Shown here: positions 1 through 64,000 of the stretch, in pieces
Layout of the letters: every line of letters begins with the position of its first letter
How positions within the stretch are numbered: position 1 is the first letter of the stretch
Assembly: GCA_021604765.1 (NCBI GenBank)
Contig: BQJP01000001.1
Location: 62,001 to 126,000, forward strand
DNA: 64,000 nt
From: Thermodesulfobacteriota bacterium
GTDB lineage: Bacteria > Desulfobacterota_D > UBA1144 > Nemesobacterales > UBA2774
Direction: 5' to 3'
Made by a program: the position numbers and the translations under genes
Notes under the pieces: model-generated
Told to the model about the DNA's origin: nothing
Database searches by the model: none
What the model saw: only the letters and a program-made list of their open reading frames with translations

Positions 1-924
1 CCACCGTCTGCTCTAAGGAAATCAAAAACAACAAAATATGATAAATATTCGGGTATTACTCTAGAGCTATCTTACCGTCCTCCATTTTTATGGGATGATC
101 ATTTAAGATTTTACAACTCACATAAAATAATAGGGGTAGAAAATGTTACTGAGGGGTCTTATTCCCGATCTTTTAATAAATACGGCACTTCGGGACATAT
201 CAGAGTGTCTCAGGTGCAACATAAGCCGTCGTTGTCAGTAACTGTTATGGCTGAGGATATGAAATGCCTATATCCTCTAATGCAGCATATTAGGCAAATG
301 TTTGATCTAAATGCTGACCCCGTAGTTATTGCTAATTTTTTAGAGAGAAGTAATTCTATTTCTAAGATAGTAAGTTTGTCTCCAGGGCTTAGGCTCTCGA
401 GGTTCTGGGATCCTTTTGAGGGAGCAATATGCACTATATTAGGCCAGCTGGTTTCTGTAGACCAAGCCAGGAAAGTGATAGGTAAACTAGTAGCTCAGTA
501 TGGAGAGACAGTGACCAGTTTCGAGACTGGGGAAGATACAAAACTTTTCCCAACTGCAGAAATTCTATCGCAAGCCAAGATTGAAAATCTTGGAACTACA
601 AAAGTAAGGGCAGAAGCTATTAACAAATTGTCTCGGATGGTAGCTGACGGCTCTCTTTGCTTAGACTCCGGAGCTGACTATGCTTTATTGAGAAGAACTC
701 TTTTGTCTATTAAGGGGATAGGGTCTTGGACTGCTGATTATATTTCTCTTAGGGCCTTAGGTGAACCTGATGTCTTTCCTTCGAAAGATTTGATATTAAA
801 AAGAGCTCTCGAACGATGCCCCGATATTAATACTGAGGACTATGCCCCTTATCGTTCATATTTAGCGGCTTATCTTTGGCATCAACATATAAAACATTCT
901 TCAAAAAAGGAGAAAGTGGAATGA
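1..924 (+). CDS. alkA: DNA-3-methyladenine glycosylase II (AlkA), apparently preceded by an Ada/AraC-type HTH; 5' end outside window
   Basis: The frame of ORF 205..924 is open back to base 1 and reads PPSALRKSKTTKYDKYSGITLELSYRPPFLWDDHLRFY (end of AraC-type HTH plus AlkA N-domain 'YRPPFLW'); HhH 'LLSIKGIGSWTADYISLRALGEPDVFPSKD'. Confidence 0.85.
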   Translation, partial: PPSALRKSKTTKYDKYSGITLELSYRPPFLWDDHLRFYNSHKIIGVENVTEGSYSRSFNKYGTSGHIRVSQVQHKPSLSVTVMAEDMKCLYPLMQHIRQMFDLNADPVVIANFLERSNSISKIVSLSPGLRLSRFWDPFEGAICTILGQLVSVDQARKVIGKLVAQYGETVTSFETGEDTKLFPTAEILSQAKIENLGTTKVRAEAINKLSRMVADGSLCLDSGADYALLRRTLLSIKGIGSWTADYISLRALGEPDVFPSKDLILKRALERCPDINTEDYAPYRSYLAAYLWHQHIKHSSKKEKVE

Positions 925-1409
925 AATATTATTACACAGTTATGGGAAGCCCAGTTGGAGATATTACTTTGATTTCAGATGCACACAGTCTTTGTGCTAT
1001 ATATTGGCCAAATCAAAAACCAGATAGTAAAAAATTCCCTGAACTTGAAAAAAAAGATAGTAAGGTTTTAAGATCTGCGGTCAAACAATTAAATAGCTAT
1101 TTTGAAGGTCAGAGGAAGGAGTTTGATTTGCCACTAAGACCAGTTGGTACGGATTTTCAAGAGCAGGTCTGGGAAGCACTAACCACTATCGGGTATGGGG
1201 AAACGGTTTCTTATGGTGATATTGCCGACCACATTAAGAACCCCAAAGCTGTGCGGGCTGTTGGAGCAGCTATCGGTCAAAATCCCATCTCGATCATAAT
1301 ACCTTGTCATCGTGTAATAGGTTCTAACGGCAAGTTGACTGGTTTCGCGGGTGGTCTTAGTACTAAGGAATTTCTCCTTAATCTGGAAAACAGATTGGGA
1401 CTTAAATAA
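921..1409 (+). CDS. ogt: Methylated-DNA--[protein]-cysteine S-methyltransferase
   Basis: PCHRVIGSNGKLTGFAGGL active-site motif; ATG at 921 overlaps the alkA stop (ATGA). Confidence 0.93.
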   Translation: MKYYYTVMGSPVGDITLISDAHSLCAIYWPNQKPDSKKFPELEKKDSKVLRSAVKQLNSYFEGQRKEFDLPLRPVGTDFQEQVWEALTTIGYGETVSYGDIADHIKNPKAVRAVGAAIGQNPISIIIPCHRVIGSNGKLTGFAGGLSTKEFLLNLENRLGLK

Positions 1410-1469
1410 TCTATTAGTGATTGTTTTATTTGAACAAATCCATTTTCAATATAGCCTGATAATCTATAT

Positions 1470-2066
1470 ATGATTGAAAAACCATTTAGCCAGTCCTCAG
1501 AAAATAATAAAGATTATATTCTTGGGGTATTACGAGAAGCCTTTGAGAATTCCGACTCAGTTTTGGAAATTGGGAGTGGTATCGGTCAGCATGCCGTATA
1601 TTTTGCAAGTAACCTTTCTTATCTAACATGGCAGCCCTCTGATTTAGATACTGATCTATCCGGAATAAAGTTATGGTTAGATGAGGCTAATTTACCTAAT
1701 ATAAATAATCCGATTAATCTTGATGTTAATAATTTGCCATGGGATATTGGCGAGTACAGAGGGGTTTTCACTGCTAACACTCTACATATAATGGGAAAAC
1801 CTGAAATAGAGAATCTGTTTTTAGGAATAGAACAAGCGCTTCTTTCTAAGGGCATTCTCTGTATCTACGGTCCTTTTAACTATGATGGTAAATACACTAG
1901 CGAGAGTAATGAACGGTTTGACGGATGGCTTAAAAAACAGAATTCCCAAAGTGGAATCAGAGATTTTGAGTGGGTCAATTCACTTGCTGAAAAAATTGGA
2001 TTGGAATTAATCAAAGACCATACAATGCCCGCAAATAATCGGCTACTTGAATGGAGAATGGAGTAA
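1470..2066 (+). CDS. SAM-dependent methyltransferase, DUF938-like
   Basis: KPFSQSSENNKDYILGVL...VLEIGSGIGQHAVYFA; ANTLHIM. Confidence 0.75.
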   Translation: MIEKPFSQSSENNKDYILGVLREAFENSDSVLEIGSGIGQHAVYFASNLSYLTWQPSDLDTDLSGIKLWLDEANLPNINNPINLDVNNLPWDIGEYRGVFTANTLHIMGKPEIENLFLGIEQALLSKGILCIYGPFNYDGKYTSESNERFDGWLKKQNSQSGIRDFEWVNSLAEKIGLELIKDHTMPANNRLLEWRME

Positions 2067-2074
2067 CATCACAA

Positions 2075-2578
2075 TTACTTCCCAGAGTTTAAAATCTTTC
2101 CTGTAGAAAATACTGCAGAGTATGTCATAGAAAAGGCAACAAGCGCTGCAAATATTCCAACAATCGGGATTACAATACTTACAGAGAGTTTTGCATATGT
2201 CGGGAACAAGAGTCGGAGAATATATGCTAATATAATCACAGCGATAAATGCTATCAGAGCTTGTATCAAAGCTTTTCTAAGAGCTATCTTTATCCAGGAT
2301 GATTTCTTTAACTTAAGATATATATCTTCTGATTTGTTAGAAACTTCTTTTACTGTAGCAAACATTGTTGTTACAGTTATGATGAAACTTATAAATATTG
2401 ATCTAGGTATTAGAGCTCCAATTAGAGAGTGATTCCATATTTCTGCCACTGAAGCAAAAAGAGGAACTTCTCCATCTGCTCTCAATGCAAAATATACTAT
2501 TATTAAATTGACAATTCCAGCAACACAAGCGCTAAAGATGGCGCGCTTTAGAGCAAATTGTTTAAGTTTTAGACCCAT
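2075..2578 (-). CDS. Multi-pass membrane protein, unknown function
   Basis: ORF with ~4 hydrophobic segments. Confidence 0.6.
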   Translation of the reverse strand: MGLKLKQFALKRAIFSACVAGIVNLIIVYFALRADGEVPLFASVAEIWNHSLIGALIPRSIFISFIITVTTMFATVKEVSNKSEDIYLKLKKSSWIKIALRKALIQALIAFIAVIILAYILRLLFPTYAKLSVSIVIPIVGIFAALVAFSMTYSAVFSTGKILNSGK

Positions 2579-2665
2579 ATAATTATTAACTTATTCATAA
2601 AGTGGTCTGGTTGCAACAAAGATGGTCCCTAAACTTGAAAGATTAGTTTGTAATCTAGTATCATA

Positions 2666-3745
2666 ATGAACATGGCAGCCAAACATCCCAAACATCCTGA
2701 CGAAATAACACTTGAATGGCTGACTTATGCGCTCAGAGAAGTAGGCATCATTACAACTTCTTCTGTGAAAAGCATAGAGAAGGAGACTCTAGCTGAGGGG
2801 AAAGCTTGGCTCAGTACTATTGTTAAATTAAAAGTAGAGTACGATTTCCCTGATGGGAATGTGCCTGATTCTTTTGTGCTAAAGATGCTTTCAGAGTCGC
2901 GCATGTTCCGGGAGTTTAGTTATGAGCTGCAAGCGTTTGATCGTGAAATTAGGTTTTACAAAGAGCTAGCCGATCAGGTTCCCATCCGGCTTCCCAAACT
3001 CCATTATTCAGACAATGGAGATAATTGCAATCTGATGCTAATGGAAGACTTAACCTATCTCACACCCGGCGATCAGGTTGTTGGTATGAAACACGAACAA
3101 GTATTAATAACTCTTGAATCATTGGCGAAAGTTCATGGTGCTTACTGGCAAAACCCGATATTAGATACATTAGGGTGGATACCAACCACTAACAATATAG
3201 AAAGTGATTATAGTGAAAACTGGGATTCGTTTGTCGAGCTGTGTTGTTACTTTATTGATCCCAAGGGATTAATAATTGGGGAGAAACTAAGACCTCATAT
3301 ATCTTGGTTATTTGAACAAATTGATTCAAGACCTAAAACATTAACTCATGATGACATGAAAGAGGACAATTTGCTTTTTGGGAAACCAGGGACTGATGAA
3401 GCTGTGATTCTTCTCGACTGGCAATTTTCAATACGAAGTATGGGAGCTATGGATGTTGCCAGATTAATTGGAGGAAGCGAACTTCCAAGTGAGCGAGAAG
3501 GTAGACAGTTCGAAGCACTTAGACACTGGTACGATAGGCTTCTTCAAGAAGGGGTTAAGGACTATAGTTGGACTGAGGCACAAAGGGATTTTAGACTAGG
3601 CGCGCTATCTTGCTTAACATTTCCTGTTCATTTTCACAAAGGGATTGTTAGAGCGGAGGGTAGGGCTCTTGAATACGTCATAGCAATGTACAGCAGACTT
3701 TTCTCTCATGTCGTGGAGATAGAAGCTGATTCTGTTTTGCCTTAA
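2666..3745 (+). CDS. Phosphotransferase family protein (ecdysteroid-kinase/APH-like)
   Basis: LTHDDMKEDNLLFG...VILLDWQFSIRSMGAMDVARLIGGS kinase-like catalytic motifs. Confidence 0.7.
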   Translation: MNMAAKHPKHPDEITLEWLTYALREVGIITTSSVKSIEKETLAEGKAWLSTIVKLKVEYDFPDGNVPDSFVLKMLSESRMFREFSYELQAFDREIRFYKELADQVPIRLPKLHYSDNGDNCNLMLMEDLTYLTPGDQVVGMKHEQVLITLESLAKVHGAYWQNPILDTLGWIPTTNNIESDYSENWDSFVELCCYFIDPKGLIIGEKLRPHISWLFEQIDSRPKTLTHDDMKEDNLLFGKPGTDEAVILLDWQFSIRSMGAMDVARLIGGSELPSEREGRQFEALRHWYDRLLQEGVKDYSWTEAQRDFRLGALSCLTFPVHFHKGIVRAEGRALEYVIAMYSRLFSHVVEIEADSVLP

Positions 3746-3799
3746 TTCTTATGGTATCGTTTCAACAAAAATACGAATTAGAGGAATGAGATTAATAAA

Positions 3800-4537
3800 A
3801 TGAAGATTTTAGTAGTTGGTGCAACTGGTGCTACAGGGCAACTTCTTGTTAAGCAGCTTTTAGAGCGCGGGCATGATGTTAAGGTTATAGTACGCTCAAC
3901 CGGAAAATTTCCAGAAGAAATTCGAACCCATAAAAATATATTCATCATCAAAGCAGCAATTTTAGATATGAGCAATACCGATATGGCGCAGCATTCTCGA
4001 GGCTGTGATGCGATTGCGTGCTGTTTAGGACATACTATGAGCTTTCATGGGATTTTTGGATCTCCCAGAAGACTTGTTACAGATTCAGTACGGCGTTTAT
4101 GTCATGCACTTCAAGCCAATAATCCGCCTAAACCAGTAAAATTCGTTTTAATGAATAGTGCGGGATGTTCAAATCAAGATATACCGGAAGATGTTTCATT
4201 TGCTCAGTGTTGTGTGATAGCAGTATTACGGCTATTGCTTCCGCCCCATGTTGATAATGAGCAAGCGGCGGACTATTTCAGAATTGAAATTGGCCAAAAC
4301 CATCCTGCCATTGAATGGTCGGTTGTACGCCCTGACAATCTAATTGATGAAAACACTATTAGTCCTTATAAAGTGCATATCTCTCCTATCAGAAGCGCAA
4401 TATTTGATCCTGGAAAAACCAGCCGAATAAACGTCGCACATTTTATGGCGGATCTTATGTCAGACCCTGCTATATGGTCAGTGTGGAAAGAACAAATGCC
4501 GGTGATCTATAATCAGTTGACTCATAATAAGAACTAA
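3800..4537 (+). CDS. NAD(P)-binding Rossmann protein (atypical SDR/NmrA-like)
   Basis: MKILVVGATGATGQLLVKQLLERGHDVKVIVRS. Confidence 0.8.
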   Translation: MKILVVGATGATGQLLVKQLLERGHDVKVIVRSTGKFPEEIRTHKNIFIIKAAILDMSNTDMAQHSRGCDAIACCLGHTMSFHGIFGSPRRLVTDSVRRLCHALQANNPPKPVKFVLMNSAGCSNQDIPEDVSFAQCCVIAVLRLLLPPHVDNEQAADYFRIEIGQNHPAIEWSVVRPDNLIDENTISPYKVHISPIRSAIFDPGKTSRINVAHFMADLMSDPAIWSVWKEQMPVIYNQLTHNKN

Positions 4538-4560
4538 ATAAGTGTGACAATGAGAAGCAC

Positions 4561-4637
4561 TGGCGCGCCCGGAGGGAGTCGAACCCCCAACCTCTTGATC
4601 CGTAGTCAAGCACTCTGTCCAGTTGAGCTACGGGCGC
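4561..4637 (-). tRNA. tRNA-Arg(ACG), CCA encoded
   Basis: Reverse complement GCGCCCGTAGCTCAACTGGACAGAGTGCTTGACTACGGATCAAGAGGTTGGGGGTTCGACTCCCTCCGGGCGCGCCA folds as a cloverleaf; anticodon loop CTACGGA. Confidence 0.95.
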
Positions 4638-4752
4638 GCAGCGAGCTAATTAGTTTACTGATAATACTCACCACATCAATATACTGCACTTTTCAGGGTA
4701 TAAAATCTTCTATTGCCTAGTCAATGAATTCATATATCATATAGTCCAAATT

Positions 4753-5379
4753 ATGAATAGCCTTGAAGCCAAACTAGACATGGAAGTTATAGCATATCTT
4801 TCGAAAGTTGAAGATATGCCTGAAGTAAAAGCCCTTCTTAGTGGAAGTATCTCCATAGAAGATTACACCAGATTTCTCAAAACTTTTTATATTATTGAAG
4901 ATATAAGCCAGCGAGCTGTTAACCTTGCAAGCGAGGTGACTAAGGAGGCTCATCCCTACTTAAGCCAAAGGTTTGATGTGTGCGCCAAAGGAGAGCTGGG
5001 CCACGCAGAGATAGCCCTTAAAGATTTAGAAGAACTAGGGGTGGGAGGAGGAGTCGATATATCTGAGATATCTGAAGCAGTAGAATACGACACTCTCCTA
5101 CAAGAATGCGCCCAAAAATTTCCTCTTGGTGTTTTAGGACACTCATATCTTTTTGAAAATGCTTCAGGCGTTATGTTCCCAAAACATAAACCCATAGATT
5201 TTCCTTCCAGATTTGTAGAAGTTCATGCTAAAGAAGACCCAGGTCACTCAATTGCTATTAAAAGAACAATTAGACACATTGAGAATGATATTAGTCCTGA
5301 AGATCAAACCCGAATGATTAATTTTGCAAACAAGAGTGGAAAATATTTGCTCGAATTATTTAATAATATTTCTTCATAG
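4753..5379 (+). CDS. Haem-oxygenase-like fold / iron-containing redox enzyme family protein
   Basis: All-helical ORF; YTRFLKTFYIIEDISQRAV..., FVEVHAKEDPGHSIAIKRTI with spaced His/Glu. Confidence 0.5.
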   Translation: MNSLEAKLDMEVIAYLSKVEDMPEVKALLSGSISIEDYTRFLKTFYIIEDISQRAVNLASEVTKEAHPYLSQRFDVCAKGELGHAEIALKDLEELGVGGGVDISEISEAVEYDTLLQECAQKFPLGVLGHSYLFENASGVMFPKHKPIDFPSRFVEVHAKEDPGHSIAIKRTIRHIENDISPEDQTRMINFANKSGKYLLELFNNISS

Positions 5380-5384
5380 TTGAA

Positions 5385-5656
<272 letters not shown>

Positions 5657-5759
5657 GTATTAGTTCTGTATGAGGGGATTGATTATACCAGTATGAGAAA
5701 AAATATCTAACTGCTTGCAGATTTCAATATGAAGTAAATTATATGCGGGATTAAATAAA

Positions 5760-5823
5760 ACATATCCCACCTTGCTTGAGACCCGTAACTTAAATAATTA
5801 ATATTGCGCAAGGTGAGATATGT
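5760..5823. repeat. 16-bp inverted repeat (1 mismatch) with 32-nt loop
   Basis: ACATATCCCACCTTGC ... GCAAGGTGAGATATGT, just 3' of the HicA-HicB fusion. Confidence 0.7.
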
Positions 5824-5830
5824 TCACACT

Positions 5831-6253
5831 TCAGGAGGCTTGCTTTAACTCAATATAACTAGCAGCATTTCCGGGCTCGGGGACAATAAGGCCCTCTTGT
5901 TTAAGGCCTTCCAAGTGGAGCTTTACTGCTCCCATCATTAACTCCTTGGTTTCTTCTACTGTATCACCTACTACTACGCAACCGGGCAAATCCGGGCTAT
6001 AGGCCGAGAAACAGTTAGAAGATTCCTCGATGGTAAATTCATAATGGTCCTTTCCTACTATTTCTTTTGATTCAAAACATTGGTTGATCGAATGGAATAA
6101 GGCTCCTTCAGCTAACTCTTTATCCATTCTACAGTTAATAGTCAGTCTGCTCTTTTTGCTTCTTAGTTTGAATTGTCTGTGGCATCCGCAAATCCTTACA
6201 AGATACCAACCCTTATTCTCGACTAAGAACTTAATCATCTCTCTAACTCTCAT
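5831..6253 (-). CDS. HicA-HicB fusion protein (toxin and antitoxin domains in one ORF)
   Basis: N-term REMIKFLVENKGWYLVRICGCHRQFKLRSKKSRLTI (HicA-like, keeps the GxHxxF His); C-term YEFTIEESSNCFSAYSPDLPGCVVVGDTVEETKELMMGAVKLHLEGLKQEGLIVPEP (HicB-like). Confidence 0.85.
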   Translation of the reverse strand: MRVREMIKFLVENKGWYLVRICGCHRQFKLRSKKSRLTINCRMDKELAEGALFHSINQCFESKEIVGKDHYEFTIEESSNCFSAYSPDLPGCVVVGDTVEETKELMMGAVKLHLEGLKQEGLIVPEPGNAASYIELKQAS

Positions 6254-6294
6254 TGTAACATCCTCTCTCTCTTGAGTTTCCTTCTTTACCGTCC

Positions 6295-6513
6295 TTATTC
6301 GTCTTTTTGATACATGAGCACATTATCGTACTCTTTGCCCGTCATGTGTTCGTCAAGATAACTGCCTAGAGCTTCTTCTATGATCTTTGACTGACTTGTT
6401 CTACTCATAAATGAATAAAGGCGCAGCCTCTCATAAAGCAAAGCTGGTATATATAGTGAGCCTCTATGCATTTTATTGGGATTGGCTCTTTGTTGTATGG
6501 TTCTTTCAGTCAC
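6295..6513 (-). CDS. Small ribbon-helix-helix (CopG-like) DNA-binding protein
   Basis: MHRGSLYIPALLYERLRLYSFMSRTSQSKIIEEALGSYLDEH is an RHH pattern; GTG start. Confidence 0.65.
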   Translation of the reverse strand: MTERTIQQRANPNKMHRGSLYIPALLYERLRLYSFMSRTSQSKIIEEALGSYLDEHMTGKEYDNVLMYQKDE

Positions 6514-6519
6514 AATTCA

Positions 6520-6548
6520 TTTATAACATCATTACGTAATGATGTCAA
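6520..6548 (-). promoter_or_regulatory. Sigma70-type promoter TTGACA-N17-TATAAA with 20-bp perfect palindrome (6526-6545) in the spacer
   Basis: Minus strand TTGACATCATTACGTAATGATGTTATAAATGAATTGTG; ACATCATTAC/GTAATGATGT perfect palindrome; GTG codon at the expected +1. Confidence 0.85.
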
Positions 6549-6645
6549 CCCGTTTTAATGTTAAGATATAAAAAATTGCTGTAACTATCTGAAATAATTA
6601 AACATTTGCCATATTTTGAATGATTTGGGAATTTGGTCCATTGTA

Positions 6646-6677
6646 AGGCTAATTGTGTCATCTGACACAATTAGCCT
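6646..6677. repeat. 15-bp perfect inverted repeat, 2-bp spacer
   Basis: AGGCTAATTGTGTCA-TC-TGACACAATTAGCCT. Confidence 0.9.
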
Positions 6678-6802
6678 GGGGAATGTTTGTGATCCTAAGA
6701 GTGAATCATGAATAAATCAATGATTGCAGAAGGTTATGCGTGCATTGGGCTTGGTTGGTAAATTTCTCGAGTAATTAAGTGTAGTCTGCCGGATTTAGTT
6801 AT

Positions 6803-7267
6803 TTAAATCCATCTGCGGACCTGGCTTTTATATTGTAGGTATTCACTTCCGAATTTGTTTTCAAGGTATGCTTCTTCTCGCTCTATGACGCCTTTTTGCA
6901 TTACGAACATAAAAAATGGGATTAATAACGCTATCCAAAGCGCGTTTAACAATAAGGAGAATGCAATCAATAAGATAGCCATTGAGAGGTACATCGGATT
7001 TCTTGTGTAAGAATAAACGCTTTTTGTAACAATTGTGTTTGTAGGTTTTCTTACATCAACATTAGTGCCGGATTTAACCATGTAAAAGAATGCAAGACCT
7101 GCAGTGAGACCTGCATAAACAAAGAAAATAGCCGAAATAATAGTACTGAGCGGCCCCTCTAATACAGTAAGGGGATAATAACGGTTCAATACATAGCCTA
7201 GAATTAGAAAACATAGAAAAATAAGCGGTGGCGGGGCAATTACACCTGGGTTGTCTTCTTTAGTCAT
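6803..7267 (-). CDS. Isoprenylcysteine carboxyl methyltransferase (ICMT)/PEMT-like membrane methyltransferase
   Basis: TKSVYSYTRNPMYLSMAILLIA; C-term EEAYLENKFGSEYLQYKSQVRRWI. Confidence 0.8.
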   Translation of the reverse strand: MTKEDNPGVIAPPPLIFLCFLILGYVLNRYYPLTVLEGPLSTIISAIFFVYAGLTAGLAFFYMVKSGTNVDVRKPTNTIVTKSVYSYTRNPMYLSMAILLIAFSLLLNALWIALLIPFFMFVMQKGVIEREEAYLENKFGSEYLQYKSQVRRWI

Positions 7268-7268
7268 G

Positions 7269-7466
7269 TTAGTCAGTTGTATCTTTATCCTTTGTTTCCT
7301 CAGAGTCTATTAACTCGTCTTCAGGACTCCTCATTTGTTCCTGAACACTCTGTAAGTTCATTAAATCTTCAAATTCCTTTTCTTTTTGAAGAAGTTCAAG
7401 GAGTTCGGGTGATGATTTAAGAATTTCTTCTATATCTTTTCTGAGACCCTCCGGCCATTTATCCAT
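7269..7466 (-). CDS. Small acidic hypothetical protein
   Basis: ORF immediately upstream of the ICMT-like gene. Confidence 0.5.
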   Translation of the reverse strand: MDKWPEGLRKDIEEILKSSPELLELLQKEKEFEDLMNLQSVQEQMRSPEDELIDSEETKDKDTTD

Positions 7467-7680
7467 ATCTGATCCATAAATAGCAAGAACATCTAAGAAT
7501 CTATCCTTATCGATTTTATAATCTCCAATACCGTACTTTCGTTTATCTAATGTTTATTATAGCTGCACTATCCTAGGTGTCATCTATAATTTGATATATC
7601 GTTTTTTGAAGCTATAAGAATTTACATTTATTCCCAGTGAGTGTAGATTGACTTTATACTTTTAGTAAAGGAGAGGCCTA

Positions 7681-8286
7681 GTGGCAGACAGAAACATTAG
7701 TATAGTAGCAATTCTAGGTAGTGTGAGACCCAACAATTATACAGCTATGGCTCTCAACTTGGCTCTAGATGAATTAAATAAGCATAAAGGTGTGAAGGTT
7801 GAGCTATTTGATCCTGCAATAATGCATCTTTATCCCCCAGGTCTTAGTGGAGATTCTCCTGATCCTGTTAAAATGAGAGAAGCTGTTACAGATGCAACCG
7901 GAATAATACTTGCCACTCCTGAATATCACGGCTCTTTCTCAAGTGTTATGAAGCTTGCTATTGAAAATCTGGGATTCCCCTCTGTCATGTCAGGAAAGCC
8001 TGTTGCCCTTATGGGGGTTGCGGCTGGTGCTATAGGAGCAATTAAGTCTCTAGAAAGTCTGAGAGGAGTCTGTTCGCATATCGGAGCAATCGTACTGCCC
8101 GGACCAGTTTCAGTTGCTAACTGCAGAGAAATATTTGATGAAGATGGAACTTGCAATGACGAGAGAGCGGAAGCCCGTATTCGCAGTGCTGCTACAAATC
8201 TAATGCACTATATAGAAAATAATATCTGTCCGCGTATTTCTCTTGAAGCTATGGTTAGAGGAGAAGAATTGCCGAGTTGTGATTAG
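7681..8286 (+). CDS. NAD(P)H-dependent FMN reductase family
   Basis: AILGSVRPNNYTAMAL...ATPEYHGSFSSVMKLAIENL; GTG start. Confidence 0.88.
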   Translation: MADRNISIVAILGSVRPNNYTAMALNLALDELNKHKGVKVELFDPAIMHLYPPGLSGDSPDPVKMREAVTDATGIILATPEYHGSFSSVMKLAIENLGFPSVMSGKPVALMGVAAGAIGAIKSLESLRGVCSHIGAIVLPGPVSVANCREIFDEDGTCNDERAEARIRSAATNLMHYIENNICPRISLEAMVRGEELPSCD

Positions 8287-8346
8287 ACTGAGTTTGTCTA
8301 TTCAACTTCATATAAATTATTCTTAGGATTATTTAGTGTTTGATAT

Positions 8347-8778
8347 TCAATTGTTTTGTGAAGTAGGCAATCCCGCTTTTTTCCAAGCAACAATTCCACC
8401 ATCAATCATATATATATTTTCAAACCCAACCTCTTTCATTATTTCTGCGGATTTTGTGCTCCGTGCTCCAGAACGACAGTATGTGACATATATTTTCTCT
8501 TTATCAAGCTCGCTTATTTGATCTCTAAAGTTTGAAGATTTGTAGTTTATGTTTACAGAATCTGGAATATGTCCTGTCTCATGCTCTTCAATAGTTCTTA
8601 CGTCCAGTATTACAAATTCGGGATTTTTATTATTTTCCTCTATTAATTCATTTGCTTCTTGAACACTGACAATTTTTATATCAGACTCCTTCTCTTGCTC
8701 GGCGAAAAGGGTTCCTGATAAAGTTAAAAGTGTTGCAAATATTATGATAGCGTATATTGAAAACAATCTCTTTCTCAT
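8347..8778 (-). CDS. Exported rhodanese-like domain protein
   Basis: Signal peptide; FVILDVRTIEEHETGHIPDSVNI...VTYCRSGARSTKSAEIM. Confidence 0.88.
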   Translation of the reverse strand: MRKRLFSIYAIIIFATLLTLSGTLFAEQEKESDIKIVSVQEANELIEENNKNPEFVILDVRTIEEHETGHIPDSVNINYKSSNFRDQISELDKEKIYVTYCRSGARSTKSAEIMKEVGFENIYMIDGGIVAWKKAGLPTSQNN

Positions 8779-9027
8779 GTTTTAGTCACCTCGTTTGTAG
8801 TTCTTTTATGTATAAATAATAACATGCAGTTTGAATATCTGCAGGGTAATTTAGGTCAGAAATTTAGATAACCCTTCCTTATTAAGACAACTAGTTTTTA
8901 GTATAGGGACTTAATAAACAATACTATTCCTTTCATAAGGAAGTTCTAATTTTCCAATTTCTAATTTATAGTTTATTAAAGGTTTGGAGAGTTAACTGCA
9001 AGTATGCAGATTTGAAATGGGGGCTAT

Positions 9028-9558
9028 ATGAAAAAAATAATTTCGATTACTTCGTTGATTGTTTTATTTGCTTCATCTCTATTAGTTAATGCGGGTACAA
9101 AACCCAAAGATGTATATGGTTGGGATAATGTAAAGTGGGGCATGACCGCAGAAGAGGTAGAAGCTGTTTTAGGGAAAAAAGTTAAGAGAAGAAACGCTAA
9201 GCACGATGAGCGAGATAATATGTATTCTGGTCTTCAGCTGAGAGGCATAAAAATGGGGCAGAGCGAAGTTAGAGCTAGTTTCTGGATGGATGAAGAAAGC
9301 AAAAAACTTACACGGATTGTATTTGTTCCCGAGGGCCAGCCTGCTCAGTACGAATTAGCGGAAACCTTCATAAACTTAGAAAACTATTTGGTAGAAAAAT
9401 ATGGTGACCCTGATTTTGAGAAAACCTCAAACGATCCTGGAACATCCGCTGATAGGAAATGGGAATTCCCTTCAACGGAAATAGAGTTATCTTATTTAAG
9501 GATTGAAGATTCGGAACTCCTGTTATTGGTATTCTCACAAATTCGTCCTCTCTATTAG
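9028..9558 (+). CDS. Exported hypothetical protein with 'WGM' motif
   Basis: Signal peptide; WDNVKWGMTAEEVEAVLGKKV. Confidence 0.65.
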   Translation: MKKIISITSLIVLFASSLLVNAGTKPKDVYGWDNVKWGMTAEEVEAVLGKKVKRRNAKHDERDNMYSGLQLRGIKMGQSEVRASFWMDEESKKLTRIVFVPEGQPAQYELAETFINLENYLVEKYGDPDFEKTSNDPGTSADRKWEFPSTEIELSYLRIEDSELLLLVFSQIRPLY

Positions 9559-9963
9559 TAAAATTTTTGTTCCTTATATATATATTCAAAGCTAAGACAT
9601 CTAGAATCATTATAGGATACAGATGGTATATAAAAACTTGCGCCTAACTCCTCTGCTTTATTTGATTTAATAAAATTTGCAATACTCCAAATTTGTTTGA
9701 CCTTTAAATAATTAGTTGTCACATCCAGCTATCACAGTATAGTTATTTACAGGTGGAGAGTCTTTCTAGAAAACCCCGTATTTTCACTGACAGACTCCAG
9801 ATTTAAATAGCAGAAGTTCTGCTTTGTTTAGATTTATTGATGGATGGAAATTTATTTATATTGAATTGCATCCAACTAGCGAGCTTTGCCGTAGTAGATG
9901 TATAAACAAGCAGTAGAGGTATAAAGAAGAAGTATAAAACACTTCCGTGGAGGGAAAATATTT

Positions 9964-10974
9964 ATGAGATTCCAAAGTAAGATTTTATTGTCAGTATTTT
10001 GTCTTGTATTAACGAGTTTTACCTTTATTTCATTTGGGCAATCAGCAAATGCTCAAGATTGGTGCTGTAATAACAATTCGGCCATGGGTGGCGATGGACA
10101 ATGTGTTCCAGCGCCGAATGGGGCAAAGAATTGTAATGGTGCAGCTTTAACATTCTTTGAAGATGGCATTAACGGTATTGAATTGGCTCCAATGGGTCCA
10201 CCACCTAATTTTCCACAATCAGGTGACTTATGTCCTAAACCGTCTCCTCGAAGAGATACCTGTATGTGTATAGATGGAAATGGCGCTACAGTTCCCTGTC
10301 AAGATTTACCGCCGCCACCTACAAATCCACCACCTACAAATCCACCACCTACGAATCCGCCACCAACAGATCCGCCACCTACAGATCCACCACCTACAAA
10401 TCCGCCACCTACGAATCCGCCACCAACAGATCCGCCACCTACGAATCCACCACCTACAGATCCGCCACCTACGAATCCACCACCTACGAATCCACCACCA
10501 ACAGATCCACCACCTACAAATCCGCCACCAACACCTACACCACCACCAGTTTCAATTGATGGATGTTGTGTAGAGGCTGTGGGGCGTTGCGCCATTACTG
10601 AACAAAGTGCGTGTGCTACACCTCCCAATGTTGAATTTCTGGGAATAGGGACTACATGTGGTAGAGTGCCCATGTGCGAGCCGGTTCCAACGCCTACACC
10701 ACCACCATTTACTACAAGTGGATGTTGTGTAGAGGATCCGGGTGTTTGTAAAGTTGTTGAATCCTCCAACGCTTGCCCTGTTCCGCCTTATTTCGATTAT
10801 GTGGCGGATGTATCTTCATGCGAAAATGTAGAAGTTTGTAATCTACCACCACCTGTAACATCTGTGCCAACAATGAATCAGTGGGGACTTGTCGCAACTG
10901 CTGTTATGCTTGGACTTTTTAGCCTGATAACAGTGAGAAGAGGCTTCAGGATCAACAATAAAGAAAACAACTAA
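9964..10974 (+). CDS. Cys-rich/proline-rich surface protein with IPTL-CTERM-type sorting tail
   Basis: Signal peptide; T(N/D)PPP x14; two GCCVE...C repeats; C-term SVPTMNQWGLVATAVMLGLFSLITVRRGFR. Confidence 0.85.
   Translation: MRFQSKILLSVFCLVLTSFTFISFGQSANAQDWCCNNNSAMGGDGQCVPAPNGAKNCNGAALTFFEDGINGIELAPMGPPPNFPQSGDLCPKPSPRRDTCMCIDGNGATVPCQDLPPPPTNPPPTNPPPTNPPPTDPPPTDPPPTNPPPTNPPPTDPPPTNPPPTDPPPTNPPPTNPPPTDPPPTNPPPTPTPPPVSIDGCCVEAVGRCAITEQSACATPPNVEFLGIGTTCGRVPMCEPVPTPTPPPFTTSGCCVEDPGVCKVVESSNACPVPPYFDYVADVSSCENVEVCNLPPPVTSVPTMNQWGLVATAVMLGLFSLITVRRGFRINNKENN
10312..10535 (+). repeat. Tandem 15-bp coding repeat (ac[a/g][a/g]atcc[a/g]ccacc[t/a])
   Basis: ~14 copies encoding TNPPP/TDPPP. Confidence 0.92.
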
Positions 10975-11012
10975 AAGCAGACGTTAAGTAGGTTCTTGCC
11001 TAGAATAAAATT

Positions 11013-11053
11013 AAAAGCCCCGAGAGATTTAAAAGATCTCTCAGGGCTTTTTT
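11013..11053 (+). terminator. Rho-independent terminator
   Basis: aaaagccccgagaga...tctctcagggcttttttt. Confidence 0.85.
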
Positions 11054-11077
11054 ATCTCTGAAATTTTATTTTTTCAG

Positions 11078-11395
11078 CTATATATTGCTTTGATTATTGC
11101 TGCTGGAAATTTTTACACCAAACACATTTAAATGCTCCTCAGCTGATGTTGTAATATTCTCCTTGTTCTCAGCTAGAATGAGAGGCTCGGATTGCTCTCT
11201 GTCTTTGTCCGAAATGTCATGAGAGATATATATTCTTTTAATATCCTTTTCTGACTTACTTTCTTGAACTGTCTCCCCTTCCTCGACTACTGACAAAGCT
11301 TCCTTTAAACTCGGTACTTCATAAAGCGTCAATGATGTAGAAAAGATGCTAAGTACTGCTGACGCAAAAACTGTGATATTTAGCAGATTTTTCAC
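11078..11395 (-). CDS. Small exported protein ending in VFGV-type motif
   Basis: AAGGAGGTGATATTA-GTG supports a start at 11395 rather than 11404; hydrophobic N-term; C-term LNVFGVKISSSNNQSNI. Confidence 0.6.
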   Translation of the reverse strand: MKNLLNITVFASAVLSIFSTSLTLYEVPSLKEALSVVEEGETVQESKSEKDIKRIYISHDISDKDREQSEPLILAENKENITTSAEEHLNVFGVKISSSNNQSNI

Positions 11396-11450
11396 TAATA
11401 TCACCTCCTTTTTATATTTCCTCTATCTCCTAATGTTTGTGTTTATTAAT

Positions 11451-11466
11451 TGCAATAACAGTGCCA
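11451..11466 (-). promoter_or_regulatory. Sigma54 (-24/-12) promoter candidate
   Basis: Minus strand TGGCACTGTTATTGCA. Confidence 0.65.
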
Positions 11467-11653
11467 GAGTATGAATTCTTAATAATTAAGGAAGGATAGC
11501 CAAAATCATCAGTTTCTAATTAGCTTCAATTGTGCTATATCAACAATCTCTTATTGTTTATATCCCACAGAATAGCTTGTTTATTTGTTCTCTAAAAGTG
11601 CTGCATTTCTCTAACTACTATAAATCACAAGATAATTTATCTTTGCTAGCTTT

Positions 11654-11669
11654 TGGCATGATCGTTGCA
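11654..11669 (+). promoter_or_regulatory. Sigma54 (-24/-12) promoter candidate
   Basis: TGGCATGATCGTTGCA, 66 bp upstream of the ATG at 11735. Confidence 0.65.
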
Positions 11670-11734
11670 AATATAAGAAAGTGCCAGCCACAAATATTTT
11701 GTGTCCGGCAAATAAATATCAGGAGGTGATAGAA

Positions 11735-12013
11735 ATGAGAACATCAATACTTTCTATCCTCATAGCATTAACAGTAGTAATTGCAGGTCCGCTTGCATTT
11801 GCAGGTCAGGATCAGGTTGAAGATCAGGTCACACAGAGCACGGAAACTCTAACTGAAACTCAAGAAGCAGTAGACATGTCTGAAACAGCAGACAAACTGG
11901 CTGCTGAAGCTACAGAAGACTGCTCAAATAACGCTGATGACGACGGTGATGAAAGAATAGACTGCGAAGACACTGATTGTGTAGAAGATCCTAACTGCAA
12001 AGGTGGTTATTAG
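11735..12013 (+). CDS. Small exported acidic protein with DxDxDG-like motif
   Basis: RBS aggaggtgat; signal peptide; CSNNADDDGDERIDCEDTDCVEDPNC. Confidence 0.75.
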   Translation: MRTSILSILIALTVVIAGPLAFAGQDQVEDQVTQSTETLTETQEAVDMSETADKLAAEATEDCSNNADDDGDERIDCEDTDCVEDPNCKGGY

Positions 12014-12102
12014 ATTTAAGAGTTTGCCTATATAGGCGGGCTTAAGAAAAGCAAAAAACATTAAATTTGAAGGACGGTAGTCCTTCTCCTCCACCATCCT
12101 CA

Positions 12103-12140
12103 AGCCCCGGATTTTTAGAGAGAAATCCGGGGCTCGTTTT
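12103..12140 (+). terminator. Rho-independent terminator
   Basis: agccccggattt ttagagag aaatccggggctcgtttt. Confidence 0.85.
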
Positions 12141-12291
12141 ATCTGATTAATTTTAGAATTTTCTTACTTCCCAAGACATATCTATCTGATAATGATTTTC
12201 TATTCTGATAGTATCTTGCTATGGTTGACAATCAGCCCGCAGTTATTACAGTTTAATGATTACATCCCATTTTTAGGCGAATACCAGATAA

Positions 12292-13806
12292 TTGTCAAAA
12301 CAAGAACAAACGCATAAGTGGCTAACTTTAATAGCTATGACCGGCTCTCTATCTATGATTTTCATTGATCAGACTGTGGTCAGTGTAGCGCTTCCAGTAA
12401 TGCAGCGAGATTTAGGGGTCTCTCAATCGGGTCTCCAGTGGATAGTAAATGCCTATGTGCTTGCTCTCGCATCTACAGTAGCACTAGGTGGCAAGCTTGG
12501 TGATTCTCTCGGTAGGGTAAGAGCTTTTATAACCGGTGTGATCCTCTTTGCTATTGCATCCACTATCTGCGGATTTGCTCCAAATCAGATGATTTTAATC
12601 GCTGCGCGTGTATTTCAAGGTATTGCGGCGGGCCTTATGATCCCTGCATCAGCTGCCATCGTTGTAGACTCTTTTGATATACATGAGAGGGGTAAAGCTA
12701 TGGCTATTTATGTTGGGGTAGCTCAGGCATTCCTGGCGATTGGGCCACTCTTAGGGGGAGCACTAACTGAATATCTATCCTGGAGATGGGTGTTTTGGAT
12801 CAACATACCGGTTGGTATAGTCGCCATTCTTCTAACTTATTTCTCAAAGCCGCTTCAGACTATTTCAGAGAAACAAAAAGTAGACTTGCGATATGCACTA
12901 ATGTTAATCCTGGGCTTGGTTGGCTTAGTTGTTGGAATTCAACAGGGCCATACTTTTGGATGGACATCCTATTTAACACTTGGGTTAATATTTGGGGGAC
13001 TTTTGATATTAGTACTTTTCGCATATATTCAAACCAGGAGTGAGACCCCATTAATTCAATTTCGATTATTTGATGACCCTGCATTTACTGCTGATACTAT
13101 TCTGCTTTTTTGCATACAATTTGCAATGATAAGTATTATTGTCTTCGGGGCAATATATCTCCAGGACATATTGCACTTTACTCCGCTTGAGGCGGGTTTT
13201 GCTCTAATGCCGATCATTGTATCTGTTGTCGTTATGTCTCAAGTTTCTGGACGGCTGCTTGATAGAGTGGGGGTTAGAATTCCAGCTTTGTTTGGTACAG
13301 CTTTAATTGCTGCCGGTTTTTTAGGACAGGCTCCTTTTCTGGAACGAGCTGAGTTTCTATGGATATTACCAGGAATGATTTTGCTTGGCTTAGGTATTGG
13401 GCTGGTTATGGTCGCAACAAACACGGATGCTCTCAACAGAGCACCTAGCCAATACAGAGCTCAGGCTTCGGGCGTAGTGCAAACTATAAGGCAAATGGGT
13501 GCTACAATTGGGCTTGCATCAATAGGTGGACTTGTTACAACTATATTAGCTTTGGAAACGGATGAGATAATTGATAAATATAACGGTCAAGAAATCATAA
13601 AAACTCTGCTATCTAAGGCAGAGTTGGGACAAACTGATGCTATTAAAGAGCTTATGGCAAATTATCCAGCGGTACTAAGTCAATTCCACCTCTCTTTGTC
13701 AAAGAGCATCGCGGCTGGTTATTACTTTGCCGGTGCAGTATCCGTACTTGCTTTTTTTGTAGCTCTTTTCTTAATGAGTTCAGGAAAACAGTCTGAAGAT
13801 CATTAA
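12292..13806 (+). CDS. MFS transporter, DHA2 (EmrB/QacA-like)
   Basis: 14-TM-type ORF; FIDQTVVSVALPVMQRDLGVSQSGLQWIVNAYVLALA. Confidence 0.9.
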   Translation: MSKQEQTHKWLTLIAMTGSLSMIFIDQTVVSVALPVMQRDLGVSQSGLQWIVNAYVLALASTVALGGKLGDSLGRVRAFITGVILFAIASTICGFAPNQMILIAARVFQGIAAGLMIPASAAIVVDSFDIHERGKAMAIYVGVAQAFLAIGPLLGGALTEYLSWRWVFWINIPVGIVAILLTYFSKPLQTISEKQKVDLRYALMLILGLVGLVVGIQQGHTFGWTSYLTLGLIFGGLLILVLFAYIQTRSETPLIQFRLFDDPAFTADTILLFCIQFAMISIIVFGAIYLQDILHFTPLEAGFALMPIIVSVVVMSQVSGRLLDRVGVRIPALFGTALIAAGFLGQAPFLERAEFLWILPGMILLGLGIGLVMVATNTDALNRAPSQYRAQASGVVQTIRQMGATIGLASIGGLVTTILALETDEIIDKYNGQEIIKTLLSKAELGQTDAIKELMANYPAVLSQFHLSLSKSIAAGYYFAGAVSVLAFFVALFLMSSGKQSEDH

Positions 13807-13929
13807 TCTCACTTTGTTTTTTATTCATAGCCAATTGCTTTAAATCTAAGTTCTTGTTGAAAACGGTAATGCCGTACAATATTTTTATATAAGAAACCAA
13901 ATTACATTCTTTAGAACAGGAGAAATATA

Positions 13930-14286
13930 TTGGACATTAAGTTGAGGTCTTTATTGACTGGGTTAATAGTTTTTTCAATTGCTTTAGGATTTGGATCTGA
14001 AGGTTTTACCATGGATCAGTATGGAGAAATGGTTGTAGCGCAGAGTAATCATGGAGAGCAGTCCGAGAGAGGTAAACGAAGAGGCCCGCCACCGGAAGCT
14101 GTTGAAGCGTGCGAAGCGCAGTCGGTTGGAGATACGTGCGCTTTTATTTCGCCCAAGGGTGATTCTATTGCGGGTGTATGTGAAATAATGAGAGGAGATG
14201 TTATTGCTTGTTTGCCGGATAACAGGCCACCACATGACAAAGGAAAACCAGGCGGTGCTCCATCTTCTGAAGAATTTGATAATTAA
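13930..14286 (+). CDS. Exported Cys-containing hypothetical protein
   Basis: TTG start; signal peptide; C..SVGDTCAFISPKGDSIAGVCEIMRGDVIACLPDNRPP. Confidence 0.6.
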   Translation: MDIKLRSLLTGLIVFSIALGFGSEGFTMDQYGEMVVAQSNHGEQSERGKRRGPPPEAVEACEAQSVGDTCAFISPKGDSIAGVCEIMRGDVIACLPDNRPPHDKGKPGGAPSSEEFDN

Positions 14287-14328
14287 TAGTTAAGTCTGCT
14301 AATGGAAAATGTGTTTAGTGAAAAATAC

Positions 14329-14364
14329 AACCTAAAAGTCCGTATCAATACGGACTTTTAGGTT
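14329..14364. terminator. Bidirectional hairpin terminator between convergent genes
   Basis: aacctaaaagtccgta-tcaa-tacggacttttaggtt, 16-bp perfect stem. Confidence 0.8.
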
Positions 14365-14379
14365 GGTAGCCAGGTCATG

Positions 14380-14655
14380 TTAGATAACCTGATCTCCGCT
14401 AATGTTGATGCCAAAGACTGAATAAACATTCTCTGGAACTGAATCACTCTCTGATTTTACAGCTTCTTTATTATAAAGCTCCTGAGCGTTTAAAGAATCG
14501 CTAAAATCAGAAGCTACATATCCGCCCCTGATGTTATCACTAACTTCAGCCCTTTCTACTGGTAGCTGAACTCCAAAAGCACTTACCTCAGCCTGAGAGC
14601 TGAGTGGAAAACTAAGTCCTACTGCTAATGCTGATGCTAAAAGTAACTTCTTCAT
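14380..14655 (-). CDS. Small exported protein of 'AFGV/GGYVA' family (copy 1)
   Basis: MKKLLLASALAVGLSFPLSSQAEVSAFGVQLP...EVSDNIRGGYVAS...VYSVFGINISGDQVI. Confidence 0.75.
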   Translation of the reverse strand: MKKLLLASALAVGLSFPLSSQAEVSAFGVQLPVERAEVSDNIRGGYVASDFSDSLNAQELYNKEAVKSESDSVPENVYSVFGINISGDQVI

Positions 14656-14707
14656 TTTACTGCCTCCTATGTTGTTGGGTCTAGCCCGTTTTTTGTATTC
14701 ACCAATT

Positions 14708-14725
14708 TAGTTGCAAATGCAACTA
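14708..14725. promoter_or_regulatory. GTTGCA-WW-TGCAAC palindrome (putative MarR-type operator)
   Basis: TAGTTGCAAATGCAACTA. Confidence 0.75.
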
Positions 14726-14858
14726 CAAAGGATTCAAGCAATTATTCAATTCATTGGGAAAATATTTCTGAGACATAAAATAGGACCCTGAATAAACTCA
14801 GTTAGGAGTTCCATTCAGGGTCTGGGATAGAGAGGTTGAAGGTATAGGATGTTCGAGT

Positions 14859-15332
14859 TTAAAATGTATAAGCAAAACTTGAATGAATAACCTGTATTTT
14901 GCTTATGGCATAAATTACTCCCACTGTGAGCCCAAAAATTACATGACCAGCTATATGAGATGAAGCCACAGTTAAGCCTGCCTTTCTAAATTTTGCAATT
15001 GGGTGATGTTCTGCAACAGTAATTACGAGGGCAAAACCAACTACTATTCCGTGGAATAGGCCAATTATTAGACCCCCAAGTATTCCGCTAAGGAGGGTCG
15101 GCGTGAAAAAGAAGTTCATTACCATGAAATAAGCGAATGCAAAAAACATTCCAGAAAGAAATTGTATTACTAGTCCTGGAATAAGCGCATTCTCATATGA
15201 GCCTGTGTACAGACTGCCTATAGCTCTTACCATGTCCGCATTAGCTAGTTTTGACTTGGTGATAAATTCAAGCAGCAAGCACATGAATCCTGTAGCTATA
15301 AATCCTGTTGCTAAAATAATGAGAAAGTTCAT
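14859..15332 (-). CDS. Multi-pass membrane protein
   Basis: Hydrophobic ORF; RBS AAAGGAGGCGTCAAAATG. Confidence 0.6.
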   Translation of the reverse strand: MNFLIILATGFIATGFMCLLLEFITKSKLANADMVRAIGSLYTGSYENALIPGLVIQFLSGMFFAFAYFMVMNFFFTPTLLSGILGGLIIGLFHGIVVGFALVITVAEHHPIAKFRKAGLTVASSHIAGHVIFGLTVGVIYAISKIQVIHSSFAYTF

Positions 15333-15364
15333 TTTGACGCCTCCTTTGCTAAATTTACTTTTTT

Positions 15365-15562
15365 TTAAATTCGATAAGCAAAATAAAAGTATTCGTCAGA
15401 AAAATACTTTTTTGATCTTTTGTTAAATTTGCCCCCTGTGACTTTGGAATTCTGGTTAACAGAGGACTTGTCGGGGATTATGGTTGTAATAGATTTTTCT
15501 ATAAAGGATAAATCTAAAAAGCTTTTTGCTTTACCCGATGACTTAGATCTAATATTTTCCAT
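15365..15562 (-). CDS. Small hypothetical protein
   Basis: ORF with RBS AAAGGAGGCTTAAAATG. Confidence 0.45.
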   Translation of the reverse strand: MENIRSKSSGKAKSFLDLSFIEKSITTIIPDKSSVNQNSKVTGGKFNKRSKKYFSDEYFYFAYRI

Positions 15563-15615
15563 TTTAAGCCTCCTTTGTTAATTAACTAGTGGTTTTTAAT
15601 TTAACTTTCGCCGGC

Positions 15616-15882
15616 TTATATAGGCGCATAACCATAATTAATTTCGCCATTCTGTAGCATCTTTCCGTATTTTGATATTCTTAGCAGAGATCCGTTGGCA
15701 TTCTCTATCATGTTGCTCTTTTTGAGATGGTAGTACATAGCTTCTATCTCATCTTTTTTGAGGCCGATTTTCTTGCCTACATTTTTTATGTTAAACAAGC
15801 CACTCCTGGTCACTTGAGCCTCTTTAAATATTTGTGACACTTTATGATCGTATGATTCTATATCTGGTAATGTTTTAAGCAT
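15616..15882 (-). CDS. Small wHTH-like hypothetical protein
   Basis: VGKKIGLKKDEIEAMYYHLKKSNMIENANGSLLRISKYG. Confidence 0.5.
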   Translation of the reverse strand: MLKTLPDIESYDHKVSQIFKEAQVTRSGLFNIKNVGKKIGLKKDEIEAMYYHLKKSNMIENANGSLLRISKYGKMLQNGEINYGYAPI

Positions 15883-16205
15883 TTAAATTCTCCTGTCTAA
15901 TTGATGTATAGTAATAGTATAGCAATGTCGTAGTTTTGTCAAGCATTTTGTAAAAATAATTTTAATTTCATAAAATATGTGTTATAACAGTGGGTTAGAT
16001 AGATATTTGGTGTCTAAATAGCATATGTTTTGCTTCTTTTGACAATTTTATTGCTAGACATATATTAGACATTATCTATTTTCCTGTTGAGAACAACTCT
16101 CAATGCCAAACTTAATGCGTTGCCTTACTATGTTCAATGTTATGATCGTAAGGTAAAATTTGCTTATCAATTGAATATTGCATTTAAACGGATAAAGACT
16201 ATTCG

Positions 16206-16904
16206 ATGATAATTTCACATAAATACAAGTTTATTTTTATTAAGACTCGTAAAACGGCTGGGTCTAGTATTCAGATATATCTCTCTGACCACTGTGGGCA
16301 GGATGATGTTGTAAGTACCATTGATCGGCCGGAACGTCCTTATAGTCCAAGGAATTACAGGGGGTTCTATAATCCACTTCCCGAACTTTGGGAACGCCGT
16401 TCCCCAGCTAAGATTGCCAGAACATTAGGGCGGTTCGTTACCCTTAAGAAGTTTCAATCCCACATTAAAGCAAGAGAAGTAAGAGAAAGAATCCCTAACG
16501 AGATCTGGGATAATTACTACAAATTTACAGTCGAAAGAAATCCTTGGGATAAAGTACTCTCACATTATCACTTTGTAAGGCAGCGTTACAGTAAATACGA
16601 TCAGAATATATCATTTGATGAATATTTGGATGTTGCTGAACTCCCTTACAACTACCCTAAATATACTGATCTTGACCAAAATATTATGGTAGACCGTGTA
16701 GTTAGGTATGAGCATTTAAATGAAGAACTTGGTGAGATATTTGAGGAGCTTGGAGTTCCTTTTGCTGGTTCTCTCGGACCGACTGAAAAATCCCACTATA
16801 GAAAAGATAGGAGGCCTTATCAGGAAGTCTATACTCCTGAGCAGAAGTCAAAAGTTGCTAAACTTTTCGATCAAGAAATTGAAATGCACGGTTATGAGTT
16901 CTAA
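16206..16904 (+). CDS. Sulfotransferase family protein
   Basis: YKFIFIKTRKTAGSSIQIYL (5'-PSB-like) and FTVERNPWDKVLSHYHF (3'-PB-like). Confidence 0.85.
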   Translation: MIISHKYKFIFIKTRKTAGSSIQIYLSDHCGQDDVVSTIDRPERPYSPRNYRGFYNPLPELWERRSPAKIARTLGRFVTLKKFQSHIKAREVRERIPNEIWDNYYKFTVERNPWDKVLSHYHFVRQRYSKYDQNISFDEYLDVAELPYNYPKYTDLDQNIMVDRVVRYEHLNEELGEIFEELGVPFAGSLGPTEKSHYRKDRRPYQEVYTPEQKSKVAKLFDQEIEMHGYEF

Positions 16905-16925
16905 ATATTTAGTGAATGGCGGGGT

Positions 16926-17408
16926 TTACTGTCCGCAAGAAGTACGGCTTAGGCATGTAAAAACTATATCTTCATTTAAAATACCACTTACGTTTAACTG
17001 TCCGTCCTGATTTATAGTTACATTGAGTTCGCTATAAATATTACTGTTTGTACATTCAATTGTACTACAATCCATAGCCTTACAATCGCGCTCACATTCA
17101 GGAAGAGTGTAATCAGTGGCTAATTCTATTTCGTCTTCCAGGCTTTGACCCGGAGCTACTTTGCATAGGAAAGGGTCGCATACAGCGGTCAATTCAATAG
17201 CAGGGCAATCGCTATGAGCGATCTCTATGTCCGTAGCACAGCCTTGTTCAATTTCCCTAGGAATAGTTTCAGAACTGACGTTTCCAGTAATTTCGCTGTC
17301 GCATGAATAGAGTAGAACAATACCTATCAACCCGATGAACAACCAATGACTCATGGAGTTATTATAATGAAAAAAAGAGTAAAAATCGAGTACCCACTTT
17401 TTTAGCAA
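16926..17408 (-). CDS. Cys-rich lipoprotein, unknown
   Basis: Lipobox LLYSC; many Cys. Confidence 0.6.
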   Translation of the reverse strand: MLKKWVLDFYSFFHYNNSMSHWLFIGLIGIVLLYSCDSEITGNVSSETIPREIEQGCATDIEIAHSDCPAIELTAVCDPFLCKVAPGQSLEDEIELATDYTLPECERDCKAMDCSTIECTNSNIYSELNVTINQDGQLNVSGILNEDIVFTCLSRTSCGQ

Positions 17409-17418
17409 TAAAGTTGGT

Positions 17419-18183
17419 TTAATGAGCCTTCTCCATTACAAATCCATTAATGAGAAGTGATTTCCAGAAATGTTGTATATTTACGAATCCACAACTCTTT
17501 AGCAAAGTACTCGTTTCTTCTACCGTAATATAATTTAAGTCTTTTCTAACATGGCTGAACATTTCTTCTACTTCCTTTTTATCTCTTGTTTGGAGTTGAA
17601 AGGATTCCCAGGCAGATAAAAATTCTTCAAACTTCTTGGAGTCAACATCGTTGCAAACATCTGCGATTATAAACTTAGCTCCAGGTTTAAGTCGAAAATA
17701 TATCTGTTTAATAAATTCTTCTTTTTCTTCTTTAGGAATAAAGTGGGCAACTAAAAGTGAAGTCGCACCGTCAAAATCTTCCTGGAGAACATCGTTGATC
17801 CCGCCGTGGATCAGTTCAATTCTATGGCTTAACTCATTTTGCTCAATTTTCGATGAAGCTTTTTTTATCATTTCCTCAGCAATATCAAAACCTGTAATTT
17901 TCCACCCAGGATTCTCAATTGCGTATCCTATAGATTCTTTGCCTGTGCCCGAGCCTCCTACCAATACATATGCATCATCTGGTAATGTGGTTTTTAAGAT
18001 ATGGTGTGAGATATCATGAAGAGCTCTGTAGCCGGGGATGATTTTGTCTATTTCATCATCATAAATTCGAGCTCTTTCATTGAATCGTTTTTCTGGATCG
18101 TAAGTTTCACTCATACTTATATAGTCTATATTATTGGATGAGTTGTGAAATAGAAGAGATTCTAATAATATTAAAAGATTCAC
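17419..18183 (-). CDS. Class I SAM-dependent methyltransferase
   Basis: YVLVGGSGTGKESIGYAIENPGWKITGFDIAEEMI. Confidence 0.8.
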   Translation of the reverse strand: MNLLILLESLLFHNSSNNIDYISMSETYDPEKRFNERARIYDDEIDKIIPGYRALHDISHHILKTTLPDDAYVLVGGSGTGKESIGYAIENPGWKITGFDIAEEMIKKASSKIEQNELSHRIELIHGGINDVLQEDFDGATSLLVAHFIPKEEKEEFIKQIYFRLKPGAKFIIADVCNDVDSKKFEEFLSAWESFQLQTRDKKEVEEMFSHVRKDLNYITVEETSTLLKSCGFVNIQHFWKSLLINGFVMEKAH

Positions 18184-18234
18184 TCTGAGGATTCGTGCTT
18201 AGTTAGAGATATCTGGTAAACTAACCACCTGAAT

Positions 18235-18645
18235 ATGAACAATAAAGACCTTAGGGACATAGAAAACAGACAAGATATAGATAATCTCATGTGGAGTTTT
18301 TATGACCGCATGATGGTCGACCCTGTGATCGGCTATATCTTTACTCATTATGCAAAGCTCGATCTAAAAGCGCATATTCCCATAATCGCCGATTTCTGGG
18401 AGACTATTTTATTCCAGAATCATGTATATAAAAGAGGACCTAAAGCGATGGAAGTGCACTATGAACTCAATAAGAAGGTCCAGCTCAGAAAACAGCATTT
18501 CTCCCGCTGGCTATATCTGTTTCATCAAACCATAGATGAGCTCTATTGTGGCACAAAAGCTGGGCTTGCAAAAGAACGCTCAGTCTCAATAGCCAAACTT
18601 ATGCAGAATAGGATAGGTACTCTTCCTGACTGTACAGAGATGTAG
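18235..18645 (+). CDS. Truncated haemoglobin, group III-like
   Basis: ID.LMWSFYDRMMVDPVIGYIFTH...HIPIIADFWETILF. Confidence 0.8.
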   Translation: MNNKDLRDIENRQDIDNLMWSFYDRMMVDPVIGYIFTHYAKLDLKAHIPIIADFWETILFQNHVYKRGPKAMEVHYELNKKVQLRKQHFSRWLYLFHQTIDELYCGTKAGLAKERSVSIAKLMQNRIGTLPDCTEM

Positions 18646-18763
18646 ATTTCTCACAAAGTTATACAAGTTTGAAGTTTAAATAGCTTGGCTGCTTAGATTT
18701 CCTTTGTTTTTAAAAACCAACTGTGATATATTGGCATCAACATTAAAAAGTGAGGTGATTTAA

Positions 18764-19174
18764 ATGAGTAGAAGCGCAATGGACACAGTTGTAGAGTTTT
18801 ACCAGCATGTTAACGGAGACCCTACAGGGCTTCCCGGAGTACTACATGCAGATATGAAATGGGAAATAATTGAAGGTTTCCCTTATGGTGGCGAATATAA
18901 CGGACTCGGTTCAATATTTGAAGATTTCTTTGGGAATGTAATGCAGCATTTTGAATTTTGGAATGCAAACCCTGATGAATATATTGACGCTGGGGATAAA
19001 ATTGTTGTGCTAGGGCATTACAAAACAAAAGCCAAAGAATCAGGGATGGAAATAGAACCTTCTTTTGCTCATATATGGACGGTGCAAGATGGCATGATTA
19101 CAAGACTTCAGCAATATGCTGACTCAGCTGTGGTATCACGAGCACTTAATCACAACGTGCCAACCAAAGCTTAA
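18764..19174 (+). CDS. SnoaL-like/NTF2-fold protein
   Basis: MDTVVEFYQHVNGDPTGLPGVLHADMKWEI...FAHIWTVQDGMITRLQQYADSAVV. Confidence 0.8.
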   Translation: MSRSAMDTVVEFYQHVNGDPTGLPGVLHADMKWEIIEGFPYGGEYNGLGSIFEDFFGNVMQHFEFWNANPDEYIDAGDKIVVLGHYKTKAKESGMEIEPSFAHIWTVQDGMITRLQQYADSAVVSRALNHNVPTKA

Positions 19175-19250
19175 AATATTAGAGAGGGCTGTTGTCGGTC
19201 AATAATAAAATCCGATATCCTGAGTAAAGCATTTGTGACTAATGAATTTA

Positions 19251-19928
19251 TTACACCTTAATTGATCTGGGTCTAAGAAAATTCTTAATTCTTGTAAATA
19301 TAAATCCAAGAATCATGCCACCTATGAATCCGTCAACAAATCCCCAAAGCCCCCATTCAAATACACCCTTATAGCTCTCTGGGAACATAAGATAAGATTT
19401 GCTAATAGCGCCTATTGTAGAGGCATCTGTTATTTGAGTAATATTGGAGATTCCCTGGAAGGTAAGGTAGATCGGCCTTATTGCGAATCCAAAAGAGTCT
19501 ATTTCAAAGTTGTACAGCATGCTGACTAGGGCAAGCAAGCCTGAGCAGATTGCGAGTACTATCCCAGTGGCTATACCGAATTTGATTGTTGTCGGAAAGT
19601 TTTTCCCCTCTGATATGATTGATAGGAAATTATAGAAGATAGCTATAAAAAACCCACTTACAAATCCATCTATAAAGCCTGTAATTATAGCGATTATGCT
19701 ATTTATCGCATTAATCGGCATTCCAAACTGTGAATACTGAATTAACCCTGATAAGCTGGTCTCCATATCAAGGGCATGGAGTATTACTAAAGCAATTCCG
19801 CTTAGAAATCTGAAATCCAGCTCTACCCACGCGGTAGCAGCGCCCTCCATTAAAGAGATCTCTATTAATAGTACTGATGCCAGAGCCCATATTATCCCGG
19901 CATATAGACCAAATCGGATTGCGTTCAT
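19251..19928 (-). CDS. Multi-pass membrane protein
   Basis: Hydrophobic ORF; GLWGFVDGFIGGMILGFIF. Confidence 0.6.
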   Translation of the reverse strand: MNAIRFGLYAGIIWALASVLLIEISLMEGAATAWVELDFRFLSGIALVILHALDMETSLSGLIQYSQFGMPINAINSIIAIITGFIDGFVSGFFIAIFYNFLSIISEGKNFPTTIKFGIATGIVLAICSGLLALVSMLYNFEIDSFGFAIRPIYLTFQGISNITQITDASTIGAISKSYLMFPESYKGVFEWGLWGFVDGFIGGMILGFIFTRIKNFLRPRSIKV

Positions 19929-20083
19929 AAATTTCCCTTAATGCTTATGACGATGTTTATATTACCCAGCACTTAGGTGAAATAAAGTTGGTAGTTAGAA
20001 ATGTCTAAAGAGAAAGAAAATAAAAAAGCCGCAGATCAGTTTTAAACATCCCCGGTTCTGTAACTAAATTTATTGTCGAAAAT

Positions 20084-20362
20084 TTATTTGCCTACAAACG
20101 ATCTAGCTCCTATGTATATACCATCCTGATCGAGTCCCACCCCTCTAAACGCTACAGCCCCTCCTCCAATAGATACGAATCTAACATCAAAATAATCAAA
20201 ATTTCCTTTTCCACCTGGTATCGGGGTGTTCTTGTCAGCAACCATTTGTAGGTTGTAAGTATCTTGAGCATACAGTTTTGTGGAGGCAAATAAAGGAGTT
20301 AATAGTATTAAAGCCAATAACGTTAAAGATAATAATTTAAAGTTGATCTGCATCCTTCTCAT
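20084..20362 (-). CDS. Short paralogue (signal peptide plus one repeat) of the 20441-21865 protein
   Basis: MRRMQINFKLLSLTLLALILLTPLFASTKLYAQ...MVADKNTPIPGGKGNFDYF. Confidence 0.65.
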   Translation of the reverse strand: MRRMQINFKLLSLTLLALILLTPLFASTKLYAQDTYNLQMVADKNTPIPGGKGNFDYFDVRFVSIGGGAVAFRGVGLDQDGIYIGARSFVGK

Positions 20363-20440
20363 AATGGATACTCTCTTAAGATTAATAATAATGATTTTTA
20401 ATTAGGTCTTATAATTCTTACCAGTCTCATTGAAATTACG

Positions 20441-21865
20441 TCACTTCGTTATAACTGCTCTGTATACTCCTGAGTTGGTGTTTGGTGATACACCACTCCA
20501 TCCTGAGAAAATAAATTCATTTCCATTTATTTCCATAACTTCTAACCTAAAAAAACTAAAGTTTCCACTGTACCCAGGTATTGGCGTATCCCTGTCAGCA
20601 ATTACTGAGTATGTCCCATCTCTTAGTGAATATGAAATGAAAGCTTCTTTATTTTGTCCGGTATAATAAACTTCTGCTTTAAAAACAATATTGTTATTTA
20701 GTATTAGGGGATATGTACCTCTTCCGGCACTTATGAAATTTCCATCAGATATAGGTTCTAGTGTATCGTATTTGACTGAATATAAATAAATCTCATTTCC
20801 TGCTGTGAATGCTATATTCCCTTGTTTGATATCAGTTGTTATATGTTTTGTAAAGTCTTCGAGAGTCTCTCCTGAACCATCTGGAATTAAGGTGTTCTGA
20901 TTAGCTATTACAACAAGCTCTCCATCTATGAACCCAAGTAGACCTTCTTGCTCTCCATCTGAAAATTGCTGAACGTGTCTGAACATGAAATTTTGTCCTC
21001 CTAAGTGCTTCAGGTCTGAAAAGTATTTAGGATAATTTGCGTCTGGAATTGGACTGTCATCCTCAACTAACAAGCTATACTGGCCGTCTATAAATAGATA
21101 AATACCAGATTTTTGAGGTAATGTCTGTTTAATAATATGGATGCCTAAATCTAACTCATCATTAAGAACTACGAAGTCATTAAAATCTGCCAAAGTACCA
21201 GATCCAGGTATTGGGGTATTTTTGTCTACTACTAAAGAAATTCTACCGTCTTTATATGCATATATACCCTGCTGATGATGAGTGCCGTTAAGACCACGAA
21301 ATAAAATATCATTTCCTCCAATACTTGTTATGTTGGTGAATTGTGAAAAAGTATCCGTTCCTCCCGGCATGGGGGTGTCTTTATTTGCAATGACTGAAAG
21401 CCTACCATTGTCAAACAAGTATAATCCTTCTCTGTAAGATTGGTCACGCCCTACAAATACCACTTTTCCATCTCCTAAGGATGCAATCTTGTTATTAAAA
21501 AGTGAGAATGAGCCAAAGTTCTCCTTTTCTTCAATACCTGGTATTTGTGTATTTGTATCTGCTACCTTTAAGAGCCGGCCTCGGTTGAATAAATATATTC
21601 CATTGTGTCCCGATGAACCATATCCATCATATCCATAAAACAATGGCTCTCCTACTATTGGAGCTCTATGTAAATTAAAAGCTGTAAAGTTACCCTTCCA
21701 ATTCGGTATTGGAGTGAACTCATCAGCCACTAGCCGTATATTAGAGCTACTGGCATTATCACTAATTTGAGCATACAGTTTTGTGGAAACAAATAACGGA
21801 GTTAAAACTATTAAAGCTAATAATGTTAAAGCAAACAATTTAAATTTAATCTGAAATCTTTTCAT
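20441..21865 (-). CDS. Exported repeat protein with (V/I)A(D/N)..TPIPG..G.F..F repeats
   Basis: ~7 repeats of 'VADKNTPIPGsGtlaDF'-type units; signal peptide. Confidence 0.75.
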   Translation of the reverse strand: MKRFQIKFKLFALTLLALIVLTPLFVSTKLYAQISDNASSSNIRLVADEFTPIPNWKGNFTAFNLHRAPIVGEPLFYGYDGYGSSGHNGIYLFNRGRLLKVADTNTQIPGIEEKENFGSFSLFNNKIASLGDGKVVFVGRDQSYREGLYLFDNGRLSVIANKDTPMPGGTDTFSQFTNITSIGGNDILFRGLNGTHHQQGIYAYKDGRISLVVDKNTPIPGSGTLADFNDFVVLNDELDLGIHIIKQTLPQKSGIYLFIDGQYSLLVEDDSPIPDANYPKYFSDLKHLGGQNFMFRHVQQFSDGEQEGLLGFIDGELVVIANQNTLIPDGSGETLEDFTKHITTDIKQGNIAFTAGNEIYLYSVKYDTLEPISDGNFISAGRGTYPLILNNNIVFKAEVYYTGQNKEAFISYSLRDGTYSVIADRDTPIPGYSGNFSFFRLEVMEINGNEFIFSGWSGVSPNTNSGVYRAVITK

Positions 21866-22135
21866 TATTCCTCTCCTCTATAATGCTATGATCGATTATG
21901 ATTACGCTACAATTAGTCACCGATTTTTAATTATGATTACTTTAACACATTAATTATCGAACTCCAATATTGTAAATTTTTTAAATCTTTGAGCATGAAA
22001 ATTGTTGTTGCTTTCAAGCTTAAAGAAAATTCTATGATTGGTCGAAATTACTTAACCTCATCTTTATGGAGATTTGTTATTTGTAATGGTTTTACGTTAG
22101 ATTATTAGAAATGCAGATGGTTGTAAGGAAAATTT

Positions 22136-23848
22136 ATGTTTGAATCTAGACTCAAAGGCTTAAAAATTAACTGGATTAAAACTTCTCCCGAAAGACGAGA
22201 GGCGGTTGTGAAGGATGTTACCTCAGGGTCGGAACCGGGAGTAAGGTTTTATTTGCTCTTAACTACATCTGCGCTTATTGCGGCGTTTGGCCTAATCGCA
22301 AACAGTACGGCAGTCATAATAGGAGCTATGCTAGTATCTCCACTAATGACTCCAATAATAGGGTCATCACTTGGGCTTGTGATAGGAGACGGCAGACTTT
22401 TTGCAAACTCTTTAAGATCAGTTGTAGTGGGCACCGTTTTAGCTATTTTATTTTCATCGCTATTAGGTTTTTTGCCTTTAGCTCTTGAAGCTACACCAGA
22501 GATGCTTTCAAGGGTGCGGCCAACTTTGCTGGATCTATTCGTAGCCGTTCTTGCCGGTTTTGCGGGTGCCTATGCTATGATAGACGAAAAGGTTAGCCCG
22601 GCTCTGCCGGGTGTGGCAATTGCGGTTGCGATTGTTCCTCCGTTATCAAATACGGGCATTTGTCTTTCCTTAGGTTATTACGAGGGGGCTTTTGGTTCTT
22701 TTATGCTCTTTTTCGCCAATTTCCTGTCCATCTTGCTTGTTGCTTCAGCCACTTTCATCGCCGCCGGATTGACACCTGCTGCTAGTCTGAAGAAAGATAA
22801 GAATTTTCTCAGAAGTTTTCTCCTTGCATTTGCGGGCTTTATTGTAGTAGCTGGTTTCCTTACTTATTCACTTGTAACACTAGTTCAAGAAAGAAAACTT
22901 AAGGACACGATTGAGGCTGCTCTGAACATTGAATTTGATAAGCTCCACTCTACATCAGTAGACGATTATGTCTATGATAAGCATGATGGAAAGCTCTATA
23001 TACTCGCATCAGTCCGCTCTCCTATTATAATGACTCCAAGAGATATCAAGAAGCTGCAAGATTCATTTCAAAATCAGATTGAGATGCCTGTTGAGTTAAT
23101 AGTTAGAAGTATTCTTTCAAAAGATGTTAGCGCTACAGGTAGTGTCAATGAAGTAGTAGATCAGAATCTGGACGGCTTTTTTATTAATAAGACATTGGAT
23201 GCTGATCAAGTCTTGCTACGTAAAGCTGAGCAGGTAATACTGGAAGAACTTGCCCACTGGCCCAAGATGAATCTCCTAAATACTGAATATGTTCATTTGC
23301 AAAGAGGAGATACCATAATAGCCACAGTTACAGGATTTAGAGTGCTTACGGATAGTGAAATCAGTGGTATTGAAGAAAGGATTAAAGAAACTGTTGGGAA
23401 TGATGATCTCAATTTAATGATTAGAACTGTTAAGACAAGTATTTCTGATCATAATGGACAGCTGCTTTATGGTTGGCTGTATACTGAGAATCTTGACGAT
23501 AATACTAAGCATGAAATGTTGGAATTAGAAGGTAAAGTTAAGGAGAAATTTAAGAAGTACAAAAAACTCTTCCTGGTTAATATACATGTCAGTTCTCATG
23601 ATAATACTTTTAATGTAATTGTTGAGGCTTTGGGTATAGAACCTATAACCCCAAAAGATGTTAATGAGCTTCAAATAGAACTTTCCCAGCAGATGAACAG
23701 TGTGGTAAATCTTGATGTATGGTATCGAACCGACGTTGTAATTACGAGAGATGGTTACAGATCATTTGAAGAGTATAATGAAAATAATATTTATCGTTTT
23801 GAAAAAGAGTTAAGGGAAACGCTGAATAATAAACCTTTAGAAAAATAG
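22136..23848 (+). CDS. DUF389 (TIGR00341-like) membrane protein
   Basis: FGLIANSTAVIIGAMLVSPLMTPIIGSSLGLVIGD. Confidence 0.88.
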   Translation: MFESRLKGLKINWIKTSPERREAVVKDVTSGSEPGVRFYLLLTTSALIAAFGLIANSTAVIIGAMLVSPLMTPIIGSSLGLVIGDGRLFANSLRSVVVGTVLAILFSSLLGFLPLALEATPEMLSRVRPTLLDLFVAVLAGFAGAYAMIDEKVSPALPGVAIAVAIVPPLSNTGICLSLGYYEGAFGSFMLFFANFLSILLVASATFIAAGLTPAASLKKDKNFLRSFLLAFAGFIVVAGFLTYSLVTLVQERKLKDTIEAALNIEFDKLHSTSVDDYVYDKHDGKLYILASVRSPIIMTPRDIKKLQDSFQNQIEMPVELIVRSILSKDVSATGSVNEVVDQNLDGFFINKTLDADQVLLRKAEQVILEELAHWPKMNLLNTEYVHLQRGDTIIATVTGFRVLTDSEISGIEERIKETVGNDDLNLMIRTVKTSISDHNGQLLYGWLYTENLDDNTKHEMLELEGKVKEKFKKYKKLFLVNIHVSSHDNTFNVIVEALGIEPITPKDVNELQIELSQQMNSVVNLDVWYRTDVVITRDGYRSFEEYNENNIYRFEKELRETLNNKPLEK

Positions 23849-24074
23849 TTACCAGAAGACTAAAACCTCGATTTTTTTATTTGATTTCGTAAATATCAAC
23901 TACCTATGAATTCCTCTTAAAATCAGAGGAATAAACACTAAAATTATGAAAGTTAATTGAAGCTATCTCATATAACTACATATTTAGTAATACTCTAAAT
24001 ACTATATTTATATCTCAGACTATAAATAACCTTTACAAAAATATTCATGTGTACTAAACTCAGAATATATGGCG

Positions 24075-24137
24075 GTAGGAGAAAGCGACATTCATAGAAT
24101 GTTTCCTATTTGTCTTAATTTATATCCACTCTCCTAC
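24075..24137 (+). other. Possible structured leader RNA (closing stem GTAGGAGA/TCTCCTAC with internal hairpin)
   Basis: GTAGGAGA 24075-24082 pairs TCTCCTAC 24130-24137; ACATTC-ATA-GAATGT hairpin inside. Confidence 0.35.
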
Positions 24138-24204
24138 AATATTTTGATTTGCTAGCTTTACGTGCGTTAGCGTTATAATATTAACTACTAGAAGGGGATT
24201 TTAG

Positions 24205-24435
24205 ATGTATGAAACTAAGACTAATAATCTTGGTCTCGATCTGTTAATCCGCTTAAATCTTTTCATAGAGTATTTGAATTTCCTCGGCGGTAAGACTCAG
24301 AGACCAAATAAAAATAATCAGAGCAATGCTGCAACTGCTCCAGATCCCAAGTATACGGCTCATCTTGATTCCAAGAAAGTAAGTAGAGGTGCTTTTGATA
24401 TAGGTTTTTTAAGAGGAATGCAAACAACGTCATAA
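24205..24435 (+). CDS. Small hypothetical protein
   Basis: ORF with RBS agaaggggattttag, followed by a hairpin. Confidence 0.5.
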   Translation: MYETKTNNLGLDLLIRLNLFIEYLNFLGGKTQRPNKNNQSNAATAPDPKYTAHLDSKKVSRGAFDIGFLRGMQTTS

Positions 24436-24702
24436 TTGCTGAAATAATAAATTTTTTGTCCCCTTCTCGACTCTTCTCCCTTTGTTGCCGGTAGGTACAG
24501 AGGGAGAGGGGTCTTATTTTTTGAGACGCTAGAGTATGCAGCAGAATAAGTTATGTATGTTTTGGAAAACACGTTAACTAAGTATTAAAAAGTTGTGTAA
24601 TTGGTTGCAATTATAAGAGAATTATTATATATTCGATATTTGAATCATTATTGCTTAATAACATTAAAATTTATTTAGTTTGTCCAGTGGAGGATGGTTA
24701 AA

Positions 24703-26691
24703 ATGAGAAAGGGACTTATATTTGGCTCAGTATTTTTATCGTTTATCTTTCTAGTGGTAGTTGTATTTCTTTTATTCCCAAATAGCAAGTTGGATGAGCA
24801 AAGTGCCCAGGTTTCTTCCGAACCATCTCAATTTGAAGAAGTCCCTAAATTAATGCTGCCGGTATTGGCTGAAACTCTAGGGCGGAACAATGATACTTAT
24901 CATATAGAAAGAGAAAGCACCAAGTTTAAAGCTGTTACCGCATCTCAGGGTTTTGAGTCAGAGTTTGGTAAAAATGGCGTTACATTCTCGAGGGACAATA
25001 AGAATCTCATAATGCGTTTAGTTGGCTCTAATGAGATCGATCCTATTACTGTTTCAAAAAACAAAGTTGAATATAACAGAGGAAATATTACAGAGTGGTA
25101 TGTAAACAGCCCGCTTGGAATTGAGCAGGGGTTTACACTAAATAACTCGCCAGAAAAAAGAAGCTCAGATGGCAAAGTAGTGCTAGAAATTGGTCTTGAA
25201 ATAGATGATGAAATGCAAGTTCGACAAACAGAAGATGGAAACTCAATTAATTTTATCAGTAGCGATAACAATAAAGAGGTCTTTAGGTATAGAGGCTTGT
25301 TTGCTTTCGACTCTTCTGGAAAAGAACTACCTTCTGAAATGAAGCTTCTAGATTCCAAGATAAAGATATTAGTAGATGACCGAGGCGCTGAATATCCGAT
25401 AGTAATAGATCCATTCATAGAGATTCAAAAAATATTGCCGAGTGATGCAAAGCCCAATGTTCCTCCATCCTGGCAGTTCGGTGGTACTGTCCATATTTCT
25501 GGAAATACTGCTATTGTAGGTGCGATTCACGCTAATGGATTTTTAGGTGAAGCATATATTTTTGACCGCGATACCAGAGGGTTTTGGTCTGAGACGCAGA
25601 TTTTACAAGGTAGCAATGTTAATACTTTTGGAGATTTCTTTGGTAACTGTGTTCATATAGATAGGAATACTGCAATTGTAGGAGCTTCACATGTATTAAA
25701 CGCAGCATCACCGGGTGAGGCTTATATTTACGAGAGGGACACAACCACTAATCTGTGGAGTGAAGTTGATATTCTTACTGGAAGTACTTCTGCTCCAGGG
25801 TCCTTTTATGGAATATCCTGCACACTCGAAGAGAGTTCGGGTATTGCAATGGTTGGAGCAAACAGGGCTTTTGCAGTAGAGGGGCGGGCGTATGTATATC
25901 AAAGAGACACGATGGGGATGTGGAATGAGACACAGGTTCTAAGCCCTAGCGGCGGAATGCCGAATTTTCAGTTTGGTTTTAAGATTAATTTCCAAGGAGA
26001 CATCGCTGCTATTGGAGCTCCTGGATTAATTGGATTTCCAGTTGGTGACAGGGTGTATATATATCAAAGAGACTCTAATACCGGTCTTTGGATTGAGAAT
26101 CAAATTATTACGGGCTCTGATACAATGGCGGGTGATGCATTTGGAGTTGATGTGGATTTTGATGGTGACAATATGGTTATCGGCGCCTCTCAGTTTAACA
26201 TGAATGAGGGTAAAGCATATTTCTTTGAAAGAGATCCTATGACAAATATGTGGTTTGAGGTTGATATTGTTACTGCTGATATGCCGGTTATGGGCGAATT
26301 CTTTGGTAGTAATGTATCCATTTCGGGCGATATTGCTATTATTAGCGCAGCTCTTCTTATCACAACTAACGGTAGGGTTTTAGTATATGAAAGGGATAAT
26401 ATGGGAATGTGGTCTGAAGTCCAAGAATTGACCGCATCCGATGGGATGGTGGGGGATCAATTTGGTGTTGAGACATCTATTGATGGAAACCAGCTTATAG
26501 TGGGAGCTAATGGGGTTGACGGAGCTGCCGGCCCTCTTACTGGAGCAGCATACCTTTATGGTAATCCTGTGCCGCCAACTAGAGCGGTACCTACGCTTAA
26601 CGGGTGGGCAATAATTGCAATGACAGGGTTTTTGGGACTTTTTGGAGTGTATGCGATTAGAAAACGAATGTTAGCTGATCACCAAAACTGA
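24703..26691 (+). CDS. FG-GAP-like repeat protein with IPTL-CTERM-type tail
   Basis: Repeats 'FG..V.i.gd.aivGA......G.aYiy.RD'; C-term AVPTLNGWAIIAMTGFLGLFGVYAIRKRM. Confidence 0.82.
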   Translation: MRKGLIFGSVFLSFIFLVVVVFLLFPNSKLDEQSAQVSSEPSQFEEVPKLMLPVLAETLGRNNDTYHIERESTKFKAVTASQGFESEFGKNGVTFSRDNKNLIMRLVGSNEIDPITVSKNKVEYNRGNITEWYVNSPLGIEQGFTLNNSPEKRSSDGKVVLEIGLEIDDEMQVRQTEDGNSINFISSDNNKEVFRYRGLFAFDSSGKELPSEMKLLDSKIKILVDDRGAEYPIVIDPFIEIQKILPSDAKPNVPPSWQFGGTVHISGNTAIVGAIHANGFLGEAYIFDRDTRGFWSETQILQGSNVNTFGDFFGNCVHIDRNTAIVGASHVLNAASPGEAYIYERDTTTNLWSEVDILTGSTSAPGSFYGISCTLEESSGIAMVGANRAFAVEGRAYVYQRDTMGMWNETQVLSPSGGMPNFQFGFKINFQGDIAAIGAPGLIGFPVGDRVYIYQRDSNTGLWIENQIITGSDTMAGDAFGVDVDFDGDNMVIGASQFNMNEGKAYFFERDPMTNMWFEVDIVTADMPVMGEFFGSNVSISGDIAIISAALLITTNGRVLVYERDNMGMWSEVQELTASDGMVGDQFGVETSIDGNQLIVGANGVDGAAGPLTGAAYLYGNPVPPTRAVPTLNGWAIIAMTGFLGLFGVYAIRKRMLADHQN

Positions 26692-26908
26692 AAGTGCTGA
26701 TTAGTTTGAATAGCAAATCGAACGGAACTACGACTTTAACTATGAATTAATATATAAGTATATAATCTTCTCTAGAATTAATACACTGCCTATAATTTAG
26801 GACTATGTGTGCGGTTCATAAGCATGTATTCAAAGCGCAAATCTCTCTGTAGTTGACTCAAATCAGTAATCCCCACATAACAAACAATTTTTTCCGTAAA
26901 TCCCAAGT

Positions 26909-26924
26909 TGGCACGGTAGTTGCA
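26909..26924 (+). promoter_or_regulatory. Sigma54 (-24/-12) promoter, consensus match
   Basis: TGGCACGGTAGTTGCA matches TGGCACGRNNNTTGCW. Confidence 0.8.
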
Positions 26925-26934
26925 ACTATTGTTA

Positions 26935-27030
26935 ATAACATAAGAAAGAAATGGTGAGCTCATTTCTCAACTTATCTCCTTTTATAGATGGGGGCCGGAA
27001 TTAGGGACATTCCAGCCCCCATCTATTATT
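26935..27030 (+). ncRNA. Candidate sigma54-driven small RNA
   Basis: Hairpin AGAAATG-GTGAGCT-CATTTCT, C/U linker ATCTCCTTTT, then hairpin ATGGGGGCCGGAAT/ATTCCAGCCCCCAT. Confidence 0.5.
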
Positions 27031-27209
27031 TAAGATTCGCAATAATGCACCTTTAACCAAGCCCCGGAATATGTTTATCCTATCCTCTAAGAGTCTTAAG
27101 AGATCCGGGGCGCATAGTTTCGTATATCGGAATTAGTTTTTTAATTGCATAAACGACTATAAGCATTGGCTACAAGGTATGACAACATGTATAAAGAGTG
27201 TTAAGATAA

Positions 27210-28664
27210 TTGTTGAAAATGGACTTTGATTCTTACGATCCCGAAGATTTCTATGATGAGCTTTTTAAAAGCAAGGGCAAGCCGCGTCCTGGCACTGAAA
27301 TATTAATTAACCGCTTGAAGTCATTCCCACAAGGAGAAATACTGAGAAGGCAAAAGGCGGCAGAAGCTGCGCTCTTTAATATGGGTGTGACGTTTACGGT
27401 TTATAGTGACGAGTCCGGCATAGAAAAAATATTCCCTTTTGATATTCTGCCAAGAATCGTAGAACCGGGTGACTGGATACAAATAGAAAAGGGACTTAAA
27501 CAACGCATCTATGCACTTAACCTTTTCATCGACGATGTATACCACGACCAGAAAATTGTAAAAGATGGCATTATTCCAAAAGACATACTTTATTCCAGTA
27601 AATGTATTCAGCCCAAATGTGTAGGCCTAAATCCACCAAAAGGAATATGGTGTCATATTACCGGGACAGACCTGGTTAGAGATAAAGATGGACGATTCTA
27701 TGTGCTAGAGGATAATTTGCGTTGCCCTTCAGGTGTATCATATGTTTTAGAGAATCGGCAAGTGTTAAAAAGAACGTTTCCACTAGTTTTCGAGAAATCA
27801 AGCATTCTACCTGTTGATGATTACCCCAACCGACTTTCCCGCATGCTTCAGTTCCTTGCGCCCGACAATGTGGAATCTCCAAATATAGCGCTTCTAACAC
27901 CCGGCATATATAACTCAGCTTATTTTGAGCATTCTTTTCTGGCCCAGCAAACTGGCATAGAGCTTGTTGAAGGAAACGATCTTGTCGTTAAAGACGGCTT
28001 TGTCTACATGCGGACAACCAAAGGTTTTGAGAAAGTCGATGTAATTTATAGACGAATTGATGATGATTTCTTGGACCCTCTTGCATTTAACCCTGATTCC
28101 TTACTTGGAGTACCCGGGATTATGGATGTTTATAAATCCGGTCGGCTTGCATTGGCTAATGCCCCAGGAACGGGAGTTGCTGATGATAAGGTTGTCTATG
28201 CATACGTCCCTAAGATAATTAAGTATTATTTGGGTGAAGATCCTATATTGCCTAATGTGCCAACATATATATGCTGGGATGATAAAGATAGAGAATATGT
28301 TCTTAACAATCTCGAGAAATTAGTAGTTAAACCGGCAAATGAGTCCGGTGGCTATGGAATGCTTATGGGCACCCATTCTACAGCGGAAGAAAGAAAAGCT
28401 TTTGCAGAAAGGATAAAAGAGAATCCTAGAAACTATATAGCCCAGCCTACACTTTCTCTCTCTCTCGTTCCGGTGATAGTGGATGACGATCACTTTGAGG
28501 GAAGGCATGTAGATTTGCGCCCATATGTGTTGTACGGAGAAGATATATATGTGATGCCGGGAGGACTCACAAGAGTTGCTCTCAAAAAAGGCTCACTTGT
28601 AGTCAATTCCTCACAGGGTGGGGGCAGCAAAGATACTTGGGTGTTGAGTAATTTGCCAAAATAA
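27210..28664 (+). CDS. Circularly permuted type 2 ATP-grasp protein (DUF404/DUF407 type)
   Basis: [53 protein letters not shown]. Confidence 0.92.
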
Positions 28665-28692
28665 TTGAGAATTAATATGAAGAGAAGATATC

Positions 28693-29676
28693 ATGCTTAG
28701 TAGGGTTGCCAATTCAATATACTGGATGGCCCGATATATAGAAAGGGCTGAAAACACCGCTCGATTTGTAGACGTGAACCTTCATCTAATGTTAGATGGT
28801 CACGTTGATAGTGAGGAACAATGGGAGCCGTTGGTTATAATCTCGGGGGACGTGGATCAGTTTAAGGAAAGGTATGGTGCTCCAACTAAAGATAATGTCA
28901 TAAACTTCTTGACTTTCGACCTAGAAAATCCTAATTCAATAATTTCATCAGTAAGTAGCGCTAGAGAAAATGCCCGGACTGTTAGGGAAGTTATCTCTTC
29001 TGAAATGTGGGCTCAAGTTAATAAATTTTACTACACATTATTAGATGCAGAAAAATCTGGTGTTGCACTTGATACCCCTTATGACTTTTATAACGAGGTA
29101 AAGCTGAGAAGTCACATGTTCATTGGAACTACAGACACTACAATGTCACACGGTGAAGCCTGGCATTTTGAGCGATTAGGCAGACTCTTAGAGAGAGCTG
29201 ATAAAACCTCCCGTATACTAGACGCTAAATATTATATGCTGCTTCCAAGAGTTGAAGACGTGGGTACACCGATTGACAATATTAGTTGGGTGGCATTACT
29301 TAAATCTGCGAGTGCATTTGAGATGTACAGGAAAAAATTTAGGAAGATTACTCCTAAAGATGTAGCCTTGTTTCTAATTCTGGATTTAAAGTTTCCACGT
29401 TCTATAAGATATTGTTTGCTTAAAGCTCAAGTATCGCTTCATGAAATCACTGGAACAGTGATAGGGACATTCACAAATAAGGCGGAAAGAAGATTAGGTC
29501 GCTTGCGCTCAGATCTTGATTACGCTAATATTGATGAAATAATTTCTGTTGGACTACATGAATTTTTAGACGGATTTCAGACGAAGCTTAACGGAGTAGG
29601 GGACGCAATTTTTGACACCTTCTTCTCTCTTAGACAAACTGAAAAAGACGAAAAAATTACTGAGGTTTCACAATGA
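28693..29676 (+). CDS. Alpha-E domain-containing protein
   Basis: MLSRVANSIYWMARYIERAENTARFVDVNL...HFERLGRLLERADKTSRILD. Confidence 0.92.
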   Translation: MLSRVANSIYWMARYIERAENTARFVDVNLHLMLDGHVDSEEQWEPLVIISGDVDQFKERYGAPTKDNVINFLTFDLENPNSIISSVSSARENARTVREVISSEMWAQVNKFYYTLLDAEKSGVALDTPYDFYNEVKLRSHMFIGTTDTTMSHGEAWHFERLGRLLERADKTSRILDAKYYMLLPRVEDVGTPIDNISWVALLKSASAFEMYRKKFRKITPKDVALFLILDLKFPRSIRYCLLKAQVSLHEITGTVIGTFTNKAERRLGRLRSDLDYANIDEIISVGLHEFLDGFQTKLNGVGDAIFDTFFSLRQTEKDEKITEVSQ

Positions 29677-30434
29677 CGTTTTGTGTTGGAATGAAAGTAA
29701 GAAAAGGGCTTGTAGGTATAGCTGACACCCTTGTTACAACAGGGACGGAGTCTATAACTGCAAGGAAAGTTACAATACATCAGTATGGTAGACATTCGCT
29801 TTTTCTTATGACCTCTGGACTAAGATCTGTCAGAGATAAAGCGCTTACTTATTTTGATGAAGTGTTAGAAGAAAGTGATCAGGAATTTGATAAACTTTAC
29901 AAAGCTGTAAACGCGTTTGCGGCACAGGTGCGTAGAGTGGCTGATGAAGATAAGAAGGCTCTAGAAGAGAGTGGTTTGCCTTTCAACCTATTTTCTATTA
30001 TTGGTGGCCAACTCGAAAATGATAAAGAGCACAAGCTGTATATGCTCTACCCGCAGGGCAACTGGGTAGAGGTAAGCCAGGGCACTCCTTATTACCTTAT
30101 CGGAGAGTCCAGTTATGGAAAACCTATAATGGACAGAGCTCTTTCTTATGACGTTAATCTGGAGATGGCTTTGAAAATAGGCTATCTTGCCTTTGATGCT
30201 ACAAGGACTAGCGCTGTAGATGTGGATTTCCCAATAGATGTGGTGCTTTATAAGGCTGACACTTATCACATTGTTGAATATCGCTATAATGCTAAAGAGC
30301 TTATGGAAATATCCGAGTGGTGGCAGAAAATAATAAGAGAAGCCATAAGGGAACTCCCGCGTGATTGGATTGAAGCGGTCTTTTCAAAACTAGAAGATAG
30401 CCCTATCCCTATAAAAAATGCTATACAAGATTGA
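29673..30434 (+). CDS. Proteasome-type (Anbu-like) peptidase
   Basis: MTFCVGMKVRKGLVGIADTLVTTG...RKVTIHQYGRHSLFLMTSGLRSVRDKAL; ATGA overlap with upstream gene. Confidence 0.88.
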   Translation: MTFCVGMKVRKGLVGIADTLVTTGTESITARKVTIHQYGRHSLFLMTSGLRSVRDKALTYFDEVLEESDQEFDKLYKAVNAFAAQVRRVADEDKKALEESGLPFNLFSIIGGQLENDKEHKLYMLYPQGNWVEVSQGTPYYLIGESSYGKPIMDRALSYDVNLEMALKIGYLAFDATRTSAVDVDFPIDVVLYKADTYHIVEYRYNAKELMEISEWWQKIIREAIRELPRDWIEAVFSKLEDSPIPIKNAIQD

Positions 30435-31260
30435 GCACATAACCCGGTATTCTTTTAGTAAGGAGGTTTTCTTAGAACCCCATATTATTAGACTCCGCCC
30501 GAGATCAGATTCATCTCAGACACTCAAAAACTTTGATATAGATGTTAGACCTACTCCTATTGGTACAACTAAGATTGTAGATGTGGGAGGGGATTCGATA
30601 TTTCTTTGGTTTGAAGAGTTGACTGATTCTCTTGAGATTATATCCCGTTCAGAGGTCGAGACCCATAGATCTAATCCCTTTGACTATATTCTTGCCTCAG
30701 ATAGGGCTCATCGACTGCCAATGGAGTACGGAGCTCCTTATGAGACGGTTCTTGAGCCATATAGAATTCCATCATCTGAGTTTGGTGATAAATTTGAAGG
30801 GTTCGTCGCCAAGATAATGCTCGAATCGGAAAACAGTTCCCTTAAATTTCTATCCTCCTTAACATCCTATATTAATCAGAATTTTGAATATGAAACCAGA
30901 GAAGAGGGCATAGCTCAAGAACCTGAGGATACTTTGTTCAAAATGAAAGGAACGTGTAGAGATTTTGTAGTGCTCTTTGCCGAAGCGTGCAGGAGTATGG
31001 GATTTGCGGCTAGGTTTGTAAGCGGCTACACACAGGGTGATCTGAATAATATGGAGAACTACCTCCACGCCTGGGCTGAAGTATATTTGCCTGGGGGAGG
31101 GTGGAGAGGTTATGATCCAACCTTAGGACTAGCAGTAGCAGACCAGCATATATCTCTTGCTTCAGGAGCGACTCCTATTGAGGCTTCGCCTGTAGCGGGC
31201 TCATTCCGCGGCACAGATGCAGTAGCCAATATTGAATATGATCTGGCTATTAGCACTTAG
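30418..31260 (+). CDS. Transglutaminase-like family protein
   Basis: GTCRDFVVLFAEACRSMGFAARFVSGY...LHAWAEVYLPGGGWRGYDPTLG. Confidence 0.93.
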   Translation: MLYKIEHITRYSFSKEVFLEPHIIRLRPRSDSSQTLKNFDIDVRPTPIGTTKIVDVGGDSIFLWFEELTDSLEIISRSEVETHRSNPFDYILASDRAHRLPMEYGAPYETVLEPYRIPSSEFGDKFEGFVAKIMLESENSSLKFLSSLTSYINQNFEYETREEGIAQEPEDTLFKMKGTCRDFVVLFAEACRSMGFAARFVSGYTQGDLNNMENYLHAWAEVYLPGGGWRGYDPTLGLAVADQHISLASGATPIEASPVAGSFRGTDAVANIEYDLAIST

Positions 31261-31334
31261 CATTAATAATTGATATTAAATATGATTCGATTTAAACTTC
31301 TCTTGGTAGTTCAATAAAGTCTAAGAGCAGATAA

Positions 31335-31595
31335 ATGTCTCACTATATAAACAAAATAACATTAGCAACTTGTATTTTTTTAATAACTGTTTTGATCTCA
31401 TTCTCGATTTCATTTGCTTCAGAAATAGACGAAGAAGAAGTACAACTTCCCGAGCATCAAGGGGCATGTTCTTCAGACTCATGCAGCCCCGCAACACCTT
31501 GTCCTAGCAAAGATGAGATGTGCTACTCATCAAATGGTGTCTTTTACTGCTGTGTAGAGCCCCCATTCCCAGGTGCCGAAGCTGTAGGCAATTGA
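31335..31595 (+). CDS. Small exported Cys-rich protein
   Basis: Signal peptide; CSSDSCSPATPCPSKDEMCYSSNGVFYCCVEPPFPGAEAVGN. Confidence 0.65.
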   Translation: MSHYINKITLATCIFLITVLISFSISFASEIDEEEVQLPEHQGACSSDSCSPATPCPSKDEMCYSSNGVFYCCVEPPFPGAEAVGN

Positions 31596-31655
31596 TATTA
31601 TTAATAAAAGGAGTGGGCGTAGATAGAGTCCACACCCACTATCTAGTTTTATAAT

Positions 31656-32423
31656 TTACGCAGTATTTCTACCTGCTGTTACGCCACCGTCTACAGGGAT
31701 TACTGCTCCAGTGATCCAGCCTGATTCATCACATGCAAGATAACTAATTGCTGAAACTATATCCTTTGGCTGACCTATGCGTCCTAGTGGATGAAAGCCA
31801 TTAAAGCCTGCTAACACCTCTGACACTTGGTCCTCCGGAATAAAGCTTCCGTATACAGGGGTCTCAACCACTGCCGGAGCCACAGCGTTTACACGAATGT
31901 TGTCTTTAGCAAATTCGATTGCAAGATTTCTTGTTAGTGTGTGAACCCCGCCTTTAGCTGCAGAATAAGCACTCGAGGGAGTAGCCTCTATTGCCTGCGT
32001 TGCCCACATTGATCCTACGTTTACTATCGCTCCACCACCTCTTTTCTTGATCTCGGGTATGGCTGCTTGTGACAGATAAAATGTTCCTTTTAGAATAATA
32101 TCTATATAACTTGCAAGACCTTCTTCTGTCTCATCTAAAAAGGGTTTTGGGGAGAAAATACCGGCATTATTAACTACAATATCGACCCCTCCGAATTCGT
32201 TAACCGCAGTATCGACTATTCTTTTCGCGGTCTCAGGGTTACCTATATCCCCTGGGGCATACTTCACGTTGCCATTATAATCTTTAAAAGCATCAGCCAA
32301 TACTGATTCCCTTCTTCCGTTTACTACTACTTTGGCGCCTTTGGAGAGAAAGTCGTATGCTGCTTCTTTTCCAATACCACTCCCAGCTCCTGAAATTACT
32401 ACTACTTTATTTGTAAATGACAT
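31656..32423 (-). CDS. Short-chain dehydrogenase/reductase
   Basis: VVISGAGSGIGKEAA; NNAG; YSAAKGGVHTLTR. Confidence 0.92.
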   Translation of the reverse strand: MSFTNKVVVISGAGSGIGKEAAYDFLSKGAKVVVNGRRESVLADAFKDYNGNVKYAPGDIGNPETAKRIVDTAVNEFGGVDIVVNNAGIFSPKPFLDETEEGLASYIDIILKGTFYLSQAAIPEIKKRGGGAIVNVGSMWATQAIEATPSSAYSAAKGGVHTLTRNLAIEFAKDNIRVNAVAPAVVETPVYGSFIPEDQVSEVLAGFNGFHPLGRIGQPKDIVSAISYLACDESGWITGAVIPVDGGVTAGRNTA

Positions 32424-32448
32424 ATTTACTACCTCCTGTTTAGTCGTT

Positions 32449-32466
32449 AAGATGACCAGTCGTCTT
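32449..32466. promoter_or_regulatory. Putative TetR operator
   Basis: AAGATGACCAGTCGTCTT; core ATGACCAGTCG shared with 33100-33115. Confidence 0.7.
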
Positions 32467-32493
32467 GTTAAGATTCAAAAAAATATATTTCTT

Positions 32494-33090
32494 TTAATTT
32501 ATTAGTGCATAGTTCAAAAATGTTCTCTTCATTTGTTTAAGTGGATTAGTATCAGATTCTATTTTCATTCTTATTAATGATCCTTCAAGGAAATTCAATA
32601 AGAAATCAGCGAGCTCATCAGCGGATATATCGTCTCTGACAACCTTTTTTTCTTGTCCTCTAATCATTATCTTTTTGAATATATCTTTCCACTCACTAAT
32701 ACATTTCTGCATAGTTTCTCTGCCGACTATGCTACTGTCGCTAATTTCTGCTGCGAAATTTCCTATTAAACATCCGTCTCTACAGTTTTTATCATCAAAT
32801 AGTTTGGTTAATTGATCAAAGAATTGATTTAGACTCTTCAGAGTATCTTTTTTTGATACCTCTAAGATTGAAATTAGGAATTCTTTGAATTGATCTGAGT
32901 AATGGATAATAGCCTTTGAGCCAAAGTCTTCTTTACTTTTAAAATAGTTGTAGAATGAGCCTTTTGGTATCCCTACTTTATCTACTACTTCCTGAATGCC
33001 GGTTCCATGATAACCCTGCTCCATAAACATCACTACACCCTGGTCCAGGAGTTTGTTTCTAAGATGTTCACTTTGACTCCTTCTAGCCAT
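32494..33090 (-). CDS. TetR/AcrR family regulator
   Basis: GVVMFMEQGYHGTGIQEVVDKVGIPKGSFYNYFKSKEDF. Confidence 0.93.
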   Translation of the reverse strand: MARRSQSEHLRNKLLDQGVVMFMEQGYHGTGIQEVVDKVGIPKGSFYNYFKSKEDFGSKAIIHYSDQFKEFLISILEVSKKDTLKSLNQFFDQLTKLFDDKNCRDGCLIGNFAAEISDSSIVGRETMQKCISEWKDIFKKIMIRGQEKKVVRDDISADELADFLLNFLEGSLIRMKIESDTNPLKQMKRTFLNYALIN

Positions 33091-33099
33091 AATATTAAT

Positions 33100-33115
33100 A
33101 TACGACTGGTCATAT
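33100..33115. promoter_or_regulatory. Putative TetR operator (autoregulatory)
   Basis: ATACGACTGGTCATAT. Confidence 0.65.
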
Positions 33116-33204
33116 TAATGTCAAGAAACATTTTCAATAATCGGGAGTTTGCTTAGTGTATAGTGGATGAATTGTCCTTTGTGAATTATGAATATGTCTG
33201 AAAA

Positions 33205-33241
33205 AGAAAAGCCTGGTGAATTCAATCACCAGGCTTTTTGT
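33205..33241. terminator. Bidirectional hairpin terminator
   Basis: aaaagcctggtga..tcaccaggcttttt. Confidence 0.88.
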
Positions 33242-33268
33242 TGGATGGAGGATTGTATGATCGATATT

Positions 33269-33538
33269 TTATATGGCATTGTCACCGCCCAGTTCTACTC
33301 CGAATACATAATAGGTGTTGCTATCTAATGATTCAGCAGATACTTGGCTTGGATTCTGAAGCTTCTGTACCTGAAATGTATCGGAAAGATTCTGGGCTAC
33401 GTAACCACTATTAATGTTGTCACTTACTTCTGCTTGCTTAAGCGGAATTTGAACTCCGAAAGCGCTAACCTCTGCTTGTGAGGTAAGTGGAAAGCTTAGT
33501 CCTACTGCTAATACTGATGCTAAAAGTAATTTTTTCAT
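33269..33538 (-). CDS. Small exported protein of 'AFGV/GGYVA' family (copy 2)
   Basis: MKKLLLASVLAVGLSFPLTSQAEVSAFGVQIP...SGYVAQN...TYYVFGVELGGDNAI. Confidence 0.75.
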   Translation of the reverse strand: MKKLLLASVLAVGLSFPLTSQAEVSAFGVQIPLKQAEVSDNINSGYVAQNLSDTFQVQKLQNPSQVSAESLDSNTYYVFGVELGGDNAI

Positions 33539-33606
33539 TTTACTGTCTCCTGTATTATCGGGTTTGACCCGTATTTTTTGTACTCGTAAATCTATTTATA
33601 CTTCGA

Positions 33607-33870
33607 TTAAGAGTTCCTTAGTTTTTGTACAACAAAGGAATCTGCGGCACTACTTGCTACATGAGTTCCAGAGCTCACTTTATTAGACTGTAGTCTTTGC
33701 ACTACTAGAGTGTCTGTGGAGCTTGATGCCACATAACCGCCCCTTAGGTTGTCGCTTACTTCTGTACTCTGTGCTGGTAGCTGAACGCCGAAAGCATTGA
33801 CCTCAGCTTGTGATATTGCTGGAATGCTAAGTCCTACTACTAATGCTCCTGCTAAAAGTAACTTTCTCAT
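33607..33870 (-). CDS. Small exported protein of 'AFGV/GGYVA' family (copy 3)
   Basis: MRKLLLAGALVVGLSIPAISQAEVNAFGVQLP...GGYVASSSTDTLVVQRLQSN...HVASSAADSFVVQKLRNS; start moved to 33870 (RBS aGGAGGcag). Confidence 0.72.
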   Translation of the reverse strand: MRKLLLAGALVVGLSIPAISQAEVNAFGVQLPAQSTEVSDNLRGGYVASSSTDTLVVQRLQSNKVSSGTHVASSAADSFVVQKLRNS

Positions 33871-33926
33871 TTTACTGCCTCCTGTTTTAGCAGCTTGTAG
33901 CTGCCATTTTTTTGTTTTCACTAATT

Positions 33927-33944
33927 TAGTTGCATTTGCAACTA
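33927..33944. promoter_or_regulatory. GTTGCA-WW-TGCAAC palindrome
   Basis: TAGTTGCATTTGCAACTA. Confidence 0.75.
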
Positions 33945-34036
33945 CAAAGGATGCAAGAATTTTGAAAAAGTTTATAACTTTTATTTAAAGCATATGTATG
34001 ATCCCAGATATAAACAGAAAACGAGCGGGCTAATAC

Positions 34037-34449
34037 CTACCTGGCTTCGGCCCTTTGCGGAATAATATTATTGGTGCCTGAGAGATCTATAACTCTTGCA
34101 GCAGCTCTTATTCTTGCGCTATTTCCGAAGGTTCTGAATTTGCAGAAAAATTCAGTCCCAGGTGGTAAATTGCCATCTATAATGGATGTTCTGTTGGGTA
34201 GTACATTAAGTTCGGCAGAGAAAAATACTGCACCATTAGCAATTAATTGAACATCCACTCTAATACTATTGTTGCTTCTATTTGAGACAGCACATTCCGC
34301 CAGTTGATCAGAGTTGCCAATAACTAGCGCTGAAGTGGCTAGTCTATTTGACCCTTGTGCCCAGGCATCAATCCCTAAAGGAACTAACACAAAAATTACT
34401 AAACTGAAAAAAAAAATACAAACCTTTTGTTTATTAGATTACCGCGCAT
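34037..34449 (-). CDS. Exported small protein, reading frame broken at a T10 tract (A10 on + strand, 34407-34416)
   Basis: ATG at 34449 with AAGGAGG RBS gives MRGNLINKRFVFFF..; one extra T continues as FSLVIFVLVPLGIDAWAQGSNRLATSAL, matching the 34037-34390 ORF. Confidence 0.6.
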
Positions 34450-34562
34450 CTTGTAAACCTCCTTAGGTTTTTTTACATTATAAACCAAATAATGAATGTA
34501 TCGCAAGATATGAAAAAATCTTAAATTTATAGGTAATCTTAGAATTTAAAAATAACTAGGAA

Positions 34563-34880
34563 TCAATGTTTTAAAGCTTGATTTTGGTCAGTATTAGTTA
34601 AGTTTGGTTCTTTTTGAGTAATTTCAATCTCATCATTATCTCGTTGAGTGAACTCGTAATTTTTTTGAAAAAATCTGTCGGCAAAGATTTTTATTTTTTC
34701 TTCTGATGTCTTAATTATAATTTTTGCAATTACATTGTCCTCTCTGACTTCTAGAGGTTTGAGGGTACAAGCATGCTGTTTCTCAAAAAGTTTCGATATA
34801 TAGGAATTCAGCTTAGTTGTGTATTCAATTATTTCATCTCTTGGGATAGAGATCGCAAAAAAGTAGGTTTTTTCAGTCAT
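34563..34880 (-). CDS. Hypothetical protein
   Basis: ORF only. Confidence 0.5.
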   Translation of the reverse strand: MTEKTYFFAISIPRDEIIEYTTKLNSYISKLFEKQHACTLKPLEVREDNVIAKIIIKTSEEKIKIFADRFFQKNYEFTQRDNDEIEITQKEPNLTNTDQNQALKH

Positions 34881-34962
34881 GTCTAATTATTATAATGTTT
34901 TTAGAAAAATTTTCATTTTTACTGTAACATACTAAAAATCAACAACTCCATTAGGAATATAA

Positions 34963-35469
34963 ATGACATCACGCGAAGAGCTTATTAAAGAATGGGATAT
35001 TCAAAAAGACAAATGGGGTCTCTCTGATTGGGAGCTTAGCTTCTCGAACCAAAAGAGACATCTGGGTTACTGTCGACCCCGTAAGAAGATTATCTCTATA
35101 TCACAGGCTTTTATGAAGAACAACCCATTTCCCGTAATAAAAGATACACTGCTCCACGAGATTGCGCATGCACTACACTTTCTAGAAACGGGGAAGACTA
35201 ATCATAATAATGGTTGGAAGAAGTTTGCCCTTAAAGTTGGATGTGAGCCCAAACGCTGCGCGACAGGGGAGGGGCTAAATATGCCTAAAGGCAACTATGT
35301 TGGAGTTTGCCCTGTATGCGGAAAGGAAACACATTTTTACAGACGAATTAGGAGAAGCTACTCTTGTAGCCACTGTACTAATAAATATGATTCAAAGTAT
35401 AAACTCGAGATAACGACTTTTGCCGAGTATTCAACAAATCATAGAGTGAAATTTGAATCTCAGGACTGA
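34963..35469 (+). CDS. SprT-like zinc metallopeptidase family protein
   Basis: DTLLHEIAHALHFL; CPVCGKETHFYRRIRRSYSCSHC. Confidence 0.88.
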   Translation: MTSREELIKEWDIQKDKWGLSDWELSFSNQKRHLGYCRPRKKIISISQAFMKNNPFPVIKDTLLHEIAHALHFLETGKTNHNNGWKKFALKVGCEPKRCATGEGLNMPKGNYVGVCPVCGKETHFYRRIRRSYSCSHCTNKYDSKYKLEITTFAEYSTNHRVKFESQD

Positions 35470-35556
35470 AACTTTTATATTTATATAGCATCAAATATTT
35501 ATAAACTGAACACATTATTGAATAATTAACTTTTCCAGTTCTGAGGAGGAAGGAAA

Positions 35557-36693
35557 ATGGATGGATTTCATAGATTATTTTCAAGATTCGGCATTTGTTA
35601 TTTCCTAATAGCGGCCTCATTCATGCTTCCCAATCTAGGTTTCGCCGCTACTGTGACAATTGACATGGAAGTACCCTTTGATGGAATAGCTCACATTGCA
35701 GACGGTGGATTTGTTACACCGGATGTGATATCTTCCAGCCTACTGTCAACGGATCAAAATTTAACAAATCTTTTAGATAATAATCCAAACACTTTTTATC
35801 AACCTGCAGCCGGATCTAATCCCGGTGCAATAGGAAGTGATGTGCTTCTAGATTTTGATTTTCCTCCAATACCTGATAATGCCACAATAGAGAGCGTTAC
35901 ACTCAGAGTCGGTATAAGTTCAGATACTACGGATGACCCATTCTTGAGAGGGTTTTTCTTTGCTGCTTACAGCCGTCTGGATTTAACAACTTATCTTAAT
36001 GTAGATCTTGGTCCAGGCATTGTAGGTGGATTTCTTGTATCTCCTCAGACCCCTGTCTTTGTTTTTCCTCCTCTATTGGTAGTACAGGTCCCTCGCGGCA
36101 CAGTTTTTGAGATGGATCTTGCTCCCGAAGAACTAACTCTGGATAATGTTCGTAATCTAAGCGTTTCAGTTGCGGGTTTAAATGAAGCTCCATTGCTGTT
36201 TGATAGGACTACATTGGTAAATGCTACAGTTGTTTATAGTGTTCCCGATCCGCTTATTCTTTCTTTACTCCCTTTAACAGCTACAAACGAAGTAATTTCG
36301 CAGCCGGAGCACACCGTTACTGCAACGGTTGAAAGAGAAGGGGTTCCGGAAGAAGGAGTTTTGACAGATTTTAGAGTTACTTCAGGCCCAAATATCGGAC
36401 AAGTAAGTGATCCATTTAGTGGCGAATGTGTACCTGATGATTGTAGAACTGATTTAAATGGTCAAGTTTCCTGGACATACGAGACAAATAAGCAGATCGG
36501 AACTGACCTGATAGAGGCATCCACTTTTGATGAGGTAACATTTCAGGTTGTAGAATCAAACACGGTTGACAAGGTCTGGATACTTCCACCAAGTAATGTT
36601 CCAACACTATCGCAGTGGGGTCTAATAGCAATGGCGAGTATTCTCGGAATAGTTGCTTTAACAGTAATGAGAAGAAGGAAAGTTGTTGCTTAA
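35557..36693 (+). CDS. Exported protein with IPTL-CTERM-type tail
   Basis: Signal peptide; C-term NVPTLSQWGLIAMASILGIVALTVMRRRKVVA. Confidence 0.85.
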   Translation: MDGFHRLFSRFGICYFLIAASFMLPNLGFAATVTIDMEVPFDGIAHIADGGFVTPDVISSSLLSTDQNLTNLLDNNPNTFYQPAAGSNPGAIGSDVLLDFDFPPIPDNATIESVTLRVGISSDTTDDPFLRGFFFAAYSRLDLTTYLNVDLGPGIVGGFLVSPQTPVFVFPPLLVVQVPRGTVFEMDLAPEELTLDNVRNLSVSVAGLNEAPLLFDRTTLVNATVVYSVPDPLILSLLPLTATNEVISQPEHTVTATVEREGVPEEGVLTDFRVTSGPNIGQVSDPFSGECVPDDCRTDLNGQVSWTYETNKQIGTDLIEASTFDEVTFQVVESNTVDKVWILPPSNVPTLSQWGLIAMASILGIVALTVMRRRKVVA

Positions 36694-36717
36694 GTTGTAA
36701 TAGTAAAAAGATAAGAT

Positions 36718-38001
36718 TTATCCAAGCTTATTTTTATATGTCTCTTTTATTGTAAGCACTGCGATGAGAGATATAATCGAGCAAATAGATAGATAAATAC
36801 CCGGTGCGTTTATGCTTCCAGTGCTTGAGATTAAGTAAGAAGCAACCAGAGGGGCTGAACCACCAAAAACTGAAAACCCAATTACATTTCCCAATGATAT
36901 ACCACTCATTCTTACCCGTGTAGGGAATGACTCGACCATAAAGGGCGCAAAGGCTCCGGCAAATAGAACCATAAATAATCCACCACCCAACTGGACAATT
37001 ATTTTATGTATTAGATCATCGCCGGAGAATGTAGTGAATAGAAAAAAGCCAATCAAGATCATTCCTGAGCAACCCACTATTAGAGAGGGTTTTCTTCCTA
37101 CTCGGTCTGATAGATATGCGGATGCAGGGAATAGCAGAGTCACTATGCCAAGAATTATTGTGTTTATATTTAAAATTTGTGAAAGGGGCATGTCACCATA
37201 TCTGATACCAAATGTAATGATGTAGACGAATATCAGATAAAAGCTTACCGCGAACATAATTGTGGCCGAGAGCACTACAAGCACAGAACGCCAGTGTTTA
37301 ATAAGAGATTCTTTGACCGGAGATTTTGAGGCTTTTCCTGATTCAACTAAATTTCTAAATATTTCTGATTCTTCAATGATTTTTCTAAGAAAAAGTGCGG
37401 CTATTCCTGTTAATGCTCCGAGTAAAAATGGGATACGCCATCCCCATGAAATAAGATCTGGTTCTGACATAGAACTCGACACCAAACCGCATATAGCAGA
37501 GGCAAGCAGTATTCCTGTAGTAGTGCCAAAGAGTGACATACTACCATAAACCCCTCTTAAATTGGGTGGCGCAAGCTCTGTAAATAGAGATAATGTTGCA
37601 GAACGCTCTCCTCCGACAGAGAGTGCTTGGCCAATCCTAAGAATTATAAGAAGCACTGTTGCTGCAATTCCAATAGTTTCATAAGTGGGTAATAAGCCAA
37701 TTAGTACAGTCGGAAATGTCATCAAAACTACAGTCAGAATAAATGCGTTTTTTCTGCCGAACCTGTCTCCTATACTGCCTATTATCAATGATCCTAAAGG
37801 TCGGAAAAGGAAGCTAAGAGCAAATATCATAAACGTGGACAATATGGCGGTTGTTTCACTTGCAAAAGGGAAGAAGAGCTTTGAAAGTATTATTGCATAA
37901 AACCCAAATAGTGAGAAGTCATACCATTCCAGTATTATGGCAAGTGTGCTTGCAATAATAGTCTTCTTGTTGGGAAGCGCGTTTTGTTGAGTATCTGACA
38001 T
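36718..38001 (-). CDS. MFS transporter, MHS (ProP-like) family
   Basis: LEWYDFSLFGFYAIILSKLFFP; FRPLGSLIIGSIGDRFGRKNAF. Confidence 0.9.
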   Translation of the reverse strand: MSDTQQNALPNKKTIIASTLAIILEWYDFSLFGFYAIILSKLFFPFASETTAILSTFMIFALSFLFRPLGSLIIGSIGDRFGRKNAFILTVVLMTFPTVLIGLLPTYETIGIAATVLLIILRIGQALSVGGERSATLSLFTELAPPNLRGVYGSMSLFGTTTGILLASAICGLVSSSMSEPDLISWGWRIPFLLGALTGIAALFLRKIIEESEIFRNLVESGKASKSPVKESLIKHWRSVLVVLSATIMFAVSFYLIFVYIITFGIRYGDMPLSQILNINTIILGIVTLLFPASAYLSDRVGRKPSLIVGCSGMILIGFFLFTTFSGDDLIHKIIVQLGGGLFMVLFAGAFAPFMVESFPTRVRMSGISLGNVIGFSVFGGSAPLVASYLISSTGSINAPGIYLSICSIISLIAVLTIKETYKNKLG

Positions 38002-38157
38002 AATTTAGGGCAGTGATTTTTAGCAACTGAGTATAGTAGTTTTATGGAATTAATGCAAAGGTACTATATATGGATTGTGTTTGGGTATAAAGATTTACTA
38101 TACGCTGACAAGCGTTAATTATAAGTTTAAAAAATAATAGATCGAGTCAATTGATCT

Positions 38158-38475
38158 CTATGATCTAACTTGTTCAACAAGCTGTAATACAAATTCTTCT
38201 CTCTCTTCTTCCGACATGCGAACAGAGCCTTTGTCTACTAAAATGGAGATCATCTCTAACGCGAATTCGACCCGGTCTTCCTTAGACAGCTTAGGGAGTA
38301 AAGTATCAAGACATTTAGGCATTAAACTGGCCATAATCTGAGGCATTCTGCCTCGACTAGTCTTTATGTTAGATGCCATAAGCCTTGGCATCATAGCCTC
38401 TATTGCAGTATCCTTTCTTTCCCTAGACATCCATTTTGATAATTCTTGGATCTCACTCATATAAAGCCTCCTCAC
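38158..38475 (-). CDS. Hypothetical protein
   Basis: ORF; Met-rich helical. Confidence 0.5.
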   Translation of the reverse strand: MRRLYMSEIQELSKWMSRERKDTAIEAMMPRLMASNIKTSRGRMPQIMASLMPKCLDTLLPKLSKEDRVEFALEMISILVDKGSVRMSEEEREEFVLQLVEQVRS

Positions 38476-38576
38476 ACAGAGTGTGCTTTAATGACGATTG
38501 TCCCCATCCTTCTCTTGCTAAGGGTTTATTACGGTTGTCGCAAAAAAACTAGTTCTGGCACCCCTACCTATATAAT

Positions 38577-38737
38577 AGTATGCACTTTTTTGTGTTAAAA
38601 AGAAAGTGTTTTTTTCTTTAAAGAACTTTAGGCTTGATGTTGTAATAGAAATTATTCTAAGTGTCTTCAGTAGGTTAGGTGGGAATTGATAATCCCTAAG
38701 ACTATAAGGCTTGAGTCCCCTATAGTCTTAGGTTTTT
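38577..38737 (+). ncRNA. Candidate intergenic transcript with attenuator-like and terminal hairpins
   Basis: TATAAT at 38571; hairpin plus T7 near 38582-38616; CCTAAGACTATA/TATAGTCTTAGG+TTTTT 38695-38737; no + strand ORF upstream. Confidence 0.3.
38695..38737 (+). terminator. Rho-independent terminator, + orientation
   Basis: 12-bp stem followed by TTTTT on + strand. Confidence 0.75.
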
Positions 38738-38744
38738 GCGTTAT

Positions 38745-40766
38745 CTACATCATATTTCTAAAGATTCGTCTCCAAATCACAATTGCTGGAATAAGCATTA
38801 ATATTAGAATTGAAGAAGATTGTCCTTTTGAGGAAAGCGAGCAGCCGCCGCTTCCATCCGAAGCGTCTAATCTGTCGGGAAGTCCATCACCATTTGAATC
38901 AACTATTGTAAGTGGAGTTCCTCCGAAATCAGGATCAAATATGTCCAGATATCCGTCGCCATTTGAGTCGGTCTTGTCATCAACAAGCCCATCCCCGTCA
39001 TTGTCTCCAATGCCTCCGCTTTCTTCAAAATCCGTTTTTCCATCGTTATCAGAGTCTATATCCAGGGTGTCTGGAATTCCGTCCCCATCTGTATCTGGAG
39101 CTATTAATGCTTGTCCACCTTCAGAAGGGTCTCCCACGTCTGCAAGTCCATCTCCGTCCTGATCAGTATTGTCATCTACCCGTCCGTTAAAGTCCTGATC
39201 AAGCGCTACTCCCCCTGCTTCAACCAGATCCGGCACTCCATCATTATCAGAATCTAGGTCGAACTCGTTAGTGACTCCGTCTGAGTCGAGATCTATGCCA
39301 ATTACTTTTCCTGAGGTTGTAACTTCTTCGTCTATAATATCAATTTCCTCACTGTTCGTGATTCCGTCATTGTCTAGATCTGTATCACTATCATTACAAA
39401 TACCATCCCCGTCGCTGTTTATACAACAAAAGTTGATTGTGTAATTAGTAACACTGCCTGTTTTAGCCTGGCAAGCAAATAGCTTAATTGCATCATCAAA
39501 CGGAAATGCGTAGGCAGTTGGGCTTGCATCATTGAATACTGAGAATACAGGTTGCGCATTAGATCCCCAGTTTGAGTTGTTTCCCGCTACACATGCTCCA
39601 TCCGGAGCAGCGTTTGGAAACCCTGGGGCCCAGTTGGGGCATCCGCAGCAGTTGGCATCAGTAGTCCCGGTTGTAAAGCAGGAGCCGGCATTCACACCAG
39701 TACATGCCCAGAGTTGTTCATTAGTTGTGTTTCCTACAGTAGTGTCGCAATCTGCGCCTAATACAGTTCCTGAGGTATCTTCACAATATCCAGAAGTTGT
39801 TCCACAGTTGAAAGTATAAGGAGGTCCACAGTCACCATCGGCGCTGCATGATTTTCTGCAAAACTTTTGTGGCGCAAAGCATCCTACATATGTAGTTCCC
39901 TGATTTTGATCGTTTGTTAGCTGCATATCTGCAGGGCAGTTAGATTGAGATATTGCCAATTCTGAACTACCTCCCCAAGTCGAAGGGGATAAGGTTGATT
40001 GAGTTAAGCCCTCAGGGGCGCAACCTTTTGAATCCGTGCAGCCTGGGCTTCCACAAAAGAAAGGATTAACGCACATCTTCATATTAGGGTCACATTTCCA
40101 CTTATAGCCAAAGCCAAAAAGCGGGTAACAGTCTGAGTCTTGAGAACAAGTCGAATTATTTTTTCCTGGAAGGTTTCCAGTAAAGATACAGTTTCCATTA
40201 TTAGTGCAGTCGTATGTGCTTGGGTCAGGAATCATATCAACAGAAATATTCCCACCATCAACCATGCTTACGTCATAGCTGTCTTGTCCGTTTTGTACGA
40301 AAGTAATTTCCGCAAGTGTCGCAGGGGGTAGTCCGGTATTTACACAGTCTAGAGCGAAATCTCCACCTGAGTTAGTACAGCCCCCAGTGTCGCAGCAATT
40401 GGCAATAGTGTACTCAACGCCATTTACTGTTACTTTTTGACTATCACATGTGCCTGTTGTATTAAAGTTGCACCCGGTTCTTGCCCAGAACCTTCCGCTG
40501 TTGTAACTAAGTGGAACTAGAACTGTTGCCGACTGGCCTTTTGTCATCTCCCAGCCGCCTAAAGTTGTTTGACTTACACCACCCACGGATACTGATTGTA
40601 CAGGAGGAACTGCTCCCACATGTATGGTGTCTGAACAATTGTTGTTAATAGTTATTGTGTGCGTGGATTGCGCGAAAGCAGTATTGCTTTGTGCGTTCAT
40701 AAGCATTGGCATGAATGAAGCGAGAAACAATAAAGAAAATAGCTTGGTAACAGTTTTGAATTTCAT
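38745..40766 (-). CDS. Exported thaumatin-like domain plus thrombospondin type 3 repeats with C-terminal anchor
   Basis: TITINNNCSDTIHVGAV...SGRFWARTGCNFNTTGT...PATLAEITFVQNGQDSYDVSMVDGGNISVDM; DxDxDGxxD repeats; C-term GGCSLSSKGQSSSILILMLIPAIVIWRR. Confidence 0.85.
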   Translation of the reverse strand: MKFKTVTKLFSLLFLASFMPMLMNAQSNTAFAQSTHTITINNNCSDTIHVGAVPPVQSVSVGGVSQTTLGGWEMTKGQSATVLVPLSYNSGRFWARTGCNFNTTGTCDSQKVTVNGVEYTIANCCDTGGCTNSGGDFALDCVNTGLPPATLAEITFVQNGQDSYDVSMVDGGNISVDMIPDPSTYDCTNNGNCIFTGNLPGKNNSTCSQDSDCYPLFGFGYKWKCDPNMKMCVNPFFCGSPGCTDSKGCAPEGLTQSTLSPSTWGGSSELAISQSNCPADMQLTNDQNQGTTYVGCFAPQKFCRKSCSADGDCGPPYTFNCGTTSGYCEDTSGTVLGADCDTTVGNTTNEQLWACTGVNAGSCFTTGTTDANCCGCPNWAPGFPNAAPDGACVAGNNSNWGSNAQPVFSVFNDASPTAYAFPFDDAIKLFACQAKTGSVTNYTINFCCINSDGDGICNDSDTDLDNDGITNSEEIDIIDEEVTTSGKVIGIDLDSDGVTNEFDLDSDNDGVPDLVEAGGVALDQDFNGRVDDNTDQDGDGLADVGDPSEGGQALIAPDTDGDGIPDTLDIDSDNDGKTDFEESGGIGDNDGDGLVDDKTDSNGDGYLDIFDPDFGGTPLTIVDSNGDGLPDRLDASDGSGGCSLSSKGQSSSILILMLIPAIVIWRRIFRNMM

Positions 40767-40872
40767 TCGAATCCTCCTTTAAGTACCATCAAAATAATAT
40801 AATACCTTAATAATAAGTAGTACGTATGTAGAGGGTTTGGTGGATTGAATTAAAAAGACAGTATTTATTATA

Positions 40873-41892
40873 TTAGCTTGCTTGATTTATCGAAACGATA
40901 GACTGATACAACATTTCACGAACAAATATTTCTAATTCTTCAGATAGTCTAGAGACTTCGGTAATAGTAGGAAGATCTTTATCCTTATGTATTAATTTGC
41001 TTCTAACAGCATAACATTTTTTGAAAAAGTCAGAAGCAGATAGATTCATATATTTCTTCTCTCTTAGATATTTAGATGCTAATTCAGCACCTGATTGACT
41101 AATTGATTTCTTTTTTAGTTGACCAATGGATGATACCAACGATTGTTTTTCTTTTTCATCTAAATTTGATTTTTGGGTCAACTTAATTATTTCATCTATA
41201 TGTTTTCTGGCATTCTGTGATCTTCTTTCTTGATCTATTAATGCTTCTAGAGACATAATTCTAAGTAAAAATCTAATGTCTGAATTTTCTTGAAAAAAGG
41301 AGGAGTTATATGCTTCAATAGAAATAATTTGGTTCTCTGTTATTGAATAATTGTTTTCAATTATGTAATCAATATTCTTTTCTATATTTTTCATTTCTTC
41401 AATATCTGAGAAAATCAATACATCTTGTTTTCCTGATCTTGGTATATTAGAAAAATCAATTGTTTCCATAACCATAACACCGTGTATATCTTCAGTTGGA
41501 GCCTGCAAAGCAAGACCTTTTGAGATATATTTGTATTGTTTGGATGTATCTTTTGTTCGAAATACTCTTACTCCATAATCATGCCCTATACCTTGTAATG
41601 ATAGAGATATTTTGAATGCTTGTAAAAACGCATATCCACTTTGTCTAGCTTTTTCTTCAGATTCCCATCCAGAGCTTTTTAGGATGAATTCAGTTGACTT
41701 TCTAATACTCGTTTTAAGATTTTTAGATAGCAATTCTACATTCATATTGATACTGTCTAAATTAAATTTATAAACTTTTGATTCAATATCAAAACGCTGG
41801 TGGGGACTGATAATAAACTTTATTATAAAACTATAATCTGTCATTGTGATTTGTCTTAAAGTAACAAAAAACGAATAGGTTAAAATAGTCAA
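40873..41892 (-). CDS. HEPN/ApeA-like protein
   Basis: C-term LRIMSLEALIDQE...SASDFFKKCYAVRSKLIHKDK; likely start MTDY at ~41844. Confidence 0.4.
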   Translation of the reverse strand: MTILTYSFFVTLRQITMTDYSFIIKFIISPHQRFDIESKVYKFNLDSINMNVELLSKNLKTSIRKSTEFILKSSGWESEEKARQSGYAFLQAFKISLSLQGIGHDYGVRVFRTKDTSKQYKYISKGLALQAPTEDIHGVMVMETIDFSNIPRSGKQDVLIFSDIEEMKNIEKNIDYIIENNYSITENQIISIEAYNSSFFQENSDIRFLLRIMSLEALIDQERRSQNARKHIDEIIKLTQKSNLDEKEKQSLVSSIGQLKKKSISQSGAELASKYLREKKYMNLSASDFFKKCYAVRSKLIHKDKDLPTITEVSRLSEELEIFVREMLYQSIVSINQAS

Positions 41893-41909
41893 TAAAGACT
41901 AAGACAACA

Positions 41910-42758
41910 TTATACGATTATTAGAGATTTATCTTCAATTTTTGTACTCTGGATGTCGTCATATAAAGACTCATGAAGAAATATTATTGTATCATTGGTA
42001 ATATCCTGGAATGAAAACCTTTTATCTAAACCTTGTTGAATTATATTTCTTGGTTCAAGATCATATTTGTCAGACTTGCTATCTAAAATAGACCTGCTAA
42101 TTATACTATTTAAACAGTCTATTAGTCGTTCACGTTTCACCATGCTCTTTGTAAAGAATTCTAATGGCTCTATGAATACATTTTTATTGTTTATTGATTC
42201 ATCTTGAAATTTCTGTACGTGTTTTTGTAGATTTTCTGAACAGTAATCAAGGACTATATATGAATCAGATTTTGGGTAGCTGAAACTGTCAATGAATATA
42301 TAGAAACGATAATTGTCACCATCATTGCAATCAAGAAATCTAACTATATTATCAAATACACAGCTTAATAGTATTTGACTATGAAGTAAATGAACATCTT
42401 TACGTTCCTTAACACCTCTGAATATTTTACGACCTAGGTTGCTCACATTTAAATAGTTGATACTAGTTTCTTCTAGTTGTTCATTGTTTAAGTCAAGGTA
42501 TCTTGCTGTAATATATAAATTGTTTAAGCTGACTTGACTTGCAATTTTATTAGCACGATTTTTTGTTATTCTGTTGTTTTTTACAGGTTGACTATTTGAT
42601 AAGCCCATGGATGTACCGAGAGATCTAAATATCTTTACTTCATTGTTTGCTGTATAAAGAGCGGAAACCCCCAAAAAGTTTCCTGAGGATGTTGTATCTT
42701 TAAATGATGGAGTACCAAATTCATCGAAAAGTACAATGACTTCTTGTATCTGAGGCAT
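41910..42758 (-). CDS. DUF3800-like protein
   Basis: N-term VLFDEFGTPSFKDTTSSGNFLGVSALY; internal YRFYIFIDSFSY. Confidence 0.45.
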   Translation of the reverse strand: MPQIQEVIVLFDEFGTPSFKDTTSSGNFLGVSALYTANNEVKIFRSLGTSMGLSNSQPVKNNRITKNRANKIASQVSLNNLYITARYLDLNNEQLEETSINYLNVSNLGRKIFRGVKERKDVHLLHSQILLSCVFDNIVRFLDCNDGDNYRFYIFIDSFSYPKSDSYIVLDYCSENLQKHVQKFQDESINNKNVFIEPLEFFTKSMVKRERLIDCLNSIISRSILDSKSDKYDLEPRNIIQQGLDKRFSFQDITNDTIIFLHESLYDDIQSTKIEDKSLIIV

Positions 42759-42807
42759 TTTCTATCTAAATATTAATATATACATTAACTTTATGTTTTC
42801 AATAAGG

Positions 42808-42843
42808 AAAAGCCCGGGGAGCGGTTAGGCTCCCCGGGCTTTT
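42808..42843. terminator. Bidirectional hairpin terminator
   Basis: aaaagcccggggagcggttaggctccccgggctttt. Confidence 0.88.
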
Positions 42844-42891
42844 GGTTGGATGGAGGATGGTATGGCGTTGCGCACTGTGTGCGCTGGACTC

Positions 42892-43173
42892 TTAAATATT
42901 TATTGCGCTATCGATGTTTAAAAAATCTCCGAAAGCATAGTATGTATCTTTATACGTTGTATCTGAGGATTCAGATTCATTTGTGTTTTGGACATGAAAA
43001 CTGTCTAAGAGGTTCTGGGCAAGATAGCCCCCGCAGGCATCAGTGTTTAAATCAAAATTTACTTCTGAGTTTTTGGCAGGGACTTCATAGTAGAAAACGC
43101 CGGCCTTTTCTTGTGATAGTAGCTGAAAACTAAGTCCCAGAAACAAAGCTGATGCCAAAACTAAACTTCTCAT
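42892..43173 (-). CDS. Small exported protein of 'AFGV/GGYVA' family (divergent copy 4)
   Basis: MRSLVLASALFLGLSFQLLSQEKAGVFYYEVP...CGGYLAQNLLDSFHVQN...TYYAFGDFLN. Confidence 0.65.
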   Translation of the reverse strand: MRSLVLASALFLGLSFQLLSQEKAGVFYYEVPAKNSEVNFDLNTDACGGYLAQNLLDSFHVQNTNESESSDTTYKDTYYAFGDFLNIDSAINI

Positions 43174-43228
43174 TTTAATCTCTCCTATGTCTGCGGTTTG
43201 ATCCGCATTATTTTCATGTTCACTAGTT

Positions 43229-43246
43229 TAGTTGCAAATGCAACGA
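43229..43246. promoter_or_regulatory. GTTGCA-WW-TGCAAC palindrome
   Basis: TAGTTGCAAATGCAACGA. Confidence 0.72.
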
Positions 43247-43347
43247 AGAAGGATTCAGAATTATTTTAAACGAAGAGGATAGGGGATCTGTATCGTTATA
43301 GACAGTTGTTTAGCGAGATAATTATAGTTACTTAGAGTAAATGTCGA

Positions 43348-44385
43348 CTAGTCGTCGCTCTGGGTTTGGTTTTGCAGTATAGGGAAGTTGTCTTCTCTGT
43401 CTATATCTTTATTCATAAATACGATGATTTTCTTAACAGCCATAGTCATAGGAACTCCCAGTATAGCCCCAATTGGTCCTAGCACCCATCCCCAAAATAG
43501 GAGTGATACGAATACCATTAGTATAGATATGTTAAATTCCTGTCCTAAAAACTTAGGCTTTAATATATTATCTACAAGACTGTTTATAACTATAAAGCCT
43601 ACGACCACAATAAGACACTGAGGCCATCCATATTCCAGAAGTGCTATTAAGGCAGGTGGAATAACGCTAAGGATAAAACCCAGGTTGGGTATAAAGCTAA
43701 ATAGAAAAGATAGAAATCCCCACATAATTGCAAAATCTACTCCTACAACAAGAAGAAGAATAGTATTGGATACTGCAGCCATGAGACCTGACAAGGCAGT
43801 AATTGAAATATATCTTTTCAAGTCATTTGTGATTTCGCTGAATCTTAATTGCCAAGAATCTTCTTCGTATTCCTTACGTGCGGCCTTCAATTGAATCTGA
43901 GAAAACTCGATGAGTATAAAAATCATCAGTAGTAGTACAAAAAAGAAGTTGCCAAATGTTGAGAGAATGCCCTCTATAAAAGTTGATCCAACCGAAACGA
44001 GTTTATCAGGACTGAATAGCTCAAGACTTTGAACATCTTCAATATTGATTCCCTTAGAAGAGATGTAGTTTAATCCCGATTGATATATTTCAGCTATACG
44101 GTCTTTATAAAAAGGCGCTTTCTGTGCCATATTGTTAATTGCGAGTCCGAGTATGGATGTAAGAGATGCACCAATTACTATTACAAAGAGTATCGTTAGA
44201 CCTAAAGCAAGCGTTCTAGGCCAGCCCCTGTTGAGCTGCCAGGCAACAAGCGGCATAATGCTCACGGCAAGAAGAAGTGCCACCAAAAACAAGTTTAATA
44301 CCGGAGCTATGGCCTGCATGCCTGCTACGATTATAACAATGCATGCAACCGCTAGAAGAGGGTGAATTTTTAGTTTTCCACTCAT
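43348..44385 (-). CDS. AI-2E (PerM-like) family transporter
   Basis: LGFILSVIPPALIALLEYGWPQCLIVVVGFIVINSLVDNILKPKFLGQ. Confidence 0.9.
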   Translation of the reverse strand: MSGKLKIHPLLAVACIVIIVAGMQAIAPVLNLFLVALLLAVSIMPLVAWQLNRGWPRTLALGLTILFVIVIGASLTSILGLAINNMAQKAPFYKDRIAEIYQSGLNYISSKGINIEDVQSLELFSPDKLVSVGSTFIEGILSTFGNFFFVLLLMIFILIEFSQIQLKAARKEYEEDSWQLRFSEITNDLKRYISITALSGLMAAVSNTILLLVVGVDFAIMWGFLSFLFSFIPNLGFILSVIPPALIALLEYGWPQCLIVVVGFIVINSLVDNILKPKFLGQEFNISILMVFVSLLFWGWVLGPIGAILGVPMTMAVKKIIVFMNKDIDREDNFPILQNQTQSDD

Positions 44386-44579
44386 AGGAGTAAGCCCGAT
44401 AGTCTGAATTATAACACTTTCAAGTGAATTAATCCTCTTATAGCATTGAACTTATTACTCTATCCGTAAGGCTTATTACGATTTCTTTAGTTCTAGATAA
44501 ATAGCAGCTTGTATATTTAGTAGAAATACATCGAAGTAATTTACATTTAGAATTAGTTAGGGTTAATTAGTCCTTAGTC

Positions 44580-46163
44580 ATGGGAATAATAGGCAAACCT
44601 CCATCAGTTCTCCCTAACGTAGAATCTGATACAGCTACCGCTAAGTCTAAAAAAGTAACCGGGTATTGGGTCCTTACTGCTACCATTTTAGGTGCAAGTA
44701 TGGCTTATATAGACGGTACGGCTGTAAACGTTGCTCTGCCGGTGCTTCAGGAACAATTAGACGCCACAATTTCTGATATGCAGTGGGTTATCGAGGCTTA
44801 TGCTCTATTTTTAGCTTCGCTAATCTTAGTAGGTGGTGCTCTGGGTGACCGCTATGGTAGAAGATTAATTTATGGAATTGGAATAGCTTTGTTTGCGATA
44901 TCTTCTGTTCTTTGCGGTATTTCTGAAAATGTGACAGAGCTTATATATTTCAGAGCGCTTCAGGGAGTAGGGGGCGCAATGATGATCCCCGGCAGTCTTG
45001 CCATAATAACGGTCTACTTCAATGAATCAGAGCGTGGGAAAGCTATTGGGACCTGGGGTGCATTCTCAGCAATAACAACGGCATTAGGACCGGTGCTTGG
45101 TGGTTGGCTTATAGAAGAGGTGTCCTGGAGGTGGATATTCTTCATCAATGTTCCTATTGCAATTGTTGTATTAGCTATCTTGTTTCTCCGTGTGCCTGAA
45201 TCAAAAGGTGAGCTCGCTAAATGTAAGATTGATTACTGGGGCGCTATTTTTGCGACTGTTGGGCTTGGCGGAGTTGTATATGGTTTCATTGAATCAGCAG
45301 CATTAGGATTTACAAATCCAATTGTTATAGGTTCGCTTTTAGTAGGTGCAGCTTCACTCATAGCTTTTGTAATTGTAGAGAATAGGGTTGAAGCCCCAAT
45401 GATGCCTCTTAAGTTGTTCAAATCTAAGACCTTTAGCGGAGCAAACATAGTTACATTGCTTATGTACGCGCCTTTAGGCGGAGCGCTATTTTTCCTGCCT
45501 TTTGCAATGATTCAGATTTTTGATTACTCAGCTACTGGTGCTGGTGCTTCATTTATGCCGATCATTATTCTCTTATTTCTTTTTTCACGCTGGTCGGGAG
45601 GTTTAGTTGATAAATATGGGGCAAAATTACCTCTAGTATTCGGCAATATAATTCAGGCAGTTGGTTATATATTATTTGCACTATTTGGTGGTGGAGGTAA
45701 TTATTTTTACACATTTTTCCCTGGTATGTTCGTATTAGGACTTGGACTTGCTTTGAGCGTGGCTCCACTCACTACAGCTGTGATGAACGCGGTGGATACT
45801 GCTTTTTCAGGTACTGCTTCAGGCATAAACAATGCCGTCTCCAGAGTTTCAGGGCTGATAGCCATCGCCATTTTAGGAATAGTAATGCTTTTTCTATTTA
45901 GTAATGGCATGGATAGCGGTATGCATCTACAAAGCATTCCTGAAGAAATTCAGATCGCTTTTAAAAGTGAGTACATAAATTTAGCAAATGCGGAGATGCC
46001 AATTGGTATTTCTCCAGAGATTGAGCAAAAATTAAAAGAACTTATAGAGATTTCTTATGTAAGCAGCTTTAATATATTGATGTATATTGCAGCGGCGCTT
46101 TCTTTTCTCAGCGCTCTGATAGCGTGGTTGATGGTTCGGGACGAAAAACGATTTAGAAAATAA
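44580..46163 (+). CDS. MFS transporter, DHA2 family
   Basis: MAYIDGTAVNVALPVLQEQLDATISDMQWVIEAYALFLASLILVGGALGDRYGRR. Confidence 0.92.
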   Translation: MGIIGKPPSVLPNVESDTATAKSKKVTGYWVLTATILGASMAYIDGTAVNVALPVLQEQLDATISDMQWVIEAYALFLASLILVGGALGDRYGRRLIYGIGIALFAISSVLCGISENVTELIYFRALQGVGGAMMIPGSLAIITVYFNESERGKAIGTWGAFSAITTALGPVLGGWLIEEVSWRWIFFINVPIAIVVLAILFLRVPESKGELAKCKIDYWGAIFATVGLGGVVYGFIESAALGFTNPIVIGSLLVGAASLIAFVIVENRVEAPMMPLKLFKSKTFSGANIVTLLMYAPLGGALFFLPFAMIQIFDYSATGAGASFMPIIILLFLFSRWSGGLVDKYGAKLPLVFGNIIQAVGYILFALFGGGGNYFYTFFPGMFVLGLGLALSVAPLTTAVMNAVDTAFSGTASGINNAVSRVSGLIAIAILGIVMLFLFSNGMDSGMHLQSIPEEIQIAFKSEYINLANAEMPIGISPEIEQKLKELIEISYVSSFNILMYIAAALSFLSALIAWLMVRDEKRFRK

Positions 46164-46179
46164 GACTTAGAGGAATCAT

Positions 46180-46869
46180 ATGAGTAATAATGAAAGTATA
46201 AACGGCGATATGTCCAAGTTTGTATCAGTGGATACGAACTCTATGAAATGGCAGGAAAGTCCAAGTGGGACTGTGTGGAGAAAGAGACTTCATTTGGTGG
46301 GACCGAGTGAAGCAGGGCAGGTTACATCATTAGTAATGTATGAGGCAAATGCTGACTTCCATGCACATGCTCATCCTGGAGGAGAAGAAATTTTGGTTCT
46401 AGGTGGAACTTTTTCTGATGAGCGTGGGGATTTTACTGCCGGTACCTATTTGCTAAATCCTGAGGGTTATGAACACACGCCATTTTCTAAAGAGGGTGGT
46501 CTTATCTTTGTAAAACTTAGGCAGTATCCCGGACAAGATAGGAGTCAAATTATTGTTGAATCACAGGATAAGGATTGGATTGAATCAACGGTGCCGGGAA
46601 TATCTATAAAAATGCTTTATTCGGAGCATAACTATCCTGAAGAGGTAAGTCTTCAGAAGTGGGGTAAAGGGATATCCCCGGGAAAATTAACTTACCCTGA
46701 TGGTGCAGAGATTCTGATTTTAAAAGGAAATCTTCAGGATGAATTCGGCTCTTATAGTGAGATGACATGGCTCAGGTACCCAGCTGGTGCCCTACACACA
46801 CCTGTATCGCCTGAAGGATGTGAGCTTTACATAAAAAGGGGAGGGGTCTCTTCTCTTGATCGGACTTGA
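46180..46869 (+). CDS. ChrR-like cupin domain protein (tandem cupins)
   Basis: HAHPGGEEILVLGGTFSDERGDFTAGTYLLNPEGYEHTPFS and a second GAEILILKGNLQDEFG...YPAGALHTP. Confidence 0.83.
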   Translation: MSNNESINGDMSKFVSVDTNSMKWQESPSGTVWRKRLHLVGPSEAGQVTSLVMYEANADFHAHAHPGGEEILVLGGTFSDERGDFTAGTYLLNPEGYEHTPFSKEGGLIFVKLRQYPGQDRSQIIVESQDKDWIESTVPGISIKMLYSEHNYPEEVSLQKWGKGISPGKLTYPDGAEILILKGNLQDEFGSYSEMTWLRYPAGALHTPVSPEGCELYIKRGGVSSLDRT

Positions 46870-46944
46870 TGCGTCTCTAAATAAAGACTATAGCCCGAAT
46901 AGTTATTTTCGAGCTATAGTTAAAGTTTAGTTTAGATTTCTGAT

Positions 46945-48048
46945 TTACTCATCAGCTTTCAACTCTGATGTTATATCTACTACCCCAGACCCCAGACCAT
47001 TAACAGGGAATTTGAGCCTTTTTCCATTTGAGCTCATATCCAATTTGTTCATATCAACTGATCTTAATGACATATTTTCATATGAGCGGTAATAGAGAAT
47101 TTTATTGGTAAGGTCTTTTATGACAACCCACTGTGTATAGTCGTGGAAAGTTTCTCCATCTTCAAAATCTCTGACTAGTCCTATTGGGATGTCTACGTTG
47201 TTAAGGATGTGCTCTGATAGATTTACTATATCAGCTGCGGTGTCTCCTTTCTCAGATAGATAAGCTATTGCTGCTGCTCTTACAAATCTTGAAGGTGGGG
47301 TAGGGTCACCAGGAATGCCTTTAAGTCCAGTTCCCTGGCCCGTACCTGCAAAGCTTACACCATCTATCACTGCTGGTGGGACATTCTCCGCATTCAGATC
47401 TACATAGTTCCTTAGATTAGTTACATGCCAATCGTACCTAGGAGAATTGGTCATAACACCAACACTGTCAAAAATTGTAAGTCCTTGATCAGTATATTCT
47501 ATAACTATTCCCTTTCCGTCAGACTGATAAACAGCATAATGGACAGGTACGACAATGTTATTTAAAACTTCAAGTTGTTCTCCCCATACAGTTAATTGGG
47601 GAAGCTCCTTCTTAACTTCTTTGATTGTGGCAAAGTTTTGAAGAATATATAAAGGGAGGTCAAGATTTGAAATAGCTTTAGATTTGTTTTTCTTGGGAGG
47701 CTCAACAAACTTAGCTTCACCTGGGAAATACAATTCTCCAACTGAAAGACCTGCTTCGTTAAATCCGTCAGCAGCTATGTCTAGACCAAAACCATCAAGA
47801 TAAATGACCCCATATTTTGAAGTCCATTCCTTACCGTTGCTTCCATCTGGAAGTTTTGAAGTTCTTTTTTCTCCTTTGGGTTGAACAATGACATTGGAAT
47901 TTAATTTTTGCGCAAATTCCATGCTACGACCTATTACTACAGAGTTGTCTTTCGATGTTAATCTGAATTCGGTACATGCGTTAGCGCTGAGAGGTGATGT
48001 GCTGAAAAGAATCAACAAAATTGAAATATAGAGAAACACTGTTCTCAT
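46945..48048 (-). CDS. Linear amide C-N hydrolase (choloylglycine hydrolase family), exported
   Basis: Signal peptide then ACTEFRLTSKDNSVVIGRSMEF; Cys at predicted mature N-terminus. Confidence 0.9.
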   Translation of the reverse strand: MRTVFLYISILLILFSTSPLSANACTEFRLTSKDNSVVIGRSMEFAQKLNSNVIVQPKGEKRTSKLPDGSNGKEWTSKYGVIYLDGFGLDIAADGFNEAGLSVGELYFPGEAKFVEPPKKNKSKAISNLDLPLYILQNFATIKEVKKELPQLTVWGEQLEVLNNIVVPVHYAVYQSDGKGIVIEYTDQGLTIFDSVGVMTNSPRYDWHVTNLRNYVDLNAENVPPAVIDGVSFAGTGQGTGLKGIPGDPTPPSRFVRAAAIAYLSEKGDTAADIVNLSEHILNNVDIPIGLVRDFEDGETFHDYTQWVVIKDLTNKILYYRSYENMSLRSVDMNKLDMSSNGKRLKFPVNGLGSGVVDITSELKADE

Positions 48049-48271
48049 ATGAGTCTCCTTTATTACTAAATTTTAGGAATAAGAAAGTTGGATCATCCGC
48101 TTCATCCTATTTATAGAATACCTAAATTATAGAGAAACCGCTCTTAGACTGTTGTCTTTGCTTAATTTTATATTGCAAATCTGGGAAGGCTGTAAATATT
48201 CAGGTAAAATCCTTGTCGAATTAGTCGCGTACATTAACATCTCAAAAACATGAAAATAAAAAGGAGTTGCA

Positions 48272-48649
48272 ATGACTGATAATTATAAACTTGAAGCGGA
48301 AGTCCTAGAGCGCAGCAGACAATGGGTGGAGGATTTTAATAATAAGAATGTAAAAGCATGTGTTGATGCTTACAGTATAAATGCAGTTATGGATGCAAAG
48401 CCTCTGGGGACTTTCAAAGGGATAAGTGAGATAGAAGGTTTTTGGAGACCTTTTATTGAGACTGGAGCTGGTGAGCTTGAATATAGTAATGTTGTCGTAG
48501 TTGTGGAGAACGAGAATACAGCATTGTTAAAAGCCGATTGGAAGATGAATATAGGCAGAGGGATTGTTATTCAAGAAAGATGGGTAAAGCAGCCTGATGG
48601 TAAATTGCTCCTAGAGTATGACGATTTTGAAGTGCAGGAACAATACTAG
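48272..48649 (+). CDS. SnoaL-like/NTF2-fold protein
   Basis: RQWVEDFNNKNVKACVDAYSINAVMDAKPLGTFKGISEIEGFW. Confidence 0.8.
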   Translation: MTDNYKLEAEVLERSRQWVEDFNNKNVKACVDAYSINAVMDAKPLGTFKGISEIEGFWRPFIETGAGELEYSNVVVVVENENTALLKADWKMNIGRGIVIQERWVKQPDGKLLLEYDDFEVQEQY

Positions 48650-48735
48650 AATATCAAGCCTAACTGCAACTAATTAAGTGCAGATAACAAAAAATAATAT
48701 GTCAAATATAGTTTGGGTTTGCAGACAATATTTCT

Positions 48736-49452
48736 CTACGTGGCAGACTCCTTAGTCCTAGGCTTAGATATATGTAGCCCAACTAACCTAGCTACCATTA
48801 CAGTCAAATAAAGCTGTCCGGTTAATGCTTCTAGCGAGGCAAAGGATCGTGCTTGATCAGTAATTGCCTCTATATTCCCATATCCAACAGTTGTAAGAGT
48901 TACATAGCTAAAGAAAAGAAAGTCAGGGCCGTCCTGAAGGGCTCTCCCATCAGTATCAATAAATGATCCGGGGTAAAACATATTAACTATCACATAGAGA
49001 GTGGCCCAAGTGAGTCCTATAAGCAAGTACACGCATATTGATGCCGAAAGAATCTCGGCAGTCACATCTCGGCTTTTAATTATATGAATAAATATTCTAT
49101 ATGTGGTGTAAGCAAATAGTAGGAAAGCGAATACTATTTCATCATTAACCAATTGAGTAGCATCTACTGGTATGAGAGGAACCTTAAGGAGTAAAAGTAA
49201 AAACCAGGGAGCCGCAAATAATAATGCAATTACTGTGTGACTCTTCTTATCTCCAACCGCAATTACAGACATTATCATAACCAAGGTTGCAAGTAAGCTT
49301 AATAAAATTTGTCCCCCCATATCCCCCTGTACATAGGGGTAGGCTACAATTAGAAGCAGCAGTGATTTTGTAAGATAGGCGAATCTTTTTTTCCTAATGC
49401 GATTTATAATTCTTGTTAAGGCATTACTTTGCTTATTCTGTGTTTTTTCCAT
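48736..49452 (-). CDS. Ion channel (two-TM K+ channel type)
   Basis: FFSYVTLTTVGYGNIEAITDQARSFASLEALTGQLYLTVMVARLV selectivity filter TVGYG. Confidence 0.9.
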   Translation of the reverse strand: MEKTQNKQSNALTRIINRIRKKRFAYLTKSLLLLIVAYPYVQGDMGGQILLSLLATLVMIMSVIAVGDKKSHTVIALLFAAPWFLLLLLKVPLIPVDATQLVNDEIVFAFLLFAYTTYRIFIHIIKSRDVTAEILSASICVYLLIGLTWATLYVIVNMFYPGSFIDTDGRALQDGPDFLFFSYVTLTTVGYGNIEAITDQARSFASLEALTGQLYLTVMVARLVGLHISKPRTKESAT

Positions 49453-49635
49453 GGATTCCTCCGTCTGCTATATGTTCTATTTGATTAATATAACAACATT
49501 CGGCATAACAAAATAGAAAGAATAGTAGAAGAATGAATATCTTGTTCGTGAATTTGTGCCGAATAATTGTATTTTTGCGGCATCTAGGGCATAAATATAT
49601 ATAGGTCAAACGATCTCGTTGAGGATGGAAAAACT

Positions 49636-50037
49636 ATGAATATATATAAATTTAGCTTCTATATTTTTGCGCTTTTCTTTTTACTATCTTTGAGCTGTTC
49701 CGATGATAGGAGCGAAGGTGGCGTGGGTCATGGAGAAGTTGTAGAATCAGCTGAAAATGTGGGTACTGTAGAAACTAATGGTGGACCAGAGCTCTGTGGT
49801 GGGATACAGGGTCTTCAGTGTAGCGAGGGTCAGTTTTGCGAGCTCCCCGCCGGACAATGTATGGTTGCAGATTCCCAAGGAACCTGTGAATTTCAGCCTC
49901 AGGTTTGCACAAGAGATTATCGCCCGGTATGTGGATGTGACGGAAGGACTTATGGTAACGATTGCGGGCGTCAGAGCGCAGGTGTACAAAAGGATTATGA
50001 TGGTGAGTGTGCAAAAGACAGTCTGAGCGGAGACTGA
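49636..50037 (+). CDS. Lipoprotein with Kazal-type protease-inhibitor domain
   Basis: Lipobox LSLSC; CEFQPQVCTRDYRPVCGCDGRTYGNDCGRQSAGVQKDYDGEC. Confidence 0.88.
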   Translation: MNIYKFSFYIFALFFLLSLSCSDDRSEGGVGHGEVVESAENVGTVETNGGPELCGGIQGLQCSEGQFCELPAGQCMVADSQGTCEFQPQVCTRDYRPVCGCDGRTYGNDCGRQSAGVQKDYDGECAKDSLSGD

Positions 50038-50187
50038 ATTAAGCTTGAGGTAATTAAAAGTTAGGTTTTTGAGAATTGCCTAACTTGCAATTGATTAATT
50101 ATATAAATAGATTTAAGATTATACTTGTAGTGAGGGCAGCTAAGGTAAAAGTTAAGTTCTAGATGAGTTTAAGAAAGGGGATAGAAT

Positions 50188-51810
50188 ATGAAAAAATTAA
50201 ATAGCTATCAGTTTGCTCTATTTATAGTATTGCTTAGCATTTTGGCAGTTGGTGGTTGCAATGAAAATTCAAATAACAATGGTGATCAAACAAGATCAAT
50301 TGACGGATCTGGAAATAACATAAACCAACCCTTAATGGGAGCGACTTTTACTGAACTTGTAAGGTATATCTTCTCAGATTATGAAGACGGTATTTCAGAA
50401 ATGCAGGAAGCAGGGTTTCCAAGCGCAAGACTGGTGAGTAACATTGTGTGCTCTCAAGAACAACTAATACCCAATCCCTTAAATGCCAGTGACTATATAT
50501 GGCAGTGGGGTCAATTCTTAGACCATGATATAGATTTCACTAATGGTGCTGACCCTGTAGAACCTGCTGATATTGCAGTCCCTGTGGGGGATCCGTTTTT
50601 TGATCCGTTTGATACAGGAACGCAAGTAATAACTTTTAACAGATCTGCTTTTAATACTTCTACAGGTACTGGAGTTGATAACCCGCGTCAGCAGATCAAT
50701 ACGATAACAACTTGGATAGATGCATCAAATGTTTATGGTTCAGATGTTGAAAGAGCAACCGTGCTGAGAACTAATGACGGCACTGGAAGGTTGAACACAA
50801 GTGCTGGGGATCTTCTTCCTTTTAATACAGAGGGGCTTCCGAATGACGGCGGCGATGATGATCCTTTTTTATTCTTAGCCGGAGATTTCAGAGCTAATGA
50901 GCAGGTTGGGCTCACATCTATGCATACACTCTTTGTGAGAGAGCATAATAGATATGTGACTGCGCTTGCGATCGATAGACCCGGGTTAAGTGGTGAGGAA
51001 CTCTATCAAAAAGGGAGACGCTTTGTAGGGGCGCTTATGCAGGCTATAACTTATAATGAGTTCTTGCCGGCTCTTATGGGTAATGGGGCAATCTCTGCTT
51101 ACAATGGCTATAATCCAAGTGTTGACGCTTCTATCGCAAATATATTCTCTACCGCTGCATACAGGTTTGGACATAGTATGTTAAGCCCTGTGCTTCAGAG
51201 GCTTGATCAAAATCTCAATGTAATACCACAGGGTAATTTAGAATTAAGAGATGCATTTTTCACTCCAGAGACAATAACAGATGAAGGCGGAATAGATCCG
51301 ATATTAAGAGGACTTGCAAAACAAGTTGCTCAACGTCTAGATACTTTAATTGTGGATGATGTGCGCAATTTTCTTTTTGGGCCTCCTGGCTCGGGTGGTT
51401 TTGATCTTGCATCACTAAATATGCAAAGGGGCAGGGACCACGGACTTCCCCGTTATAACGACGTAAGGGAACAGATGGGACTTTCAAGAGTAACCTCATT
51501 TCAGGAAATAAACTCAGACCCTGATATTGAGATGAAACTACAAGAGGCTTACGGGAATGTAGATTCAATAGATCTCTGGGCTGGTGGGCTTGCTGAAGAG
51601 CCGCTTGCAGGATCACATCTAGGAGAGTTGTTTCAGCTTATAATAAAGACTCAGTTTGAGGCATTAAGAGACGGAGACCGTTTTTGGTACGAGCGCAAGC
51701 TTGGCAATGCAGAGCTTTCGGAAGTTCTAGCTACGAAGCTGTCTGATGTGATCAAAAGAAACACTGGGATCGGCGCTGAATTACAAGATAACGTATTTAA
51801 TGTCCAGTAA
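50188..51810 (+). CDS. Animal-type haem peroxidase family lipoprotein
   Basis: Lipobox AVGGC; WQWGQFLDHDIDFT; FNRSAF; LFVREHNRYV; ITYNEFLPALMG; AAYRFGHSM; LNMQRGRDHGLPRYNDVR. Confidence 0.94.
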   Translation: MKKLNSYQFALFIVLLSILAVGGCNENSNNNGDQTRSIDGSGNNINQPLMGATFTELVRYIFSDYEDGISEMQEAGFPSARLVSNIVCSQEQLIPNPLNASDYIWQWGQFLDHDIDFTNGADPVEPADIAVPVGDPFFDPFDTGTQVITFNRSAFNTSTGTGVDNPRQQINTITTWIDASNVYGSDVERATVLRTNDGTGRLNTSAGDLLPFNTEGLPNDGGDDDPFLFLAGDFRANEQVGLTSMHTLFVREHNRYVTALAIDRPGLSGEELYQKGRRFVGALMQAITYNEFLPALMGNGAISAYNGYNPSVDASIANIFSTAAYRFGHSMLSPVLQRLDQNLNVIPQGNLELRDAFFTPETITDEGGIDPILRGLAKQVAQRLDTLIVDDVRNFLFGPPGSGGFDLASLNMQRGRDHGLPRYNDVREQMGLSRVTSFQEINSDPDIEMKLQEAYGNVDSIDLWAGGLAEEPLAGSHLGELFQLIIKTQFEALRDGDRFWYERKLGNAELSEVLATKLSDVIKRNTGIGAELQDNVFNVQ

Positions 51811-51830
51811 TTTAACTAAGAATTGTTTTT

Positions 51831-52136
51831 CTAATACTCAGTTTCAGGCTCTGGCTCGTAAGGTGCGCTTTCGTTAGATATACACTCAACTTCGCATTCA
51901 GAAAGTGTAAGCAAATTAACCAAAGTAGCCTTTAGACAAGTGATTGGGCTTTCTGAGAATGAGACCTTATCTTCAGGTTTAATCCCCTCACACTTGGTGA
52001 GCATCTTGTAAGGTTTTTCTCCAATAATTACATAATTGCCCTTTATTGCAGTGACTGTATATTCGCTTGCATTTTGAGCATAAGTATTTACAGATAGAGC
52101 AGTAATAACTATTAGAGCTGTAATAAAGGTTCTCAA
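51831..52136 (-). CDS. Small exported protein, unknown
   Basis: Likely TTG start (LRTFITALIVITALSVNTYAQ) after aGGAGGgag; 4 Cys. Confidence 0.55.
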   Translation of the reverse strand: MRTFITALIVITALSVNTYAQNASEYTVTAIKGNYVIIGEKPYKMLTKCEGIKPEDKVSFSESPITCLKATLVNLLTLSECEVECISNESAPYEPEPETEY

Positions 52137-52229
52137 GATAACTCCCTCCTGAATTTGATAAGTACCGAGTATACTCAATGTCAGCAAATAGCTCAATGAT
52201 TATTTATAAAGCTCTAGACTTATTGCTAG

Positions 52230-52718
52230 TTACTTTTGCGCCGTTTCCGCAAGTCCGCTTGCCTGAATTCTCTCAATGAAATTTGTTAGTTCCTTAAGCT
52301 CCTTACTGTTGAATTTGCATAGAAAGTTTTCCCTGACTACTTTCTCATAGACCGGCCACATCTTTTTCCTTAACTTTTTGCCCTTATCGGTAATGGTTGC
52401 TGTGATGCCTCTACCATCGTTGGGGCATTGGTCTCTAGTTAATAGTCCTTCATCCTCAAGTCTCTGCGCTAATCTTGTTACATTGTACTTATCAAGAAGC
52501 ACACGCTTTCCCAGATCGTTTAACCTGAGCCTGCCTCCTTCAGAACGCTCAAGTTCCCAAAGAACATCGTACCAGCTAAGAGATGGAAACCCTTCTTTCT
52601 TAAGTTCTTCTTCGACCTTGTCAACTAAGGACTGCTGTGCCTGAACGAGTCCTATCCACGCGCTAGCTTCGGTTTCAGTCCATTTCTTGTTCTTGTTTGT
52701 ATCTTTTTCCCCCTTCAT
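52230..52718 (-). CDS. MarR family transcriptional regulator
   Basis: LSWYDVLWELERSEGGRLRLNDLGKRVLLDKYNVTRLAQRLEDEGLLTRDQCPNDGRGITATITDKG. Confidence 0.92.
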   Translation of the reverse strand: MKGEKDTNKNKKWTETEASAWIGLVQAQQSLVDKVEEELKKEGFPSLSWYDVLWELERSEGGRLRLNDLGKRVLLDKYNVTRLAQRLEDEGLLTRDQCPNDGRGITATITDKGKKLRKKMWPVYEKVVRENFLCKFNSKELKELTNFIERIQASGLAETAQK

Positions 52719-52749
52719 CTTGTACCTCCTGATTAGACTATAATATAAA

Positions 52750-52769
52750 ATTGTTGCATTTGCAACAAT
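52750..52769. promoter_or_regulatory. Palindromic operator ATTGTTGCA-TT-TGCAACAAT
   Basis: 9+2+9 perfect palindrome upstream of marR-like gene. Confidence 0.85.
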
Positions 52770-52787
52770 AATCTGATATACATATAT

Positions 52788-52807
52788 ATAGTTGCAATTG
52801 CAACTAT
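52788..52807. promoter_or_regulatory. Palindromic operator ATAGTTGCA-AT-TGCAACTAT overlapping TATAAT (52805-52810)
   Basis: 9+2+9 perfect palindrome in the spacer of the rhodanese promoter. Confidence 0.85.
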
Positions 52808-52844
52808 AATAGATTCAAATATATTGCATAGGAGGTATTGCAGC

Positions 52845-53177
52845 ATGATAAGAATTAGCCGAGAAGAACTCAGGGATAAATTGATATTAGGTGAGGCGAT
52901 TACCTTGATTGAAGCTCTTCCTGATAAGTACTGGCAGGAGTCACATCTGCCCCACGCTTTACAGATGGACTATACAGAGGTGCAGCACAAAGCGCATTTA
53001 TTGCTGCCTGACAAAGAAGCTGGCGTTGTTGTTTATTGCGCAAGCACAGAATGCCAAAACTCAGCCAAAGCAGCGCGTATCTTAGAGGATTTGGGTTATA
53101 CAAATGTGCGTGAGTATGCTGAGGGAAAGCAGAATTGGCTCGAGGCTGGGCTTCCGGTTGTTGTAGGCAAGAATTAG
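52845..53177 (+). CDS. Rhodanese-like domain protein
   Basis: VVVYCASTECQNSAKAARILEDLGYTNVREYAEGKQNWLEAGLPV; start at 52845 (aggaggtattgcagcATG). Confidence 0.87.
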   Translation: MIRISREELRDKLILGEAITLIEALPDKYWQESHLPHALQMDYTEVQHKAHLLLPDKEAGVVVYCASTECQNSAKAARILEDLGYTNVREYAEGKQNWLEAGLPVVVGKN

Positions 53178-53262
53178 AGTTGCTAAGTAGTCAAAGATAA
53201 TACAACGGCGAAGTTTTGTTTGTGTTGTTTGCTGCTCTTAGTAAATAGATAAGGAGGAAAGA

Positions 53263-53715
53263 ATGATAGAGACAATTTTCAAAACAGATAAGAGGGATTG
53301 GGGGGCTTTAATAGCAAGGATTTTCCTAGGATTAGTGATATTGCCTCACGGACTTCAGAAGCTGCTGGGTCTGTTCGGAGGCTACGGGTTTAGTGCTACG
53401 GTTGAATATTTTTCTACCACGGGGATACCAAGTGCGATAGGTGTATTAATTGTTTTAGGAGAGTCTGTTGGCGCTTTATTTTTGATACTTGGTCTCTTTA
53501 GCCGTATCTCGGCAGCAGGTATCGGGTTAATCATGCTTGGGGCAATTGTTATGGTGCATTCACAGTTTGGTTTTTTCATGAACTGGTTTGGCTCTCAAGC
53601 TGGTGAGGGATTTGAATATCACCTGCTTGTTCTGGGGCTCTCCCTTGTAGTTTTGATAAAGGGTGGAGGCAAATGGGCTCTTGATAGTGCTGTTTCTAAT
53701 ATGTTTTTTAAGTAA
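53263..53715 (+). CDS. DoxX family membrane protein
   Basis: RIFLGLVILPHGLQKLLGLFGGYGFSATVEYFSTTGIPSAIGVL. Confidence 0.9.
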   Translation: MIETIFKTDKRDWGALIARIFLGLVILPHGLQKLLGLFGGYGFSATVEYFSTTGIPSAIGVLIVLGESVGALFLILGLFSRISAAGIGLIMLGAIVMVHSQFGFFMNWFGSQAGEGFEYHLLVLGLSLVVLIKGGGKWALDSAVSNMFFK

Positions 53716-53727
53716 ACTCTATGATAT

Positions 53728-53767
53728 AAAAAGCCTCTTCCCTTTTGTCATAAGGAGAGGAGGCTTT
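53728..53767 (+). terminator. Rho-independent terminator
   Basis: aaaaagcctcttccc...ggagaggaggcttt. Confidence 0.75.
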
Positions 53768-53939
53768 CCAACTTGCCGTATTATTTTGTCGATTAATTGG
53801 CTTAATAGATATTTATAGATGATTATTGAATGATTTTTCTACTCTCATTTTGGTATGAGTTTGGCATTCTGCATCATTAAATATTATAATAAACAGGTGT
53901 ATGCAGAAATTAATTTCGCAAAGAGAGGGCAATAGCAAA

Positions 53940-54338
53940 ATGAAAAAAGTAATCCCCGGTTTCTTGGTAGTTGGTTTCCTTGTTTTTTTAATCTCCGTAA
54001 GCATCGGAGGGTGTAATGATACTCCATGTGATTTTGATCTTAATGCATTTTTTAATGGAACATCAATTTTAGATCAAAACTCGGAGTGGGATTGTAAACG
54101 AGGTGGAGAGACCGTTTTCACACTTGGGCTTTTTGGCGACTTAACTGGCACTCGAAGTGATATTGGCGATTTTGTGTTTGATCGGCAAAAATGCAGAGTC
54201 CTCAATTTTGAAAATGAAGCAGGTTCAGGAAAACTAAAAAACTTACAAGGTAGTTCAAACATAGGCACTTTATCGTTCAAGCAGGTGTCGGATGATTTTG
54301 GAGACACCGAAGTTATTTGTGATCTAGTTGAATTTTGA
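53940..54338 (+). CDS. Lipoprotein, unknown
   Basis: MKKVIPGFLVVGFLVFLISVSIGGC. Confidence 0.65.
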   Translation: MKKVIPGFLVVGFLVFLISVSIGGCNDTPCDFDLNAFFNGTSILDQNSEWDCKRGGETVFTLGLFGDLTGTRSDIGDFVFDRQKCRVLNFENEAGSGKLKNLQGSSNIGTLSFKQVSDDFGDTEVICDLVEF

Positions 54339-54379
54339 AATCAGCAGGAAATAATTACATATAGAGAAAGAATAATACT

Positions 54380-54823
54380 ATGAACAAATTTAAAAATTGT
54401 ATATGCCTTTTATTAATGCTTGTTATGATTTTCGCAGCTTCCTGTGGACAGAATGATGAAGCTGAGACGGAAGCCAAATCAACTAAGACGGAGGCAAATA
54501 TTAATAAAGTAGACCCAGAAGAGGCACTTGAGAGGCGAATTGAGGAAACTAAACATCTTCAAGGACAAAGGAAGGAGCTTTTAGACGGCATGCTTGAGGG
54601 CGGTCTTGCTACAAGAATCGAAAATCCGAATGGTCAGCCTTTTGTTTATGTAACACAACCGTTCTATATGCTTACACAGGATGAGCAGGCTTCAATGATG
54701 AATGTCCTATGGTATTACTTTATAACTGAAGATAGGGATGTGGATGTGCTTTCTATATATGACAATGACACAGGAAATCAGATAGGTACATTTGGCAGAA
54801 AAGGGCTTTTGATAGCGGAATAA
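54380..54823 (+). CDS. Lipoprotein, paralogue of 58533..58937
   Basis: Lipobox AASC; RIENPNGQPFVYVTQPFYML...VLSIYDNDTGNQIGTFG. Confidence 0.65.
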   Translation: MNKFKNCICLLLMLVMIFAASCGQNDEAETEAKSTKTEANINKVDPEEALERRIEETKHLQGQRKELLDGMLEGGLATRIENPNGQPFVYVTQPFYMLTQDEQASMMNVLWYYFITEDRDVDVLSIYDNDTGNQIGTFGRKGLLIAE

Positions 54824-54827
54824 TTCC

Positions 54828-55502
54828 ATGTGCGGTAGGTTTGTAAAGAAGAGCAGTAAAGAAGAACTCAGAAAACGTTTTGGATTTGATGATCCCACCC
54901 AGGGGGTCTTGCTTGAACCCAGATATAATATAGCACCATCCCAGGAATACCCAGTATTAATAGTCTCCGAGGACAGGCGTATTCTCAGAATGATGAAGTG
55001 GGGGCTTGTCCCTTACTGGTCCAAAGATCCTAAAATAGGCTACAAAATGATAAATGCCCGCTCAGAAGGGATTGAAGAAAAACCAAGTTTCAAAACTCCC
55101 CTGAAGGAAAAGCGTTGTATCATTATTGCAGATGGTTTCTACGAGTGGCACAAGCCTGATAAGAAGACTAAGATTCCCTATTATTTTAGACTCAAATCTG
55201 GCGAGCCCTTTGCTTTAGCCGGGCTCTGGGATTTATGGGACAATGGAGATCAGACTCTTCAGACTTTTACCATTATTACCACAACTCCTAACGAACTCAT
55301 GGAACCCATCCATAACCGTATGCCTGTTATTCTTAGAGAAAAGGATGAGAGCAGGTGGCTTGACCGTGAGATCATAGATCCCGAATATATTCTCCCTCTC
55401 CTGACACCATATCCCTCAGACGAGATGGAATCGTTCAAAGTCTCTACTATTGTAAATTCTCCCAAAAACGATATACCAGAGTGCATTGCCCCTGTGGATT
55501 AA
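54828..55502 (+). CDS. SOS response-associated peptidase (SRAP/YedK/HMCES family)
   Basis: MCGRFVKKSSKEEL...PRYNIAPSQEYPVL...INARSEGIEEKPSFK...RCIIIADGFYEW...NRMPVIL. Confidence 0.96.
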   Translation: MCGRFVKKSSKEELRKRFGFDDPTQGVLLEPRYNIAPSQEYPVLIVSEDRRILRMMKWGLVPYWSKDPKIGYKMINARSEGIEEKPSFKTPLKEKRCIIIADGFYEWHKPDKKTKIPYYFRLKSGEPFALAGLWDLWDNGDQTLQTFTIITTTPNELMEPIHNRMPVILREKDESRWLDREIIDPEYILPLLTPYPSDEMESFKVSTIVNSPKNDIPECIAPVD

Positions 55503-55601
55503 ATCTGGTTGAGAAATTCTATTAATATCTAAATTAGATGCTTGTATTTGGTATATTTTGTTTTATAACTTTATATAGAGGTTTTAAATCAAGGGAGGTA
55601 T

Positions 55602-56030
55602 TTGGAAATGCTTCGTATCATTATTATAGTAATAATTATCATATTAATAGGTATTCAATTTGTTCCAGTGAGTAAAACAAATCCTCCTGTAACAGGGGAG
55701 ATAAAAGCTCCCGATGATGTTATGCAGATACTCAGAACCTCCTGTTATGACTGCCATTCAAATGAGGTTGTTTGGCCGTGGTACTCAAATGTAGCACCTA
55801 TGTCTTGGCTTGTCGCATATGATGTAGATGAGGCCAGGGAGCATCTCAATTTCTCTGAATGGGCATCATACAGCGCAGATGATAAAGCTGAAGATATTGA
55901 AGAGATTTGGGAAGAAGTTGAGGAAGGTAAAATGCCTCTTTGGTATTATCTGCCGCTTCATCCTGAAGCAAGACTCTCAGATGCTGATAAACAAACTCTT
56001 AAGATCTGGGTAGAGAGTGGAGGGTCATAA
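55602..56030 (+). CDS. Haem-binding domain protein (single CxxCH)
   Basis: ILRTSCYDCHSNEVVWPWYSNVAPMSWLVAYDVDEAREHLNFSEW. Confidence 0.87.
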   Translation: MEMLRIIIIVIIIILIGIQFVPVSKTNPPVTGEIKAPDDVMQILRTSCYDCHSNEVVWPWYSNVAPMSWLVAYDVDEAREHLNFSEWASYSADDKAEDIEEIWEEVEEGKMPLWYYLPLHPEARLSDADKQTLKIWVESGGS

Positions 56031-56073
56031 TAATCGCTAGCATTAAATCTCCACGCCTTGCTATATGTGATTC

Positions 56074-56706
56074 TTATTTATTCGATCTGTCTTCGAGTAT
56101 CTGTCTAAATCCTTCTTCGCTTAGATAGATGATAGTGAGTTTGCACTCAGAATCCTCTCCTCTTAGTATTAACTGTATATCGGTTTTAGGAAGATCCCAC
56201 TGTGTGGCATAGAGGAGGTCACCATTACAAACTGCCTCAGCTTTCTTCTCTGGGTCGATTGTTTGAGAAGGATCTATTTGTTGTTCTGTCTCAAGTATGG
56301 GTTTGCCATTAACTTCTTTAAGTTCCTCTTGTAGTTTAGTATAAGTTTCTATGTATTTATTATTTGTATCTGGCTTTGTAAGAAAAAAGAACCCTGCTCT
56401 AATAAGCTCATCGTCTTTGAAGGTATATCCAATCTGAACTTGCATGCCCATTAAGAATATGCTGTAATCAAGAGTATTCTCTGATTCAAGTACAGGCTCC
56501 ATTTCTTCGCTTTCCTTAACTTCTTGAATCGACATGCCCCAATTGGCTCGTCTAAAATCGTACTTTGCTACTGCTTCGGAATCTTCTGTATTACTTTCTG
56601 TAGTTTTGGTTTCCTCAATGTTGTTTGTGCTATTATTTTCGTTTGAGCATGCATAGATAAATAAAGCAAACCCTATCAAGGTTAGTAGTTTTAAGTAGTT
56701 CTTCAA
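56074..56706 (-). CDS. Lipoprotein with 'WGMS' motif (paralogue of 60806..61477)
   Basis: Lipobox IYAC; RRANWGMSIQEVKESE. Confidence 0.65.
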   Translation of the reverse strand: MKNYLKLLTLIGFALFIYACSNENNSTNNIEETKTTESNTEDSEAVAKYDFRRANWGMSIQEVKESEEMEPVLESENTLDYSIFLMGMQVQIGYTFKDDELIRAGFFFLTKPDTNNKYIETYTKLQEELKEVNGKPILETEQQIDPSQTIDPEKKAEAVCNGDLLYATQWDLPKTDIQLILRGEDSECKLTIIYLSEEGFRQILEDRSNK

Positions 56707-56865
56707 TTCGCAGGTCTCCTTGTGTTAGAAAAATAAATTTCGTTAATTGTACCTAATAATTTTGCTTTTATGAGTATGTTTTTACTCATGGCAAAAAGTT
56801 TTTCTAATTGTCTAAAGAAATCTCAGGCGAATGCACTCTCATAAGTTCTTAGATCGTGTTTAGCA

Positions 56866-57279
56866 CTATTGATCCAAATATTGGAACTTAGCTCGTATAT
56901 CTTGAATATATTCCTTTCGGTTTTTTCTAATTTTAGCCATTTCTTCAGGTGGTGCTTTTGTTTCGGGATCATATTTTGCTCCCCACACTGCAATTTCTAA
57001 TATGATGGGTAAAAGGTCTAAGCACTTTTTAGTGGGTGAGTAAATGAACTGTTTTTTATTATCAGGATCTTTTTCTTTAGAGATGATTCCTTCACTCTCG
57101 AGCTTCTTTAGCCTATCAGCAAGTATATTTGTAGATATGCCTTCATCAGATTCTAGGAACTCGTTGTAGTGCTGCTTATCAAAGTGCAGTATGTCCCTTA
57201 GTATAAGTAAGCTCCATTTATCTCCGAAAATCTCCAATGAGAAAAATATCGGGCAATTCTTTCCCTCTCCGTCATTCAT
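56866..57279 (-). CDS. HxlR-family wHTH regulator
   Basis: CPIFFSLEIFGDKWSLLILRDILHFDKQHYNEFLESDEGISTNILADRLKKLESEGII. Confidence 0.92.
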   Translation of the reverse strand: MNDGEGKNCPIFFSLEIFGDKWSLLILRDILHFDKQHYNEFLESDEGISTNILADRLKKLESEGIISKEKDPDNKKQFIYSPTKKCLDLLPIILEIAVWGAKYDPETKAPPEEMAKIRKNRKEYIQDIRAKFQYLDQ

Positions 57280-57294
57280 ATTAAGATTATATCA

Positions 57295-57319
57295 AATAAC
57301 TTGCATTTCACAAGTTATT
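57295..57319. promoter_or_regulatory. 9-bp inverted repeat, putative HxlR operator
   Basis: AATAACTTG-CATTTCA-CAAGTTATT. Confidence 0.7.
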
Positions 57320-57336
57320 GTGATACGTTTTTATTG

Positions 57337-57351
57337 CTTGCATAATGCAAG
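57337..57351. promoter_or_regulatory. Palindrome CTTGCAT-A-ATGCAAG, putative HxlR operator
   Basis: 7-bp perfect arms, 22 bp 5' of the VOC gene ORF. Confidence 0.65.
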
Positions 57352-57372
57352 TAAAATATTTCAGGAGGAAGT

Positions 57373-57741
57373 ATGATGCAAAATAGAGTCGTATGGTTTG
57401 ACATAGCAGTAAGTGATTTGGAAAGGGCTAAAAAGTTTTACTCTAAAGTGTTTGACGTGGAACTAATTGATAACGAAATGGGTCCGAATAAAATGTCAAT
57501 GTTTCCATTTGAGCCTGGTATGGCTTCAGGTTGTCTTGTTCAGGGACCAGACTATAAGCCTAGCGCTGAGGGCGCGACGGTCTACCTTAACGGTGGAGAT
57601 GATCTTTCGGTACCACTGTCCAGGGTTGAAGAGGCGGGTGGAAAAGTTCTGCTTGATAAAATGAGTATTGGGGAGTATGGATTTATTGCATATTTCTTGG
57701 ACACCGAAGGAAATAAAGTAGCATTGCACAGTATGTCTTAA
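57373..57741 (+). CDS. VOC (glyoxalase-like) family protein
   Basis: VVWFDIAVSDLERAKKFYSKVFDVELIDNEMG. Confidence 0.92.
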   Translation: MMQNRVVWFDIAVSDLERAKKFYSKVFDVELIDNEMGPNKMSMFPFEPGMASGCLVQGPDYKPSAEGATVYLNGGDDLSVPLSRVEEAGGKVLLDKMSIGEYGFIAYFLDTEGNKVALHSMS

Positions 57742-57810
57742 TAGTAACTAAAGTAGATTCAAACCGCTTCCGGAAGCGTAAGTTATAGCTATTCAGAATA
57801 GAAAGTTTTG

Positions 57811-58113
57811 TTAAACATCTTTGAACATTACAGGAGTTGTGCCTTCAGTTAATTGTTTGAAGAACCTTATGATGTTCTGCTCATACATATATATAAAACG
57901 TGAGAATATCTCAAAACGTCTGGCGGTTAGCTTCGTTTTACAGAGAATCTCGAGTTGATCCTCGCTTACTTCACCAAATAGTTCCACGAGTATATTCTTA
58001 GGCTCGCCCTTATGACTGAGATGAAATGTAGATACTATATCTCCATTCATGATCATATTGATTTCATCCACTGTCAAAACTAGATCGCCAAGTGTAATTG
58101 AATGATTTTCCAT
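57811..58113 (-). CDS. Hypothetical protein
   Basis: ORF only. Confidence 0.45.
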   Translation of the reverse strand: MENHSITLGDLVLTVDEINMIMNGDIVSTFHLSHKGEPKNILVELFGEVSEDQLEILCKTKLTARRFEIFSRFIYMYEQNIIRFFKQLTEGTTPVMFKDV

Positions 58114-58319
58114 ATTATGTCCTGCTGATAGTACTTAAAAATTCTACTAGCTTAAACTACAACTAAGTGCATATTTACGATCGAATAATATAATATCTTA
58201 TACTAAGAGCTATTTTATGACCAGACAGCATCTCTTATATGTTATAAAAATTATAGAAAGCATAAAATAATTTAGTCTATGTGAAATTGGCAAATTATAC
58301 TCTGTACTCTCAGTATTCG

Positions 58320-58517
58320 TTAAGGTTGTTGGCTTTGAGGTTGAGTTTCCTGAATAAGCTCTGAATCTTCTGCATCCTGGAATGACAGAGCATAGACAAA
58401 CATCACTACAACACCTAATATTATTAAAAGCCAAAAAGCTTTTTTTCTGCCCCTTTGTGAAATACTAGACTTGGCCTCATGATTAGCATGGTTTTTGTGT
58501 TTTTTTGAATGTTTCAT
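58320..58517 (-). CDS. Small single-TM protein
   Basis: Basic N-term then AFWLLIILGVVVMFVYAL. Confidence 0.45.
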   Translation of the reverse strand: MKHSKKHKNHANHEAKSSISQRGRKKAFWLLIILGVVVMFVYALSFQDAEDSELIQETQPQSQQP

Positions 58518-58532
58518 AGCATTAAATGGCCA

Positions 58533-58937
58533 TTATTTTTCTGTAAAACCATTAGAATCATAAGTCCCTACTTCATCTCCTGATTTGTCATCATAAACCG
58601 TAAATGATGTTACCTCGGGGTTCTTAGATTGAAAATCCTTATACATTACTATAAGTATATTTTTTTTATCAACGCTAGGAATCCGATAAAAATCTGCAGT
58701 GACGTAGACCTTGGGCGTGTTACCATCTTCTTCTATCCTAGCAACTATTCCCTCTTTGATAAGGTTCTCTACTAATATTTCATCTTCAGTCTCAGCAGGT
58801 TTTGAATCTCCTTCAGTTGTTACTTCTCGCTGGGTAGTTTGAGAAGATATTATCTCTTGTTGTTTATCCGAAGACTTCATATAGAAATACCCAGCTATTA
58901 CTACTATTGCAGCAATCAAAATTACGTTACGTGACAT
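58533..58937 (-). CDS. Membrane-anchored paralogue of 54380..54823
   Basis: RIEEDGNTPKVYVTADFYRI...SFTVYDDKSGDEVGTYDSNGF. Confidence 0.65.
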   Translation of the reverse strand: MSRNVILIAAIVVIAGYFYMKSSDKQQEIISSQTTQREVTTEGDSKPAETEDEILVENLIKEGIVARIEEDGNTPKVYVTADFYRIPSVDKKNILIVMYKDFQSKNPEVTSFTVYDDKSGDEVGTYDSNGFTEK

Positions 58938-59091
58938 TGTTATACCCTCCTTATTTCATACTAATTGATAAACTATATATATAGTAATACGAAAACTCCA
59001 TATAGCCAATTAGGCTATCAAAAGAATGAGTTCGCATCATTGTTTAATGCAAGATGATTATGGTTAAAAGACGGCTGTTAGAAAATTTGTG

Positions 59092-59565
59092 TTAATTGAG
59101 GAATTTTTTGCAGTTTGGCACTTTAACAACTTTTCCAATAATATCACTATTGCTTTTAAGGATGTTGGTAACTATGTCTTGGAAATCATTCTCTACAGTT
59201 ACATCCTCTACTGTAAGCATACATGTCTCTGGGTTTAAAGTTCCTACTGAGTTGACTATAACGGTTCGATCATAGATTGTGGCATTAAGTGGGCGACCAG
59301 CTACTTGGCGGTTACGTAGAGCCGCTTTACCATGCACTGTATAATAATTGTTTTCAGCCGGATCTAGAGTAATGGATTTTAATGTGCCAAGTCTTTCATT
59401 TCCCAAACAATACATCGTGCAAAAAAGTGAAATCTGTTCATCAAGCGGGGTTTCTTTAATTACCTGAGCTGTAATATCTTTTGAATACGAAAGATTTGGT
59501 ATAGAGATAAACAAAATTGCGAGTGATGTCATAAAGAGAAGGTTTTTAAATTCTGGTTTTAACAT
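59092..59565 (-). CDS. Exported hypothetical protein
   Basis: Signal peptide ORF. Confidence 0.55.
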   Translation of the reverse strand: MLKPEFKNLLFMTSLAILFISIPNLSYSKDITAQVIKETPLDEQISLFCTMYCLGNERLGTLKSITLDPAENNYYTVHGKAALRNRQVAGRPLNATIYDRTVIVNSVGTLNPETCMLTVEDVTVENDFQDIVTNILKSNSDIIGKVVKVPNCKKFLN

Positions 59566-59585
59566 AAATTTTACTTAAGTTTTGT

Positions 59586-59620
59586 ATAACTAGGGCACAT
59601 TTACTTTGTGCCCTAGTTAT
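59586..59620. terminator. 14-bp perfect hairpin between two minus-strand genes
   Basis: ATAACTAGGGCACA-tttactt-TGTGCCCTAGTTAT. Confidence 0.5.
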
Positions 59621-59632
59621 GACTATCTTATC

Positions 59633-60118
59633 TTAGTTAGCCTGCTCTTCCATTTGTTTTTTGTGATGGTCTTTCTTATCTTTCATCTTATGATGTTTTC
59701 TCATCATTTTACCTTTATGGGCCTGCATAATTTCACTCAAAGAGTTTAATTGTTCCTGACTAAGTACCTCTCTCATTTCAAGAGATCGGTCTAGTTTAAT
59801 TCTTTTTGCCTTGTATTTAACATCCCACATTGTATCAAAAGCCTTAATTACATCAGCATTGCTGGTAGCTTTGTTCAATTTGGCTTCTTTATATGCGGCT
59901 TTTTTCTCGTTAGTGTTATTGCGGGCTTCTGTATATATTGGATCAAATTTTGCGGCAATATCATTAATTTGAGTTTGCTGATCTTCAGACAAATTCAATC
60001 TTTCAACAATTTTGTCATTCTCCCACCAATTCCAGCCCTTTTTTTCATGGTGAGCTGCGTTAGCGGAAAAACTAACTAGTACAATTAATAAAAGCGGTAA
60101 TATCATAAGTCTCTTCAT
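59633..60118 (-). CDS. Spy/CpxP-like (LTXXQ) periplasmic protein
   Basis: MKRLMILPLLLIVLVSFSANAAHHEKK...RLNLSEDQQTQINDIAAKF; ...REVLSQEQLNSLSEIM. Confidence 0.75.
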   Translation of the reverse strand: MKRLMILPLLLIVLVSFSANAAHHEKKGWNWWENDKIVERLNLSEDQQTQINDIAAKFDPIYTEARNNTNEKKAAYKEAKLNKATSNADVIKAFDTMWDVKYKAKRIKLDRSLEMREVLSQEQLNSLSEIMQAHKGKMMRKHHKMKDKKDHHKKQMEEQAN

Positions 60119-60310
60119 TATAAAGCCTCCGAAATATTGGTTTTGTTCATATAAACACAAGAATAACAAAAAGGTTTCAAAAAACACCTAATATTTATTT
60201 TTTCTTTGTAATAACTTGGGTTTATAGGGTTTTATAAATGGATTTCCGTCGGTTGACTAATTGACTGTATAATATTAATAGAAACTATTTAATGATATGG
60301 AGGATTTCCT

Positions 60311-60805
60311 ATGAATCATTTAAAATTGACCATCATATTCCCCGTACTTGTTCTATTGGCATTAAGTTTAGGATGTGATAACGATAGTCAAAACAATGCA
60401 AATGCTCAGCCAACACCGATGTCTGGTACAGATGTAACTGGCAAAGTTAACGCACCATCAGAGCAGACATGCCCAACTTTAATAGGTGGACTCTCGGCTA
60501 ACGATACCTTGATTGTTGAAATAAACTCAACTGGGGATATGACAGGTGATGTTACAATTACAAACTCAAGTGCTAGTACAAGTGCTGGATGTTCTGGAAC
60601 TACAGAAGATACTCTTCCACCCGCCGAAGTAAAAACATGCAAAGTAAGCAGTTCCAACATATCGGGAATTAAAGTGGATGATATATTAGAAGTCGATGTG
60701 GCTTTCACAACTCAGACTAAAGAAATTACTTTGGCTAATTTATCAGGCTCAACAGGTATCACATGCGCATTTGTAGCAATTGATACTCTTAATGCTACGA
60801 ATTAA
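60311..60805 (+). CDS. Lipoprotein, unknown
   Basis: Lipobox ALSLGC. Confidence 0.65.
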   Translation: MNHLKLTIIFPVLVLLALSLGCDNDSQNNANAQPTPMSGTDVTGKVNAPSEQTCPTLIGGLSANDTLIVEINSTGDMTGDVTITNSSASTSAGCSGTTEDTLPPAEVKTCKVSSSNISGIKVDDILEVDVAFTTQTKEITLANLSGSTGITCAFVAIDTLNATN

Positions 60806-61477
60806 TCAGAGTACTTCATGTAGTTCATCCGCCAGTTTCTGATTTACTGGGATCTCGATACTTTCATAAAAGATTGATATATTACAGTCTGGCTTAGGAG
60901 CGTATTTCTTTTGATCTAATTCCAGGGACACATTTGTTCTCTTGTCTTTAGTTGGCCAAATATGCTGAAGCCCGTGCTCACCCGCACATATAGCGGCAGG
61001 GTTCTCATATGGATTAGTTTTAACTTGGTGGTCCTTATATGATGCAACCCCTTTTGCGGGCTCTCCTATCTGCTTTGTAAGTATGTTTGTTCTTTCTTTA
61101 AACAACTCTAGGTACTGCTCTGGTTCATCAAATGAATCCCTTAGATGTATGACCACCATTCCAAGCCCGTTTTCACCAAATACATAAAGCAGATCGTATT
61201 CATAGCTAATGCCCATAACTTCTGGAGGAGTTGTCTTTTCGTTCTCTTCTATCTCGGTGTCTGTTATTTCAGTTGATTCGACTTTCATAGGAACGGCTGT
61301 GCCGCCAATTCTATAAGTCAGGATATCATTACCTTCTTTTATTAGCTCAGCTGTTTCGACTTCTTTAACTTGTGTTTTGGACATGCCCCATGTTGTTTTC
61401 CTAACATCAGTTTTATCCTCTTTAGAGCAGGCAGAGAAGATAAGTAGGGTGAGCAAAATTGCTGTTAGAATTTTCAT
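60806..61477 (-). CDS. Lipoprotein with 'WGMS' motif
   Basis: Lipobox IFSAC; RKTTWGMSKTQVKEVE. Confidence 0.65.
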   Translation of the reverse strand: MKILTAILLTLLIFSACSKEDKTDVRKTTWGMSKTQVKEVETAELIKEGNDILTYRIGGTAVPMKVESTEITDTEIEENEKTTPPEVMGISYEYDLLYVFGENGLGMVVIHLRDSFDEPEQYLELFKERTNILTKQIGEPAKGVASYKDHQVKTNPYENPAAICAGEHGLQHIWPTKDKRTNVSLELDQKKYAPKPDCNISIFYESIEIPVNQKLADELHEVL

Positions 61478-61576
61478 TTTAAAGAGTGCCTCCAGAATGT
61501 TTCGTTTTCCGATTTATATAGAGATATATTATGGTGGGGATTAAGTTCAGATGCAAGATAATCTGAACTTATAATA

Positions 61577-62227
61577 TCAAAAAAATCCTTGTATTCCTGA
61601 TGCTGTAAACTCGACACCAATACAAATTAAAATGAATCCCATAATTCTAGTCAAAGCATCTATGCCAGTTGGCCCTAGGATTTTGATTATTTTAGTTGAG
61701 CTTCTCAGTACAAACCAGCAGATTAAAACGGTGATGAGAATGCCGAGCCCAACAACGGCATATCCGCCTAGTCTTAAAAGGATATTGTCCCCCTCTGAGA
61801 TCTGAGCTGCCATACTGATTATTACCGCAATTGATCCGGGACCGCTAAGCATAGGCATTGCAAGAGGGGTGAACGCAAGTCCTTTTGCTTGTTCATATGT
61901 ATAAATTTGGACTTTTTCTTCTTCTTTCTTGCTTTCCGGAAAGAGCATTCGAAAACCTAATACTGTTATTATTAACCCTCCAGCTATTCTGAGTGCTGAT
62001 ACACTAATACCAAAAAAACTTAGAATAAGAGCACCGGCTAGAAGAAAAATTATAAGAATTGAAAACATATAAATACATGTAAGTTTAAGTAGCTTATATT
62101 TAGACTCGGTATTGAGCTCAGAAGTAACTGCCAAAAACACTGGCGCAGTGCTAAATGGGTTTGCGATAGGTAGCAGTCCAATGACGACAATTGAGATATA
62201 GTAAAAAAATTCTGATACGGTTTGCAT
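61577..62227 (-). CDS. MarC family membrane protein
   Basis: GLLPIANPFSTAPVFLAVT...AFTPLAMPMLSGPGSIAVIISMA. Confidence 0.92.
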   Translation of the reverse strand: MQTVSEFFYYISIVVIGLLPIANPFSTAPVFLAVTSELNTESKYKLLKLTCIYMFSILIIFLLAGALILSFFGISVSALRIAGGLIITVLGFRMLFPESKKEEEKVQIYTYEQAKGLAFTPLAMPMLSGPGSIAVIISMAAQISEGDNILLRLGGYAVVGLGILITVLICWFVLRSSTKIIKILGPTGIDALTRIMGFILICIGVEFTASGIQGFF

Positions 62228-62274
62228 TTTGTTCTAAATTCCTATTGAATGTCTGTAAGTATATCTTAGATAAT

Positions 62275-62889
62275 CTATCTGTCGTCGTTCTCAGGATAAG
62301 GATATTCCATCTCACGTGCTGTCAACCTTGCTACATCCTCTCCCAAGTATTTAGCTACAATAAATAAGGACATATCTATTCCAGCAGAAATGCCTGCTGA
62401 AGTTATAATGTTTCCGTCTTCAACATATCGTTTATCTCGTATAACCTTAATTTCCGGGAATCCTTCTTCCAATCTATCCAGAGATAGTATGTGCGTTGTG
62501 GCTTTTTTGCCATTTAACAAGGCAGCGTTTGCAAGAAATAATGCTCCGGTGCATACAGAGGCAAGTGTCTTTACTTTTTTAGCTTGGGATTTTAAGAAAT
62601 GATGAATTATTGCGTTGTTATGTTCTCTGCGTTCCCCTAATCCACCGGGGATTATTAGAATATCAACAGAAGGAAAGTCGTCAAAATCATGATTAGGCAC
62701 CACTCGCATTCCACTCATAGTTTTTACTTTGCGGTGGTGTTCTGATACAAGCAAGATCTCAAAAGGGCAGGGATCTGTAAAGTTAGGTTGTTCTAATGTT
62801 CTTGTCACGCTGAATACTTCATATGGCCCTGTAAAGTCGAGAACCTCAACATCATCATAAATAAATATTCCTACGGTGATTTTTTGCAT
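62275..62889 (-). CDS. DJ-1/PfpI family protein
   Basis: VGIFIYDDVEVLDFTGPYEVFSV...DILIIPGGLGERRE...LASVCTGALFLANAALLNGKKATTHI. Confidence 0.92.
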   Translation of the reverse strand: MQKITVGIFIYDDVEVLDFTGPYEVFSVTRTLEQPNFTDPCPFEILLVSEHHRKVKTMSGMRVVPNHDFDDFPSVDILIIPGGLGERREHNNAIIHHFLKSQAKKVKTLASVCTGALFLANAALLNGKKATTHILSLDRLEEGFPEIKVIRDKRYVEDGNIITSAGISAGIDMSLFIVAKYLGEDVARLTAREMEYPYPENDDR

Positions 62890-63011
62890 GCTGTATACCC
62901 TAACTTATCACAGTGTTATATTGAGTTCAATGTGAATTTTCCCGCTTTTACTAAACACTGATTAGTTAGGTTATAATTTTATAGATATATCAATAAAGGG
63001 GGACTTAGAGA

Positions 63012-63509
63012 ATGAGGACACCAAATCTATTAATAGCTTTAGCATTATTCTTTTTTGTCGGCATAACTATTGGCTGTGACAGCGACAATAACAGTAGTGC
63101 TCAGGATATGGAAGAACCGGGACCTATGGATCTTGCACCTATGGCTGTGTGTCCTTGTAATTTTGATCATGATTTTTGGACTGCAATGGGATGGATGACG
63201 CTCCAAGGCGGAGGATTGTTTAATGACTGCGGTACAGAAACTAATGTAATTGAATTGTCCGGAGGTATTAATAATCAGCTAGGAAACGTATCTATTAACT
63301 GCGTTAACCAAATTGGTACTGCTATTGAAATGGATGGAAGCCTATTTTGTGAGGCAAGTGTAGCTTGTATAGCCACTAGTGAGACAGGTATGGAAAGTGT
63401 AACTCAAGATATCTATTTTGAGAAAATTATAATAACACAAGAAGAGCAGGTTGCATGTCAGAACCTGGTTGAAGACATTGCTATGACTCTTGGGATTTCG
63501 TGTAACTAA
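63012..63509 (+). CDS. Lipoprotein, unknown
   Basis: Lipobox ITIGC. Confidence 0.65.
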   Translation: MRTPNLLIALALFFFVGITIGCDSDNNSSAQDMEEPGPMDLAPMAVCPCNFDHDFWTAMGWMTLQGGGLFNDCGTETNVIELSGGINNQLGNVSINCVNQIGTAIEMDGSLFCEASVACIATSETGMESVTQDIYFEKIIITQEEQVACQNLVEDIAMTLGISCN

Positions 63510-63528
63510 GGGAAATCTGAATTATTAG

Positions 63529-63556
63529 AATGCGGGGAGAAGGCTCCCCGCATTTA
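63529..63556. terminator. Hairpin terminator
   Basis: aatgcggggagaaggctccccgcattt. Confidence 0.8.
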
Positions 63557-63568
63557 TTGTTCTTCATC

Positions 63569-64000
63569 TTAACTTCTTAAATATTGGTCAAGAAACTCAT
63601 CTAGAGATGCGAATTCTTGTTGTTCAATTTCAATTGATATGAAATGCACCCGTCTGCTGAGTTCCTCAGATTCAGGTGTGGAAGTAACTGTTTGCCTATC
63701 TTGATGACATTTGCTTGAAGTGATAATCCTTCCTGATTCTACTCCCTGGCTTATCATAAAGTTTCTAACATTTTGAGCTCGTGACTCTCCTAAGAGCTTT
63801 CCGCCGGTCTCGTTTATACCCCACTCGCCCTGAATGATAACAAACATGTCCGGATTTCTTTTCAAAATGTCAGCATTGCCAGCAAGAACTTCCTTGGCGT
63901 CCTCTCTAATTATTTCGCTTTCGTAATTAAAGAAGATATCTCTTGATTGATTGCCAAAAGTTGAGTTAATTAGATTCGGGTCTGGCTCAATACAGCTTAT
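63569..64000 (-). CDS. OmpA-family peptidoglycan-binding C-terminal domain protein; 5' end outside window
   Basis: Frame open to the window end: SCIEPDPNLINSTFGNQSRDIFFNYESEIIREDAKEVL...IIQGEWGINETGGKLLGESRAQNVRNFMISQGV. Confidence 0.82.
   Translation of the reverse strand: MSCIEPDPNLINSTFGNQSRDIFFNYESEIIREDAKEVLAGNADILKRNPDMFVIIQGEWGINETGGKLLGESRAQNVRNFMISQGVESGRIITSSKCHQDRQTVTSTPESEELSRRVHFISIEIEQQEFASLDEFLDQYLRS

Follow-up and report, generated by a model that had tools for sequence, protein, structure and literature searches.

A HicA-type toxin domain and a small HicB-type antitoxin domain are, on the sequence, encoded as one 140-aa chain in the window (the whole analyzed stretch of 64,000 nt), whereby the HicB part is devoid of a DNA-binding domain and a separate gene for a small ribbon-helix-helix (RHH) protein precedes the fusion. 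The arrangement is best explained, with reasonable but not full confidence, as an old, vertically inherited and autoregulated operon: DNA binding would be provided by the RHH protein, and the fusion would be a protein that has been domesticated, is inhibited in cis and acts as an RNA binder or an RNase.

Fusion protein, RHH gene and putative control region

The features of the locus and its flanks are as follows (window coordinates, strand in brackets).

4753..5379 (+), Haem_oxygenas_2-like gene, match below the cut-off, downstream flank
5565..5656 (-), tRNA-Ser(GCT), constant neighbor just 3' of the fusion in eight carriers, genomic context outside the module
5760..5822 (-), hairpin (arms of 16 nt) and a subsequent TTTT, directly 3' of the fusion gene, putative terminator
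5831..6253 (-), HicA-HicB fusion protein, 140 aa (Pfam; eight orthologues of identical length)
5834..6046 (-), HicB half, residues 70-140, partial RNase H fold, no DNA-binding extension (Pfam, model, Foldseek)
6047..6079 (-), linker, residues 59-69, weakly conserved in sequence
6080..6253 (-), HicA half, residues 1-58, with G23 and H25 (Pfam HicA_toxin, model, dN/dS)
6295..6513 (-), RHH protein, 72 aa, putative repressor
6520..6548 (-), promoter-like TTGACA-17 nt-TATAAA (eight aligned upstream regions)
6526..6545 (no strand), perfect 20-bp palindrome ACATCATTACGTAATGATGT, putative RHH operator, identical in seven of the eight loci
6803..7267 (-), ICMT/PEMT methyltransferase gene, upstream flank

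The fusion ORF has zero internal stops and matched HicA_toxin (PF07927) on residues 4-52 with 29.4 bits and, further down the chain, HicB_lk_antitox (PF15919) on residues 73-133 with 35.7 bits, the cut-off being 27 bits for both; the two domains were recovered in all eight orthologues. This confirmed the preliminary description, which had read the ORF as a fusion and had placed the HicA domain in residues 1-58. The structural model of moderate confidence (pLDDT 72, pTM 0.70) showed an alpha-beta-beta-beta-alpha unit followed by beta-beta-beta-alpha-beta, with no candidate DNA-binding domain past the last strand, and the Foldseek search with it placed HicB structures on top at an E-value of about 0.015, with no matches below 0.001. 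Both Pfam and the model thus have the chain ending after the HicB fold, as had been proposed. Apart from the HicA half, no further HicA matches were obtained in the genome of the window, and the HicA of this locus was a free small protein in none of the eight carriers. A conserved internal start that might produce a free HicB was not found: in-frame ATGs shared by the copies are located only at residues 43 and 106, within the HicA and HicB folds, respectively.

The RHH gene begins with GTG and is separated from the downstream fusion ORF by 41 nt. The window copy scored under the Pfam RHH cut-off (18.8 vs 21.6 bits), and its orthologues matched both RHH_3 and RHH_1 in 8/8 cases (best E-value 2.9e-5), which, together with the ORFs, confirmed the earlier assignment of a separate RHH gene. 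The leading Foldseek matches obtained with its low-confidence model (pLDDT 66) were also RHH proteins, at weak E-values. Within the C-terminal tail (DNVLMY), residues N64, V65, M67 and Y68 are invariant.

In the alignment of the eight loci, the start codon of the RHH gene is preceded by the element TTGACATCATTACGTAATGATG, comprising 22 consecutive invariant columns, followed by two variable bases and an invariant ATAA, with few invariant columns further upstream. The palindrome occupies the spacer between the -35-like and -10-like hexamers; it is shortened to 18 bp in one genome, and its spacing to the RHH start codon is constant. The 18-bp core occurs once per genome in all eight carriers, solely at the operon, and its exact form was absent from 53 other genomes searched. 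A wider RHH regulon was considered and rejected, as the core with up to two mismatches was found nowhere else in the window's genome. The claim that DNA binding has been split off to the RHH protein is plausible and is backed by the palindrome in the promoter-like sequence, with the role of the protein and of its operator being putative. Only 6 nt separate the end of the -10-like hexamer from the RHH start codon, which would leave the RHH mRNA with almost no leader. The promoter-like sequence was missed by a consensus promoter scan because the scan requires T at the last -10 base. At the other end of the operon, hairpins 3' of the fusion gene were likewise folded at the other loci, with different sequences in other genera. 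The fusion start codon is preceded at the eight loci by a leader GAGAGGATG (GCGAGGATG in one of them; 6254..6271 in the window), which includes an ATG 7-9 nt before this codon, in frame in only two loci.

Occurrence and sequence conservation

The search of 101 genomes, including the window's own, recovered the full stop-free 140-aa fusion in eight genomes from four genera, all belonging to the window's family, with a single length and 65-94% identity to the window copy. The RHH gene, the fusion and the palindrome co-occur in exactly the same eight genomes (the RHH gene was absent from 53 others searched), with the RHH gene preceding the fusion and tRNA-Ser(GCT) alongside in 8/8 loci; the expected co-conservation of the fusion with its RHH neighbor in related genomes was therefore borne out. 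In a profile search of 387 genomes no stop-free full-length fusion was present outside the family, the best matches there being hicA and hicB as neighboring genes, separated by stops. Among the matches listed, ten HicA matches with long open frames included no HicA-HicB fusions, which leaves room for rarer ones. Unfused genes occur in the family as well: an unfused hicA-hicB pair at G014:C105:1596-1999 has 43% and 50% identity to the respective fusion halves, and HicB genes are also present outside the operon locus, e.g., at G007:C2:361946-362155.

The operon was unseen in 8 of the 16 family genomes, and the same eight had no tRNA-Ser(GCT) match. Seven of these eight do have tRNA-Ser genes, or matches to such genes, for other anticodons, and in one of the eight the haem-oxygenase-like neighbor is present on a short contig, close to its end. 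A tRNA for the AGC/AGU codons should be indispensable and, since it is missing together with the operon, the region is most likely absent from those assemblies, i.e., probably unassembled rather than lost. A true loss in the sister genomes is unsupported, given that the adjoining tRNA gene is absent too. Wherever a family member has the tRNA-Ser(GCT) region assembled, the position, order and length of the operon are constant.

The properties typical of mobile type II toxin-antitoxin systems, such as mobility, patchy spread and plasmid or phage copies, were not found, the position beside tRNA-Ser(GCT) being constant instead. No plasmid or phage match to the fusion reached 60% identity, and the annotated ones mostly consisted of two genes. 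Relatives of the fusion were absent from viral contigs, and the RHH relatives were absent from plasmids and from the viral contigs searched.

The fusion protein is, by its substitution pattern, under strong purifying selection. Simple Nei-Gojobori counting (pairwise, within genus) gave dN/dS values of 0.004-0.017 for the HicA half in the pairs that permitted a dS estimate (saturation affected a number of pairs), and these values are rough due to the dS saturation and the length of only 58 codons. The corresponding values were 0.035-0.087 for the HicB half and about 0.05-0.09 for the RHH gene. Between genera, the linker has 45% identity vs 81% in the HicA half, and the whole fusion is at 71-72% vs 56-57% for the ICMT-like and 62-63% for the haem-oxygenase-like neighbors. 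Constraint is strongest in the HicA half of the fusion, albeit free HicA is also better conserved than free HicB (62% vs 52% identity), and the ranking of the fused halves is therefore partly a family trait. The GC3 of the operon genes broadly tracks the host, with 43% for the fusion in the window vs 71% in genome G007.

G23 and H25 of the HicA half are invariant in all eight copies, which upholds the earlier statement that the catalytic-type histidine is retained. H25 aligns with the catalytic His24 of Burkholderia HicA. In the B. pseudomallei protein, G22 and H24 are required for toxicity and S23 is dispensable (PMC3969222); G22, H24 and S23 align, respectively, with G23, H25 and position 24 (S or C) of the fusion. 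Compared to 14 free relatives, the fused HicA retains G15, W16, G23, H25, R26, Q27, T38 and G50, whereas H30L, G35S/Q, G41C, T51A, S54H/Y and A59C are replacements present in 8/8 fused copies at sites where 12 to 14 of the 14 free copies agree. The catalytic pair is thus intact, with other sites remodeled and then frozen. In the HicB half, a single change of this kind relative to its free relatives was seen.

Comparison with known systems and proposed function

The class descriptions available from Gerdes (2024; PMC10865869) comprise 14 HicA classes, with fused HicAB in classes 11-13; HicA-HicB fusions being already known, only the layout is new. A separate RHH gene combined with a HicA-HicB fusion is not among the classes in these descriptions, and an example may be present in the supplementary table (PMC10865869). 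The combination was also not found in literature searches, including the available passages of a 2009 survey (PMC2701414), and among publications on Dadabacteria and toxin-antitoxin systems no title concerned the operon locus. The distribution of a DNA binder and an RNase with its inhibitor over two proteins is undescribed for HicAB.

According to the same class descriptions (PMC10865869), class 11 shares the single chain with HicA followed by HicB, but this chain ends in an HTH or RHH domain at its C-terminus, whereas here the RHH is encoded by a separate preceding gene. Class 1 has the same domain sizes, gene order and small HicB without a DNA-binding domain, but consists of two genes instead of a single ORF; the nearest free hicAB relatives are of this two-gene kind, and next to the examined ones an RHH gene of the present type was not found. 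Class 12 also contains fused small domains in a chain without a DNA-binding domain, but in the reverse order, HicB-HicA, and an RHH gene is not part of its description. Outside HicAB, a separate RHH regulator encoded with toxin-antitoxin genes is known in the omega-epsilon-zeta system of pSM19035, in which the epsilon-zeta genes do not themselves regulate transcription (PMC4803016). However, its toxin and antitoxin are unrelated and are encoded by separate genes on a plasmid in contrast to the fused chromosomal case here, and omega, whose binding sites are heptad repeats, also controls other genes of the plasmid (PMC4803016). The resemblance to tripartite toxin-antitoxin systems extends to the separate RHH gene, present in 8/8 loci, but not to the toxin and antitoxin, which form one chain instead of separate proteins. 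Toxin and inhibitor domains are likewise combined in one polypeptide in EzeT and CapRel-SJ46, with unrelated domains (PMC4803016 and the available part of PMC10865869).

In the proposed scheme, a small hicAB module of the class 1 type gave rise to a two-gene operon on the chromosome. Judging by the palindrome, an RHH dimer would bind there and repress the operon, acting in trans in the manner of the RHH or HTH tail of HicB in classical hicAB and, by analogy, of omega for epsilon-zeta. The HicB half is predicted to hold the HicA half in cis, and the latter would serve as a domesticated module of conditional activity, either RNA-binding or an RNase, rather than as a selfish addiction toxin. From the interpretation in the preliminary description, the fusion, the missing HicB DNA-binding domain and the co-conserved RHH gene held up, but the proposition that the toxin is masked unless cleaved was weakened, the linker sequence being unconserved and nothing indicating a protease or an internal start. 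Its option of domestication fits best with the fixed chromosomal position, the strong purifying selection and the absence of mobile copies in the searches.

The retained catalytic Gly and His would also suit a CapRel-like phage sensor, in which recognition of a phage product by the HicB half would release the HicA RNase, a role proposed for fused HicAB in the available text of Gerdes (2024; PMC10865869). This is unlikely, since the HicB half is conserved, whereas a sensor is expected to evolve fast, the operon is fixed beside a tRNA gene, the operon genes and the two neighbors had no matches to PADLOC defense models, and the neighboring genes are ordinary by Pfam. Somewhat less likely still, and at odds with the same invariant Gly/His pair, is that HicA catalysis has been lost and that the RHH protein and the fusion are just one DNA-binding co-repressor complex: several sites typical of free HicA are indeed lost and the putative palindromic operator is found solely at the operon promoter, but a self-repressor with no output would be hard to maintain under such strong selection.

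Even less credit is given to the RHH protein being the true labile antitoxin, whose conserved tail binds the fusion as its toxin. The RHH-first order and the small RHH-plus-tail build do resemble classical RHH antitoxins, and the invariant tail residues would agree with such binding, but the inhibitor is usually HicB, and the HicB half is a complete domain of canonical type, while the tail comprises few residues and is modeled with low confidence. A chance read-through or an assembly artefact joining two genes was suggested by the adjacent hicA and hicB of the nearest free relatives, two of which align through in one frame with stops between the genes; it is already refuted, as the same 140-aa frame is open, with no stop or frameshift between the halves, in eight separate assemblies from four genera with saturated synonymous change.

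The persistence of the layout over a long time suggests that a former selfish toxin module now serves the cell. More tentatively, and with doubt prevailing, a selfish RNase toxin may have been captured whole by one family and have become a core RNA regulator, inhibited in cis, with a dedicated RHH repressor and a single operator. If this capture has taken place, separate RHH genes would be one answer to how a HicB without a DNA-binding domain is regulated, a question asked for such hicBA operons in the available text of Gerdes (2024; PMC10865869), and the separate RHH gene with its single conserved putative operator would make this answer directly testable in the window's lineage. Most toxin-antitoxin modules are patchy and short-lived; here, the operon appears locked into the chromosome and the fusion is more conserved than its neighbors, which would make it a clean case of toxin domestication.

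Neighboring genes

The haem-oxygenase-like and ICMT-like flanking genes recur in the relatives whose contigs were read with enough flank. The operon has its own promoter-like sequence, and therefore no functional link to these neighbors is claimed. At two loci, L127 (genome G007) and L128 (G009), a gene for a sigma-70/ECF-type sigma factor is located upstream of the ICMT-like gene and is adjoined, near the operon, by a gene without a Pfam match; in L127, two genes of the Metal_resist type (heavy-metal resistance) are also located close to the operon. Beside the ICMT-like gene of the window, a 65-aa ORF (7269..7466, minus strand) resembles a part of this Pfam-less gene of L127 and L128.
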